Shown: positions 1 to 41,646 of the stretch, one piece after another
Layout: the number at the start of each line of letters is the position of its first letter
Numbering within the stretch: position 1 is the first letter of the stretch
Source of the DNA: a virus
DNA: 41,646 bases
Direction: 5' to 3' (one strand)
Virus record (IMG/VR): IMGVR_UViG_3300050015_000944
Coordinates: 1-41,646 of that record
Made by a program: the position numbers and the translations under genes
The notes under the pieces: generated by a model
Told to the model about the DNA's origin: nothing
Seen by the model: only the letters and a program-made list of their open reading frames with translations
Databases searched by the model: none

Positions 1-1
1 C

Positions 2-1759
2 GTCTATGTGGCCGACGACACAAAGAACCCGCCGCTGCTGGACGGGGGGCGACGCATCGATGGGTGGAAGAAGATCACTCCGGCCCAAGGTCCACTCCAA
101 GGCCGCGAGGTCTGGACCGCCCCGGTTCCCGACGCCGCCGCGGGAAAGTGGTTTTTCGACTCGCTCTGGGTGAACGATCAGCCGGCGGCGGAGGCGCGTT
201 GGCCGGCCAAAGGATGTCTCGCTATCGCGGGCGAGCCCGATGCAACAGGCGCTGCCGACGACTGGGTCAAGGGACAAAAGCGGTTTCAGTTCGCTCAGGG
301 CGACCTGAAGGACTGGCCGAACCTGGCGGGCGCGACGGCCGTCGTAATGAACCGCTGGATCGAAAGCCAAATGCCCGTCGAGAAGATCGACCCCAAGGAC
401 AGCATGATCGTCTGCACCAAGGCCAGCGTGCTCTCTCTCCAGGCCGGCGACGTGTATTACCTTCGCGGCGCGCTGGAATTCCTGTCCGGGCCGGGCCAGT
501 TCGCGCTGGACGGCAAGGCCGGCACGCTCTACTACCTTCCTCGCCCAGGCGAGGACATGGCCGGCGCCGTCGTCGTGGCGCCAAACCTGTGTCAGGTACT
601 CGTGCTGGCTGGGCAACCGCAACAGGGGCAGTTCGTCGAGCACGTCCACTTCCGCGACTTGACGATGTCGCACACACACTGGGCATTGCCGGCAGAGCGG
701 TCGGGCTTCGGCCAGGCGGACATCGGCGTTCCGGGGGCGGTGCAGGCGCAGGGGGCGCGGGAATGCTCGTGGGAAGGCTGCCGCATCGTCCACGTCGGAA
801 CGTACGCCATCGATCTGGCGGCCGCCTGCCGGAACAACCGCATCGAGCGATGCGAGATGACCGACCTCGGCGCCGGCGGCGTGAAGATCGGCACTTGCGC
901 AATCCCCGACGACGCCGCGATGGAAACCTCGGCCAACCAGGTCATCGATTGCCGCATCGTCGGCGGCGGGCGAATTTTCCACAGTGCCGTGGGCGTCTGG
1001 ATCGGGCAGAGCCCCGGCAACACGATCGCCCACAACGAAATCGCCGACCTGTACTACAGCGGAATCTCCGTCGGATGGACCTGGGGGTACATCAAGGCCG
1101 CCGGCTTCCGCAATCTTATCGAGTTCAACCACGTGCATCACATCGGCACGCCCACCGGCCAGGACGGGCCGATCCTCAGCGACATGGGAGGCATCTACAC
1201 CCTGGGCGAGCAGCAGGGAACGATCATCCGCAACAATGTCTTTCACGACATCGCCGGCAGAGTGTACGGCGGTTGGGGAATCTATTTCGATGAGGGGACC
1301 TCGCATATCCTGGCGGAGAAGAACATCGTCTACCACACCACGCACGGGGGTTTTCACCAGCACTACGGAAAAGACAACACGGTGCGGAACAACATCTTCG
1401 CCTTCGGCCGCGATTACCAGCTTGAGCGGACGCGGAAAGAATCGCACCGCAGTTTCACGTTCGAGGGCAACATCGTGTACTGGAGCCAGGGCCAGTTGCT
1501 AGGCGGCGCGTGGGACGGCTTCGACACCTGCCCAATGGACCGCAACTGTTACTGGGCGGCGCCGCCGGCCGGGGCGCCCAACTTCGGCGGCATGGATCTC
1601 AAGCAGCGCCAGGCCAAAGGCCAGGACAAATCCTCGGTCATTGCCGACCCGCTTTTTGTCGATCCATCCAAGGCTGACTTCCGCCTGCGGAAGGAATCCC
1701 CCGCCTTGAAGCTCGGCTTTGAACCCATCGACATCAGCGGCGTCGGGCCCAGAAAATAA
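2..1759 (+). CDS. Right-handed parallel beta-helix protein, probable glycan-active enzyme (5' partial)
   Basis: The reading frame is open to the left edge (V-Y-V-A-D-D at bases 2-19), so the gene begins upstream and the GTG at 8 is not a convincing start. The first ~180 residues are a beta-sandwich-like region with a W-V-N-D-Q-P-A-A-E-A-R-W-P segment, as seen in GH141-like and related beta-helix glycoside enzymes. From about residue 200 onward there are repeated short strands rich in N, G and H (R-N-N-R-I-E, G-N-T-I-A-H-N-E-I, R-N-N-V-F-H-D-I, R-N-N-I-F), the signature of stacked beta-helix coils. A polysaccharide hydrolase or lyase role is likely; the exact substrate cannot be read. It is convergent with the mannosidase downstream, which also acts on glycans. 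No signal peptide can be judged because the N-terminus is missing. Confidence 0.8.
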   Translation, partial: VYVADDTKNPPLLDGGRRIDGWKKITPAQGPLQGREVWTAPVPDAAAGKWFFDSLWVNDQPAAEARWPAKGCLAIAGEPDATGAADDWVKGQKRFQFAQGDLKDWPNLAGATAVVMNRWIESQMPVEKIDPKDSMIVCTKASVLSLQAGDVYYLRGALEFLSGPGQFALDGKAGTLYYLPRPGEDMAGAVVVAPNLCQVLVLAGQPQQGQFVEHVHFRDLTMSHTHWALPAERSGFGQADIGVPGAVQAQGARECSWEGCRIVHVGTYAIDLAAACRNNRIERCEMTDLGAGGVKIGTCAIPDDAAMETSANQVIDCRIVGGGRIFHSAVGVWIGQSPGNTIAHNEIADLYYSGISVGWTWGYIKAAGFRNLIEFNHVHHIGTPTGQDGPILSDMGGIYTLGEQQGTIIRNNVFHDIAGRVYGGWGIYFDEGTSHILAEKNIVYHTTHGGFHQHYGKDNTVRNNIFAFGRDYQLERTRKESHRSFTFEGNIVYWSQGQLLGGAWDGFDTCPMDRNCYWAAPPAGAPNFGGMDLKQRQAKGQDKSSVIADPLFVDPSKADFRLRKESPALKLGFEPIDISGVGPRK

Positions 1760-1793
1760 GCCGCCGCGAAAATGAAACTGCGGGATATGTCGC

Positions 1794-1845
1794 AAATAAA
1801 CGGTGACTGTCCCTACTTATAAATAGGGACAGTCACCGTTTATTT
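1794..1845. repeat. Perfect 22-bp palindrome between convergent genes (REP-like, possible bidirectional terminator)
   Basis: Arms 1794-1815 and 1824-1845 are exact reverse complements around the 8-nt loop CTTATAAA. The arm core is GGTGACTGTCCCTA and the outer ends are A/T-rich, so each strand would give a long hairpin followed by a T-containing tract. It lies 34 bp after the stop of the beta-helix gene and 62 bp beyond the stop of the mannosidase, the expected place for a shared terminator. The sequence type resembles palindromes mobilised by REP-associated tyrosine transposases; no such transposase is in the window. Confidence 0.8.
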
Positions 1846-1907
1846 TGATTTCTTCTGTTTGATGCTACACAACTTGCGTTAGCAGCGGCTCGCGCAAGAA
1901 TTTATGG

Positions 1908-4900
1908 TTAACAGTGCAGTCGGAAGGTCCGAATCTGGAACGGATTGATGTCGAACTCGAACGCTCCATCCCGCAGCTTCAGGGCCGGGCCGTCTTCCTC
2001 CACCAGGTTGCATGAATGCACGGCCCGCACGGGCAGGTCCAGTTGGACTCGCACCTGGCCACGGCCGCCGTGCGGTTCATACAGCCGCAGCACCAGGCCT
2101 CGTCCATCCTGCGCGACCTTGAGCGTCTGCACGACCGCCGCGGCGCCTTCGACCCGCACGAGCGACCGCCGCGTCAGGGGTGTGTCGGCCGCCACCGGCC
2201 AGGCGCCCAGCGGCGTGGTGAGCTCCCAGGCGCGGGCGACGGTTCCGCTGTCGGACCAGTTGCCCGCGTGCGGCAGCAGGCTGTACGTGAAGTCATGCTC
2301 GCCCAGGTCGGCGATGGGGTCGGGATAGCTCGTGCCTCGAAGCAGCGTCAACCGCAGCACGTTATTGAGTGCATCGTAGCCGTACTTGCAGTCGTTCAGC
2401 AGACTCACGCCATAACCCGCCTCGGAAATATCCGCCCACCGTTGGGCGGGCACTTCGAACTTTTCCTGGTCCCAGGGCGTGTTGCGATGCGTCGGCCTCT
2501 CGACCGCGCCGAACTGGACCTCGTAGGTCGCTCGCGTGCTCCGCAGGGCCAGCGGGAAGGCCGCCTTGAGCACCGTGTGCCGCTCTTTCCAGTCCACGTG
2601 CGTGACGAAATCGATCCTCGGCTGGCGAACATACAGAACGATGTCCTGCCGGATCGTCGTTTTTCCGTGATGACGTTCGACGCGCAGGCAACCTCGCAGC
2701 GGGCCTTTTTCCACCACGCGCAGCGTCGTGGGACCCTGGATCGGGTATCGCTTCTTGCCCACGGTGGCGTGCAGGTTCCAGGCGTCTTCGCATTCCGGGC
2801 CGTCCTGGAAAAGTTGGAGGTCATTGCCCACCTGCCCGGCCTCGAGCACCGAGCGGCGATTGATCTTGTCGAACAGCTCGACGATCCCGCCGTCACGATT
2901 CAGGCGGATTCGCCAGTAGCGGTTTTGCAGCGTCGTGGCTGAAACCTCCAGGCTGCTGGCCTCGGGGCATGGTTCGGACGAAAGCTGGTAAACACCGTAT
3001 CCGCACGAGGGCGCCTCGGGCGGGGCCAGCAGCACGCGCGCTTTGCCGCCGGATTTGTCGAGCACTTGCACGGGCGTGCTGGCGCCATCCGGTGCGACGA
3101 GGCTGCGCGGCGCGATGGCCGTCTTGAGCTCCACCTCGACCACGTCGTCTCGCTTCCAGGAAAGGGTGTTCAGGACGCACACGCGGTCGGTGCTGCCGAC
3201 GATCTGTTTGGGGGTCGCGACGGCCAGGGCCCGCTCCTTTACGGAACGAGCCAGATCCTGAATTCGTTGGTGGTCCGTCAAAGCCTCCTCGTACACCATC
3301 CCGATCGAGCTGCCCGGCAGGATGTCGTGGAACTGGTTTAGCAGCAGCAACCGCCAGGCCTGCTGGAGGCTGTCGGTGTCCACCTTGGCCCCGGCGGCGC
3401 GGGCGAGACTGGCGGCGAAGTCCGCTTCGCGCAGCGCCCACTCGGCCTGCCGGTTGGCCCGCTTGATGTGCCCCTGCGTGGTGAACGTACCGCGATGCGT
3501 TTCGAGGTACAGTTCACCGTCCCACAGCGGCAGGTCGGCCTCGGCGGCCTGGAGAAAATATTGTTCCGACGGCCCGGTCTGAATCGCGGGCAGGCCGGGG
3601 AAGCCCTTCTCCTGGCGAGTCAGGCGTTCCAACATGCCCTCGTTCGCGCCGCCTCCACCGTCGCCGTGACCGTACGTGAAGAGCAACTGCCCATGCTGGG
3701 CCTTCTGCCCGTACCGCTCCCATCCGCTGATGAGCTGGTCCGGGAAAGGTTCGTTGTTGTACATGCCCGGGAACTGCGGAATGTGCGAAAGGATCTCCGT
3801 GCCGTCCAGCCCGCGCCAGCGGAACAGGTGATTCGGCCAACCGTTGCGGCTCTGCCAGTGCAGCTTGCACGTGAAGAAGTGATCCAAGCCGCAACCGGCC
3901 AGGATTTCGGGCAGCGAGGCCGGGTACCCGAACACATCCGGCAGCCAGCAGCCGCGCGGGCGCGTGCCGAACTCGCGCCGGAAAAACTCCAGCCCTTCGA
4001 GAATCTGGCGGATGAGCGACTCGCCCGAGGGCACGTTGCAGTCGGCCTCGACCCACATGGCCCCGGTGGTCTCCCACCGGCCGCTACGGACCCACTTCTT
4101 GACCTGGCTGTAGAGCTCGGGGTAATGCTCCTTGGCGTACTGGTAGAGTTGCGGCTGACTGCACGCGAAGTGGAAGTTGGGGTAACGTTCCATCAGGCGG
4201 CAGGCGGTGGCGAAAGTGCGGGCGGTCTTGCGGACGGTCTCGCGCAGCGGCCAGAGCCAGGCGACGTCGATGTGCGAGTGCCCGACGGCGAAGATGCTTC
4301 CGGCGCCCGCGTCGAGGGGAATGTCGCCCAGGCGGCGGGCAAATTCGACGCGGGCCGCCTTGACCTGCCGCAGCAGGTCCGCTCGCGGCGCCTGCATGTC
4401 CACCGCCAGCAGGACCGCCTCGACGGTCTGCTCAAGCAGTGCCTTTCGCTTGAGGTCCTTGGTGGCGTTGGCGGTTTCCCAGGCCAGAGTGACGTCCATG
4501 GCCAGGCCTTCGAGCTCCGGGCTGACGGTGCAGACTCGGGCGCCCAGGAAGCGGCTGGTCCGCCCGCGGACACCCGGGTCCCAATAGTGCGGCGGCATCG
4601 ACATGGCTTCGACGACCAGTTCCATTCGCCCGCGCCGCGGCAGTTGGATGCGCTTGTGCCCCCAGTCCAGCCCGCAGTACGGCACGCCGTCGATCGAGAG
4701 CAGCGCCTCGATGTCGTCGAACTGGAACTCCAGGAACGCGCGCTTGAGGTCCACGTCGGCCCCGACCGTCAGCGGCACCCGAAGGAAGATGGTCTTGCCC
4801 GATGCCGTCAGCAGCGGCGTGGCGATTTTTCGTCGGGGCCCGTCAAACTTATATTGTCCCGGGCTGAGGAACTCCGCGGTGCGGGCCTGCCAGTTCTCCA

Positions 4901-4970
4901 CCGGCCAACTCCGTTCCACCGCCAGCGACCTTAATGACGCAAGTCTCGACTGAACCACGTTGGGATGCAT
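1908..4970 (-). CDS. Alpha-mannosidase, glycoside hydrolase family 38
   Basis: This 1020-aa protein hydrolyses alpha-mannosides, and its size fits the cytosolic/ER-type GH38 enzymes. Diagnostic segments are visible: the zinc-binding G-H-S-H-I-D-V-A-W-L-W-P motif at the start of the catalytic domain, the G-R-W-E-T-T-G-A-M-W-V-E-A-D segment, and W-L-P-D-V-F-G-Y-P, which carries the catalytic aspartate. A middle helical domain and a long C-terminal beta-sandwich region follow. I chose the ATG at 4968-4970 because AGGAGA lies 6 nt upstream. The open frame extends a further 71 codons to 5183, but that part runs through palindromic repeats and is not protein-like. No signal peptide is visible, so it is probably cytoplasmic and acts on imported oligosaccharides. 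It is convergent with the beta-helix gene. Confidence 0.95.
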   Translation of the reverse strand: MHPNVVQSRLASLRSLAVERSWPVENWQARTAEFLSPGQYKFDGPRRKIATPLLTASGKTIFLRVPLTVGADVDLKRAFLEFQFDDIEALLSIDGVPYCGLDWGHKRIQLPRRGRMELVVEAMSMPPHYWDPGVRGRTSRFLGARVCTVSPELEGLAMDVTLAWETANATKDLKRKALLEQTVEAVLLAVDMQAPRADLLRQVKAARVEFARRLGDIPLDAGAGSIFAVGHSHIDVAWLWPLRETVRKTARTFATACRLMERYPNFHFACSQPQLYQYAKEHYPELYSQVKKWVRSGRWETTGAMWVEADCNVPSGESLIRQILEGLEFFRREFGTRPRGCWLPDVFGYPASLPEILAGCGLDHFFTCKLHWQSRNGWPNHLFRWRGLDGTEILSHIPQFPGMYNNEPFPDQLISGWERYGQKAQHGQLLFTYGHGDGGGGANEGMLERLTRQEKGFPGLPAIQTGPSEQYFLQAAEADLPLWDGELYLETHRGTFTTQGHIKRANRQAEWALREADFAASLARAAGAKVDTDSLQQAWRLLLLNQFHDILPGSSIGMVYEEALTDHQRIQDLARSVKERALAVATPKQIVGSTDRVCVLNTLSWKRDDVVEVELKTAIAPRSLVAPDGASTPVQVLDKSGGKARVLLAPPEAPSCGYGVYQLSSEPCPEASSLEVSATTLQNRYWRIRLNRDGGIVELFDKINRRSVLEAGQVGNDLQLFQDGPECEDAWNLHATVGKKRYPIQGPTTLRVVEKGPLRGCLRVERHHGKTTIRQDIVLYVRQPRIDFVTHVDWKERHTVLKAAFPLALRSTRATYEVQFGAVERPTHRNTPWDQEKFEVPAQRWADISEAGYGVSLLNDCKYGYDALNNVLRLTLLRGTSYPDPIADLGEHDFTYSLLPHAGNWSDSGTVARAWELTTPLGAWPVAADTPLTRRSLVRVEGAAAVVQTLKVAQDGRGLVLRLYEPHGGRGQVRVQLDLPVRAVHSCNLVEEDGPALKLRDGAFEFDINPFQIRTFRLHC

Positions 4971-5087
4971 AAGTCTCCTATTCCGTTTTTGGGCGTTCTT
5001 CCGTCGGCCAATAGAATACAGTCTGGCCCGTTGCCTCGCCAGCCCGTACGCCGTGATGGGTGCATTAACGTTTGGGTGGACTTCTTT

Positions 5088-5313
5088 AAGCCCCTCGCAC
5101 TGCGAGGGCGATGTCCGAACAACATCCCCCGGCAGTGCCGGGGGCTTAAAAAATACGTACGCGACGAGAACGAGTCTTCTCAAGCCCCTCGCACTGCGAG
5201 GGGATGTCTTTTCTTTAAGCCCCTCGCACTGCGAGGGCGATGTCTTTTCTTTAAGCCCCTCGCACTGCGAGGGGATGTCCCCAAGTCATCCCCCGGCGGT
5301 GCCGGGGGCTTTA
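5088..5313. repeat. Cluster of six REP-like palindromes
   Basis: Four copies of a type A unit (AAGCCCCTCGCACTGCGAGG followed by GG or GC and GATGTC) begin at 5088, 5182, 5217 and 5253. Two copies of a type B unit (CCCCCGGCAGTGCCGGGGG and one base variant) lie at about 5122-5147 and 5287-5313, in the opposite orientation. Each unit is itself a hairpin with a GCACTGC-type centre. A and B are paired tail to tail at 5088/5122 and 5253/5287, the arrangement of bacterial interspersed mosaic elements built from REP sequences. Together with the following stretch this fills the 479-bp gene-free gap 4971-5449. Confidence 0.85.
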
Positions 5314-5449
5314 TGTAGCGGCGCGCGTTTGTTTGGGGGTAGATGCGCGCTTGTTGCGTGTGCGAAATGCGTTCGCGCCCGTAGAACGCCGTTCGGCAAA
5401 ACCCGGTTTGAGGGTCTTGCGATGGGGAGGCGAACGGCATGATAGCGGA
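5314..5449. other. Gene-free stretch; candidate outer end of the prophage
   Basis: No gene is seen here. It lies between the last host repeat and the stop codon of the last prophage gene, so one transposon end should fall in or near it. A TG dinucleotide at 5314-5315, directly after the REP palindrome, is a possible terminus. Two similar stretches follow, one starting GCGCGCGTTTGTTTG (about 5321) and one GCGCGCTTGTTGCG (about 5345). The second continues into GTGTGCGAAATG, which carries the CGAAA core typical of MuA binding sites. This is inference; the matching right end is outside the window. Confidence 0.3.
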
Positions 5450-6103
5450 TCAGGTTGGAACGTCAAGGGGGTAAAAAGGGGCGGCGGGCGGCTTTCGGGG
5501 GGAGTTTCGGGCGGGTTCCCATGTCGCGACGGCCTCGTCTTGGGCTCTGGCCTGGATAATCCAGCCTTCCGGGTCGGTCAAAAGCTGGCCCAAAAGGCGT
5601 AGGCCGATGGGGGCCAATTCCCGCCTCCACAACTCTCCCGCGTCATCGCCTGGACGGACGTGGCAAAGGTCCTGGGCGATGATCGGCCCAGCGTCCATTC
5701 GGTCATCCATAATATAGAGTGTGCCGCCCGCGATCTTATCGCCCATCGCCAGCGTCCAGGCGACGGCATCCCGGCCGCGATGCCTGGGCAGGAGCGAGGG
5801 GTGATAACCCACCGCTCCGAGCCTGGCCTTGGCGCGGATCGCCGCGTCCAGGATCACGTGACTGTGGGCCGACAGGATCAAATCGACGTCCTCGGGGATC
5901 ACCTCCGCCTTCAGGGCGGCCGGATGGTAGGACGCCAGGATGATCGGCCCGCTTGCGGCCGCTGCCGCGTCGTACAACCGGTCGTGTCGCCCATCCGAGG
6001 TGAACATCGGAGCGCAAACGGCCGTCACCCGGTGCCCCGCGTGAATCGCCAGTTTGAACACCTCCGCGCCGAACCACTTTTGTCCCACGATCATCAGATT
6101 CAT
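5450..6103 (-). CDS. Formyltransferase-domain protein (PF00551 type) of the prophage modification module
   Basis: This 217-aa protein has the fold signature of folate-dependent formyltransferases: an N-terminal Rossmann-like start (M-N-L-M-I-V-G-Q), then G-Y-H-P-S-L-L-P-R-H-R-G and G-G-T-L-Y-I-M-D-D-R-M-D-A-G-P-I-I. The active-site histidine of H-P-S-L-L-P and the final aspartate are kept. The usual N-x-H and T-x-H-x-M-D-x-x-D are altered to Y-H and T-L-Y-I-M-D, so activity may differ. It is far shorter than Met-tRNA formyltransferase (about 310 aa) and lacks that enzyme's C-terminal domain. Its ATG overlaps the stop of the upstream ATPase-GNAT gene by 4 bp, so the two are translationally coupled. 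I infer that it adds a one-carbon group in a DNA base modification pathway. It is the last gene of the late arm. Confidence 0.8.
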   Translation of the reverse strand: MNLMIVGQKWFGAEVFKLAIHAGHRVTAVCAPMFTSDGRHDRLYDAAAAASGPIILASYHPAALKAEVIPEDVDLILSAHSHVILDAAIRAKARLGAVGYHPSLLPRHRGRDAVAWTLAMGDKIAGGTLYIMDDRMDAGPIIAQDLCHVRPGDDAGELWRRELAPIGLRLLGQLLTDPEGWIIQARAQDEAVATWEPARNSPRKPPAAPFYPLDVPT

Positions 6104-7230
6104 GCCTGGCCCTCGTAAATGAATCCCTGCACCGCCCGGAAGTGTCCGCCGTATCCGGCCGTGATGACTTCCTTGCCCATCCGAACGGCCGATCTGGCAA
6201 TGGACTGCCGCGACTTCTCGCGTCCGCCGCCGTAGAGCCTGCAGGAGACCTGCCGCCAGTTATCCGACCTCCGCAGGGCCGCGCAGAGGCCAGGATGCGA
6301 CGTGTGAAAGTACGTCTTGAGCGGACGCTTCCAACGGTTGTTTCCGGCCAGCATCTGTCGGCAGATTTCGGCCAGGAACCGCAGCCCCACGCCCGCGCCC
6401 TGCCACTGGGGCATGACGACCAGTCGCGACGCCCTGGCGGCCACGCTGCGCCCGGCGAGCATCGTGCCCACGGCCAGGTGGCATACCGGCTCGCCATCGA
6501 CCGCTCCCACGAAGTTGACCGCGTTGATCATGTGGGGAAGTCTCAAATAGTAATGCGGCTCAAACAGGGGCCAATATCGCCAGTCGGTCTGATGGATCGC
6601 CAACTCGAACCTTGGGCGTCGCCAAAGACCCCTCCCGGCGTATTTGCCGGTTGCGGTGTCGAAGATCCAGTCCGGCTCTAGCCAGTCGATGATGTCGTAA
6701 TGACAGGACAGCAGCACGCATTTGCCCGAGGTCCTGCGCCACGCCTTGCCGAACGCCATGGCCCCGACGCGGGCGATCTGACGGTCCACGACGCTGGTGA
6801 ATTCGTCGATCACCACGCGGGCCGGCGCGTCGCAGATCACGCGGGCCAGGTCCGCCCGGAACCGTTCCCCGTTGGACAGCACGCGATACGGGCGAAGCCA
6901 CGCGGGCACGTCGCCAAGGCCCACGGCCGCCAGCGCCGCCGCGACAGGGTCAAACGGGCCATCCGGAGCGATGGCGTCGATGATCGGGCGGTTGGCAGGC
7001 CAGCCGGAGGGGTCATAAACGCAGGCGGGGCCAAAGAGCTTACGGCCCATCGAGCTTTTTCCCGTCCCGCTGGGTCCGACGATCAGGCCGATCTTCCAGC
7101 CGTCGTCGTCAATGGGAAGGTCTGCATCGAGGTCGAAGTTGCAGCCGCTCTCCGCGTTGAACAGGCTTTTGACGCGGGCGGCGCGGTAACTGTTGAAGTC
7201 GCTGCAGCGATGGTGGATTTCGAGCTTCAT
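6100..7230 (-). CDS. ABC-type ATPase fused to a GNAT (Mom-like) acyltransferase domain
   Basis: This is a 376-aa two-domain protein. Residues ~40-185 form an ABC ATPase: Walker A G-P-S-G-T-G-K-S-S (52-60), signature L-S-N-G-E (118-122), Walker B V-V-I-D-E (139-143) and an H-loop histidine (177). No membrane segment is present, so this is a soluble ATPase and not a transporter. Residues ~200-376 look like a GNAT fold: strands around L-A-V-G-T-M-L-A-G, then V-V-M-P-Q-W-Q-G-A-G-V-G containing the acyl-CoA binding Q-x-x-G-x-G. Mu Mom is a GNAT-fold enzyme that modifies adenines in phage DNA and is encoded at the right end of Mu. This gene sits at the equivalent end of the late arm. The Mom-like function is inferred from fold and position. 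Its start overlaps the stop of the 52-aa gene upstream (ATGA). Confidence 0.8.
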   Translation of the reverse strand: MKLEIHHRCSDFNSYRAARVKSLFNAESGCNFDLDADLPIDDDGWKIGLIVGPSGTGKSSMGRKLFGPACVYDPSGWPANRPIIDAIAPDGPFDPVAAALAAVGLGDVPAWLRPYRVLSNGERFRADLARVICDAPARVVIDEFTSVVDRQIARVGAMAFGKAWRRTSGKCVLLSCHYDIIDWLEPDWIFDTATGKYAGRGLWRRPRFELAIHQTDWRYWPLFEPHYYLRLPHMINAVNFVGAVDGEPVCHLAVGTMLAGRSVAARASRLVVMPQWQGAGVGLRFLAEICRQMLAGNNRWKRPLKTYFHTSHPGLCAALRRSDNWRQVSCRLYGGGREKSRQSIARSAVRMGKEVITAGYGGHFRAVQGFIYEGQA

Positions 7231-7385
7231 GTGACCACCACCTTGCAGGAATGGCCCTGCCGTACGAACTTCCGGTAGAGCCGCTTTTGGTGTGCCTCGT
7301 CTTTACAGAGGACGATGATTCCGAACTGCTGAACGTACTTGTGCCAACCCGGATCGGCCGGCTTGGAACCGCTGGAATTACTCAC
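7227..7385 (-). CDS. Small 52-aa protein coupled to the ATPase-GNAT gene
   Basis: A short frame starts at GTG 7383-7385, right after an in-frame TGA, and its own TGA overlaps the ATG of the next gene by 4 bp. The peptide contains G-W-H-K-Y-V-Q-Q-F-G-I-I-V-L-C-K-D-E-A-H and then Q-K-R-L-Y-R-K-F, ending C-K-V-V-V-T. That is a beta-alpha-beta pattern seen in small phage proteins next to ParB-like or DNA-processing genes, as far as I recall. The regular hydrophobic pattern and the coupling make it a likely real gene. No clear Shine-Dalgarno lies at the usual spacing (GAGG is ~14 nt upstream). Function unknown. Confidence 0.6.
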   Translation of the reverse strand: MSNSSGSKPADPGWHKYVQQFGIIVLCKDEAHQKRLYRKFVRQGHSCKVVVT

Positions 7386-7441
7386 TCATTACTTCACAAA
7401 CCTCACGCCTTTGGACGATACATTATTCGGCTGGGGCCTCG

Positions 7442-7460
7442 CCGGTGTTTCGAGCACCGG
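7442..7460 (-). promoter_or_regulatory. Hairpin in the leader of the modification module
   Basis: CCGGTG and CACCGG pair around a 7-nt loop. It lies ~57 bp upstream of the 52-aa gene and ~52 bp after the papain-like gene stop, within the 127-bp gap. No T-run follows on the - strand, so it is not an obvious terminator. It could be an RNA structure controlling the module, as mom mRNA in Mu is controlled by a hairpin bound by Com; that comparison is speculative. Confidence 0.35.
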
Positions 7461-7512
7461 GGCGGGATTCAGGCTCACGCCTTTCCCGCCGCCCTGGCCA
7501 TCCGATTTACTA

Positions 7513-8394
7513 TTACCACGGGGATTTCAGCGACACCCCAGCGGCGTCCATTCGCTGGACGATTTGCAGGCGTTTCTTCATGCCCGCGAAGTCGATGCCC
7601 AGCGGGTTGTAGCCGTTGCCGTCGAGCTGATCCTGGCTGACCAGGACGTACGCCTCGCTGCAATAGGTGGCCCAGAACCCAAGGGTCATATCCTGGTATT
7701 GCGCCCAGGTGGTCGTCGGGGCCATGGCGGCCGAAAGGATCAACCTCTGTGTCGCCGTGCAGTGCCCGCCCCAGGAACCGGGCGCGAAGCTGGCCTTAAT
7801 CCCGGCCCTGTCCGTTGACCAGGGCAGGCCCTTTTTCAATTGCTCTGCGGCCGAGGCCGGTAGCTCCAGGCCGTCCAGGATGCCCTGGCAGGCGTACATG
7901 CCCAGGCGGACCTGGTCGATGTCGCTCGGATTGATCGCCGCGAAGGCCGCGATCTTGGTGCCGCCGATGCCGGTGTTGACCCAGTATTTGAGCACGTCCA
8001 AAAGGCACGCGCCGTTGTCGGTCGGGTTGTTGCCGTTGGCATCGAGCGGGGCATTGGAGTCGAAGCCCGCCACATCGTGGTAGGCCATCAGCAGGCCCCG
8101 AAGCGTGATTACGCTTGACGAGCCGACGCTGCCTCGCCAACCCTGATCCAGATTGGCAGGCCCGGCGAAGGCGCAATCGCCCAGGGGAACCTGGTCCGGG
8201 TCCTTCGGATCGGGGCCGTTGCCCCACATGTTGAGCGTGCCCATGCCGCCCGCCCAGTCGATATCATCGGGCACGGTGGCCAGCAGGGCCTTGGGATCGT
8301 CAGGCAGGAAGTCGGTGAGCGTCAGCGTCCGCTCGTCGAAGACGGCCGGGAGCTTGCCGAGCTTGAGACTGAATGGATTGATGTCCTGTTTCAT
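7513..8394 (-). CDS. Papain-like cysteine peptidase-fold protein
   Basis: A 293-aa protein with the arrangement of phage and bacterial papain-like proteins: an L-G-D-C-A-F-A-G motif near residue 74 (candidate nucleophile Cys) and, about 145 residues on, G-S-W-G-G-H-C-T-A (candidate His). Later come aromatic segments, including T-L-G-F-W-A-T-Y-C-S-E-A-Y-V-L-V-S, that match the closing part of such folds. It starts at ATG 8392-8394 behind GGAG. The neighbours are a small membrane protein and two lipoproteins, so a role in lysis or cell entry (murein or protein cleavage) is possible but not shown. The DNA-modification-like module follows after a 127-bp gap. Confidence 0.65.
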   Translation of the reverse strand: MKQDINPFSLKLGKLPAVFDERTLTLTDFLPDDPKALLATVPDDIDWAGGMGTLNMWGNGPDPKDPDQVPLGDCAFAGPANLDQGWRGSVGSSSVITLRGLLMAYHDVAGFDSNAPLDANGNNPTDNGACLLDVLKYWVNTGIGGTKIAAFAAINPSDIDQVRLGMYACQGILDGLELPASAAEQLKKGLPWSTDRAGIKASFAPGSWGGHCTATQRLILSAAMAPTTTWAQYQDMTLGFWATYCSEAYVLVSQDQLDGNGYNPLGIDFAGMKKRLQIVQRMDAAGVSLKSPW

Positions 8395-8421
8395 GATGAC
8401 TCCGTTCGACCGCTGAGCGGT

Positions 8422-8679
8422 CTAGTTGTTCCTGTAAGCCCCGTCCGTGGGATGAGAGGCCAGTGTCATCAGCGGAGGCGTAGTGGCCTTTACCGCCGCC
8501 GCGTTGGAGTGGCTGATGCTGGCCAGGCCAGCCCCGCCTGCAACGCCGATGATCAGGTTCATGGTGTCCGAGGGCACGATGAACCAATGGTTGGCCTGGG
8601 CCAGTTGCAGCACGATCACCGCCAGAAGGGCCAGGTACGATTTGTTGACGTTCAGGAAGGAAAGGATGGATTGAAGCAT
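8422..8679 (-). CDS. Small membrane protein, holin-like candidate
   Basis: This 85-aa protein has two hydrophobic stretches: residues ~15-30 (Y-L-A-L-L-A-V-I-V-L-Q-L) and ~40-56 (M-N-L-I-I-G-V-A-G-G-A-G-L-A). The C-terminus is short and polar. The start has a good GGAG 6 nt upstream. Size, topology and its place beside a peptidase-like gene and lipoproteins fit a holin, but no family motif is recognised. Confidence 0.6.
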   Translation of the reverse strand: MLQSILSFLNVNKSYLALLAVIVLQLAQANHWFIVPSDTMNLIIGVAGGAGLASISHSNAAAVKATTPPLMTLASHPTDGAYRNN

Positions 8680-8689
8680 GTGAAACTCC

Positions 8690-8923
8690 TTAACGGGCTT
8701 TATTCGGCTGGCTGGTCGCCAGAAGGTGCGAGGCGTTGATGGTCATGTTGAACGTGGCGTTGACCGCATTAGGCGGTACGTTGACGCTGATGTTGAACGT
8801 CGCGGGCTGGGTGCTGCTTCCGATCTGCACCTGCACCGGGGCGTTGACGGGCGTGCTGGCGGTGCATCCGGCCGGAAGAAGAAAACAACAAACGTTCAAC
8901 GTCCAACGTCCAACGCTCAACAT
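8690..8923 (-). CDS. Small lipoprotein with a repeat-encoded signal peptide
   Basis: A 77-aa protein with lipobox L-P-A-G-C (Cys20) behind a short leader M-L-S-V-G-R-W-T-L-N-V. ATG 8921-8923 has GGAG 4-5 nt upstream, which fixes the start inside one arm of a heptamer hairpin. The leader is therefore translated from GTTGGAC-type repeats. The mature part is Asn/Thr/Val rich (N-I-S-V-N-V, T-F-N-M-T-I-N) and probably beta-stranded. It could be an outer-membrane lipoprotein of the lysis group (spanin-like) or a lysogenic surface protein. The open frame continues upstream to 9160, but that part is repeat and antisense sequence. Confidence 0.65.
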   Translation of the reverse strand: MLSVGRWTLNVCCFLLPAGCTASTPVNAPVQVQIGSSTQPATFNISVNVPPNAVNATFNMTINASHLLATSQPNKAR

Positions 8924-8981
8924 TGAACTCCGGATTCGACCGTTCAAGGTTGGACGTTGGACGTTGGACGTTGGACGTTCG
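8893..8981. repeat. Heptamer-repeat hairpin, word GTTGGAC
   Basis: The left arm carries GTCCAAC-type units (8894-8928) and the right arm four GTTGGAC units in a row (8949-8976), so the two arms pair into a long imperfect hairpin. The left arm and part of the loop encode the start of the 77-aa lipoprotein; the right arm lies in the gap before the stop of the next gene. It is one of the family described in the findings. Confidence 0.85.
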
Positions 8982-8997
8982 TTTTGTATGTTTTGGG

Positions 8998-9333
8998 TCA
9001 CAGTTTCGCCGCCTTGCATCGGGCGCATCGATCGACGCCCGCCTTGAACTTGCGCGAGGCGATCCAGGCACCCACGAACGCGCCCAGCATGTAGAACGTC
9101 CAGTCGGTAATGCCGCCCGGCCAGATCGGGTCGGGCTCGTAGACCACGTCGAACCAGCACTCGATCACGGCCGCCACGGCCGCGATCACCAGGATCGCGA
9201 TCCAGAACCGCCTCCGCTGGCCTTCCCTGTACAGCGTGAGCATCACGGCGTACGAGATCAGGAAGTGGACGCCCTGCGCCCAGACGAGCGGGGTGTTCTT
9301 GAAGTGGCCCATCATTTCGAGGAAATGGTTCAT
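8998..9333 (-). CDS. Small integral membrane protein
   Basis: This 111-aa protein has three hydrophobic segments: ~19-35 (A-Q-G-V-H-F-L-I-S-Y-A-V-M-L), ~44-62 (W-I-A-I-L-V-I-A-A-V-A-A-V-I) and ~77-93 (F-Y-M-L-G-A-F-V-G-A-W-I). A C-terminal C-A-R-C pair is present. It starts at ATG 9331-9333 with AGGAC upstream. No family is recognised. It sits between two lipoproteins in the presumed lysis group, so a holin or antiholin role is possible. Confidence 0.6.
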   Translation of the reverse strand: MNHFLEMMGHFKNTPLVWAQGVHFLISYAVMLTLYREGQRRRFWIAILVIAAVAAVIECWFDVVYEPDPIWPGGITDWTFYMLGAFVGAWIASRKFKAGVDRCARCKAAKL

Positions 9334-9342
9334 GTCCTGGTT

Positions 9343-9376
9343 TCTTCCTACGACCTACGATCTATCTACTTCCTGT
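9343..9376. repeat. Single-arm heptamer repeat, word CCTACGA
   Basis: CCTACGACCTACGATCTATCTAC is a degenerate run of 7-bp units in the gap between the 111-aa membrane protein and the lipoprotein gene. It overlaps the end of the lipoprotein gene. Confidence 0.55.
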
Positions 9377-9820
9377 GGCGTACCGTTTATGGATAACTTG
9401 CAGCCTCAACTTCAGGTCCAGCAGCTTGGCTCGCAGGGCCATGTCGTTGGTGGAGATCGCCGCTTCCGTGATCAGCTTTTTATCGCCGAACATCGGCAGG
9501 ACCTGCGGAATCATCTGGATGATCTCGGCGATGATCTGGATCGCGGCGGCCGCGTCGGCCTGGACCTGCTGCGTGCTGGGCATGGCCTTGGCGTCGGCGA
9601 TGGCCATCTGGCAGTCGGTAAGCAGCTCCGTCGCGTTCGCGGCGGCCGCGGCCGAGTCGCCAGGCGCAGCCTGCGTGTAGGTAAGAAGTGTTTCGGTCGT
9701 GTACGTGGCGGCGGAGGTGGCCGTCGCCGTCACGTCCGACAGCGGCGCGCCGCAGCCCGGAAGAAGGCAAGAGGCCAGGGGCAAGAGGCACAAGACAGAA
9801 AGCAACACTCGGTTTCGCAT
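9362..9820 (-). CDS. Phage lipoprotein, 152 aa
   Basis: The N-terminus is a typical lipoprotein signal, hydrophobic and ending in L-L-P-G-C. The mature part is Ala/Thr-rich and mostly helical, with a long amphipathic stretch (A-A-A-I-Q-I-I-A-E-I-I-Q-M-I-P-Q-V) and a C-terminal helix L-R-A-K-L-L-D-L-K-L-R-L. ATG 9818-9820 is chosen because AAGGAG lies just upstream; 24 earlier codons are not needed. The signal-peptide core (C-L-L-P-L-A-S-C-L-L-P) is encoded by TTGCCTC-type heptamers. An outer-membrane spanin-like or superinfection role is conceivable, not shown. Confidence 0.7.
   Translation of the reverse strand: MRNRVLLSVLCLLPLASCLLPGCGAPLSDVTATATSAATYTTETLLTYTQAAPGDSAAAAANATELLTDCQMAIADAKAMPSTQQVQADAAAAIQIIAEIIQMIPQVLPMFGDKKLITEAAISTNDMALRAKLLDLKLRLQVIHKRYATGSR
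9768..9800. repeat. Heptamer repeat inside a signal-peptide coding region, word GGCAAGA
   Basis: Units GGCAAGA, GGCCAGG, GGCAAGA and GGCACAA follow one another on the + strand. On the coding strand they give the Leu/Pro/Ala/Cys-rich leader of the 152-aa lipoprotein. The same word builds the hairpin at 20843-20941. Confidence 0.7.
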
Positions 9821-9853
9821 CGCAATCTCCTTACGGGTTAATGGGTCACAGAA

Positions 9854-9867
9854 GGAGATTCGGAAAA
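9854..9867 (-). promoter_or_regulatory. GATTCGGAAAA element, copy 1
   Basis: On the - strand it reads TTTTCCGAATCTCC and lies 34 bp upstream of the lipoprotein ATG, in the 58-bp gap after the tail gene. Five more near-identical copies occur at other late-gene gaps (18059, 20827, 23655, 28539, 30179). This copy is the only one without a heptamer arm beside it. Confidence 0.6.
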
Positions 9868-9878
9868 CGCGACATTGG

Positions 9879-12800
9879 TCAGTGCGACACATCCGGAGTG
9901 GACCGGAAATCGTCCAGCCCTTCGACCCGGATTCGAACGTAAGCCGGGCAGCCCGCGCTGAGGTTATTCGCCGTCGGGATGAAGAGCGTCAGTTGACCGT
10001 TGGCATGGGTGTTGCAATTGACGCAGATATTGCCGAAGCTGCCAAGTTGTTGTTCGGCCGTTGAAGAGCTTCCCAGCAAAAAAGTGTATTCGTCGGGCGA
10101 CCAGTAGCTATCGACGTTGGGGTCGAGGCTTGCGTTGCCGCTGCTATCAGTCCAGCTCGTAACGATAACCTTCAATGTGCGGCCCCGCCAGTCGCGGGCG
10201 TCCAAGACCGTTTCGTTCGTAGCCCAGGGCGATGTCAGTTTGAAATATTTCTCATACAGCATCACACCCGAGCCGATGGGCGGCTTCCAGGACGGCATGG
10301 AGGGCGTGTTCGTGTCCATCGTCAGGACATCGCCCGCAGAGCCGCCCGACAGCCAGGTCGGAACTGGAGGCGTCCCGCTCTGGATCAGGATGCATCCGGC
10401 CAGGACCCTTCCGGGACTCCAGAGCGGCAGATCGCCTGGCCCGGAATACAGGAGGCAGTTGAGTTCGGGCGGACCGGCCAGCACGCTCCAGACGGGCGTG
10501 GGGTCATTGCTGCCGTACAGCATCGCACCGGGCGTGGCCGTGGGCAGTCCGCCCGGAGCGGTCAAAGCCGTCCAGCCCAGGACGCCGCCCGAGCAGGTAA
10601 AATGGTAGTTGCCCGTATTGGAGGGGCCTGGAATCCAGGTCGGAAACCGAACCGAGTTGAGCGTCATCAGGCTATTGGGAGTCAGCGCCGACACGACGGA
10701 CCAGGCCAGCGGGTTGCCATTGGCGGCGATCATGTCGCCGGAGGCGACCGGGGCGGGCACGGCGGAGGTCTCGTACGCGTTGACCGCGTGGGCCACGGCC
10801 GTGTTGGATGTGGGGTCATAATACGGCACGTCCAGGCGGATCACGTCGCCGCTCTTGAGCTTGACCCCGTGCACGCCGGTGAGCGTCTCGGGGGAGTAGA
10901 GATAGCACTTCACGGCCTGGCTGTACCCGATGGAGGATCCGGACGGATCGCACAGGGTCACCATCACGTAATTGTTGCCGTCCGCCCAGTCGGAGTTGAC
11001 CTTGCCCCAGACCGTGCCAGACCAAAGCGGCAGGGCCGCCCCGTTCTTGGAGCCGTCGGTGGAATCGGCGGTCCGGATGTAGGGGATGATCGCGCCCGAC
11101 TTGAGAGGGAAGTGCATGGGGCCCACTTTGCCCAGGTCGGGCCAGTAGATATACACCTTCACCGTGGGCGAAATGGGCGACAGGCTGCCGGATTGATCGC
11201 ACTCGTCCACCATGACGTAGTTGTTGCCGGCATTGAGGTCCCAGTCGGTTTTGAGCTTGCCCCAGTGGGGAACCAGCGGTGGATCGACGGCGGGCTGGGG
11301 ATTGCCCGGCAGGACGCCCGGCTGCGGCGCCACCTGCGCGTGGCCCATCTGGGTCTTGGAGGGCAGGCTGTCCGCCTGGGCCATCCGCTTGCGGAAATTG
11401 TCCACGATCCCGCGCACCGTGTCCTTGGCCATCAGGTTGCCGTCCACCGCGCCGTGCATCTGGTATTCGACCGTGGTGAGGCAGTTGACCAGGTCCCAGG
11501 TCACGCTGGAGATCTGGCCGTTGCACTCGAAGTTGTAAAGCCCCGCGAACTTTCGCACCTTGGGCGATCCGGTTGCCACCAGGACGCCCATGGCGATCTT
11601 CTGCGCCTCGACCCCCAGCGCCGCGCCGTTGATGGAGTTCCAGCCGATGTCCCGGTATTCCTGGAGCTGCGGGCATTCGATGATCTGGACGTCGGAGGTG
11701 GACCCGGCCGCCATGGCGGTGCCGATGTCGCAGGTGGCCACGACGCCGGTGGTGGGGTCCCGCTTGAACGCCGCGCAGTAGAACGACGTGTAATCGTCGG
11801 TGTCCTGGCAGTAGTGCGAGAAGATCACCTTTACGTCGCCGGGGTCGGTAAAGGCCTGGAAAAACTCTCCGAATCGGCCCGTGCAGTTCTGGGTGTTCAC
11901 GTCCCCGGCCGGAAACGGGAAGGTGATCAGGCCGTAATAGTGGTTGACTTCCAGGCCCGGAACATCCCCTGGAGCGGCGGTCGAACTCCAGAGACCCGTG
12001 GCGGCGGTGCGGGCGGGCAGGCGGGCCAAAACGCGGACAGGCACCGACCGCTGGCCGGCCCCGGCGTCGCTGGCGGCGACGGTGGTGTTTTTCAAGAGCG
12101 GCAGGTACGCCGCCCGATGCGGGCCGACCAGGCGCATCATGGTGAACAGGTTGTCGTAGGCGTACTGGCTGGCGGTGGTGCCCTTGGGCAACTTTTTGTT
12201 GACGATGTCCTCGGGGCTGTAGACCCCGCCCAGCCAGTCCAGGCTGTGAACCTCGGCCAGCGAACCGTTGTTCATAAATCCGCAATACTGGAAACCGTCG
12301 GTCGTGGTCTCCTGCCCCTGGGGAACCAGGCCCAGCTCGCACTGGACGATGGCCCGGTTCCGGCCCGAGGTGACGACCACGATGTCGGGCGACAGCGACC
12401 GGTGGAAGCCCGGATCGCTGGGCAGTTCGCGCGGGGACTGGGAGTCGGTGAAGGTGTCGGGGAACGCGTCCAGGCCGTCGGGGCCCACGCCGATGTGGAA
12501 CGTCTTATACTTGCCCGCCGTGGTCAGCACCATGCAGTAGCCGTACTGGTTGAGCAGTTCGTTGAGCGTGGTCGGGATGTGGATGTTGTCCCAGCGGATG
12601 TTCAGCGGCTTGGCCGTGGTCAGCGGCTCGTCCTCCGCAAGGTCCGTGGTGCTGAACGCCGTCTCCCCCGAGGCGAACTGCATGTTATGGACCAGTTCCT
12701 GGCAGAGGTTGGCGGCCGAGGCGTTGTCGGTGGGGCTGGCCGTGCCGTCCTGGTTGAGGATGTTGCAGGGGTGGCGCGTATAGTATCCGCCACGGCCCCC

Positions 12801-13133
12801 GATGAATTCCCATCGCCGGTCGGCCAGGGTGATGATCTTCTCCTGCACGGTGGCCACCGAATCGCCGGGGGCCTTGCCGATGACGCTGTCCTCAATCGAC
12901 ATCACGCTCCAGCTGCTGAGCATCACGTCGGGCGTGAGGAGGTTGTAGGGGTTCTTGACGTAGACCAGCATGACCCCGGTGCGCTTGTAGTTCCCGGCGA
13001 ACTTCGCCGCCTCGCTCTTGGGCACGCGGAGCTGAATGGTGTCGGGCGTGACTCCGGCCGTCCGCGAGATCTCCTTGCACTCGCCGTAGACGACCGTCTG
13101 GTCGAATTGGAAACCCACCTTGACAAAACTCAT
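9879..13133 (-). CDS. Large tail-tip / tail-associated structural protein
   Basis: This 1084-aa protein is encoded immediately after another tail protein, with a 4-bp ATGA overlap that sets the ATG at 13131-13133. The longer open frame to 13583 is antisense noise. The first ~500 residues look globular and mixed, starting S-F-V-K-V-G-F-Q-F-D-Q-T-V-V-Y. The second half contains two similar segments (W-G-K-L-K-T-D-W...N-N-Y-V-M-V and W-G-K-V-N-S-D-W...N-N-Y-V-M-V), each ending C-D-x-S-G-S, so a ~75-aa module is duplicated. The C-terminus is Gly/Pro/Ser-rich and beta-like, as in fibre or baseplate-hub proteins. Position downstream of the tape measure supports a tail-tip, hub or receptor-contact role. 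No named family is recognised. Confidence 0.7.
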   Translation of the reverse strand: MSFVKVGFQFDQTVVYGECKEISRTAGVTPDTIQLRVPKSEAAKFAGNYKRTGVMLVYVKNPYNLLTPDVMLSSWSVMSIEDSVIGKAPGDSVATVQEKIITLADRRWEFIGGRGGYYTRHPCNILNQDGTASPTDNASAANLCQELVHNMQFASGETAFSTTDLAEDEPLTTAKPLNIRWDNIHIPTTLNELLNQYGYCMVLTTAGKYKTFHIGVGPDGLDAFPDTFTDSQSPRELPSDPGFHRSLSPDIVVVTSGRNRAIVQCELGLVPQGQETTTDGFQYCGFMNNGSLAEVHSLDWLGGVYSPEDIVNKKLPKGTTASQYAYDNLFTMMRLVGPHRAAYLPLLKNTTVAASDAGAGQRSVPVRVLARLPARTAATGLWSSTAAPGDVPGLEVNHYYGLITFPFPAGDVNTQNCTGRFGEFFQAFTDPGDVKVIFSHYCQDTDDYTSFYCAAFKRDPTTGVVATCDIGTAMAAGSTSDVQIIECPQLQEYRDIGWNSINGAALGVEAQKIAMGVLVATGSPKVRKFAGLYNFECNGQISSVTWDLVNCLTTVEYQMHGAVDGNLMAKDTVRGIVDNFRKRMAQADSLPSKTQMGHAQVAPQPGVLPGNPQPAVDPPLVPHWGKLKTDWDLNAGNNYVMVDECDQSGSLSPISPTVKVYIYWPDLGKVGPMHFPLKSGAIIPYIRTADSTDGSKNGAALPLWSGTVWGKVNSDWADGNNYVMVTLCDPSGSSIGYSQAVKCYLYSPETLTGVHGVKLKSGDVIRLDVPYYDPTSNTAVAHAVNAYETSAVPAPVASGDMIAANGNPLAWSVVSALTPNSLMTLNSVRFPTWIPGPSNTGNYHFTCSGGVLGWTALTAPGGLPTATPGAMLYGSNDPTPVWSVLAGPPELNCLLYSGPGDLPLWSPGRVLAGCILIQSGTPPVPTWLSGGSAGDVLTMDTNTPSMPSWKPPIGSGVMLYEKYFKLTSPWATNETVLDARDWRGRTLKVIVTSWTDSSGNASLDPNVDSYWSPDEYTFLLGSSSTAEQQLGSFGNICVNCNTHANGQLTLFIPTANNLSAGCPAYVRIRVEGLDDFRSTPDVSH

Positions 13134-14341
13134 GTTGTGTAGACTCCGCTGCTGTCTGTCCGGGCCGAGGGCAGGACCATCACGTGCGCGACCGCGTACA
13201 TGAATCGGTATCGCCAGGAAACCGAATACTCCCCGTCGTTGGTTCGCTCCAGGACGACCTCGGGCGCCTCCATCAGGGCCGAGTTGTCGAACTTGTAGGG
13301 CGGGGCCATCGGGTAGACCGCCTTGCCGATCGCGCGGCCGGACTGTTCGTAGATGAACACCGACGGGTCGGCCTGGAGGATCACGGGGGACAGGCCCATG
13401 TATCGAAGCTCGCGCAGCAGCGGCCCGGCCGCCCCGTGGCTGGTCCGCTCGACCAGCTCCAGGATGTTGGAGTTGTCGCGGCACGCGAGCACCTCGAACC
13501 GGCCGGTCGCTCGGGCCGTCTTGTGCGTGGTGGTGGTGATCTCCGCCCGCATCAGTTCGCCCGCCGCGCGGAGGGCGGTGCATTGCGCGGTGACATAGGC
13601 CGACGCGCCGGGCCCCACGTAATCGTACGTGTTGGTCGTCACCTGGCGGTTGTGTTCGTCGTACGAGGTGGAGATCGTGCGCTCCCCGTCGATCACCGTG
13701 CCCGACGTGGCGGGGTACGCCGTCAGCAGCGGGGAGTACCGCACCTCGAACGTCGCGTCGTTGGTGGTCTCGTTGGCCTGGACCCGAAGGGTCCGCTGGA
13801 CGATTCCGCCCGGCCCAGCCGGAATGTGGTCCAGGAAATAATCGCTGGCGGAGAGGGTGCCGTCGGTGACCACGTGCCCCGATTGGACAATCGTGCTAAG
13901 CCCTTCGAGGTTGCGGTCCAGCGAGGTTTTGTACTCGAAGGAGAGCAGGCCTGCGACCGCCGAACCCTTCTGCTGGCCCTCCACGCTGAAGCTGACTTTC
14001 CGGCAGCGTCCTCCCTGCTCGGGCTCGTAATCGAATTTGACGCGGATCCCGGTGGGACAATCGGCGAAGAGGAGCTGCTCGATCATGCCCGAGCCGGTCG
14101 TGATGGAAAAATCGTTGTTGTCCTGGGCCGCCCAGGATGCGAAGGCCGCCAGGGCGTCGATCAGATCGCTCTCGGAGGCGGCGGAGACCTCGCCCTGGCA
14201 CTTGTACGTGACCTTGGAGCCGATCCGCTGGTAGGCCTCGTTAAAGACGCCCTCGACCCCCTTGGTGTATTCCAGGATCTGCAGGGCCGAATCGTACGCG
14301 CCGCCGATGGCACATTTCAGGATGGCGTCGAAATCACCCAC
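13130..14341 (-). CDS. Tail protein downstream of the tape measure (distal tail/tip candidate)
   Basis: A 403-aa protein starting G-D-F-D-A-I-L-K-C-A-I-G-G-A-Y-D. I chose GTG 14339-14341 because GGAG lies 5 nt upstream; an ATG at 14374 is inside a heptamer hairpin and would add a repeat-derived leader. The protein looks beta-rich (R-V-K-F-D-Y-E-P-E-Q-G-G and many T/V strands). It lies between the tape measure and the large tail-tip protein and overlaps the latter by 4 bp, so the two are probably made together. Position suggests a distal tail or baseplate-like component. No family is recognised. Confidence 0.65.
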   Translation of the reverse strand: MGDFDAILKCAIGGAYDSALQILEYTKGVEGVFNEAYQRIGSKVTYKCQGEVSAASESDLIDALAAFASWAAQDNNDFSITTGSGMIEQLLFADCPTGIRVKFDYEPEQGGRCRKVSFSVEGQQKGSAVAGLLSFEYKTSLDRNLEGLSTIVQSGHVVTDGTLSASDYFLDHIPAGPGGIVQRTLRVQANETTNDATFEVRYSPLLTAYPATSGTVIDGERTISTSYDEHNRQVTTNTYDYVGPGASAYVTAQCTALRAAGELMRAEITTTTHKTARATGRFEVLACRDNSNILELVERTSHGAAGPLLRELRYMGLSPVILQADPSVFIYEQSGRAIGKAVYPMAPPYKFDNSALMEAPEVVLERTNDGEYSVSWRYRFMYAVAHVMVLPSARTDSSGVYTT

Positions 14342-14350
14342 GGGGACTCC

Positions 14351-14460
14351 AAGAAGGCACCAGGCAATAGGCACTAGGCAATAGGAAGAAAGAAAAGAGC
14401 GGGCAATAGCCTCTTCGCCGTTGCCTACTGCCTAGTGCCAAGTGCCTAGTGCCTTTCTTC
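14351..14460. repeat. Heptamer-repeat hairpin, words GGCACTA / GGCAATA
   Basis: The left arm is a run of GGCAC-C/T-A and GGCAATA units, the right arm CCTACTG, CCTAGTG, CCAAGTG and CCTAGTG units. Between them is the shared core AAAGAGCGGG / CCTCTTCGCCGTT. The element fills the whole gap between the tape measure stop and the next gene. Confidence 0.85.
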
Positions 14461-14461
14461 A

Positions 14462-15757
14462 TCATCTCACCGCCAGGGTCTGCTGGAACGCGTTCATTTC
14501 CATCCGACGCCGCGTGGAGGACTCCACGCCCTTCTGCACGCCGTGAACCGCGTGGGAGATCGCCGGAGCCACCTGGTTGGACACATGCCGGGCCGAGGCC
14601 TCCGGATCGACCTGGACGTTGACCGCGACTCCGCCGCCGGGCTGGGTGTGCGCCAGGCCCGCCGAGGATGCCACGCCGCCAAACACGCCGGAGATGTCGC
14701 CGACGAACGCGCCGATACCACGCGCGATCGCCCCGACCAGTTCGGCAATCGGCCGGAGGATCGCTCCGATGATCTGAAGCGCGGGGGCCAGGATGTTGGC
14801 GAACAGACCGGCCAGCTGGCCGACCAACGCCAACAGCGGCGTCAACAGAGGGGCCAGCGCCTCGAAGATATCGAATACGGCCTGGATGACCGGCATGAGG
14901 GCCTCCCCCAGCGACTGCACCAGTTCCCCGATCACCGGGGCCAGCGTCTTCATCAATTCGCCCACCCTGGCCATGATCGGTGCCAGGACCGATCCCAGGG
15001 ACTGGGCAACCTCCTCCAGCACCGGGGCCAGGGCCTCGAAGATCGGAACGACCGTCTTTTGGGCCAGGCCCTGGAAGGTCGCTTCCATCTTGAGCAGGCT
15101 CTTGTGAAAGTTCTCCGCGCCCTGGGCGGCCTTGTCGTCCATGGTCACGCCCAGGCGGTCCGCCTCGGCGATCATGCCGTTGATTCCGGCGCGGCCCTGG
15201 TTGAGGATCGGCAGGAGCTTCATCCCCGCACGGCCGAATATTTCCTGCGCCATCGCCGCCCTCTGGGTGGCGTTATCGACATGGCTCAAGGCGTCGGCCG
15301 TCTGCATGAAGATTTCCTGCATGGGGCGAAGCTGGCCATTGGAATCCTTGACGTTGATGCCCAGTTGCGCAAAGGCCTGGGCGGCCGGTCCGGTGCCCAG
15401 CGCCGCCTCGCGAATCCCGCGCGTGAGTTGGTTCATCGACTCGGCGACCTGCTCGGCCGGAAGATCGACCTCTTTGCAGGCGTACGCCACGCCGGACAGA
15501 AAATGCACGCTGGCCCCGGTGGTCTCGGAGAGCCGCTTGAACTCGACGCCCGCATTGACCGTCCCCATCACGAGGTTCTTGAGCGCCGAGGCGGCCTCCA
15601 TCGCCAGATTGGCCACGCCCAGCATGGGATTGGCCAGGAACGTGGAGATCGATTCGCCCAGCATGTGCGTCAGGCCCTGCGCCTCCAGGATGCTCGTGGT
15701 GAAGCCCGAGCGGTCCAGCTGCATGTGACCGAGGATTGTTCCTGCGTCAAAGGACAT
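14462..15757 (-). CDS. Tail tape measure protein
   Basis: This 431-aa protein begins with a short folded part, then a long helical body with repeated hydrophobic helices (A-P-V-L-E-E-V-A-Q-S-L-G, A-P-V-I-G-E-L-V-Q-S-L-G, L-L-T-P-L-L-A-L-V-G-Q-L-A-G) and a Gly/Ala-rich tail. This is the usual pattern of tape measure proteins, which set tail length and are carried inside the tube. It lies directly downstream of the two chaperone frames. It is short for the family; at roughly 1.5 A per residue it would specify a tail near 65 nm. The start is ATG 15755-15757 behind GAAGGTG. Confidence 0.85.
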   Translation of the reverse strand: MSFDAGTILGHMQLDRSGFTTSILEAQGLTHMLGESISTFLANPMLGVANLAMEAASALKNLVMGTVNAGVEFKRLSETTGASVHFLSGVAYACKEVDLPAEQVAESMNQLTRGIREAALGTGPAAQAFAQLGINVKDSNGQLRPMQEIFMQTADALSHVDNATQRAAMAQEIFGRAGMKLLPILNQGRAGINGMIAEADRLGVTMDDKAAQGAENFHKSLLKMEATFQGLAQKTVVPIFEALAPVLEEVAQSLGSVLAPIMARVGELMKTLAPVIGELVQSLGEALMPVIQAVFDIFEALAPLLTPLLALVGQLAGLFANILAPALQIIGAILRPIAELVGAIARGIGAFVGDISGVFGGVASSAGLAHTQPGGGVAVNVQVDPEASARHVSNQVAPAISHAVHGVQKGVESSTRRRMEMNAFQQTLAVR

Positions 15758-15775
15758 CGGGCACCTTCAGAAAAC

Positions 15776-15945
15776 AACGAACCGACGAACATTCGTCCCT
15801 GCGGACGCCCGTAGGGGCGAATGTCGAACCGCAGAAGGCAGAAGTGAAGACGCGGCTTGGCAACTCTTCACTTCGACATTCTGCGGTTCGATTGTTTCGA
15901 GTCTTCGAGACCCGTATGGGCGAATGTCCTGCGGTTCGCTGTGTC
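15776..15945. repeat. Inverted-repeat element of the heptamer family (degenerate)
   Basis: AACCGCAGAA (about 15829) pairs with TTCTGCGGTT (about 15879), and AGTGAAGA (15842) pairs with TCTTCACT (15866), around the centre CGCGGCTTGGCAAC. Repeats of GTGCGGTTCG-like and GCGAATGTC-like words lie on the outside. It fills the gap between the tape measure start and the frameshifted chaperone gene and is less regular than the other copies. Confidence 0.6.
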
Positions 15946-15946
15946 T

Positions 15947-16225
15947 TCATTTGCGCACCATGTATTGGTCCAGCATTTCCATCCCGCCCCGTATCGTCCG
16001 CACGCCACCGGTCGGCGAGTCCAGCCTGGACCGGCGATTCATCTCCCTGGCCCGCCGCGCCGATAGCGCGATTCCGGCCAGCAAGAGGTCCATCGCCTCA
16101 TCCACGCCCAGTTCCCATAGATCGCGCAACGGCGTGCCCGGCAGAAGCTCCGCCAGCACGATCACGATCTCGCGGATGGACAGGGGATCGCCGCCGGAAT
16201 CGCGGCGCTCTTTGCCGCCTGCTGT
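15947..16225 (-). CDS. Tail assembly chaperone, downstream (T) part, reached by -1 frameshift
   Basis: After the A9 run the -1 frame is open for 92 codons and looks like protein: it runs G-D-P-L-S-I-R-E-I-V-I-V, then L-A-E-L-L-P-G-T-P-L-R-D-L-W-E-L-G-V-D-E-A-M-D, and ends Y-M-V-R-K. An ATG at 16163-16165 could also start a 72-aa product, but the protein-like sequence begins well before it, and no Shine-Dalgarno is obvious. The fused product would be about 189 aa (97 + 92). This matches the G / G-T arrangement of siphophages, where both forms help assemble the tail around the tape measure, which is the next gene. Confidence 0.75.
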   Translation of the reverse strand, partial: TAGGKERRDSGGDPLSIREIVIVLAELLPGTPLRDLWELGVDEAMDLLLAGIALSARRAREMNRRSRLDSPTGGVRTIRGGMEMLDQYMVRK

Positions 16226-16515
16226 TTTTTTTTGAGCCAGTCGGAAAAGTACGTGCTGCAGGCGGTGAACGCGGCCAGAAGGTCGTCATACTCCGTGGCC
16301 TCGATCACCGGATGCACCGCCGGTGGGAAAAACCGCTTGACCACGTCGCGCAGGACCCTTTCCAGTTCCTGCGTGGCCGGGCCCGCGATCCGCTTCTCCA
16401 CGTCCGAAAGAACCGCCAGGTCCTTGAGCGTCGGGCGCAGCGTGGCGTACACAGTGTCGTCCAGGATCAGTTGCAGGTCCCACGGGACCTGGTTGGATAT
16501 GTTGACGATGGTCAT
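16162..16515 (-). CDS. Tail assembly chaperone, upstream (G) part
   Basis: A 117-aa protein starting M-T-I-V-N-I-S-N-Q-V at ATG 16513-16515, with GAGGAG 5-6 nt upstream. It is mostly helical, with A-T-Q-E-L-E-R-V-L-R-D-V-V-K-R-F-F and a C-terminal W-L-K-K-K-Q-Q before a short Ala/Pro-rich end. The location between the tail tube and tape measure genes and the slippery lysine codons near the end identify it as a lambda G-like chaperone. Ribosomes that do not shift end at TGA 16162-16164. Confidence 0.8.
   Translation of the reverse strand: MTIVNISNQVPWDLQLILDDTVYATLRPTLKDLAVLSDVEKRIAGPATQELERVLRDVVKRFFPPAVHPVIEATEYDDLLAAFTACSTYFSDWLKKKQQAAKSAAIPAAIPCPSARS
16225..16233 (-). promoter_or_regulatory. 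Programmed -1 frameshift site (A9 slippery run)
   Basis: Nine A residues on the coding strand are read as AAA-AAA-AAA in the G frame, so A-AAA-AAA slippage is possible. The -1 frame leads into the downstream chaperone frame. The reading-frame arithmetic fits exactly -1. Confidence 0.8.
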
Positions 16516-16526
16516 GAACTCTCCTC

Positions 16527-16552
16527 TTGCCGATTGCGAATTGCGGTTGCGC
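16527..16552. repeat. Single-arm heptamer repeat, word CGATTGC / CGAATTG
   Basis: CCGATTGCGAATTGCGGTTG is a run of degenerate 7-bp units in the 37-bp gap between the tail tube stop and the chaperone ribosome binding site. Confidence 0.5.
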
Positions 16553-17128
16553 CTACGCGCCGATCGTCGCCGACCCGACGTTGCCCAGCACGATGTTGGG
16601 CAATTGCGTCCGGTCGGGATAGACGACCATTTCGAAATCCAGCGAGTCATCATCCTTGGCGTCGGACTTTTGTTTGAGCCCGGCGGAGATGACCGCCTTG
16701 TTAAACGTCCGGTCGGCTGTGACCACGGAACCCATGTAGCGCGGGTGCAGCACGACCTGCTGCGCATAGTCGTACAAGTCCCCGTACATGGCCACGGGGG
16801 CCATGGCCAGCGGGAGGACGGCCGTGGTGTTCCACGGGTAGAACAGCGCCAGCTGCGCGGCGCCGGTCTGGCGGAACTTGCCCTTGATCATGATCTCGAT
16901 CCCGGTCAAACGGTCGCCCAATTTCATCTCGCCAAGTTGCTTGAGAACGCGCGGCTTGAGCGTCCGCTTTTCCTCGATCTCGATATCCTCGACGTACCCG
17001 ACATCGACGCCCGCGACCGACACGTCCCAGATGGTCATCGAGACCTGGGTCACGTCCTTGGTGGGCGGGGGATCGGTCTTGAGGGGTTCGGGGGCCGTCA
17101 CTTCGTCGGGGTCGCGTTTGGTTGCCAT
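16553..17128 (-). CDS. Tail tube-like protein
   Basis: This 191-aa protein starts at ATG 17126-17128 with AGGAG upstream. An acidic/Pro-rich N-terminal tail is followed by a beta-rich core (T-I-W-D-V-S-V-A-G-V-D-V-G-Y-V-E-D-I-E-I and G-I-E-I-M-I-K-G-K-F). The late D-S-L-D-F-E-M-V-V-Y-P-D strand is typical of tube subunits. The length and the position just before the chaperone/tape measure genes support the call. No sheath gene is seen, which suggests a non-contractile tail. Confidence 0.65.
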   Translation of the reverse strand: MATKRDPDEVTAPEPLKTDPPPTKDVTQVSMTIWDVSVAGVDVGYVEDIEIEEKRTLKPRVLKQLGEMKLGDRLTGIEIMIKGKFRQTGAAQLALFYPWNTTAVLPLAMAPVAMYGDLYDYAQQVVLHPRYMGSVVTADRTFNKAVISAGLKQKSDAKDDDSLDFEMVVYPDRTQLPNIVLGNVGSATIGA

Positions 17129-17143
17129 GGTTGCTCCTGATTT

Positions 17144-17256
17144 AAGAAGGCACTAGGCATTAGGCACTTGGCACTAGGCGGAAGAAACGGCAACGGCAAA
17201 GAACCTCTTCGCTGTTTCTTCCTAGTGCCTGGTGCCAAGTGCCTGGTGCCTTCTTC
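17144..17256. repeat. Heptamer-repeat hairpin, words GGCACTA / GGCATTA
   Basis: AAGAAGGCACTAGGCATTAG begins the left arm and GTGCCTGGTGCCTTCTTC ends the right arm, so the outer ends pair. The core is GAAACGGC.. / ..TCGCTGTTTCTTC. It lies between the tail tube start and the preceding minor capsid-like gene and ends at that gene's stop codon. Its outer words are the same as in the copies at 14351 and 23655. Confidence 0.85.
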
Positions 17257-17662
17257 ATGTTTTTCTCACTGCTCGTACCTGTACGTTGAACACCACATGC
17301 CGCTCGTCATCGGCCATCATGCCCAGGTCGTATGGGGGCTGGATCGCGTCGATGCTGATCGCCCGCCAGTCGGCCGACAGATCGACCATGCGTCGCGGCT
17401 GCCGCTGGGGCGGCGGATAGATCGCGTCATACAGCTGCATCGCCCGCGCGATCGCCTCGCGGGGGCCGGATCCCTTGGTCATCACCTGGAGCGTCAGCGG
17501 CATGGTGGGCCGGACGCCCCGGTCCGATCCGCCCGTGTTGTTGACGTACGACTGCACGCCCAAACCCTGGCCGAACTGGCAGCAGACGATGTCGGTGCCG
17601 AACGTCAGCGTGGCGGCCGAGGCCAGCCAGGCGGAAAAGTCGGTGAGGAATTCCGCGCTCAT
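17255..17662 (-). CDS. Minor capsid / tail terminator-like protein
   Basis: A 135-aa protein that begins M-S-A-E-F-L-T-D-F-S-A-W-L and has G-S-G-P-R-E-A-I-A-R-A-M-Q-L-Y-D-A-I-Y-P-P in the middle. This helix followed by 'LYDAIYP' is typical of the small head-tail joining proteins annotated as phage minor capsid protein. It lies between the gp10-like tail completion gene and the tail tube gene, the usual tail terminator position. It overlaps the upstream gene by 4 bp. Confidence 0.65.
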   Translation of the reverse strand: MSAEFLTDFSAWLASAATLTFGTDIVCCQFGQGLGVQSYVNNTGGSDRGVRPTMPLTLQVMTKGSGPREAIARAMQLYDAIYPPPQRQPRRMVDLSADWRAISIDAIQPPYDLGMMADDERHVVFNVQVRAVRKT

Positions 17663-18054
17663 GCCAATTCCTTCCGTATCTCTGCGGCCATGACGCTGGC
17701 GGCGATGCCGGAGATTTCCTTCAGCGGCCGCTCGATGTACTTGCTCGCGTAGACGCCATCCTCGGGATGCGTGTGCTCGAGCGGTTCCTCGTGCTGCCTG
17801 ACGGCGTAATCGGAGGCCTCGCCGCCGCCCGCCGTAAGGGTACCCTCGATAAGCTTTTCGTCCGCCCGGATGCCCTGCACGTCGCCGACGATGGTCCCGG
17901 CCAGGGTGCCGGTATCGACGGGCACCAGTTCTTTGGACCGCTGCTCGCCACGGCCCAGCAGCATGGCCATGCCCCGCACGCCGCCCGCGCGGACACGCCG
18001 GTCGGCCAGGTCCAGGCCCTTGAGAAAGGACGATGCGTCGAAGGTATCGGGCAT
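17659..18054 (-). CDS. HK97 gp10-like tail completion protein
   Basis: The 131-aa product contains E-L-V-P-V-D-T-G-T-L-A-G-T-I, matching the P-V-D-T-G-x-L hallmark of the HK97 gp10 / tail completion family. The C-terminal part Y-A-V-R-Q-H-E-E and S-K-Y-I-E-R-P-L-K-E also fits that family. ATG 18052-18054 directly abuts a GATTCGGAAAA element and there is no normal Shine-Dalgarno, so initiation is unusual. Upstream open frame is repeat sequence and was excluded. Confidence 0.75.
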   Translation of the reverse strand: MPDTFDASSFLKGLDLADRRVRAGGVRGMAMLLGRGEQRSKELVPVDTGTLAGTIVGDVQGIRADEKLIEGTLTAGGGEASDYAVRQHEEPLEHTHPEDGVYASKYIERPLKEISGIAASVMAAEIRKELA

Positions 18055-18058
18055 GGAA

Positions 18059-18176
18059 GGAGATTCGGAAAAACGGAAGTTCGTAGTACGTAGTTCGTAG
18101 TTCGTAGAAACGACAAAGAGTCTCTTTGCCGTGTCTTGGTTTACCTTCGTACTACGAACTACGAACTGCGAACTTC
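18059..18176. repeat. GATTCGGAAAA element (copy 2) plus heptamer hairpin, word TTCGTAG
   Basis: GGAGATTCGGAAAAA (18059-18073) is followed by TTCGTAG, TACGTAG, TTCGTAG, TTCGTAG units. The core is AAACGACAAAGAG / CTCTTTGCCGTG, and the right arm is ACTACGAACTACGAACTGCGAAC. On the coding strand the hairpin comes first and TTTTCCGAATCTCC leads into the gp10-like ATG. Confidence 0.9.
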
Positions 18177-18485
18177 TTACGACAGTACGAGCGTGGTGTG
18201 GCCCAGCGTGGTGCCCGGCGTGGTGTCCACCGTGATGACCTGGTACCGGTCGGACGATCCGGCGACGTCGATGGTGAGCCAGTCGCCCTCCACGACGGCC
18301 GGCAGACGCTGCCCGATGACCTTGGCGCTGGTCTTGACGGTCCGGACGCCCAGATGCAGGGTCTTGATGTGCTCCTGCGTGTAGACCGGCCAGGGCCCGC
18401 CCGGCTGGGCCGCAAGGACGGGCTGCCCGTACGCGTCGTCGCCGGAGCGATTTTCCCACAGCGTGATTTGAGAGTTGGTCAGCAT
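18177..18485 (-). CDS. Head-tail adaptor / head closure-like protein
   Basis: This 102-aa protein starts M-L-T-N-S-Q-I-T-L-W-E-N-R and is beta-rich (V-V-E-G-D-W-L-T-I-D-V-A-G, Y-Q-V-I-T-V-D-T-T-P). Small beta-barrel proteins of ~100-110 aa in this slot are head closure or stopper proteins. It overlaps the upstream connector gene by 7 bp, and ends at the start of the TTCGTAG hairpin. Confidence 0.6.
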   Translation of the reverse strand: MLTNSQITLWENRSGDDAYGQPVLAAQPGGPWPVYTQEHIKTLHLGVRTVKTSAKVIGQRLPAVVEGDWLTIDVAGSSDRYQVITVDTTPGTTLGHTTLVLS

Positions 18486-19036
18486 AGGCGGGCAGACTTT
18501 CGGAAGAACACCGCCAGCTGCATCCTGGCCTCGACGCAGATCAGGCGGACCGGCTTGGCCGGGTCGTACTGTTCCTGGATGTGTCCGCCCACGGATTGGT
18601 TGACCACGCCCTCCTCGCGGTCGCGGAGGCGATCCTTGCGGCCCGGCCGGTTCAAAATATCGCTGGCCTGCAGGAACGCCGCGAACTTGACGCGATAGGG
18701 GATGATGACGTTGCCCACGGGGTCCACGTCCCAGATCACGGCCGACTCCATCAGCTTGCCAGCGGGCCAGAGGGCCGGATCGTCCAGGATGATGCGGGGG
18801 AAGGCCCGAAGCTGCACGTTGGCACGCAGGGCCATCCAGTCGCCGTAGGGGATGCCCTCGTACTGGCAGGCGTCGATCTCGTCGGAGGCCTGGACCAGGG
18901 CGGAGGTCTTTCTCGCGTCCGAGAGCGTGGACCAGACCGACACGTCCGCCACGCGTAGCGCGTACGCCTCCGCCTCGGCCAGGGTCAGGTAGGCCGGGAC
19001 GACGATGTTCGGATCGCTGCTGGGGGTTGTGACCAT
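18479..19036 (-). CDS. Head-tail connector, DnaT-like family protein
   Basis: A 185-aa protein with A-Y-L-T-L-A-E-A-E-A-Y-A, then W-S-T-L-S-D-A-R-K-T-S-A-L-V-Q-A-S and D-E-I-D-A. This helical start is typical of the 'putative DnaT-like' proteins found between capsid and tail genes of Mu-like and related phages, best understood as connector subunits. ATG 19034-19036 has GAGG upstream; 12 earlier codons were excluded. Confidence 0.7.
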   Translation of the reverse strand: MVTTPSSDPNIVVPAYLTLAEAEAYALRVADVSVWSTLSDARKTSALVQASDEIDACQYEGIPYGDWMALRANVQLRAFPRIILDDPALWPAGKLMESAVIWDVDPVGNVIIPYRVKFAAFLQASDILNRPGRKDRLRDREEGVVNQSVGGHIQEQYDPAKPVRLICVEARMQLAVFFRKSARLC

Positions 19037-19047
19037 GGTGTACCTCG

Positions 19048-20526
19048 CTAGGATAGAACCGTGCTGGCGCATGCGCCGCCAAATGAGGACGGCCAGGTGC
19101 CTACAGCGTCCAGATAACTCAACCCGGCTGAAGGCCCCACCGGAGCCTCGGAGACTGTCAACAGCACTTGTTTGTTTCCCGTCCCGCCGATGGCGAGCGA
19201 CCCGGCGAATCCTGCCGGCATTGTGCCCACCGTCATGCCCAGCGGCGTCGCAACGGCACTTGTCGCCTGGGCCACCACGTACGTGCCAGCGCCGAATCCC
19301 GCGTTCGCCGAAACATTCAGCACAGCACTCGCTATCGACAGGTTGTTGATCGCGAGCAGGTTGCTGGACGTTCCGAACCCCATATTCACGGTGGCGTTTC
19401 GCAAGATGCCGTCTAAATTGAACGGAGTCGCAATAGTGCTAGAGAAGTTGCCGTTGATCGTGAGGACACCGGTATAGTGGGCGCCTCCAGTGCAATTCGT
19501 TAGGGTTGGGTTGCTACCAAGAGGTCCACCCCCGATAGCTGACATCACACAAAGGGCCTGGTCACCGGTATAGGCTCCCACCATCATTAGCGAGTGAGTG
19601 GCGAGGTCGCCCACAAAATGCAAAACATCCGTAACCGTTTGATTCGAGAATCCCAGGTCTCCGTTGCACCTGGTCCAGTCGCCCCAGCTCAAGGATGTAT
19701 CGATGCCGCCGATCTGCGGAGGTCCGTTATAGCCATCGCCAAATGAGCCGGTATGCGTTTTCCCGTCCCCCACCAACCATAGTTTGATGTCCTTCCACTT
19801 GGCGGCGGCAACCTCGATGTCCATGCCCACTTGGCCGGTAGGGTCGGGAATCGAACCGGGCAAATGTATGAGGCAGGCCGGGTCGCTAAACATCTGCGAC
19901 CAAACCCCGTTAGAGGATGCATTAGGCACACCTGCTATATCAATGGCTTGGGCAAACTGGGACATGGCCGCGTTGCCGGCGACAACCAGATTGGCTCCAC
20001 TGGCGGTGACGGTTGCCGCGCCTGTCGTCAAGTAGCCCGAGTCGGTTGAATCATCTGCGTACACGCCTGTTGCGACACCCGCTACAGGTGATCTCTGGAA
20101 GCCGCCTAGAACAATCGCAATAAGGAAGTAAAACGCCCCCATGCCATAGTCGGGTATGTATTGCCCGATGACGAACTGCCGCGACGAATGCACCCACATC
20201 GGCTGGGCGTCGTTGAGTCCTGATGCACCAACGAGCGGGTCTTCCGCCACCATCGGGGTATAGGTCCCGTTAGGCGAGATGGGAACATAAAAGTAGACGT
20301 TCAGCAAGCAGCTAACGCTGGCGCCCGCTGACTCATTAACCAGGGTATGACCCGACAGCACGAGCTTCGACGCCGTGGCACTGACGACTGTGCATCGCCA
20401 GGTCTGCCCGGCCTGCTGGGCCAGGCCAAACAGGTCTACCGTCGTGCCCACGGGATAGGTCTGGAAACTCGCCGCCGAACAGTTGATGGAATTGTCGGAG
20501 GCCAGACTGGAGATTGTGGTTCGCAT
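19048..20526 (-). CDS. Beta-rich virion-associated protein of unknown function, 492 aa
   Basis: The protein is rich in S, T, G, N and V, with many short strands (V-V-S-A-T-A-S-K-L-V-L-S-G-H, A-V-L-N-V-S-A-N-A-G-F-G-A-G) and no recognised domain. Internal segments include V-H-S-S-R-Q-F-V-I-G-Q-Y and D-I-K-L-W-L-V-G-D-G-K. Its base composition is visibly less GC-rich than its neighbours and its codon use is looser, suggesting a recent arrival. It interrupts the usual capsid-connector order, so it may be a head-surface fibre or an extra gene. The start ATG 20524-20526 has only a weak AAGG upstream. Confidence 0.65.
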   Translation of the reverse strand: MRTTISSLASDNSINCSAASFQTYPVGTTVDLFGLAQQAGQTWRCTVVSATASKLVLSGHTLVNESAGASVSCLLNVYFYVPISPNGTYTPMVAEDPLVGASGLNDAQPMWVHSSRQFVIGQYIPDYGMGAFYFLIAIVLGGFQRSPVAGVATGVYADDSTDSGYLTTGAATVTASGANLVVAGNAAMSQFAQAIDIAGVPNASSNGVWSQMFSDPACLIHLPGSIPDPTGQVGMDIEVAAAKWKDIKLWLVGDGKTHTGSFGDGYNGPPQIGGIDTSLSWGDWTRCNGDLGFSNQTVTDVLHFVGDLATHSLMMVGAYTGDQALCVMSAIGGGPLGSNPTLTNCTGGAHYTGVLTINGNFSSTIATPFNLDGILRNATVNMGFGTSSNLLAINNLSIASAVLNVSANAGFGAGTYVVAQATSAVATPLGMTVGTMPAGFAGSLAIGGTGNKQVLLTVSEAPVGPSAGLSYLDAVGTWPSSFGGACASTVLS

Positions 20527-20538
20527 ATTATTGACGCC

Positions 20539-20811
20539 TTACGTCGCGGGCTGGACCTGCGCTGTCAGCGTGTCCCCGGCCGTCCCGACCGCGTACAGGG
20601 CGTCGGCCCCCGTGATCGAGTGCGCGTGGGTCGCTCCGGGGGCAAGCTCGATGATCTGTTCGCCCGCGCCGCCGGTGCCGTAGAACGCGGAGTGCTGATT
20701 GGCGCTGGGCGCTTGGATCAGGATCACCGCCGGGCCGCTCTGGCCGGGAAAGAGCTGCGCCTTGACGGACGACAGGGCGACGGAGACCGGTTTTAAGAAC
20801 GTTCGAAACAT
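20539..20811 (-). CDS. Small virion-associated protein, unknown
   Basis: This 90-aa protein starts at ATG 20809-20811 with AGAGGTG upstream. After a basic N-terminus it has A-V-I-L-I-Q-A-P-S-A-N and later G-A-D-A-L-Y-A-V-G-T-A-G-D-T-L-T, a beta-sandwich-like pattern of short decoration or sleeve proteins. Position downstream of the capsid gene supports a head-associated role. No family is recognised. Confidence 0.6.
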   Translation of the reverse strand: MFRTFLKPVSVALSSVKAQLFPGQSGPAVILIQAPSANQHSAFYGTGGAGEQIIELAPGATHAHSITGADALYAVGTAGDTLTAQVQPAT

Positions 20812-20826
20812 GGGACACCTCTGAAG

Positions 20827-20941
20827 GCAGATTCGGAAAACTGAAGGCAAGAGCCAGTAGGCAAGAGGCAATAGGAAGACACGGCCACGAGGCCCTTCGC
20901 GATTTCTTCCTTCTGCCTCTTGCCTCTTGCCTGTTGCCTCC
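20827..20941. repeat. GATTCGGAAAA element (copy 3) plus heptamer hairpin, word GGCAAGA
   Basis: GCAGATTCGGAAAA (20827-20840) is followed by GGCAAGA, GCCAGTA, GGCAAGA, GGCAATA units. The core is AAGACACGGCCACGAG / CCCTTCGCGATTTCTTCC and the right arm is built of TTGCCTC units. On the coding strand it lies between the terminator after the previous gene and the 90-aa gene. Confidence 0.9.
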
Positions 20942-20943
20942 CT

Positions 20944-20976
20944 CAAATAAAGGAGCCCCGACACAATCGGGGCTCC
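20944..20976 (-). terminator. Rho-independent terminator
   Basis: GGAGCCCCG and CGGGGCTCC pair around a 7-nt loop (20952-20976). On the - strand the stem is followed by TTTATTTG. It lies 38 bp after the stop of the 209-aa gene, so at least part of late transcription should end here, and the next gene would need readthrough or its own promoter. Confidence 0.8.
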
Positions 20977-21013
20977 GGCACAAGCAGGATCCGCAGCAGC
21001 GGATACGGAAGGC

Positions 21014-21643
21014 CTATGTATTCAGGGCGGGGATCAGGTACGCGTCGGCGGTGATGCTGGCCGAGGCCCCGACCTTGAGCGGATCAGCCTCGACTCCGGT
21101 GGCGGCGGAGATCGTCCATGTGAGCTTGACGAACTCCTTGGTCACGCCGACCAGTTTGAGCAGGTCTCCGGCGGCCGTGATGTTGGCATAGAGCCCCGTC
21201 GTGGTCCAGTTGGTCAGGCCGTCGTCCGATTCAAACACCTCGACCTTGTAGCTCTGCGCGCCGCCCGTGGTGAACAGGACGGCCGCCACGCGAAGAAACA
21301 GCGCCGTCTGGCGGAACGGGGCGGCCGCGAAATTGGGGCCAAGGTCAATCGCCTTGGTGCCATCGCCCGAGGCCGCGAGGGTCTGGGCGGCCATGAACTG
21401 AAGGTTCGCGTCCACAGGGCCCCAGGACTTGCCGTCGGTGGCGGGCAGGTCGAACACAGACGAAAAGGCGTTGACCAGGCCCCTCAAGGGCGGCTTTCGC
21501 CCACCGGGGGCGTTTGAAGTGCCCGCGCCGATCGCCGTGGCCAGCGACGCGCCGGCCAGTTGAACTTGCTTGGAATTGGCCGCCACGCTGACCAGGGCCC
21601 AGGCCGCCAGCAGAATCACCGCAAAGATCGCCATGCTCATCAT
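21014..21643 (-). CDS. Protein downstream of major capsid, with hydrophobic N-terminus
   Basis: A 209-aa protein whose N-terminus M-S-M-A-I-F-A-V-I-L-L-A-A-W-A-L-V is a membrane or signal segment, unusual for a virion gene. The rest is beta-rich (S-Y-K-V-E-V-F-E-S-D-D-G-L-T-N-W-T-T) and resembles a carbohydrate-binding or decoration domain. The start has AGAGGAG 6 nt upstream. It is the last gene before a strong terminator. Function unknown. Confidence 0.65.
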   Translation of the reverse strand: MMSMAIFAVILLAAWALVSVAANSKQVQLAGASLATAIGAGTSNAPGGRKPPLRGLVNAFSSVFDLPATDGKSWGPVDANLQFMAAQTLAASGDGTKAIDLGPNFAAAPFRQTALFLRVAAVLFTTGGAQSYKVEVFESDDGLTNWTTTGLYANITAAGDLLKLVGVTKEFVKLTWTISAATGVEADPLKVGASASITADAYLIPALNT

Positions 21644-21681
21644 TGTGCTGCTCCTCTAAAAGGTTCGTTTGGTATCACTGT

Positions 21682-21714
21682 GGCCCTCCCCGGCCACGCT
21701 GGCCGGGAAGGGCC
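21682..21714. repeat. GC-rich hairpin between capsid gene and the next gene
   Basis: GGCCCTCCCCGGCCA pairs with TGGCCGGGAAGGGCC with one mismatch. No T-run follows on the - strand, so termination is doubtful; it may stabilise the capsid mRNA 3' end. TCCACGG-type heptamers (21776-21790) and CTCTTTGCCGTT (21751-21762), the shared hairpin core half, lie between it and the capsid stop. Confidence 0.55.
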
Positions 21715-21789
21715 GACTATCAAAACAACTGTTCACCGGTTAAAAATTCTGCTCTTTGCCGTTACCGCTTACAGCCCACGGTCCACGGC

Positions 21790-22947
21790 CTACTTCTTCG
21801 TCTTGCCGTTCTTGGGCGTTTCGGTGCTGCCGTCCGCAGGCACCTGCACCTGCGTGCGTGCAGCCTCGGAGATCGCGGCGTCCCGCAGCTTGCGGCAATC
21901 CTCGATCAGTTCCTTTGCCTCGTCGTACCGGCCCTCGGTGAACAGGGCTCGAGCCTGGTTCATCTTGACGGCATACACGCCGCCCTGGCTGGCCGTGATG
22001 TCCGGCGTAATGCCGTAATAGCGGGCGATGGATCGGCCGTGGAACGTCGCCAGGCCCACGCGGCCCTCGACGAGCGCCTGGTCCTGCGTGCCTCGCACGC
22101 CCTGCTCCTCGACCTCGAACATGCCATCGGCGCCCATGCGGCAGATGCCCTGGAGTCGATCCTCGTCCATCTGGCGGCCGAACGCGACGCAGTACATCGA
22201 CCCGCAGTTGAGGGTGATGCCGACCGTCTCGTCGAAGCCCAGGATGAAGTTGTCCGACTCGTCGCGCCCGACCAGCTTGATCGGGACGTTGTTGTAACTG
22301 GTCGGTGCGTAGGTGGAGGCCCAGTCGGCCATCAGGATGTACGTGTTTCCGGCCGCGCGGATCATCTTACCCAGTTCGCGGCGCATGGCCGTGCCCATCA
22401 GCAGCACCTTGTTGCTGGGCGTCTCGCCGTCGTCGTCGCCGACGACCAGGTCGCACAGTGCGGCCACGGCGTCCAGGTTCAGCGCCCCGCCGTCGGACCC
22501 GCTGCCGCCCTTGATCGTCTGCTGGCCGGAACCCAGGCGGGCGTTGAGGCCGTCGAACTCCAGGGCGCTTCTGGAAGAGTCGCCGTCGAAGAATATGCGG
22601 GTGAAGAACAGGCCAGCCGCCTGAACCTTGGCGGCCACGCGGGCCGCCTTGCGGCTGGCGTTCAGCGCCAGTTGCCGGTCGGTGTACACCAGGCCGCCCA
22701 TGATCGCGGTGCCCTCCTTGACGGGCACGATCACGCCTTCGGGCTGGTCGGGGTAGGCCCCGTTGATGGCGCGGAATCCCACGCCCGGAAGCGCCTGCTG
22801 GCGGTCATACTCGTAGCCCATCGCATCGCCCAAGTCGATGAAATTCAGCAGGCGAAGGATGTTCGAGGAGGTGCCGAAGATCTGGACGATCTTCTGCCGC
22901 TTGAGGTCCTTGACCTGGGCGGCGTAGTTGAGCAGTGTGTCAGCCAT
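21790..22947 (-). CDS. Major capsid protein
   Basis: This 385-aa protein has the size, position and pattern of an HK97-fold capsid subunit. The N-terminal helical part (Y-A-A-Q-V-K-D-L-K-R-Q-K-I-V-Q-I-F) is followed by an E-loop-like stretch, then V-L-L-M-G-T-A-M-R-R-E-L-G-K, I-L-G-F-D-E-T-V-G-I-T-L-N and G-L-A-T-F-H-G-R-S-I-A-R-Y-Y-G-I near the end. The C-terminal ~60 residues are charged and extended. The start ATG 22945-22947 has AAAGGA upstream. It follows a scaffold-like gene. Confidence 0.85.
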   Translation of the reverse strand: MADTLLNYAAQVKDLKRQKIVQIFGTSSNILRLLNFIDLGDAMGYEYDRQQALPGVGFRAINGAYPDQPEGVIVPVKEGTAIMGGLVYTDRQLALNASRKAARVAAKVQAAGLFFTRIFFDGDSSRSALEFDGLNARLGSGQQTIKGGSGSDGGALNLDAVAALCDLVVGDDDGETPSNKVLLMGTAMRRELGKMIRAAGNTYILMADWASTYAPTSYNNVPIKLVGRDESDNFILGFDETVGITLNCGSMYCVAFGRQMDEDRLQGICRMGADGMFEVEEQGVRGTQDQALVEGRVGLATFHGRSIARYYGITPDITASQGGVYAVKMNQARALFTEGRYDEAKELIEDCRKLRDAAISEAARTQVQVPADGSTETPKNGKTKK

Positions 22948-22959
22948 GATGGTCCTTTC

Positions 22960-23025
22960 TTAGACCGTGTTGAAGTTCCGGCTTTCGGACGTGGCGCACG
23001 CGGCCCCGTCCGCGCGCCAGGTCAT
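22960..23025 (-). CDS. Possible 21-aa peptide coupled to the scaffold gene
   Basis: An ATG at 23023-23025 overlaps the scaffold stop codon by 4 bp (ATGA) and the frame ends just 12 bp before the capsid ATG. The peptide (M-T-W-R-A-D-G-A-A-C...) has no known relative. It may only be a coupling frame that keeps ribosomes on the message. Confidence 0.3.
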   Translation of the reverse strand: MTWRADGAACATSESRNFNTV

Positions 23026-23600
23026 TTCTTGATTTCGTTCCTGTAGAGGTCCGCCAGGCCCTGGGCGGGGTTCCGCCTCGAGGCCTCGGCGGCGGCGGCG
23101 GCCACGGCCGCGGCCTGGTTGTCCTTGCCGTCCCCACCGGCCGATGCGCCCAGGCCGGGGAACGTCAGGCCCATCGAGCCCACGTCCTTCTTGACCGCAT
23201 CGATGGCGGCGGTCAGGCCCGCCTCCAGCTGCGCCGCGTCGTCGGTGACGGGGATGAGCTGGTGATAGGTGGCGGGGATCTTCGCGGCCTTCTCGGACAG
23301 GAACTTCGAGCGGGCCTCCGCGATCCGCTGCTGGGCCGCCTGGGCCTCTGCGGCCTGGGCGTCGTGCTCGCGTATCGTGGCCAGGCCAACGTTCACCTGG
23401 TCGGCGACGAGTTTTTGCAGATCCTCGGGCTTCGCGCCGGCGGCGGGGATCGCCGCGACGCTTTGCTCGAGCCTGCGGCAAGTATCGAATACCGGCTGGA
23501 GCGACTCCTCGATCCGGTGCTTCTGAAGGGGAATCTCGTCGGTGAACATCTTGGCGACGAGGGTGGTGATCTGTTCGAGGTCTTCTTTTTCCAATGCCAT
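23022..23600 (-). CDS. Capsid scaffold-like protein
   Basis: A 192-aa, strongly helical, charged protein (A-A-Q-Q-R-I-A-E-A-R-S-K-F-L-S-E-K-A-A-K and D-A-Q-A-A-E-A-Q-A) with an Ala-rich low-complexity stretch and a basic C-terminal helix (G-L-A-D-L-Y-R-N-E-I-K-K). Helical charged proteins of this size directly before the major capsid gene are usually scaffolds. No protease motif is seen. ATG 23598-23600 follows AAGGAA; 30 earlier codons run into the repeat and were excluded. Confidence 0.65.
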   Translation of the reverse strand: MALEKEDLEQITTLVAKMFTDEIPLQKHRIEESLQPVFDTCRRLEQSVAAIPAAGAKPEDLQKLVADQVNVGLATIREHDAQAAEAQAAQQRIAEARSKFLSEKAAKIPATYHQLIPVTDDAAQLEAGLTAAIDAVKKDVGSMGLTFPGLGASAGGDGKDNQAAAVAAAAAEASRRNPAQGLADLYRNEIKK

Positions 23601-23654
23601 GTTTCGATTCCTTCGTTGGAGGATTGCGTTTACGCAACGGTGCTTCGTCAGAGA

Positions 23655-23774
23655 GGGGATTCGGAAAAGCCGGAAGAAGGCACTGGGCAATAGGCACTGG
23701 GCACTAGGAAGAAACAGCGAAGACGCTCTGCCCGTTTCTTCCCTAGTGCCTATTGCCTAGTGCCTATTGCCTTC
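23655..23774. repeat. GATTCGGAAAA element (copy 4) plus heptamer hairpin, words GGCACTG / GGCAATA
   Basis: GGGGATTCGGAAAA (23655-23668) is followed by GGCACTGGGCAATAGGCACT in the left arm. The core is AAGAAACAGCGAAGACG / CTCTGCCCGTTTCTTCC and the right arm is CTAGTGCCTATTGCC repeated. It fills the gap between the minor head gene and the scaffold leader and touches the minor head stop codon. Confidence 0.9.
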
Positions 23775-24696
23775 ATTGGAGTTGCTCAATGTACGGCGCG
23801 ATATTGTGCGTGCAGTGGGGATGGAACGGCGGGCCGCCATGCGGCAGGTCCGCCAGGGGCTCGTATTTGTCCGAGTCCCCCGAGAGCGAGTAGACGCGGC
23901 CGACCAACTCGTCACAGATGCGGCATTGGCGCGAGAGCGGCCCGACGATCTTGACCAGGTCAAAGAGCTTGCTGTCCCCGACCATTTCCCCGGCGTCTTT
24001 GAGCCGGTCCTTCGTCGCCTCGGTCACGGCCTGTCTCAACTGGTAGTGCGCGACGAGCTGCGCGTACTCTCCGATCTTCATCCGGACCTTGCCCGCCTGG
24101 ATATACCCGGCGTCCAGGTCGCAGATGTCGCGCAGCTCGTCGGCGGACATCTTGCCCGAGGCCAACAGTTCCCGCCCGCCGTCCTCGAGGCGCGAGCGAA
24201 GCCCGCGCGAGATGTCGTTGAGGTTGCCGCCCGCGACCAGCCCTTTGGCGATGATCTCCGACATGGCCGGGTCGGCCAGGACCTTTTGCGAGGTTCGCGA
24301 GATCAGCCGCCGCGCGTCCTGCGCCATGCCCTGGTTCTTTCTGGCCAGGTCCACGGCGAGCTGCCGCGCGAAGACGTTCACCGCGCGTTCGTTGATTTTC
24401 AGAAACTCCGGCCGGGCGGCCTGCCACTCCCCCCCGCCGACGGAGAGGGCAATCGGATCGATCTGGCGAAAGATGGCGACGGCATTGGCCTGGAGCTTGT
24501 TGCGGGCGGTAGTCGTGACCCAGTGGTCCGACTCCAGACCGATCCGCTTGGAGATTTCATCGACCTGCCGAAGCAGGATCGAGGCCTTGCCACGCTGGAA
24601 CGCGGTGGAGTCCAGAAGCCCGGCCAGGTCCGCCGCGCCGCTCTTGTAAATCCTGCCGATGACGGCAAGCTCGGCTTGAGTGGGTTCGGGGATCAT
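23773..24696 (-). CDS. Minor head protein, Mu F / SPP1 gp7-like
   Basis: The 307-aa protein ends in the hallmark of phage head morphogenesis proteins (PF04233): C-R-I-C-D-E-L-V-G-R-V-Y-S-L-S-G, then P-P-F-H-P-H-C-T-H-N-I. The conserved Cys and His residues are kept. The N-terminal 200 residues are helical. It lies directly after the portal, as gp30 (F) follows gp29 in Mu. The start ATG 24694-24696 has GGAG upstream. Confidence 0.9.
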   Translation of the reverse strand: MIPEPTQAELAVIGRIYKSGAADLAGLLDSTAFQRGKASILLRQVDEISKRIGLESDHWVTTTARNKLQANAVAIFRQIDPIALSVGGGEWQAARPEFLKINERAVNVFARQLAVDLARKNQGMAQDARRLISRTSQKVLADPAMSEIIAKGLVAGGNLNDISRGLRSRLEDGGRELLASGKMSADELRDICDLDAGYIQAGKVRMKIGEYAQLVAHYQLRQAVTEATKDRLKDAGEMVGDSKLFDLVKIVGPLSRQCRICDELVGRVYSLSGDSDKYEPLADLPHGGPPFHPHCTHNIAPYIEQLQ

Positions 24697-24701
24697 TCTG
24701 G

Positions 24702-24803
24702 ACTCCGTGGACCGGATACCGGAGACCGGATACCGTCAAAGCAAAGTCCATTTTTTCCGCTCTTCACGGTTTCCGGTCTCCGGTACCCGGTTTTCGGTCT
24801 GTC
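24702..24803. repeat. Heptamer-repeat hairpin, words CCGGATA / CCGGAGA
   Basis: ACCGGATACCGGAGACCGGA forms part of the left arm and TTTCCGGTCTCCGGTACCCG part of the right arm. The core is CAAAGCAAAG / CTCTTCACGG. It sits between the portal stop and the minor head start. Confidence 0.85.
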
Positions 24804-24822
24804 AGACGCGCGCCACGATCTT

Positions 24823-24838
24823 GCGCAACGGGTTGCGC
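24823..24838. repeat. Short GC-rich hairpin after the portal gene
   Basis: GCGCAAC pairs with GTTGCGC around GG. It lies 18 bp beyond the portal stop. No T-run follows on the coding strand, so it may be a weak terminator or a processing site. Confidence 0.4.
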
Positions 24839-24856
24839 GGGCTTCAGTGCCACGAT

Positions 24857-26482
24857 CTAGGCCAGCGGGGTACTTCCAGCCGGTGCGGTGGGCTGGGGGT
24901 TTCTGGGGGCCGGGTCCTGGAGGGCTCCAAGGAGCATCGGCGGGGTTGCCGTGGCGTCGGGTGCCTCGACCTCGACGGTGGGGTCCTCATCGGCCACGCC
25001 CTCATGCGCGTGTCCGGTCACGGAATCCACGCCGGTGGGCAGTGTGGCCGCGTCCTCTTTGTCCAATTCCGCCTCCTCGGCCGCCACGACGTTGGGGTCG
25101 CTGTGGATCCACGTCAGGGCCAGGTGTCGCGACATCAGCTTGGCGTCGCGATAACCCGTGATCATCTGCTGGGTCTCCTGGTCGTCGGTGGGCAGGCCGT
25201 CCGAAAACGTCAGGTTCACATCGCCCACGGAATAGCTGTAAAGCGTCAGGGCGTTTTCGAGCTTGAAGAACACCCGCGCCGCCGACTTGATGGCGGGCGT
25301 CATGAAGAGTTGCTTGCGATTCACGCGGGCCAGCGTCTGGCAGGCCTGGAGCTTGAGCTTCTTCCACGAGTCGGCCGACGTGCCGCCCTCCAGGCCCAAG
25401 AGGCCCGGAGCGATCTCCATCTGCCCGCAGAACGCCTTGGTCGCATCGACCAGGGCGGCGACCATCACCTCCAACTGCGCGTCCCAGGTAAGGTACTTGA
25501 CCGGATCGCCCTTGGACATGTCGTCCACCGCGATGGCCCGGCCGTTGATTCGGAACTGGCCCTGCATCGTGCTGGACTGCGCCATGAGGGATTCGAGCAC
25601 CATCATGGCCGGATCACCGTGAATGTCCAGGACGCGGCTGATCTGGCTGCGCCGGTTGTTGACCTCGTCGATCAGGGACTCCGAGCCGTCGTAATCCGAC
25701 ACGCCAATCCCGCCCGCCGTGTAGTTGGGAACCTCGACCACCGTCAGTTCGTCGATGCCGGTGGGCTGCACCGGCAGCACCGGTTTCTCCAGAAGCGTCA
25801 GAGGGGCCTGCGGTCCGACCGAGCCGTCATCCTTCAGAATATACAGGCTGTTCTCGATGCGGCCCACCGCGTGATGGATGATGCGGATGTACCGCTCTCC
25901 CTTGAGCATGACCAGGAACTTGATCGTGCAGGCCTGGAGTTTCTTCGTGCCCGGCGCGTAATGGGGAAATGCGTTTTCGGGTTGGACGTTCTCGCACTTG
26001 ACCGCGCCGTTCTCCATGTAGAACTGGAGGTAGGCGTTGCCCGACCAGGAACTGATGACCGCCGACTCAAACAGCTCGGCGTGCAGGTGGGAACCCTCGA
26101 CCAGCCGCGCGATCGGAGCGGCCACTTCGCCGCCGCCGTCGGAGGGTTCGATGGCCAGCTCCTCGCCAAACAGCAGGTCCGCGTATTTGAGCGTGCAGCG
26201 GCCCGGAAGGTTTTCGGTGATGTACAGGATCCGCGACGCCACCTGCCCGGCCGATTTGAATTCGTGCTGCGTGCGGTTCTCGGTGAAGAAGTAATCGCGA
26301 TGCCGCCCGGCGAACAGATTGCGGAGCGCCGCCAGGTTGAACACGCGCCGGCCCTCGGCCACGGTCAGATACGTCGGCAGCGGAATGTCCTGCCCGGTCA
26401 GCGGATTGGAGATGCCCATCGGAACGCCGGCTTGGAACTCCGCCTGCGTGGCGGCGATTTGGTTTGAGAGATTAGCCTGCAT
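24857..26482 (-). CDS. Portal protein
   Basis: This 541-aa protein sits between terminase and the minor head protein. It has the helix/strand order of SPP1 gp6-like portals: an N-terminal A-L-R-N-L-F-A-G-R-H-R-D-Y, then a central D-Y-D-G-S-E-S-L-I-D-E-V-N-N-R-R-S-Q and I-S-R-V-L-D, then D-A-Q-L-E-V-M-V. The crown/stem helices follow (A-C-Q-T-L-A-R-V-N-R-K-Q), then D-L-N-L-T-F-like S-V-G-D-V-N-L-T-F-S-D-G-L-P and an acidic, Pro-rich C-terminus. It starts at ATG 26480-26482 with GGGAG upstream. Confidence 0.85.
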   Translation of the reverse strand: MQANLSNQIAATQAEFQAGVPMGISNPLTGQDIPLPTYLTVAEGRRVFNLAALRNLFAGRHRDYFFTENRTQHEFKSAGQVASRILYITENLPGRCTLKYADLLFGEELAIEPSDGGGEVAAPIARLVEGSHLHAELFESAVISSWSGNAYLQFYMENGAVKCENVQPENAFPHYAPGTKKLQACTIKFLVMLKGERYIRIIHHAVGRIENSLYILKDDGSVGPQAPLTLLEKPVLPVQPTGIDELTVVEVPNYTAGGIGVSDYDGSESLIDEVNNRRSQISRVLDIHGDPAMMVLESLMAQSSTMQGQFRINGRAIAVDDMSKGDPVKYLTWDAQLEVMVAALVDATKAFCGQMEIAPGLLGLEGGTSADSWKKLKLQACQTLARVNRKQLFMTPAIKSAARVFFKLENALTLYSYSVGDVNLTFSDGLPTDDQETQQMITGYRDAKLMSRHLALTWIHSDPNVVAAEEAELDKEDAATLPTGVDSVTGHAHEGVADEDPTVEVEAPDATATPPMLLGALQDPAPRNPQPTAPAGSTPLA

Positions 26483-26672
26483 CGTTGGCTCCCTGGCAAG
26501 CGGCCATTAGAATCTTCTTGACCTCTTCCTCTGATTCCCTGACTTGCCGGCCCATGCCGTCCACCGTGAACACTACAACCTTTCGAGAATCGTTGACGGT
26601 GATTCGCGCGATATGCTGCACCTGGAATAAGGCCATGTACCCGCTGCTGTCAGTCAGTTCGATGAATATCAT
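26472..26672 (-). CDS. Small protein between terminase and portal
   Basis: A 66-aa protein, M-I-F-I-E-L-T-D-S-S-G followed by V-Q-H-I-A-R-I-T-V and ending with a helix E-E-E-V-K-K-I-L-M-A. The two-strand plus helix pattern resembles small FlbD-like proteins; the function here is unknown. GAGGAAGAG lies upstream of ATG 26670-26672 and the gene overlaps the portal start by 11 bp, so it is translated in series with it. A CTCTGTG-type repeat (26684-26708) lies in its leader. Confidence 0.6.
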   Translation of the reverse strand: MIFIELTDSSGYMALFQVQHIARITVNDSRKVVVFTVDGMGRQVRESEEEVKKILMAACQGANDAG

Positions 26673-26708
26673 TTTCTCTTCCTCTGCGTTCTCTGTGTCT
26701 CTGTGGCG

Positions 26709-28520
26709 CTAAAATCCCGGAGGCTTCTCGAAAATCCCGCCGCCGGTGAATCGCTGCCTGGCGTTTCGCGCCGCCTCGATGCTCCACATGAGCGATTCGA
26801 GGTAATCGTCCTTGATCCAGGTCGTGGCCTTGCGGCCATTGCCGCTCACGTCCAGGTCCATCGTCTTGCGTCCGCCGCCGTAGCTGGGGATCCCGCCGCC
26901 CGAGGCGTCCTCTCGATAATTGCAGAACTCCGCGTGCAGCACGCCATACGCGGGCGAAACCAGCAGCCTCCGCGTGATGACCAGGCCGTGCGTGAAATGC
27001 ACCAGCTGCTGCTTGGCCTGGGGCGTCATGTGGCAGATGTGGGTCACCTCGCCGAACCGCTGGGTCTGGGCCCACTCGGCAAGGTCGCTGGCCTGGTAGG
27101 CCTCCAGCAAAACCGCCCCCAGCCCGACAGCCCGGTCGATCTGGAGGAGCTTAGCCTGGAGCGGATCGCGGAGGTGGAACATGTACTCGAACGCGCCCAG
27201 CAGCACGTACACCGTGCCGTTGCAGGGCTCGGTGGCCACCTGGATGCCGTGCTCGTCGTACACGGGCACCATCGCGCCGATCAGGGCCTCGATCACCGTC
27301 TCGCCGGTGAAGGCCAGCACCGTGCGGTCGGGAACCTTGGAGAACGCCCCCGCGCGGTCGAGGCCCGCGCCGATGCGCCAGCGGCCGTTGGACCCAATCA
27401 TCCTCGCGACCATGGCCAGCATGGCCGGGTCCAGGCAGTACTGCGGAAGTCCGCGAATAAAGAGCGGGTCGATCTGCTCGGATGCCCAGAGTTCGTCCCC
27501 CTGTCCCGAGGGCTGGTTGCAGTGATTGCGCAGGAACTCGCTTCGGATCATGTTCGCGTATCGAGATCGAATCCACTCCGGCTTGAGCCATGGGTGGATC
27601 GGTTCCTGGCCGGGCGGCAGACCCTCGCCGCAACCCCGCTTCAAAACATCATCGAGGTTCTCGAACGATAGGTAACTGGCGCACGTCGCCGGATCGCCGA
27701 TCTGGGGATTGGGCGGCCGGTTCTCCGCAACGGCCCGCGCCCGTTCCTCGGCGGCGCTGGCGGCATTGCCCGCGATGACGCAGACGAAATTTGTCTTGTC
27801 CCCCATGTTGGAGTCGATGATCGCCACGCCGCACCAGGCGTCGCCGGTGGAGCTGGCGCCGGTCTGGTAGAGCTTGTCGTTGGCGGCAACGCATCCCTCC
27901 GTGTTGTGGTAGACGTGAATCTTCTGGCCGTAGGTGGTCGCGGCCTTGGCGGGCTGGACCTTGATGACCGAACCCGTCTTGCCGAAGGTAATCAGGCCGG
28001 AGATGATTTCGATGTCGCCGCCCGAGGTGATCTTCTGGCCGTATGCGGACGAGACGCGGGCCTTGAGCTTGGGGGAATTGAGCAGCTTGTCCACGATTTC
28101 CTTGAGCACCGTGTCCTCGCCCTGGTCGTCGCTGTTGCCCTGGACCACGATGACCTGGTCGTCGTACCGGATAGCCCGGCAAACGTCGTACACGCCCGCC
28201 CCCTCCGACTTGCCGCATCGGCGGGGCCAGCAGAACATCCAGTTGACGTAACGCAGGGTGCCGTCCTCGCGCAGTTCCATCATCTCGCGAATGGCCCGCT
28301 TCTGCCAACCGGTGTAGGTCAGAGGCACCCAGCCCTTGAGCTTGTCGTCTCGGTAGCAGTTCTCTTCCGCCCAGGCGATGAACTCGTCCGCCGTGAAGTG
28401 ACGGCGCTGCTTGCCCTCTTTGGCCGTGGCGGCCTGCTGGGCGGGCGTGGAGCCGCCCAGCGCCTTCTCGATGGCGAAGGCCTGGTCATTCGGTTTGCGT
28501 TTTACGACCCGCTTTGCCAA
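26709..28520 (-). CDS. Terminase large subunit
   Basis: This 603-aa DNA-packaging ATPase/nuclease has Y-T-G-W-Q-K-R-A-I-R-E (adenine-binding Q motif region) and then W-P-R-R-C-G-K-S-E-G (residues 98-107), the terminase-type Walker A. A large C-terminal part with R-I-G-A-G-L-D-R-A-G probably begins the RNase H-like nuclease. It is about the usual length. The start is TTG 28518-28520, with GGAG 10 nt upstream; no ATG fits. It has Mu gp28-like neighbours (small terminase upstream, portal downstream). Confidence 0.9.
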   Translation of the reverse strand: MAKRVVKRKPNDQAFAIEKALGGSTPAQQAATAKEGKQRRHFTADEFIAWAEENCYRDDKLKGWVPLTYTGWQKRAIREMMELREDGTLRYVNWMFCWPRRCGKSEGAGVYDVCRAIRYDDQVIVVQGNSDDQGEDTVLKEIVDKLLNSPKLKARVSSAYGQKITSGGDIEIISGLITFGKTGSVIKVQPAKAATTYGQKIHVYHNTEGCVAANDKLYQTGASSTGDAWCGVAIIDSNMGDKTNFVCVIAGNAASAAEERARAVAENRPPNPQIGDPATCASYLSFENLDDVLKRGCGEGLPPGQEPIHPWLKPEWIRSRYANMIRSEFLRNHCNQPSGQGDELWASEQIDPLFIRGLPQYCLDPAMLAMVARMIGSNGRWRIGAGLDRAGAFSKVPDRTVLAFTGETVIEALIGAMVPVYDEHGIQVATEPCNGTVYVLLGAFEYMFHLRDPLQAKLLQIDRAVGLGAVLLEAYQASDLAEWAQTQRFGEVTHICHMTPQAKQQLVHFTHGLVITRRLLVSPAYGVLHAEFCNYREDASGGGIPSYGGGRKTMDLDVSGNGRKATTWIKDDYLESLMWSIEAARNARQRFTGGGIFEKPPGF

Positions 28521-28538
28521 TGGACGATGCTCCTTACA

Positions 28539-28632
28539 AGAGATTCGGAAACCGGGTACCGCAGATCGGAGACCGTAACGGCGAAGAGTTGTTTCTTTAC
28601 GGTCATCCGGTTCCCGGTATCCGGTGCCGTTG
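28539..28632. repeat. GATTCGGAAAA element (copy 5) plus heptamer hairpin, words CCGGGTA / CGGTATC
   Basis: AGAGATTCGGAAAC (28539-28552) runs straight into ACCGGGTACCGCAGATCGGA. The core is TAACGGCGAAGAG / TTTCTTTACGG and the right arm is ATCCGGTTCCCGGTATCCGG. It lies upstream of the terminase start and after the terminator at 28634. Confidence 0.85.
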
Positions 28633-28633
28633 T

Positions 28634-28676
28634 TAAAAAGGCACGGGCCCTGCGGAAGGAGGAGACCGCAGGGCCC
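28634..28676 (-). terminator. Rho-independent terminator
   Basis: GGGCCCTGCGG pairs exactly with CCGCAGGGCCC around a 10-nt loop. On the - strand the stem is followed by GTGCC and five T residues. It lies between the small terminase gene and the large terminase gene, so it should limit transcription entering the packaging genes unless overcome. Confidence 0.75.
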
Positions 28677-28738
28677 GAGGCAGGTGAGCCGGAGTTATGT
28701 GCCGAGGCAAACACGCGTCACCCGCAGCCTCGAAGAGC

Positions 28739-28830
28739 GTTAGGCGTAGGGCGTGGAGCGTGGGGCGTAAAAGCGCAGAGGCTCTTTGCCGTTACGCTCC
28801 ACGCGCTACGCGCCACGCTCCACGCCCGGC
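28739..28830. repeat. Heptamer-repeat hairpin, words GGCGTAG / GGCGTGG
   Basis: GGCGTAGGGCGTGGAGCGTG is in the left arm and CGCCACGCTCCACGCCC ends the right arm. The core is AAAAGCGCAGAGG / CTCTTTGCCGTTACGC. The right arm encodes the last ~8 residues and stop of the small terminase gene. Confidence 0.85.
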
Positions 28831-29372
28831 GGCCGCTTCGCCGCCATCAGCCGCTTGAATTCTTCCAAAACCTTGACCTTGAACTCCGTCTCGAAATTCG
28901 GAATCATCCGGTGCAAGGCCTCGACCAGCAGGTCCATCGCGTCTTTGTTGCGGGCCTCGGAGGCGATATCGGCCGACAGTTCCTTGTTCACAAACTTCGT
29001 CGCGTTGATGTACGCGTACATCTCCTGCACGAAGTTCTCGCCATCCGGCGTGGCGGCCTGATCGATGGCCAGGGCCGCACGCTCCTCGAGCCGCTGCTGG
29101 ATCCGAATCGCGCCCTGGAGCATCTTGGTCTTCTGCGAGACGAAGTCTTTGACCAGCACGTCCCGCGCCGCCAGGTTCGCCTCGTCGCGAAGCTCGCTCC
29201 AGGTCTTACCGTTGCCGTCGGCAGTGTAGGGCCATTTCTCACCGAGGGTCTTGACGCTGGGCAGTTCCGCGTCCGTGTGTCGGCGGCAGAGTTCCTTGTG
29301 GATCTGCGTGGCCGAGAACCCTTTGAGGTAAAGGTCGAACGCCTCGTTTCGGATGTCGGGTGAATAGGCCAT
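28806..29372 (-). CDS. Terminase small subunit-like protein (Mu gp27 position)
   Basis: A 188-aa helical protein starting M-A-Y-S-P-D-I-R-N-E-A-F-D-L-Y-L-K-G-F-S, then A-T-Q-I-H-K-E-L: a homeodomain-like helix-turn-helix of the type that binds packaging sites. The middle and C-terminal helices (E-A-L-H-R-M-I-P-N-F-E-T-E-F-K-V-K) would form the oligomerisation part. ATG 29370-29372 overlaps the previous stop (TAATG). Its last residues (P-P-G-V-E-R-G-A) are translated from the heptamer hairpin. Confidence 0.7.
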   Translation of the reverse strand: MAYSPDIRNEAFDLYLKGFSATQIHKELCRRHTDAELPSVKTLGEKWPYTADGNGKTWSELRDEANLAARDVLVKDFVSQKTKMLQGAIRIQQRLEERAALAIDQAATPDGENFVQEMYAYINATKFVNKELSADIASEARNKDAMDLLVEALHRMIPNFETEFKVKVLEEFKRLMAAKRPPGVERGA

Positions 29373-29692
29373 TATGCCAGCGCCTCGATTTCCGCCCACG
29401 GCTTGCCCCGCTCGATGAACGTCACGCCCCGCGCGGCCAGCTTCCAATGCACCGCCTTGGTCTTATTGACCGGGTGGGGGATTATGGCCGGCTCGATCAG
29501 GCCGCGCTGGTGGAGGTACACCAGGTCGCGATCCACCAGGTCCGGAGCGACCGGCTCGGGCAGGTCGAGCATCACTTCCTTGAGCAGTTCCTGCCCCATC
29601 GCGCGGGGATACACGCTGTTGATGAAATCCAGAAGCAGGCTGCGAACCTCGCGGATCATCGCCTGCGTCGGATTGAATTTTTCGCCGCTCAC
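29372..29692 (-). CDS. Small winged-helix-like protein (Mu gp26 position)
   Basis: This 106-aa protein starts at GTG 29690-29692 with AAGGAG 6 nt upstream; 64 earlier codons are not protein-like. It contains A-M-I-R-E-V-R-S-L-L-L-D-F-I, then L-V-D-R-D-L-V-Y-L-H-Q-R-G-L-I-E and K-A-V-H-W-K-L-A-A-R-G-V-T-F-I-E-R-G, the pattern of a winged helix with a beta-wing. It lies between the DUF2730-like gene and the small terminase. The role is unknown. Confidence 0.65.
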   Translation of the reverse strand: MSGEKFNPTQAMIREVRSLLLDFINSVYPRAMGQELLKEVMLDLPEPVAPDLVDRDLVYLHQRGLIEPAIIPHPVNKTKAVHWKLAARGVTFIERGKPWAEIEALA

Positions 29693-29713
29693 GTCAAGCT
29701 CCTTCTTGTGGCA

Positions 29714-29731
29714 TCCCGATGTACTTCGGGA
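29714..29731. repeat. Short palindrome TCCCGA-TGTACT-TCGGGA
   Basis: A 6-bp stem with a 6-nt loop that is itself nearly palindromic. It lies in the 59-bp gap between the DUF2730-like stop and the winged-helix gene start. This looks like a REP-type unit; one copy only in this window. Confidence 0.5.
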
Positions 29732-29751
29732 CCCACGGCTGTATCTTTGAA

Positions 29752-30174
29752 TCACGCTTCCGAGGTCGGGCACGAGGGCCGGTGGCAGGGCAGACGGTTG
29801 ATCGCCTGGAGCAGCGTCCCATACTGCCGCATCGATTCGCGGCGGGATGCGTAATCGTGGGAAAGCTCCTCGCGGAGTTTCCACAGTTTCTCTCCCTCGG
29901 CCTTAATATCGTTTACCCGCGCATCCTTCTCTGCGGACAGGGCGTCGATCAGCCGCGAGAGCTTGTCCTCCAGATCCTTGTCGTCCTCCACCTGGCGGTT
30001 GCGTTCGGTCTCGAGCTTATCGCCGACATCGCTCCGCAGGTCCTGGATCGCCTTGACCAACTCGCCGTGGACCTTGTCGTTATCGCCCAGCCAGCGCCGG
30101 AACCAGAAACCCAGCGCCGCCATCAGCAGGGCGTTCACGCTTAGCGCGATCGTGATGATGGAGGATTCGCTCAT
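29752..30174 (-). CDS. DUF2730-like membrane/coiled-coil protein (Mu gp25 position)
   Basis: A 140-aa protein with an N-terminal membrane helix (I-I-T-I-A-L-S-V-N-A-L-L-M-A-A-L-G-F-W-F) and a long charged coiled coil (D-D-K-D-L-E-D-K-L-S-R-L-I-D-A-L-S-A-E-K). This layout and its position before the terminase match Mu gp25-type proteins. Its ATG 30172-30174 is separated from a GATTCGGAAAA element by only 4-5 bases and lacks a Shine-Dalgarno. It is the first gene of the late arm. Confidence 0.7.
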   Translation of the reverse strand: MSESSIITIALSVNALLMAALGFWFRRWLGDNDKVHGELVKAIQDLRSDVGDKLETERNRQVEDDKDLEDKLSRLIDALSAEKDARVNDIKAEGEKLWKLREELSHDYASRRESMRQYGTLLQAINRLPCHRPSCPTSEA

Positions 30175-30178
30175 GAAG

Positions 30179-30250
30179 GGGGATTCGGAAAAGGAAACAG
30201 CGAACCGAACCGCAGAAGTGAGAAGTCAGGAGGGAAACAGCAGATCCCAG
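30179..30250. repeat. GATTCGGAAAA element (copy 6) with degenerate repeat arm
   Basis: GGGGATTCGGAAAA (30179-30192) lies just before the DUF2730-like start on the coding strand. It is followed by ACAGCGAACCGAACCGCAGA and weaker repeats, similar to the element at 15776. If the motif is a promoter part, this copy would start late transcription. Confidence 0.6.
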
Positions 30251-30264
30251 AATCCCCGCGCGGA

Positions 30265-30447
30265 TCATGGCCGTTTGCGCGGTTGGACTCCCCACGCCTG
30301 GCAGTTGCACATCGGGCAGGTTTTTGGCCACGCCCACCAAAAGAGACAACTGAACAATCCGGTGAAGATCGCCAGAATCCAGAATCCGGCCCCGAGCTTT
30401 CTTGTCGGTTCAACCAAACGCTCGCACGGTATGCAGTACCTGGGCAT
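30265..30447 (-). CDS. Small zinc-ribbon membrane protein
   Basis: The 60-aa protein has a C-I-P-C pair near the N-terminus, one membrane helix (F-W-I-L-A-I-F-T-G-L-F-S-C-L-F-W-W) and C-P-M-C-N-C after it, so the two Cys pairs could form a split zinc ribbon. ATG 30445-30447 follows AGGAGAAG. It lies between the repressor stop and the late arm; being on the repressor strand, it may be transcribed with the repressor during lysogeny. Confidence 0.65.
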   Translation of the reverse strand: MPRYCIPCERLVEPTRKLGAGFWILAIFTGLFSCLFWWAWPKTCPMCNCQAWGVQPRKRP

Positions 30448-30456
30448 CGTCTTCTC

Positions 30457-31263
30457 CTACGGTTGATTCTCCCGCCGCGCGGGCAGGTGCTTGACGATCT
30501 CGAACGCTTCCACGTCCTGCGCGGGCACCTCGATGTCAGGGTGCCTGGGATTCGTGGAGGACAGCACGGCCAGGCGGCCGCGAAGCGAAAGTTTTTTAAT
30601 CCGGGCCACGCGCTGGCCGTTGCTCTTTTGCAGGACCACGCACACTCCGCCCTTGGCGCGGCGGTTGCCGTCCACGATCACCAGGTCGCCCGAGTGGAAC
30701 TTGGGTTCCATCGAATCGCCCTCCACGCGGACGGCGAAGCTGCTCTTGGAGGATTCGGCCTTCAGGTAGGAGATCGCCAGCCCGGCCGGGCGGCTCTCCG
30801 CCTCCACGGTGTCGAATCCCTTGCCCGCCGCGATCCGCCCGATGATCGGCACGTAGTGGCCCGGCCAGTCGGCGGGAAGCTGCTCGACATCGACCAGGTC
30901 AAAGCCCGGCTCGATCACGCGGGCGACCTTGTAGGTTTTGTGGACCGCCGTCTCCATCGCGGTCTCGATCCGCCCCAGCTTGCGGACGATGCCGCCCATG
31001 CGCTTCTGGAATTCCTCGAACACCTGCTCGTCGCTCAACGCCTCCAGGTCAACGGCCCCGCGCTGCATCGGCCCGGTTCCGAACAGCAGCCACTCGGAAC
31101 TGATGTTCATCGCCTTGCAGACGGCGATCGTGAAGTGAAGCGAAAAGTCCAAATCTTTCAGGTACCGGCTGATTGTAGAATCGGCGATGCCGGTCTTTCG
31201 GGCCAGACTGGCAGCCCGCATCTCGCCCATCGCGGCCAGTAACCGTTTTCTGATTTCCTGCAC
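30457..31263 (-). CDS. Phage repressor, HTH plus S24 (LexA-like) peptidase
   Basis: A 268-aa protein with an N-terminal helix-turn-helix (A-S-L-A-R-K-T-G-I-A-D-S-T-I-S-R-Y-L-K) and a C-terminal S24 peptidase. The latter has V-E-G-D-S-M-E-P-K-F (catalytic Ser), R-V-A-R-I-K-K-L (catalytic Lys) and a cleavable A-A-G-K-G site in the linker. RecA-stimulated self-cleavage would induce the prophage. I chose GTG 31261-31263 because AGGAAAG precedes it; a TTG at 31291-31293 would add 10 residues. It is divergent from the early operon, as c is in Mu. Confidence 0.9.
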   Translation of the reverse strand: MQEIRKRLLAAMGEMRAASLARKTGIADSTISRYLKDLDFSLHFTIAVCKAMNISSEWLLFGTGPMQRGAVDLEALSDEQVFEEFQKRMGGIVRKLGRIETAMETAVHKTYKVARVIEPGFDLVDVEQLPADWPGHYVPIIGRIAAGKGFDTVEAESRPAGLAISYLKAESSKSSFAVRVEGDSMEPKFHSGDLVIVDGNRRAKGGVCVVLQKSNGQRVARIKKLSLRGRLAVLSSTNPRHPDIEVPAQDVEAFEIVKHLPARRENQP

Positions 31264-31311
31264 AGTCTTTCCTGCATTGGAAAAAAATTGCAAATCGTGG
31301 AAGAATTACTA

Positions 31312-31339
31312 TTGCTTTATCTCTCCTTCGGGCGATAAT
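31312..31339 (+). promoter_or_regulatory. Predicted early promoter (sigma70-type) in the divergent control region
   Basis: TTGCTT (31312-31317) and GATAAT (31334-31339) are 16 bp apart on the + strand, about 90 bp before the first early ATG. GGAAGAATTA (about 31299) and ATAATTCC (about 31335) form an inverted repeat spanning it, and TCCGC/GCGGA flank 31347-31365; these are candidate operator half sites. The stretch 31264-31428 is otherwise gene-free. Confidence 0.55.
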
Positions 31340-31371
31340 TCCAACATCCGCAGGAAATCATGCGGATCGGT

Positions 31372-31392
31372 CGGCCCCGAAAGGGGCTTTTT
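31372..31392 (+). terminator. Terminator/attenuator in the early leader
   Basis: GCCCC-GAAA-GGGGC followed by TTTTT is a complete small rho-independent terminator on the + strand. It lies after the predicted early promoter and 37 bp before the first early ATG. Early transcripts would have to pass it, so it may act as an attenuator. Confidence 0.65.
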
Positions 31393-31428
31393 AAGGCCCG
31401 ACGATTCAAAAGGTTTTTAGAGGATACC

Positions 31429-31662
31429 ATGAAAGCAGAATTGGTCAAGTACGAAGTTGGATTAATACTTGCCAAGAAGGGCATACGAACCTTCAGCCAA
31501 GCGGCCGAGAAGATCGGCGTCACGCTCCCTCATCTTTCCAACGTCCTGGCCTGCCGCGAAAACAATCCCCGCGTTCAACTGCTGATCGCCAAGCTGTGCG
31601 GAATGAAACCGTCGCAAGTTTTTGGCGAGTTCACCCACCCCACTTTGAAGGAGTCCGCATAA
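31429..31662 (+). CDS. Small HTH DNA-binding protein (Ner/Cro-like)
   Basis: This 77-aa protein begins M-K-A-E-L-V-K-Y-E-V-G-L and contains a helix-turn-helix: T-F-S-Q-A-A-E-K-I-G-V-T-L-P-H-L-S-N-V-L. It is the first early gene, opposite the repressor, the position of ner in Mu. It probably regulates the early promoter. ATG 31429 has AGAGGA upstream. The stop overlaps the next start (TAATG). Confidence 0.75.
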   Translation: MKAELVKYEVGLILAKKGIRTFSQAAEKIGVTLPHLSNVLACRENNPRVQLLIAKLCGMKPSQVFGEFTHPTLKESA

Positions 31663-32039
31663 TGTCAACGCTTCCGGGCATCGAAGTTCCGCTCAAGAAG
31701 ATTTACATCGAGAGTCTCTACATCCCCCGTTGGAAGTTTCACGTCCTGGTCGCCCGCGCGGCGGACGACGGGCACACCCTGATCCTGCTGGGCAACCCCG
31801 GCGACGACGTCCGCAATAGTTCGGCCCTGATCGCCTCCTGGGCGGACAAGGTGGGCTGCGAGGTTGACCTCGCCCGCTGCCAGGGCTTCATCGCAGGCGC
31901 TCTGTACGCGCCCATCGACCCGGCCAGCGCCCAGGCCGCGGCCGATGCAAAGACCGCCAAGGCCCGCCGCAAGATGTCGGCGTTCTTCCGGCTGTTCTCT
32001 CCCCTCCGCAGGAAGCGGGTCAACCAATCCGCCAGTTAA
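31662..32039 (+). CDS. Early protein of unknown function, 125 aa
   Basis: It starts at ATG 31662 with AAGGAG inside the previous gene. The protein has a beta-rich start (I-Y-I-E-S-L-Y-I-P-R-W-K-F-H-V-L-V-A-R) and an Ala/Lys-rich helical C-terminus (A-A-A-D-A-K-T-A-K-A-R-R-K). The last ~8 residues come from the AGTCAAC heptamer repeat. No family is recognised. Confidence 0.6.
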   Translation: MSTLPGIEVPLKKIYIESLYIPRWKFHVLVARAADDGHTLILLGNPGDDVRNSSALIASWADKVGCEVDLARCQGFIAGALYAPIDPASAQAAADAKTAKARRKMSAFFRLFSPLRRKRVNQSAS

Positions 32040-32072
32040 CGAGTCAACCAGTGAACCAGTCAACCAATCTCG
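32020..32072. repeat. Single-arm heptamer repeat, word AACCAGT / AGTCAAC
   Basis: AACCAAT, CCGCCAG, TTAACGA, GTCAACC, AGTGAAC, CAGTCAAC units lie across the end of the 125-aa gene and the leader of the next gene. No pairing arm is present. Confidence 0.7.
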
Positions 32073-32087
32073 ATGAAGGAGCATCGC

Positions 32088-32462
32088 ATGAATCAGGCAG
32101 ACGGAGTTGCCGCAACGAAGGACACGCAGTCGGATCTCTCGCCGGAGTTCCAGATCCTGGACCTCTTCCGCACGGGCCTCTTGTTTGTGATCGGCCCGAC
32201 CGACGTGGAGCGGCTCACCGGGATCAAGAAGGGCACGGCCAGCGTCAAGCTGCACGCCCTGGCGCGGGCCGAGTACCTGGTGGAGATCCCCGACCAGCCC
32301 GGCCGCTACGCGCCAGGGCCGTCCATGTGGGCGATCAGCATGGCCTACAACCGGACCATGCAGCACAAGGGCCTTGCGCTGATGACCAACTTCTCGAAGT
32401 TCATGGGCGAGTTCCAGGGCATGATGCAGATGATGCAGACACCGGCCGGGAAGGGGAATTGA
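32088..32462 (+). CDS. Winged-helix DNA-binding early protein
   Basis: The 124-aa protein contains D-V-E-R-L-T-G-I-K-K-G-T-A-S-V-K-L-H-A-L, then A-R-A-E-Y-L-V-E and Y-A-P-G-P: an IclR/MarR-like winged helix. The C-terminus is Met-rich (G-M-M-Q-M-M-Q). ATG 32088 was chosen over ATG 32073 because AAGGAG lies between them. It is likely an early transcription regulator. Confidence 0.65.
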   Translation: MNQADGVAATKDTQSDLSPEFQILDLFRTGLLFVIGPTDVERLTGIKKGTASVKLHALARAEYLVEIPDQPGRYAPGPSMWAISMAYNRTMQHKGLALMTNFSKFMGEFQGMMQMMQTPAGKGN

Positions 32463-32464
32463 AA

Positions 32465-32707
32465 ATGGCGAATGACGAATGTCGAATGCCGACCCCCGGC
32501 GAGGCCCCGCTGTGCCTCCTTGGCCCAGGCGGCGACTTCACCTTCCCCTGGCCGGATGAACCGGCCCCGCTCGCGCCTCAAGAGACCTGCGGCTCGCTGG
32601 CGAGCATGGACGAGTTCGAGGCGCACGACGAACTCTACCGCGATTCCGAATCTTCCGTTATGCCCATCGTGTGTCCACAGAAAGGTGGGGCGTCCCATGT
32701 ACGCTGA
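32465..32707 (+). CDS. Small acidic early protein
   Basis: An 80-aa protein starting M-A-N-D-E-C-R-M-P-T, rich in Pro, Glu and Asp, with F-P-W-P-D-E-P-A-P and E-F-E-A-H-D-E-L-Y. Its first codons are CGAATGA-type heptamers (32467-32489). GGGAAGGGGAA precedes the ATG. It overlaps the next gene by 11 bp. Function unknown. Confidence 0.5.
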   Translation: MANDECRMPTPGEAPLCLLGPGGDFTFPWPDEPAPLAPQETCGSLASMDEFEAHDELYRDSESSVMPIVCPQKGGASHVR

Positions 32708-32999
32708 AGTCAACGTCAAGACGATGGGCAAGCTGCTGCTGTGCTTTCTTTCCCACGCGGAGCCCTGTCGTTTCAATTGGGAAGTCACCATCGAAACCCT
32801 GAATGCCGTTCGGGAGGTCTGCTCTGACCAGACCAAGGAATTCTTCCGTATCGCCCGCCGCCGCCACATCGCCATGGCGCTGGGTTTCCTGGAGCCGGGC
32901 GGTCTGTTGCTGGAACTCAAGATGATCTATCCGGACATCACCGAACCTGAAATCAACGACGTGAAAGAATGGATCGAACTGGGAAGCCCAGAGGAATAG
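32697..32999 (+). CDS. Early protein of unknown function, 100 aa
   Basis: It starts at ATG 32697 with AGGTGGGG upstream; earlier codons in the frame are antisense noise. The sequence is helical (A-V-R-E-V-C-S-D-Q-T-K-E-F-F-R-I-A-R-R) and ends in an acidic stretch (P-E-I-N-D-V-K-E-W-I-E-L). No family is recognised. Confidence 0.6.
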   Translation: MYAEVNVKTMGKLLLCFLSHAEPCRFNWEVTIETLNAVREVCSDQTKEFFRIARRRHIAMALGFLEPGGLLLELKMIYPDITEPEINDVKEWIELGSPEE

Positions 33000-33003
33000 C
33001 ATC

Positions 33004-33024
33004 AAAACGGCAAGTTGCCGTTTT
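33004..33024 (+). terminator. Hairpin AAAACGGCAA-G-TTGCCGTTTT
   Basis: A perfect 10-bp stem follows the 100-aa gene by 4 bp and ends in TTTTAATAAA. The 1-nt loop forces partial opening, but it can act as a weak terminator. Its stem word AACGGCAA / TTGCCGTT equals part of the shared core of the late-arm heptamer hairpins. Confidence 0.5.
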
Positions 33025-33050
33025 AATAAAGGATTGCAGGACAAAGCATT

Positions 33051-33872
33051 ATGGAACATGAAAGCATAGACAAATCGGAGTTTAAGAAGTTCACTGATCT
33101 GGCCATCGCCGCCGATGCCAAGCAGCGGACGGCCATGAAGCTGTTCAACCGCACGGAGCTTGCGGGCATCGACCACACGCCGGAGAATATCGCCCAGGCC
33201 GTCAGCGTCGTCAACGTTGTGACTGACCAGTTGCAGGCCGCGATTGAGCTTTCGGTCGTGCAGCGGGGCATGTATCTCTGCTGGCTGAAGGTCAATTACG
33301 CGGAGCATGGCGAATGGGAAAAGTTTTGCTCCAAGAATTTTCCCAAGCTCTCCGAACGCACCCGCCGCTACTGGATGCTCGCCTACCAGGTGGCCGTGGG
33401 CGAGAAGAAGCCCAAGGAGCTTCCGCGTTACGAACCCGGCGAGATGGAGGACCGCGAACTCCAGGCCGGTGCTGAAGATTTGACCGCTAAGGGCCGCGAG
33501 GTCGCGCCCCGCAAGGCGCTGCTGGATCACATCAAGAAACTCGAAGGCAACCAGCAAAAAGGGCAGGAGCAACTAAGCAACAAAGACGAGCGGATCGCGG
33601 AGCTTGAAAAGAAACTCGAAACCCTGACCACCGACGCCTTCATCCCCGCCGACGTGAAGGATGAGGACAACAAGTGCCAGCTGATCAAGAACGCCTTCTG
33701 GCGGTTCGTGGTGACTTGGAACTCCAACATCCCGTCCGATCCGGAGCGGCTCAAGAGCCACATGAACCTCTGCCGCGAACTGGAGGTCGAGATGACCACG
33801 CTCTGGGACGAGCACCTCTTCCCGGCGTTCGAGATCGCACGGGGCAGGGCGGCAAAGAACCCCAAGCGTTAG
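33051..33872 (+). CDS. Phage DUF3102-like protein with coiled coil
   Basis: A 273-aa protein. The N-terminal half resembles phage DUF3102 proteins (G-M-Y-L-C-W-L-K-V-N-Y-A-E-H-G-E-W-E-K-F and S-E-R-T-R-R-Y-W-M-L-A). A basic coiled coil (Q-E-Q-L-S-N-K-D-E-R-I-A-E-L-E-K-K-L) and a C-terminal helical domain follow. It lies directly before the transposase gene, so a role in transposition or in its control is possible. The start ATG 33051 has AGGA ~12 nt upstream. The 3' end runs into the inverted repeat at 33858. Confidence 0.65.
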   Translation: MEHESIDKSEFKKFTDLAIAADAKQRTAMKLFNRTELAGIDHTPENIAQAVSVVNVVTDQLQAAIELSVVQRGMYLCWLKVNYAEHGEWEKFCSKNFPKLSERTRRYWMLAYQVAVGEKKPKELPRYEPGEMEDRELQAGAEDLTAKGREVAPRKALLDHIKKLEGNQQKGQEQLSNKDERIAELEKKLETLTTDAFIPADVKDEDNKCQLIKNAFWRFVVTWNSNIPSDPERLKSHMNLCRELEVEMTTLWDEHLFPAFEIARGRAAKNPKR

Positions 33873-33911
33873 CGCGGGGTATCCGGAAACCCCGCGCTAA
33901 CGCTTGGGGTT
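33858..33911. repeat. Perfect 22-bp inverted repeat before the transposase gene
   Basis: AACCCCAAGCGTTAGCGCGG begins the left arm (33858-33879) and the right arm (33890-33911) is its exact complement, around the loop TATCCGGAAA. It covers the last codons and stop of the DUF3102-like gene and ends 7 bp before the transposase ATG. It can act as a terminator or translation barrier that keeps transposase expression low. The word resembles a REP-type unit. Confidence 0.85.
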
Positions 33912-33918
33912 CATAACC

Positions 33919-35571
33919 ATGACCATTGACCCTAAAATACTGGCCGAACTGGTCGCGAAACTCGCGGGCTGCGAAACCCGACGCGAGGCCTCCGGCCTGA
34001 TCGACGCCCACGCGACGATGTGCGGCCTGTCGGCCGCGCAGGTCCGCAGGCACTGCAAGGCGGCGGGCGTGGATTTCGGATACGCCCGGCGCAGCGATTG
34101 CGGCGGTCACCGCGCGGCGGACCTGGAGCAGGCGGCCGAGTCGGTCATACAAATCATCGTGCAATCGCACGGGGCCATGCCCACCTGGCGGGCGATTGAG
34201 GTTGCCAAGTCGCAAGGCATGATCCCGGCCGCCCTGGACCTCAAGCCCCACTTCGTGGACCGCGAGATTCGCGACCACGACATCAATCGCAAGCCCTCTT
34301 CGCAGCCCGCCGTCACTCGCAAGATCAAGTGGGGGCTTCCCGGCGAAGTCCTGCAAATCGACTCCACCAACTGCGCCCAGTGGTTCTTCGTCGATGACTC
34401 GGGCCGCGTCCTGGCCACCGAACCCGGCACGGTGTATCACAACAAGCCTTCGAAGCGCACGCCGATCATCCGCTACGTCGCCACCGACCCATCCAGCGGC
34501 CTCTTCCGCGTGCGGTACTACCAGACCGACGGCGAGTCGGCCCAGGTGACTCTGGACTTCCTGTATTGGGCCATGCAGCGCGACGAGCAGCCCCAGTTCA
34601 TGCCGCTGGCCGGGGTGCCCAAGGCGCTGGTGATGGACAACGGCTCGGGCAACCGATCCGCCGCAATGATTAACGTCTGCAACGAACTGGGCATCGACCA
34701 TCGCTGCCACCTGCCGCATCACGCCTGGGCCAAGGGCGGCGTGGAAAAATCCATGGACGTCTGGCAGCACGCGTTCGAGAGCGAACTTCGCGCCTGGCCC
34801 GCGCGGGATCTGGACGACATGAACGATCGCGCGACCCAGAGCCTGTATCAGTTCGCGACCACGCGGATCCACACGCGCCACCGCATGACCCGCTCGGCCT
34901 TCTACGCGAAGTTCGTTACGCCCGAGGGCCTGGTCATGCCCCCGCCCTACGAACGGTACCTGGAGGCCGCCACGACGGCCCGCGTCGAGCGGACGCTGGG
35001 CGGCGATCTGCTCATCAGCTACGAGGGTCGCGAGTATTACGCGGGCGAACTTCCCGGCGTTTCGCGCGGCGACAAGGTGTACGTCGCCAAGTGCGTGCTG
35101 GATTGGAACGAGGCGGACTGTCCGGTCCGCATCTACGCGGGCGACGAGGTCCGCGTGGAAAGAGCCCTGGCCAAGGACGGCCAGGGCAACTATTGCGACC
35201 AGCGGCTGTACGAGAAACGCTCGGACGCCGTCCTGGACGCCCGCCAGGAGCTCTGCGCGGCCCGCCTGGCCGCGCCCATGCCGCAAAGCCCCCCGCAGGT
35301 CGTCGCCGCCGCGCTGCCCCGCGTGGAGGTTCCAAAGGCCCGCTTGCGGATCGCGCCGCCCCAGGCGCAGCAGCCCACGCGCCGCCGTGTGCAGGCGCTG
35401 ATGGAACTGTCCCGCCAGTTGGGCCGCGAACTCAACGAGTTCGAGGTCAACGGCCTTGGCTGGGGCGATGCCGTTACGTTAAACCAGATTTCAAACGCCG
35501 TGGCGGCGCTCTCGATTCAGAGAGTGCTCAAGGTTGGACCGGAGTCCACCCGCGCCGCTGTCGGCGGATAG
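33919..35571 (+). CDS. DD(35)E transposase, MuA-like (rve integrase core)
   Basis: The 550-aa protein catalyses strand transfer of the phage ends. With ATG 33919 as start, the catalytic residues are D148 (L-Q-I-D-S-T), D240 (V-M-D-N-G-S-G) and E276 (G-G-V-E-K-S-M-D-V-W), with exactly 35 residues between the last two. An N-terminal DNA-binding region precedes the core, and a beta-barrel-like region with a basic, Pro/Ala-rich tail follows it, as in MuA. The frame also has an ATG at 33904 inside the inverted repeat; MTID is preferred. The ribosome binding site is weak. It is shorter than MuA (663 aa), probably lacking part of the end-binding domain. Confidence 0.92.
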   Translation: MTIDPKILAELVAKLAGCETRREASGLIDAHATMCGLSAAQVRRHCKAAGVDFGYARRSDCGGHRAADLEQAAESVIQIIVQSHGAMPTWRAIEVAKSQGMIPAALDLKPHFVDREIRDHDINRKPSSQPAVTRKIKWGLPGEVLQIDSTNCAQWFFVDDSGRVLATEPGTVYHNKPSKRTPIIRYVATDPSSGLFRVRYYQTDGESAQVTLDFLYWAMQRDEQPQFMPLAGVPKALVMDNGSGNRSAAMINVCNELGIDHRCHLPHHAWAKGGVEKSMDVWQHAFESELRAWPARDLDDMNDRATQSLYQFATTRIHTRHRMTRSAFYAKFVTPEGLVMPPPYERYLEAATTARVERTLGGDLLISYEGREYYAGELPGVSRGDKVYVAKCVLDWNEADCPVRIYAGDEVRVERALAKDGQGNYCDQRLYEKRSDAVLDARQELCAARLAAPMPQSPPQVVAAALPRVEVPKARLRIAPPQAQQPTRRRVQALMELSRQLGRELNEFEVNGLGWGDAVTLNQISNAVAALSIQRVLKVGPESTRAAVGG

Positions 35572-35614
35572 TCTCGACACAGAGACGCAGAGAAAAACGA
35601 GTAAGGAGTTACTC

Positions 35615-35842
35615 ATGGAAGCATCGAAATCCATTCATGTCGTGATCCGACCCGAAGGCCGAGCGGCAACCATCATGTTTTATCCCGTGGGTCCGGATGG
35701 CAGTGAGATCCGAGGACAGGGCTTCACGATTCCGCTCGACACGCCAGAAAAGGAACTTCAGAATCTTCTGAAGGGACTGGCCAAGTGGGTAGTGGCCGAC
35801 AACGAAGAGCGGCTCAAAGAAATCAAGAACCGGATCGGCTGA
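35615..35842 (+). CDS. Small early protein between transposase and ATPase
   Basis: A 75-aa protein starting at ATG 35615 with a strong AAGGAG. It has two strands (S-I-H-V-V-I-R-P-E-G-R-A-A-T-I-M-F-Y-P-V) and a helical end (A-D-N-E-E-R-L-K-E-I-K-N-R). A CACAGAGACGCAGAG repeat (35578-35593) lies in its leader. No family is recognised. Confidence 0.6.
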   Translation: MEASKSIHVVIRPEGRAATIMFYPVGPDGSEIRGQGFTIPLDTPEKELQNLLKGLAKWVVADNEERLKEIKNRIG

Positions 35843-35850
35843 TCGGCTTC

Positions 35851-35880
35851 TTTCAATCGTCAATTGTCAATCGTCAATAA
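35851..35880. repeat. Single-arm heptamer repeat, word GTCAATC
   Basis: TTTCAATCGTCAATTGTCAA followed by TCGTCAATAA shows four GTCAAT-type 7-bp units ending 1 bp before the GGAG of the MuB-like gene. Confidence 0.75.
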
Positions 35881-35890
35881 GGAGTTACAC

Positions 35891-36778
35891 ATGGACCTTT
35901 CACGCCGCGCTTGCGATTACTGGGGCCTGGACCTGTCGAAGGAACCTTTTGGAAACACGATCAAGGGATTGGACGGCGTGTTTTCATGGCCCGCGTTCGA
36001 TGAGATTGTGGAACGCGTGGTGTTCGGCATCACCCGCCGCCACTTCACGTGCCTGGCCGGATCGGCCTGCTCGGCCAAAAGCACGATCTGGTCGGCCGCC
36101 CAGCGCCGCATGAGCGAGGAGCAATCCGCCTGGGTCTGCTGCCAGCCGCGCTCGATAGAGATTTCCGCCCTCAACGAGGGTTGCCTGCTGCGGATGGTTA
36201 AGGAAACGGTCGAGCCCGACGACGGCACGCGCAAGACCGCGTTCAAGCGCGACCGCGAGGCCCGTGCCCGCCAGGTCCGCCAGCTGCTGGAAAACGAGAA
36301 CGCATCCGGCCATCCCGTGGTGATCGCCATCAACGACGCCCACGAGGCGACGGTGGGCTTCCTCTACCTGCTCAAGCGCATCTGGGACGATCTGCACGGC
36401 TTCGACCGGCTGCTGGGCGTGATGCTGATCGGCCAGGCGGGCCTGGCAAAGACCGTAACCCGGATCCCCGAGATTGCCGAGCGGGCCACGATCCTGCACG
36501 CGCCGGGCCTGGGCGATCACATCGAGAATTACGTGGGGCACGAACTGGCCCGGTGCGGCGGCGATCTCTCGCAGGTAGATCCGGACGGGTTCGATGAACT
36601 GGCCAAGCTCCAAGGTCCCATAGACAAGGCGGGCAATCCAAACTGGCTCACCCGCCGAGACCATCCGCTGATCGTCAACAACGTCCTGTCCACCGCGTTC
36701 AGCGAGGGGCACCGCATCAAGGCCAAGACCGTCGGCCGCGATCTGATCGCCGACGCCATGCAACGGAGCGCGTCATGA
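35891..36778 (+). CDS. AAA ATPase, MuB-like transposition protein
   Basis: The 295-aa protein follows the transposase as B follows A in Mu. MuB-type ATPases bind target DNA and activate the transposase. The P-loop region is A-G-S-A-C-S-A-K-S-T (residues 56-65), with Ala in place of the last Gly of the Walker A motif. Walker B is V-V-I-A-I-N-D-A-H-E (143-152), then L-L-G-V-M-L-I-G-Q-A-G-L (sensor 1-like). ATG 35891 follows AAGGAG. The stop overlaps the next start by 4 bp. Arrangement and length support the call, but the P-loop change makes ATP hydrolysis uncertain. Confidence 0.85.
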   Translation: MDLSRRACDYWGLDLSKEPFGNTIKGLDGVFSWPAFDEIVERVVFGITRRHFTCLAGSACSAKSTIWSAAQRRMSEEQSAWVCCQPRSIEISALNEGCLLRMVKETVEPDDGTRKTAFKRDREARARQVRQLLENENASGHPVVIAINDAHEATVGFLYLLKRIWDDLHGFDRLLGVMLIGQAGLAKTVTRIPEIAERATILHAPGLGDHIENYVGHELARCGGDLSQVDPDGFDELAKLQGPIDKAGNPNWLTRRDHPLIVNNVLSTAFSEGHRIKAKTVGRDLIADAMQRSAS

Positions 36779-37080
36779 CGACAACGGCGAAGAAGACAAA
36801 GTCGTCCCGTCTGTCCGTAGGCCAGGCCCGGCTGCTGGCGTTCCTGGCCGTGGGCAACTGGCTGGCGGAGTTCCCCGGATTCCACACCGTGCTCCGCGCC
36901 GTGCCCGCCGACGGCGATTTCCAGACGTGCTCTTACGTCGCGTTCATGCGGGTCAGGGAGCTGGGACTGATCGCCCTGGACAAGACCTGGCGGGCAGACA
37001 ACCAGCACACCATCGCCAACAAGTGGGTCATCACGACCTTTGGCCTGCTGTTCGCTCGGCAGCGGGGGATCATCCATTGA
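36775..37080 (+). CDS. Small winged-helix-like early protein
   Basis: A 101-aa protein whose start overlaps the ATPase stop (ATGA). It has S-V-G-Q-A-R-L-L-A-F-L-A-V-G-N-W-L, then F-M-R-V-R-E-L-G-L-I-A-L-D and K-W-V-I-T-T-F-G-L-L-F-A, a helix-helix-wing pattern. It is probably a DNA-binding protein. No family is recognised. Confidence 0.6.
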   Translation: MTTTAKKTKSSRLSVGQARLLAFLAVGNWLAEFPGFHTVLRAVPADGDFQTCSYVAFMRVRELGLIALDKTWRADNQHTIANKWVITTFGLLFARQRGIIH

Positions 37081-37589
37081 ACAAGCCCACGCAATGCTCG
37101 ATCTTCGCCGAAGGATTCCAGGGACGGGACATCCCCGTCCCGATCACGGCCGCCATGGATCGGCTCTTCGCCAAGCGGTCCTTCCCGCAATCGGCCCGCG
37201 AGTGGTTCGCCATGATGCTGGGCGACAACGGCGACATCATCCAGGGCCGGCACGGCCGTCGGATGTATGACCTGGCGGGCTACTCGCACGAGGGTTCGAC
37301 CACCGAGTTCAACCGGGTCCTGGCCGACCTGGGCGCGATCGTGACCGCGTACTTCATCGCCAACGCCCCGCCGCCCAAAACCAAGAGGAGACGCATGGAC
37401 GACTATCGATTCGACCCGATCCGCCGCACGGACGGCAAATGGTATTTCGACATCTACGAACTGGGCACCGACAAGCTGGTCCACACCACCGAGCCGCGCA
37501 AGAGCCTGGACGTGGCGCGGCTGGACTGCCGCACTTGGCTCAAGGGCGAGGCCCCCAACAACGATAACGCCGTGGCCGGAGCGCAATGA
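37077..37589 (+). CDS. Early protein of unknown function, 170 aa, with internal start site
   Basis: TTG 37077 overlaps the previous stop (TTGA) behind GGGGGAT, so I took it as start. The protein reads N-K-P-T-Q-C-S-I-F-A-E, then a helical part (M-D-R-L-F-A-K-R-S-F-P-Q-S-A-R-E-W-F-A) and a separate C-terminal region M-D-D-Y-R-F-D-P-I-R-R. Before that M (ATG 37395) there is a strong AGAGGAGA, so a second, 64-aa product may be made from the same frame. The stop overlaps the next ATG. Confidence 0.6.
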   Translation: MNKPTQCSIFAEGFQGRDIPVPITAAMDRLFAKRSFPQSAREWFAMMLGDNGDIIQGRHGRRMYDLAGYSHEGSTTEFNRVLADLGAIVTAYFIANAPPPKTKRRRMDDYRFDPIRRTDGKWYFDIYELGTDKLVHTTEPRKSLDVARLDCRTWLKGEAPNNDNAVAGAQ

Positions 37590-38260
37590 AGCGAGACCGG
37601 AACATCCTGTTCGATCACAACAGCGAGATGATCTACCGCGTCTGTGAGAACATCGCGCGGGGCCGGGCGGCCAAGGGAACGGTCAACGGCATGACCGTCA
37701 ACGACTATTGCCAGGCCGCCCTGATGGGCGTCTGGAGATCGCTGGGCAAGTACCGGGCGGACAAAGGCGAGCTTCGGCCCTGGGTCATCCAGCAGGCCCG
37801 CCGCGCGATCCTGGACGAGATCCGGAAATGCGACGAGGTGGGCCGGTCGCGTCGGGCCGACGGCATCGTCGGGCCACAGTCCTCCCTGGAATCACTGGCC
37901 GCGTCGGCCACGGGCGGCGTGATCCGGGAATTGACGGTCAGCCCGCGACACGCCGACCGGCTGATGGCGGCCGAGGCGATCGCGCAGCACCTGGCGGGCC
38001 TGGACCCGCAAGAGCGGATGATCGTCTACCTGGTCGAGGTGCTCGACCACGCGGACTTCGAGGCCGCCGCCGTGCTGGACCTTCCGGTCGATGTGGCGCG
38101 GGACGTTCACGCGGCCGCGATGGCCAAGCTGCGGGGCAGGCCTGAATCGAGGGGCGAAGGGCGAGGGGCGAGGGGCGAAACAGCCAAGAAAAGCAAGCAG
38201 AAATTCGCGTTGCCGGGCGGGCCGTGCGGCCCGCTCTTCACGCAAGGAAGCGAAAATTGA
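37586..38260 (+). CDS. Sigma-70-like sigma factor
   Basis: A 224-aa protein with region 2-like N-D-Y-C-Q-A-A-L-M-G-V-W-R-S-L-G-K-Y-R (39-57), then G-E-L-R-P-W-V-I-Q-Q-A-R-R-A-I-L-D-E-I-R (61-80). A region 4-like part follows (L-D-P-Q-E-R-M-I-V-Y-L-V and A-A-A-V-L-D-L-P-V). It would direct RNA polymerase to other phage promoters, perhaps the late ones. It lies between the early helper genes and GemA, roughly where Mu puts its transcription activators. Its C-terminal tail (R-G-E-G-R-G-A-R-G-E) is repeat-encoded. ATGA overlap with the upstream gene. Confidence 0.7.
   Translation: MKRDRNILFDHNSEMIYRVCENIARGRAAKGTVNGMTVNDYCQAALMGVWRSLGKYRADKGELRPWVIQQARRAILDEIRKCDEVGRSRRADGIVGPQSSLESLAASATGGVIRELTVSPRHADRLMAAEAIAQHLAGLDPQERMIVYLVEVLDHADFEAAAVLDLPVDVARDVHAAAMAKLRGRPESRGEGRGARGETAKKSKQKFALPGGPCGPLFTQGSEN
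38147..38176. repeat. Heptamer repeat within a coding tail, word GGCGAGG
   Basis: GAGGGGCGAAGGGCGAGGGG followed by CGAGGGGCGA shows four 7-bp units. They are translated as the Gly/Arg/Glu tail of the sigma-like protein. Confidence 0.75.
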
Positions 38261-38274
38261 GAACGGAGTTTTCA

Positions 38275-38916
38275 ATGAAGAGCAAACGAGACACGATGTA
38301 CAGCAACGAAGAGTTCAAACGCCGCTCGGCCAGCGTCCTGCGGTTCGTGAAGGAAAACCCAGGGCAAGGCGCGGCCACTATCGCCCGCTGCCTGGGCTGG
38401 CCCGACCCCGACGGCCGAAGCGTCCGTGAGTGCATCCGCTTCCTGCGGACCACGGGCGAGCCCATCACCGTCGGCGACGGAAACCAGGGATACATCCACC
38501 TGGATAGTTGCACCGACGAGCACGCGCGGGCCTTGCGGGTCAAGGCCCACCGCGAGCGGACGCGGTCCTACCTGATCGACCATGCCATCCTGATGCGGCA
38601 GATCGGCAAGATGACGGCGGCGGAGATCGCCACGATGTACCTCTTCGACCTGCTGGTGCCCAGCGACATCGCCCGCGAGTTGGACAATCCGCCCGTGAGC
38701 ATGGCGGACCTGGCCAAGCTCCCGGTGGCCGGTCGCGCGGGCGTGTTCCAACTGATGATGACCTTCCTCCAGGGCCTGGCCGATGACCCCGTCGCCTTCA
38801 CGGCAGAGCGGGGCGCGATCGCGCAGCGGTTCGGCAAGATGTTCCTGTCGGCAAAAGACGCCGCGACGATAGCCAAGGTCAAGGAACTGATGAGCGAGGT
38901 TTCGATCCTGAATTAA
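38275..38916 (+). CDS. Early protein with N-terminal winged-helix-like region, 213 aa
   Basis: ATG 38275 follows GGAG. The N-terminus has V-L-R-F-V-K-E-N-P-G-Q-G-A-A-T-I-A-R-C-L, then R-S-V-R-E-C-I-R-F-L: a winged-helix reader of DNA. The rest is helical (M-T-A-A-E-I-A-T-M-Y-L-F-D-L-L) and ends with K-V-K-E-L-M-S-E-V. It is probably a DNA-binding regulator; no family is recognised. Confidence 0.6.
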   Translation: MKSKRDTMYSNEEFKRRSASVLRFVKENPGQGAATIARCLGWPDPDGRSVRECIRFLRTTGEPITVGDGNQGYIHLDSCTDEHARALRVKAHRERTRSYLIDHAILMRQIGKMTAAEIATMYLFDLLVPSDIARELDNPPVSMADLAKLPVAGRAGVFQLMMTFLQGLADDPVAFTAERGAIAQRFGKMFLSAKDAATIAKVKELMSEVSILN

Positions 38917-38918
38917 CG

Positions 38919-38952
38919 GCCGTAATCGGTAACTGGTAATCGGTAATTGGTG
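38919..38952. repeat. Single-arm heptamer repeat, word GGTAATC
   Basis: GTAATCGGTAACTGGTAATC and GGTAATTGGTG show four 7-bp units. It fills the gap and merges with the GGTGAAG ribosome binding site of the next gene. Confidence 0.75.
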
Positions 38953-38958
38953 AAGAAT

Positions 38959-39171
38959 ATGAAACAGTTAAACCTATTCCTGACAGAGCGGCCAGTCTCT
39001 GGGCAGACATGCTCTCTGAAGGCGTTGTATGACTGGATCTGTGAGCGGAGCGTTGATTGCTCGATGGCCGCAGATTGTGCGAAACAGGAAATAGGCCCCG
39101 AGGCGCTCTGTCTGCGAATCGTCGCGGAACATCGGATCGCCAGGGTCATAAAAGCAGCACAAGGAGAATGA
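38959..39171 (+). CDS. Small early protein, Cys-containing, 70 aa
   Basis: ATG 38959 follows GGTGAAG. The protein starts M-K-Q-L-N-L-F-L-T-E-R-P and has A-L-Y-D-W-I-C-E-R-S-V-D-C in the middle. It is less GC-rich than its neighbours. Function unknown. Confidence 0.55.
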   Translation: MKQLNLFLTERPVSGQTCSLKALYDWICERSVDCSMAADCAKQEIGPEALCLRIVAEHRIARVIKAAQGE

Positions 39172-39172
39172 C

Positions 39173-39598
39173 GTGAAGACGATCAAGAAACCTCTCGCTT
39201 GGTATTACTACATCGACAAGGAAGATCCCATGCAGAAGATCAGGAAGAATCTCAATTGGTTTTACGACTGGGTTCGCGGCCGCATCGACGGCGACGCCGA
39301 GGCCGGCATGGCCAAGGCCGTGCTCGAAACGCCGCGTTCCGAAATGGCCGACTTCGAGTTGGCGCTCGGGATGTTCACCGCCGACAGCCACGCGGACCTG
39401 TTGCGTGAGTGCCTCCAGGTGGCGGGAATCCGGCCCTGGCGGCGGCGCATGATGGAGGTCCGCTGGAAGGCCATCAAAGGCGATCTGCTCGTCCGATCCA
39501 CGATCCAGGCGAATCTCTCTGCATCCGAGGAACGCGCCATCGACGCGGCCGGTGACAGGATCGTCGATACGCAATGGGTGAAAGAGGTGCCGGCATGA
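39173..39598 (+). CDS. Early protein of unknown function, 141 aa
   Basis: GTG 39173 follows AAGGAG. The N-terminus is basic and aromatic (K-K-P-L-A-W-Y-Y-Y-I-D-K-E-D), then a helical stretch (L-N-W-F-Y-D-W-V-R-G-R-I). The stop overlaps the next start by 4 bp. A second ATG at 39230 could be an alternative start. No family is recognised. Confidence 0.55.
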   Translation: MKTIKKPLAWYYYIDKEDPMQKIRKNLNWFYDWVRGRIDGDAEAGMAKAVLETPRSEMADFELALGMFTADSHADLLRECLQVAGIRPWRRRMMEVRWKAIKGDLLVRSTIQANLSASEERAIDAAGDRIVDTQWVKEVPA

Positions 39599-39867
39599 TT
39601 ACGTTTACCTGCGACCTGTGCGGAAAAAGCGAAGAGCCTAATCAGGTTCCCGTGCATCGGACACTGCTTGAATGCCCCAAATGTCTTTACGAATTTATGG
39701 CCTCTATTGGCCCGGTGGCGGAACAAATGATTCGACTGCCGATTGGGTGGAAGTCGCATAACATGGGCAATGACTGGCACGTTGTCGTCTGCGAAAATCC
39801 TCTCTGTCAGCAGAAGTACGAACGGCAGGCGCATTATTCCTCACAGGTAATGGGAGGCAAGCTGTGA
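39595..39867 (+). CDS. Small zinc-ribbon early protein, 90 aa
   Basis: C-D-L-C near the N-terminus and C-P-K-C about 20 residues later form a likely zinc ribbon; a third Cys pair (C-E-N-P-L-C) lies near the C-terminus. ATG 39595 overlaps the previous stop (ATGA). Base composition is lower in GC than the flanks. A nucleic-acid binding role is likely. Confidence 0.6.
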   Translation: MITFTCDLCGKSEEPNQVPVHRTLLECPKCLYEFMASIGPVAEQMIRLPIGWKSHNMGNDWHVVVCENPLCQQKYERQAHYSSQVMGGKL

Positions 39868-40259
39868 ACTACATCAACTTCAACGCCAATGGTGGCGCTG
39901 CTATTTATCTGGATTCCTCGGGCCTGATTGACCTCGCTGAAATCATCGCCAGCGGCACAGGGCAGACCGACCTTCAAACAAAACTGCGGACGCATCTCTT
40001 GACCTCCGTGGGCGGTGCTTTGTGCGAGAACGCGGAGTGGTACAAGGCGCTCCCCTTCGCCACGGAGAACCGGCCCACGAATTACGAGATGGGCATCGTC
40101 AAGCTCTTCGAGCAGGCCAGGGCGATCCCGGCGATCCGGGCCGAGGCCGACGGCGTGCTCAAGAGCTGCGCGAACACGCTGGCCAACCTGATCGATAAGT
40201 ACGGCCCACGGGCCGCCACGCCCGCCCAGATGGCGAATCGAAAGGAAGTCCGATGGTAG
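39864..40259 (+). CDS. Early protein of unknown function, 131 aa
   Basis: GTG 39864 overlaps the previous stop (GTGA). It has a Gly/Asn-rich start, then helical segments (M-G-I-V-K-L-F-E-Q-A-R-A-I-P-A-I-R-A). It overlaps the next gene by 7 bp. No family is recognised. Confidence 0.55.
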   Translation: MNYINFNANGGAAIYLDSSGLIDLAEIIASGTGQTDLQTKLRTHLLTSVGGALCENAEWYKALPFATENRPTNYEMGIVKLFEQARAIPAIRAEADGVLKSCANTLANLIDKYGPRAATPAQMANRKEVRW

Positions 40260-40510
40260 AGGCCCTGGGCATCATCGGCACCGTCCTGGCCGTCGCCGGG
40301 ACGGTCCTGAACAATCAGCGCCGCCGCGCGTGCTTCTACGTCTGGCTGGTCTCCAACGCGATCACGCTGACCGTCCACGTGTCGGTCGGCGTCTGGTCGC
40401 TCGCCGCGCGGGACCTGATCTTCATCGTACTGGCCATAGACGGCCTACACCGCTGGCGGAAACCCGAGGCCGGTTTCACCATCCACACCAACCCTGAATT
40501 TGAGGAGTGA
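40253..40510 (+). CDS. Small membrane protein of the early operon, 85 aa
   Basis: ATG 40253 follows AAAGGAAG. Three hydrophobic stretches (L-G-I-I-G-T-V-L-A-V-A-G-T-V-L, F-Y-V-W-L-V-S-N-A-I-T-L-T-V and L-I-F-I-V-L-A-I-D-G-L) are arranged like small PnuC-related phage membrane proteins. It is unlikely to be a full transporter at this size. Confidence 0.6.
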   Translation: MVEALGIIGTVLAVAGTVLNNQRRRACFYVWLVSNAITLTVHVSVGVWSLAARDLIFIVLAIDGLHRWRKPEAGFTIHTNPEFEE

Positions 40511-40512
40511 AC

Positions 40513-40725
40513 ATGGCAAGCGATTCGACATTCATAGTGCTCTCTATCGGGTACCACGCCGATCTGGTGTTATTCAATGAATTACGCAACGCGTGGGACG
40601 CCCTTCTTGAGCAGATCGGCGATGCGCCGGAACACTTCGTTTACGTTCCCAAGATCCAGCGAGAAGACATGCGAGATACGCACACGTTACGATTCAGAGT
40701 GACAGCGGAGGCTTTCAGACTATGA
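40513..40725 (+). CDS. Small early protein, 70 aa
   Basis: ATG 40513 follows GAGGAG; a GTG two codons earlier is too close to it. The protein is beta-helical mixed (S-T-F-I-V-L-S-I-G-Y-H-A-D and F-V-Y-V-P-K-I-Q). Its composition is less GC-rich than that of the older genes. Function unknown. Confidence 0.5.
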   Translation: MASDSTFIVLSIGYHADLVLFNELRNAWDALLEQIGDAPEHFVYVPKIQREDMRDTHTLRFRVTAEAFRL

Positions 40726-41030
40726 ACTCACGTGACAACATGGGCAGATCGATGCTCGATGACGTTCTGGAAACGGCGAAGCGCCTGGGCGTGCTCGATC
40801 CACCGAAATTCGATTGCGCCTTGCTTCTGGAATCGCAATGGCTCGTCATCAAGGCATCGATTCCACAAACGCTGATCCCGCCTCCTCCTTTTTCGACTCT
40901 TAGATTTGCCGGCCTGGAGGTCATCGTTGCGAAGTCTCACGGTGAACTCCTGGTCCGTTACTATGAACTTCGCAGCGCCGGTCGAAAACCATTCGTGCTT
41001 GGTTCGTCCTCGGAGGCAACTTCAAAATGA
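40722..41030 (+). CDS. Small early protein, 102 aa
   Basis: ATG 40722 overlaps the previous stop (ATGA). It has D-D-V-L-E-T-A-K-R-L-G-V-L and L-L-L-E-S-Q-W-L-V-I-K-A-S-I-P. The stop overlaps the GemA-like start. No family is recognised. Confidence 0.5.
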   Translation: MNSRDNMGRSMLDDVLETAKRLGVLDPPKFDCALLLESQWLVIKASIPQTLIPPPPFSTLRFAGLEVIVAKSHGELLVRYYELRSAGRKPFVLGSSSEATSK

Positions 41031-41614
41031 ACGCCCTCCAACGTCGCCAGCAGATCGGACGCATCCACGCCTGCAAGTCAACCCTGCACCTGGCCGAAGC
41101 CGACTATCGCGAACTGCTGACCGGCCTGACGGGCCTGGAGAGCACCAAGGAGATGACCGACGCCCAGGTCAACCACGTGCTGGATTGGATGAACTTCCTG
41201 GCAGGCCGTCGCCGCCAGCCGTTGTCATTCAATCGCAACGCCGACCAGGCCCGCTCGAACCTCGTTCGGCTCTGTTACGCCATCTGCGGAATCGTCCCGC
41301 CAGGCTACGAAACAGCCCCCATGCTTTCGGAGTCCTGGCAGGTCAGAATGGTCGGCCGTTTCGAGCCCCATTTCGAGGCGTTCCAGTTCGAGGAACTGAT
41401 GAAGCTGATCGAGGGTCTAAAATACATCTTCCGCCGCCAAGGCCAGCGAGACACCGAGTCCCTCGTTGCTCACACGCTCAAGGAACGCGAACTGCCGCTT
41501 TGGGGTGTAGATGGGGGTGCTGCTGGCCGTAATTCTCCCCCTTCCACCCCCATCCCGCCCCAAACCGACGCCGACGAGCCCGGCGGCGCGGCCGTTTTTT
41601 CGGAGGCGGTTTGA
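41027..41614 (+). CDS. gemA: GemA-like protein (Mu gp16, DUF1018)
   Basis: The 195-aa protein begins R-R-Q-Q-I-G-R-I-H-A-C-K-S-T-L-H-L, then Y-R-E-L-L-T-G-L-T-G and E-M-T-D-A-Q-V-N-H-V-L-D-W: the N-terminal pattern of Mu gp16/GemA, which in Mu modulates host gene expression and DNA supercoiling. The middle carries F-E-E-L-M-K-L-I-E-G-L, and the tail is Pro-rich. ATG 41027 overlaps the previous stop (ATGA). In Mu gemA precedes mor, so transcription regulators may follow outside the window. Confidence 0.8.
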   Translation: MNALQRRQQIGRIHACKSTLHLAEADYRELLTGLTGLESTKEMTDAQVNHVLDWMNFLAGRRRQPLSFNRNADQARSNLVRLCYAICGIVPPGYETAPMLSESWQVRMVGRFEPHFEAFQFEELMKLIEGLKYIFRRQGQRDTESLVAHTLKERELPLWGVDGGAAGRNSPPSTPIPPQTDADEPGGAAVFSEAV

Positions 41615-41646
41615 TGGTCCTGTCCTGCGCAACCCCGTTCGGTCCC
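41614..41646 (+). CDS. Start of a further early gene (3' partial)
   Basis: ATG 41614 overlaps the GemA-like stop (TGATG), with CGGAGG 8 nt upstream. Only 11 codons (M-V-L-S-C-A-T-P-F-G-P) lie in the window, so the product cannot be named. It shows the operon continues to the right. Confidence 0.5.
   Translation, partial: MVLSCATPFGP

Follow-up and report, generated by a model that had tools for sequence, protein, structure and literature searches.

A putative DNA-acylation cassette with an ABC-ATPase/GNAT fusion, a ParB-type tail protein and a formyltransferase-fold protein at the late end of a Mu-like phage

Introduction

The final late genes of the Mu-like virus record analysed here (41,646 bases, referred to in full as the window) encode a protein of 52 residues (P52), a fusion of an ABC ATPase with a GNAT domain, and a formyltransferase-fold protein (FT). 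GNAT enzymes often use proteins, tRNA or small molecules as substrates, and the locus raises the question of what such a domain modifies when it is tied to an ATPase at the end of a phage late arm, and what the two flanking proteins contribute. The initial annotation proposed a new DNA-modification module with kinship to the Mom protein of phage Mu, in which the ATPase would power or gate the reaction and the formyltransferase would add a one-carbon group, giving a base other than that of Mu. According to Iyer et al. 2021 (PMC7824862), a 2013 study (Iyer et al.) had already predicted that a GNAT domain working with an ABC ATPase places an uncharacterised acyl group on a DNA base, with an example in phage pT24. 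We compared the three genes with their homologues, modelled the fusion and analysed what occupies the corresponding position in sister phages.

Results

Three overlapping genes close the late arm

The three genes are intact and all lie on the minus strand. P52 (7227-7385; 52 aa, GTG start, phrog_28816) is followed by the fusion (6100-7230; 376 aa, phrog_11143) and by FT (5450-6103; 217 aa, phrog_9240), a formyltransferase-fold protein of the 10-formyl-THF-dependent type. Each junction is an ATGA overlap, visible on the plus strand as TCAT at 7227-7230 and 6100-6103; the coordinates, strand, lengths and 4-bp overlaps of the initial annotation all agree with the recomputed open reading frames. 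That they close the late arm of a Mu-like phage, as it stated, was likewise borne out. By its gene content the record can be counted as a Mu-like transposable phage: GemA scored above the Pfam cut-off when the window proteins were searched, and an rve transposase and a MuB-like AAA ATPase were matched at E values of 1e-4 to 6e-4, under the curated cut-offs.

A 293-aa gene (7513-8394, minus strand) precedes P52 directly among the late genes, and the early region contains a sigma-70 region 2 protein (37586-38260, plus strand; PF04542, E 7e-11). Past position 5450 the phage genes give way to a repeat-rich stretch and then to an open reading frame (5183..1908), glycosidase-like on reading, which is probably host DNA. 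Between the phage end and this host-like gene, at 5090-5315, are several palindrome copies of the CCCCTCGCACTGCGAGGG and CCCCGGCxxTGCCGGGGG types.

The fusion joins an ABC ATPase with all motifs to a predicted GNAT domain

The fusion matches PHROG family 11143, of unknown function, along its whole length (473 bits), and its sequence places it among the family's proteins that join an ABC domain with all motifs to a GNAT domain. The ABC motifs are Walker A (GPSGTGKS, residues 52-59; 7054-7077), the signature (LSNGE, residues 118-122; 6865-6879), Walker B with the catalytic glutamate (VVIDE, residues 139-143; 6802-6816) and the H-loop His177 within SCHYDIIDW (6700-6702), all on the minus strand. 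An alignment of 57 homologues revealed no variation at the key residues of Walker A, signature, Walker B, D-loop and H-loop; the invariant positions are G52..GK58, L118-S119-x-G121, D142-E143, D149 and H177. The ABC motifs were thus rightly described as complete from the window alone.

The predicted structure of the fusion (pLDDT 87.4, pTM 0.81) has two parts. Its first 200 residues superpose on ABC transporter ATPases in the PDB (Z 15), and DSSP assignment of the model finds the strands and helices of residues 205-330, approximately the extent of the domain (6241-6618, minus strand), in GNAT order. The putative acyl-CoA binding loop, Q277-x-x-G280-x-G282 (6385-6402, minus strand), sits right in front of the helix that comes after the long strands; Q277 is invariant and G280 is conserved in at least 90% of the 57 aligned homologues. 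Searched against PDB sequences, a profile of this half gave weak matches (best E 0.007), the highest-ranking of them mostly to GNAT enzymes, with NAT10 among them at E 0.19. A fold search of the fusion had viral acetyltransferase models among its matches; when the model was compared with the PDB by Foldseek and VIA-align, the matches listed covered the ABC half only. The modelled strand and helix order, together with a loop of the Q/R-x-x-G-x-G/A form, supports assignment of the C-terminal half to the GNAT superfamily, and the structure prediction that the initial annotation had named as a check on its GNAT assignment came out in its favour.

Kinship with Mom, which had also been proposed, was not recovered. 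Among hits up to E 1 there was no match between the window protein and the Mom family PF25680, and alignment of the GNAT half with Mom by hhalign, in both local and global mode, returned nothing. An 'HY' pair shared near the domain starts (HHYL against NHYS) was considered and set aside as unsupported by profile alignment. As it matches neither the family nor its profile and keeps a canonical acyl-CoA loop, the GNAT half is, as far as its sequence tells, not demonstrably Mom.

P52 corresponds to the C-terminus of ParB-like partners

The last ~32 residues of P52 correspond to the C-terminus of proteins of ~180-270 aa that are encoded directly upstream of the ABC-GNAT gene in other phages, sharing with them the motif Y-x-V-I-V-x-C-x-D-E...Q...G-x-x-C-[KR]-V-V. 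A ParB-like partner precedes the fusion at most of the other loci. The longer partners contain a ParB N-terminal domain (PF02195) in 12 of 16 cases, and the model of a long partner has a ParB-like fold. Sequence homology thus identifies P52 as a stand-alone copy of the ParB-like C-terminal motif. Across 189 unique loci the upstream partner is long in 105 and short in 59, the short form being usual among Mu-like phages. PF02195 was absent from P52 and from the whole window in a Pfam scan, and 25 of 32 Mu-like records with the short form, the window included, have no ParB domain anywhere in the record. Since most such records are without one, the tail seems to be the portion of the ParB-like partner that the fusion requires. 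Com is a small protein overlapping mom; a Com-like role of P52 as translation regulator was dropped, since P52 is homologous to ParB-like C-termini.

FT resembles FDH N-terminal domains

The separate short formyltransferase of the initial annotation, with its H-P-S-L-L-P stretch, matches PF00551 (Formyl_trans_N) with 79 bits against a cut-off of 26.1, but carries G-Y-H instead of N-x-H. A catalytic Asn two residues ahead of the His (N-x-H) is typical of GART, FMT and ArnA. In FT the alignment has Gly99 in place of the Asn of GART and FMT, just before the active-site stretch H101-P-S103-L-L-P (5786-5803, minus strand); H101, S103 and the catalytic Asp137 of DAGP (5693-5695, minus strand) are invariant in 25 homologues. 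G-Y-H is found in the window and in nearly all homologues, with I-F-H or A-Y-H in a few. Profile and catalytic His and Asp together assign FT to Formyl_trans_N, and its sequence sets it apart from GART/PurN and methionyl-tRNA formyltransferase.

The nearest solved sequences to FT are the N-terminal domains of FDH (ALDH1L1), which read I-Y-H at the place of G-Y-H and so have Ile at the position where FT has Gly. FT has the same His-Ser-Asp triad as FDH (PMC6802093), an enzyme that passes formyl from 10-formyl-THF to the thiol of a phosphopantetheine arm (PMC8748788). For HypX, a formyl handover to CoA has been proposed, not shown (PMC6802093). Compared with the FDH and HypX N-terminal domains, FT is a short protein and has neither carrier nor dehydrogenase domain. 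By analogy, the resemblance to FDH and the HypX precedent suggest that FT might produce formyl-CoA, which could serve a GNAT enzyme as donor.

FT follows the fusion in one clade, and other genes follow it elsewhere

ABC-GNAT homologues were found in 51 phage records and hundreds of viral contigs; a scan of genome contigs gave nine loci, two of them close. The Tenacibaculum phage pT24 protein is a direct homologue of the fusion (33% identity, E 4e-33). FT is the next gene after ABC-GNAT in 83 of the 91 eligible loci whose fusion is at least 50% identical to the window protein, whereas it follows in none of the 72 eligible loci below 50%; many records are fragments, and absences count only taken together. 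In the tree, all FT tips fall within one clade of 90, 84 of which have FT, in counts that take in metagenomic contigs without assigned host. The dN/dS values of the trio are 0.05-0.24, indicating purifying selection. Because of this spread and this selection, the trio is judged, by comparison of its sequences, to be conserved and not a chance arrangement. The co-occurrence of fusion and formyltransferase in other phages, which had been put forward as a check on the proposed module, was found, and the three genes can be treated as one module.

Individual phages illustrate the variation. Pseudomonas phage Komp_PAO1_1 closes its late arm with a short tail protein, the fusion and FT; Gordonia phage Sisko and relatives combine a full ParB-like protein with the fusion and FT; and phages of Porphyromonas gingivalis also carry the fusion and FT pair. 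The more distant Jace, EastWest and Pmp13 have ParB and the fusion without FT, and in LE3 the neighbour of the fusion is ParB-like by annotation. Within the phage collection, the top matches to FT all come from ABC-GNAT phages. As FT is absent from the distant relatives, the core reaction must be able to proceed without it.

Other genes stand in its place there. In a distant clade of five tips (support 0.995) that includes Gordonia phage Jace, the aspartate decarboxylase PanD and a CoA-transferase of family III are encoded directly downstream of ParB and ABC-GNAT (for example L007:4972-6083, L059:1796-2826 and L070:2655-3679), with 4-bp overlaps in the metagenomic members. A MaoC-like hydratase occupies the position at one locus (L069:4207-4704), ASCH-domain genes at others (L005:4597-4989 and L006:4997-5374; Javan141, Vinitor-27), and many distant loci pass straight from ABC-GNAT to the terminase genes. 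The variable downstream genes thus sometimes belong to CoA-acyl chemistry, in a small number of loci (five with PanD/CoA-transferase, one with MaoC). Clade-specific occurrence of FT and of PanD with CoA-transferase III suggests that they are exchangeable acyl-donor modules. Papers on LE3/LE4 and the Mu-like Leptospira phages report nothing on DNA modification by the ABC-GNAT family.

The trio exchanges with Mom and an adenine methylase

Ten P. gingivalis phages have a tail arm in common at 83-100% identity. The slot that follows their last tail gene holds the trio in five of them and a Mom of PF25680 in four, while one, HG1691old (L109:3533-3723), has neither there; the right-end sequence is common to these sister phages whatever the slot contains. 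Two of the Mom genes, scanned directly, matched PF25680 at E about 1e-55. In a second lineage, L289 (trio) and L290 are 84% identical until the cassette boundary, at which point L290 encodes a D12 N6-adenine methylase (PF02086, E 2e-25) in place of the trio. The same relation holds at lower identity in a third lineage, between L291 (trio) and L295, L296 and L299 (D12). A DNA methylase is also the slot holder in fF4-like transposable phages (PMC7761591).

In profile scans none of 44 distinct trio-family records contained Mom (0/31, and 0/15 in a set including the window record), with PF25680 matched in 16 of 17 control records. Conversely, ABC-GNAT was found in 0 of 29 Mom records, and the D12 methylase in 0 of 33 trio-family records. 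The trio, Mom and D12 are mutually exclusive across the tested records. This cassette exchange is the strongest argument for the function of the trio: because the slot of sister phages holds Mom or D12, the genomic context lends good support to the trio as a DNA-modification module, as proposed in the initial annotation, and to the terminal slot as a DNA-modification slot. Slot sharing speaks for interchange of cassettes, not for identical chemistry, and the slot may be no more than a site where accessory anti-defence genes accumulate.

The interval from the last tail gene to P52 contains, in the trio phages of P. gingivalis, a segment of ~53 bp between inverted repeats (CCACTCGATA.../...TATCGAGTGG) (L003:7673-7763 and L306:973-1060; also L111, L304 and L305). 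The KCOM2797 and Kyudai-3 phages, otherwise 99.9% identical, carry this segment in opposite orientations, and it was not seen in the two Mom sister phages inspected. An invertible, phase-variable switch before the cassette is possible, as are a hairpin or an assembly artefact.

Discussion

We propose, with a probability of about 0.7, that the trio is a cassette for the acylation of phage DNA bases that takes the slot held elsewhere by mom or a D12 methylase. For the parts of this proposal confidence varies. DNA is quite probably the substrate, and an acyl-CoA thioester probably the donor, from which the GNAT domain would transfer the acyl group to the exocyclic amino group of a base. The ABC domains may dimerise upon ATP binding and clamp or open the DNA, a step argued by analogy and about evenly balanced. 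P52, as the tail of a ParB-like partner, would dock on the fusion or activate it, a place taken elsewhere by the full ParB-like protein. FT would either supply formyl-CoA, a donor-side role that we advance tentatively, or formylate the amine of the transferred group. The outcome would be phage DNA hidden from host nucleases.

Three known systems bear comparison. Mom of phage Mu (PF25680), of a family marked by a carbamoylmethyl-type modification of DNA adenine, and the trio have in common the terminal late-arm slot, where they are swapped in sister phages, and both are predicted GNAT-fold DNA modifiers. Unlike the Mom proteins examined, the trio retains the acyl-CoA motif; it has no detectable sequence or profile similarity to Mom, and adds an ATPase, a ParB-tail protein and FT. 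TmcA/NAT10, the tRNA/rRNA cytidine acetyltransferase, has a helicase-type ATPase and a GNAT domain in one chain and acts on RNA; the fusion, by prediction, is likewise a single-chain ATPase and GNAT protein acting on nucleic acid, with an ABC ATPase in place of the helicase type. The system predicted by Iyer et al. in 2013 has the same ABC and GNAT core and the same predicted function, to which the window adds FT, retaining no more of the ParB-like partner than its C-terminal tail. The module is accordingly new in part: its DNA-acylation core had been predicted earlier (PMC7824862), and relative to that source the ParB tail, the slot swaps and the clade-specific downstream genes are new as far as we could check.

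Other roles for the individual proteins were weighed. Annotations in several phages, such as 'ABC iron siderophore transporter', make the ATPase part of a membrane transporter, in keeping with the superposition of its ABC half on transporter ATPases; fusion to a GNAT domain, coupling to ParB-like proteins, the lack of an annotated adjoining permease gene among the annotated records and the absence of a membrane segment from the fusion, noted in the initial annotation, leave this hardly credible. For FT, the PHROGs label of its family, cyanobacterial phosphoribosylglycinamide formyltransferase, would point to a PurN-like auxiliary metabolic gene of purine synthesis, independent of its neighbours. 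That is very improbable given its position after ABC-GNAT at 83 of 91 close loci and at none of the distant ones, the origin of its best phage matches in ABC-GNAT phages, and the missing catalytic Asn of GART. Within a DNA-modification cassette, FT may instead work after or beside the GNAT domain, formylating the amine of a glycyl- or beta-alanyl-like group, or a base amine directly. Most members of the fold (FMT, ArnA, GART) formylate amines, which counts for such a role, and PanD in another clade hints at an amino-acyl donor there. FT is, however, without the Asn of the amine formylases' N-x-H and is FDH-like at this site (G-Y-H, compared with I-Y-H), and an amino-acyl-CoA gene was not found beside FT in the window; we hold action on an amine as tentatively as the donor-side role, the remaining probability falling to other functions.

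The cassette could also acylate a host protein or small molecule, such as RNA polymerase or a restriction or defence protein, in a slot that collects anti-defence genes. There is precedent in the phage GNAT Rac, which acetylates host RNA polymerase (PMC7552054), and some ParB-like domains are NTPases or nucleases with no link to modification (PMC10853773). The alternatives found in the slot are DNA-modifying enzymes only, in three lineages, and the fF4-like phages add a DNA methylase (PMC7761591), which makes a target other than DNA unlikely.

DNA acylation, our preferred reading, would fit a wider scheme that we put forward with considerable reserve. In it, phage DNA acylation would be modular, with a constant ATP-driven core of ParB-type tail and ABC-GNAT, and with CoA-linked groups provided by exchangeable downstream genes: formyl by FT in one clade, and a beta-alanyl-type group by PanD and CoA-transferase III in another. 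Several new bases could result.

In the literature consulted, the ABC-GNAT system has been a prediction since 2013. That sister phages swap it for mom or for an adenine methylase provides independent evidence for DNA modification. If the downstream genes set the chemistry, the family would yield a series of new DNA bases and represent a new type of ATP-coupled DNA acyltransferase.

Follow-up and report, generated by a model that had tools for sequence, protein, structure and literature searches.

Two predicted lipoprotein genes on the minus strand of this viral DNA begin in sequence with a period of seven bases. This raises the question of whether repeats of this kind can be taken up by a coding sequence and read as an export signal. 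The window, meaning the whole stretch analysed, corresponds to a virus record of IMG/VR that is 41,646 bases long and has a GC content of 63%. It carries a Mu-like gene set (MuA-type transposase, MuB-type protein and Mu-type head genes), assigned from matches to PHROGs families phrog_310, phrog_296, phrog_533 and phrog_212. The MuA- and MuB-like proteins are encoded on the right side, and terminase, portal, minor head, major head and tape-measure genes lie on the minus strand. The two genes of interest encode the 77-aa lipo1 (8690-8923, start ATG at 8923) and the 152-aa lipo2 (9362-9820, start ATG at 9820). They are found to the left of the tail genes, among small proteins that by eye appear membrane-bound. 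This neighbourhood resembles a lysis region, and no family match proves a lysis role. Gene starts were assigned by Shine-Dalgarno (SD) and codon checks, without a gene caller.

The lipo1 ORF reads MLSVGRWTLNVCCFLLPAGC... from ATG 8923, and its leader including the Cys, MLSVGRWTLNVCCFLLPAG-C, occupies 8864-8923. The SD sequence is modest (GGAG, 4 nt before the ATG). A period-7 array is present at about 8891-8921 (TRF: 8891-8915, 94% matches; partner arm 8949-8979). The original prediction had described a heptamer arm at 8893-8923; the array is there, but it is not isolated, being the left arm (8887-8928) of a complete GTTGGAC-type hairpin of 97 bp (8887-8983) with its right arm at 8942-8983. 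The two inverted 42-nt arms, both with period 7, are 88% complementary and fold at -63.2 kcal/mol (z -9.74), a stability reached by 0 of 200 shuffles. That the lipo1 leader overlaps a complete hairpin can be read directly from the sequence, and both hairpin and array are beyond doubt. ATG 8923 lies inside the inner end of the left arm, and this arm encodes the start and the n-region (MLSVGR, with one Arg as its positive charge). The heptamer repeat supplies 31 of the 60 leader bases and yields the polar, Arg-bearing VGRWTLNV. The hydrophobic CCFLLPAG comes from the outer flank of the hairpin, outside the heptamers, and forms an h-region that is hydrophobic though short (best 9-residue Kyte-Doolittle mean 2.16). 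The proposal that both signal peptides are translated from heptamer arms thus holds insofar as both leaders overlap period-7 DNA, but in lipo1 the repeat accounts for the polar part only.

In lipo2, that the repeat covers the hydrophobic core was borne out, although the array is weaker (9765-9790, 78% matches by TRF). This ORF reads MRNRVLLSVLCLLPLASCLLPGC... from ATG 9820, with a strong SD sequence (AAGGAG) 6 nt away. Its leader including the Cys, MRNRVLLSVLCLLPLASCLLPG-C, spans 9752-9820 on the minus strand, opens with the positively charged n-region MRNR and has a best 9-residue Kyte-Doolittle mean of 3.23. The repeat has one arm only; neither a second, inverted arm nor a hairpin was found here (fold z -1.15). 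Eight half-arms, taken from four AGGCA-type hairpins elsewhere in the record, were the sole input to an nhmmer profile. Its only extra match in the record with E below 1 was at 9758-9809, in the lipo2 leader (E 0.0076). The evidence for an element at this place is that of the profile, on which 9757-9809 (plus strand; outer flank and AGGCAAG-type heptamers) is described as a putative decayed half-element. Its minus strand encodes the hydrophobic core and lipobox region of lipo2. The profile score was equalled by 8 of 2000 synonymous recodings (about 0.004), in which the peptide was kept and codons were redrawn from phage usage. In a separate local-alignment test, 2 of 300 recodings scored as high. 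The plain lag-7 test was weaker: recodings had a mean best identity of 11.5/19, and 25 of 1000 reached the observed 15.

Comparison of the two leaders with other coding sequences also sets them apart. The best lag-7 identity is 17/19 in lipo1 and 15/19 in lipo2; a value of 15 was not reached in any of the 24,644 windows from 22 other phage coding sequences. Four other N-termini in the record have best 9-residue Kyte-Doolittle means of at most 1.27. Codon usage in both genes shifts from foreign to native at the border between leader and mature protein. For lipo1 the leader has a CAI of 0.25 and a GC3 of 0.44 and the body 0.74 and 0.86, and for lipo2 the CAI is 0.39 in the leader vs 0.72 in the body; these leader CAIs are the lowest and third-lowest, respectively, among 24 genes tabulated. 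Leader codons of the TTG, CTT, TCT and CCT type are in the minority in this phage. The claim that both leaders end in a proper lipobox was too strong. Lipo1 has PAGC, with Pro at -3, and lipo2 has LPGC, with Pro at -2; both keep the Cys and a Gly at -1. Neither conforms to a PROSITE-type pattern with an invariant Cys, which a lipoprotein from another phage (L107, below) does match. We therefore regard lipo1 and lipo2 as predicted, atypical lipoproteins.

The lipo1 hairpin belongs to a family. At least eight hairpins with heptamer-repeat arms occur in the record, nearly all of them intergenic. Besides that of lipo1 there are at least seven, with differing words, each intergenic and upstream of the start of the next gene. 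They comprise an AGGCACT/AGGCAAT-type hairpin at 14354-14455 and an AGGCACT-type hairpin at 17144-17255 (both taken as reference elements), an AGTTCGT type at 18076-18176, an AGGCAAG type at 20845-20939 (whose word is identical to that of the lipo2 leader), an AGGCACT type at 23676-23774 (whose flank CCGGAAGAAGGCA is also present at 9757), an ACCGGAT type at 24711-24791 and a GGCGTGG type at 28735-28827. An inner core near CTCTTYGCCGTT and an outer flank near GAAGAAGG recur in several of them. A core close to CTCTTYGCCGTTTC was seen in the hairpins at 14354-14455, 17144-17255, 18076-18176, 20845-20939, 23676-23774 and 28735-28827, and in a half-element at 21751-21800; these elements have it in common despite their different arm words. 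The 10-mer CCGGAAGAAG is present in three copies in the record (8872-8881 on the plus strand, 9757 and 23670), at lipo1, lipo2 and the hairpin at 23676, and every copy adjoins a heptamer array. Its minus-strand translation supplies the LLP that precedes the lipobox in lipo1 and lipo2. Since the profile, the recoding controls, the shared CCGGAAGAAG flank and the codon contrast agree, derivation of the lipo2 leader from this hairpin family is likely; we infer common descent, with moderate statistical support.

Other elements were also noted. The half-arm profile matched another at 28547-28610, directly upstream of the terminase start, with ACCGG-type words and the core CGTAACGGCGAAGAG. A short TCGTAGG-type array at 9335-9364, between the lipo2 stop and the next gene, is possibly another remnant. 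Rfam contained no match for the heptamer hairpins, and searches of IMG/VR with exact hairpin or core patterns, including the core as an exact palindrome, returned none.

Based on these observations, we propose that coding sequence reached into intergenic heptamer hairpins, which came to be translated as leaders in both lipoprotein genes. We put the probability of this reading at roughly two in three. The genome is strewn with heptamer-armed hairpins that occupy its intergenic gaps. On this proposal, the start of lipo1 would have come to lie in the inner end of an arm, so that the arm serves as n-region and the flank CTTCTTCCGG as the end of the hydrophobic stretch beside the Cys. The hydrophobic core of lipo2 would come from a decayed half-hairpin with the (CTCTTGC)n word. 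The repeat may have reached the leaders by insertion, or the start codon may have moved into an existing hairpin. The leaders would, on this view, work in export and lipid attachment. Capture was most likely opportunistic rather than selected as a switch.

The properties of heptamer arrays indicate how this could occur. As 3 does not divide 7, an array free of stops encodes the same heptapeptide, cyclically shifted, in every frame. TTGCCTN words give CLLP(L/I/V/F)A(S/Y/C/F), with a mean hydropathy of 1.9-2.4, whereas the peptides encoded by their reverse complements are polar and basic. A palindrome whose arms consist of these words is therefore, when free of stops, read as polar and then hydrophobic, like a signal peptide. 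Words with TAG on the strand read (e.g., TGCCTAG) are closed; whichever strand is read, the words in the lipo1 and lipo2 leaders are open. Since signal peptides accept a wide range of hydrophobic stretches, a gene that encodes an exported protein can use as its signal an element that has drifted into its 5' end or been captured there. As a wider and only tentative proposal, palindromes with GGCANNA...TNNTGCC arms could be ready-made export signals that phages rich in such hairpins repeatedly took up as signal peptides of exported proteins, and so a recurrent source of secretory leaders. Such palindromes would encode a polar, basic and then a hydrophobic segment in either direction and in any stop-free frame.

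The alternative that survives best, and that is compatible with capture, is that the hairpins are regulatory elements (terminators, or elements for mRNA processing or translation control) and that their reading as leaders is a by-product. For lipo1 it would mean that the hairpin masks the SD sequence and the start codon, serving as a switch for expression. The hairpins do lie between genes and upstream of the SD of the next gene throughout the late region, several share the inner core, and in the predicted fold the lipo1 ATG is base-paired. However, no U-run followed the stems inspected, Rfam offered no family, the words vary from place to place, and no hairpin is left at lipo2; we consider this account rather unlikely.

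A different objection concerns lipo1 alone. With its SD sequence and start inside a hairpin of -63 kcal/mol, its translation should be hindered, and this counts against capture. It is conceivable that lipo1 is not translated from ATG 8923, or at all, and that its signal peptide is an annotation artefact, as the very stable hairpin and the absence of a family match (Pfam and PHROGs profiles being the searches made for lipo1) would allow. Nevertheless, codon usage is native from the Cys onwards and no better start was found nearby, which makes an artefact improbable.

Coincidence of composition must be weighed as well: lipo2 could have an ordinary Leu-rich signal peptide, and the lipo1 start could merely lie beside an unrelated hairpin. 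Runs of Leu, Ala, Pro and Cys do raise lag-7 identity, as the recodings that reach 15 demonstrate, and the lipo2 array is imperfect. We give this explanation little credence, since the profile and alignment controls (8/2000 and 2/300), the shared CCGGAAGAAG flank, the minority codons of lipo2 and the certainty of the lipo1 hairpin and array all speak against it. Finally, phase variation by gain or loss of heptamers, shifting the frame and turning a lipoprotein on or off, has the layout of Neisseria opa in that the unit length in the leader is not divisible by 3 (PMC4534519, PMC3960869), but with about 3.6 imperfect units per leader and no length variants seen in this single record, it is most improbable.

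Capture of heptamer hairpins as leaders appears to have parallels elsewhere. IMG/VR was scanned for GCCTNTTGCCTNTTGCCTNTTGCC, which gave 45 stretches; many of these seem to lie between genes, and inspection by eye shows several to be hairpins. Three loci (L107, L097 and L130) have convincing leaders, and as they were chosen by their heptamers, they indicate recurrence, not enrichment. L107 encodes a 115-aa lipoprotein with an SD sequence, whose leader MKIGNRQQAIGIRALAAACCLLPLFLAGC is made of both hairpin arms, and shows a weak match to a spanin profile (E 0.0068). L097 has the heptamer-built signal peptide MKTLFISFAFCLLPLASGLAQ. In L130, a tail protein with fn3 (fibronectin) domains has the leader MTKTRGSWLVARGFIVRLLLALLPIAYCLLPSPAWGA, with two different arrays. 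The phages of L097 and L107 each carry several heptamer arrays. Other candidates, including L102, L120, L127, L129, L133 and L134, lack an SD sequence or homology and look like chance frames; they were rejected as signal peptides.

A bacterial case was found in Candidatus Kutchimonas denitrificans (Gemmatimonadota), where the start of a DUF3047 gene apparently lies within a GTTGGAC hairpin (MLDVGCSPAAILMLATSLAAQA). A check suggested with the original prediction was whether orthologues conserve the mature domain while their leaders differ. In this other organism that pattern was seen: the three nearest orthologues (47-53% identical) have the same mature domain and other leaders, with no such array in the leader DNA. 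Signal peptides diverge fast, so differing leaders are expected even without replacement; the comparison is consistent evidence, not proof. In the same bacterium, GTTGGAC hairpins at seven loci (L085, L086, L088, L090 and L092-L094) are framed by TGAACATC...GATGTTCA and often begin at or near a stop codon.

Within the record, the phenomenon is not confined to export. The first codons (MANDECRMP) of an 80-aa ORF at 32465-32707 on the plus strand are a GAATGNC heptamer array and do not form a signal peptide. In the phage of L107, a 353-aa ORF with an SD sequence starts in a hairpin and has a non-hydrophobic N-terminus. Together, these two ORFs suggest that arrays beside start codons become N-termini in general, of which some suit export. 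The idea of repeats as a source of export signals thus gains from the hairpin overlap, the codon contrast and the recurrence in unrelated phages, but not in a form specific to export. The GAATGNC array also offers ATG in all three frames.

Comparable systems have been described. Phase variation of Neisseria opa genes makes use of (CTCTT)n repeats in the coding sequence of their leaders (PMC4534519, PMC3960869). The likeness is that a short tandem repeat with a unit not divisible by 3 is translated in a signal peptide. The opa repeat, however, is a pentamer of variable copy number, whereas the phage repeats are short, degenerate heptamers from a dispersed family of hairpins, occur in lipoproteins and give no indication of switching. 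The Rickettsia palindromic elements (RPE) and the protein-coding palindromes of Wolbachia resemble the phage case in that dispersed palindromic DNA became coding, the RPE being elements of 105-146 bp inserted within genes (PMC2229807 and the Ogata papers cited there). The phage elements, in contrast, are mostly intergenic and their coding cases are N-terminal leaders. Moreover, the RPE sequence is conserved, whereas the phage arms are heptamer arrays with changing words. In Xanthomonas and Nostoc, dispersed heptamer arrays, often of four units, are over-represented in non-coding DNA and lie near start and stop codons (PMC4692102). The arrays described there consist of single G-rich words, for which G-quadruplex formation has been proposed, whereas the phage has paired inverted arms, many words and translated leaders. 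A limited search of open-access papers found none that joins heptamer hairpins to signal peptides. Our analysis suggests that hairpins resembling junk DNA can act as preformed signals for protein export. Frame-independent heptamer arrays beside start codons would offer non-coding DNA a concrete route to becoming a secretory leader, and would connect heptamer hairpins, a poorly described class of repeats, with the evolution of proteins in several unrelated phages and one bacterium.

No similar DNA was found in public phages or plasmids, and lipo2 had no relative in IMG/VR, the GTDB genome set or GenBank phages. Searches of IMG/VR found none for the lipo2 neighbour at 7513, the portal or MuA, and the portal has distant relatives only, in GenBank phages. 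The 376-aa gene at 6100 is the only one with many relatives; the gene at 5450 is also common to these, and the lipoprotein region is absent from them. Gemmatimonadota were considered as a host and are not indicated, since TTGCC-type arrays occur in only 2 of 395; the hairpin core is absent from the 150 Gemmatimonadota genomes searched.

The record also contains repeats of other kinds. Several 35-36-bp repeats (AAGCCCCTCGCACTGCGAGGGG...) lie at 5070-5290, each a hairpin itself, together with a related inverted copy. A palindrome with 26-bp arms (AAATAAACGGTGACTGTCCCTACTTA / TAAATAGGGACAGTCACCGTTTATTT) is found at 1794-1845, and a near-perfect one with 28-bp arms (GAACCCCAAGCGTTAGCGCGGGG...) at 33857-33912, directly before the MuA gene.
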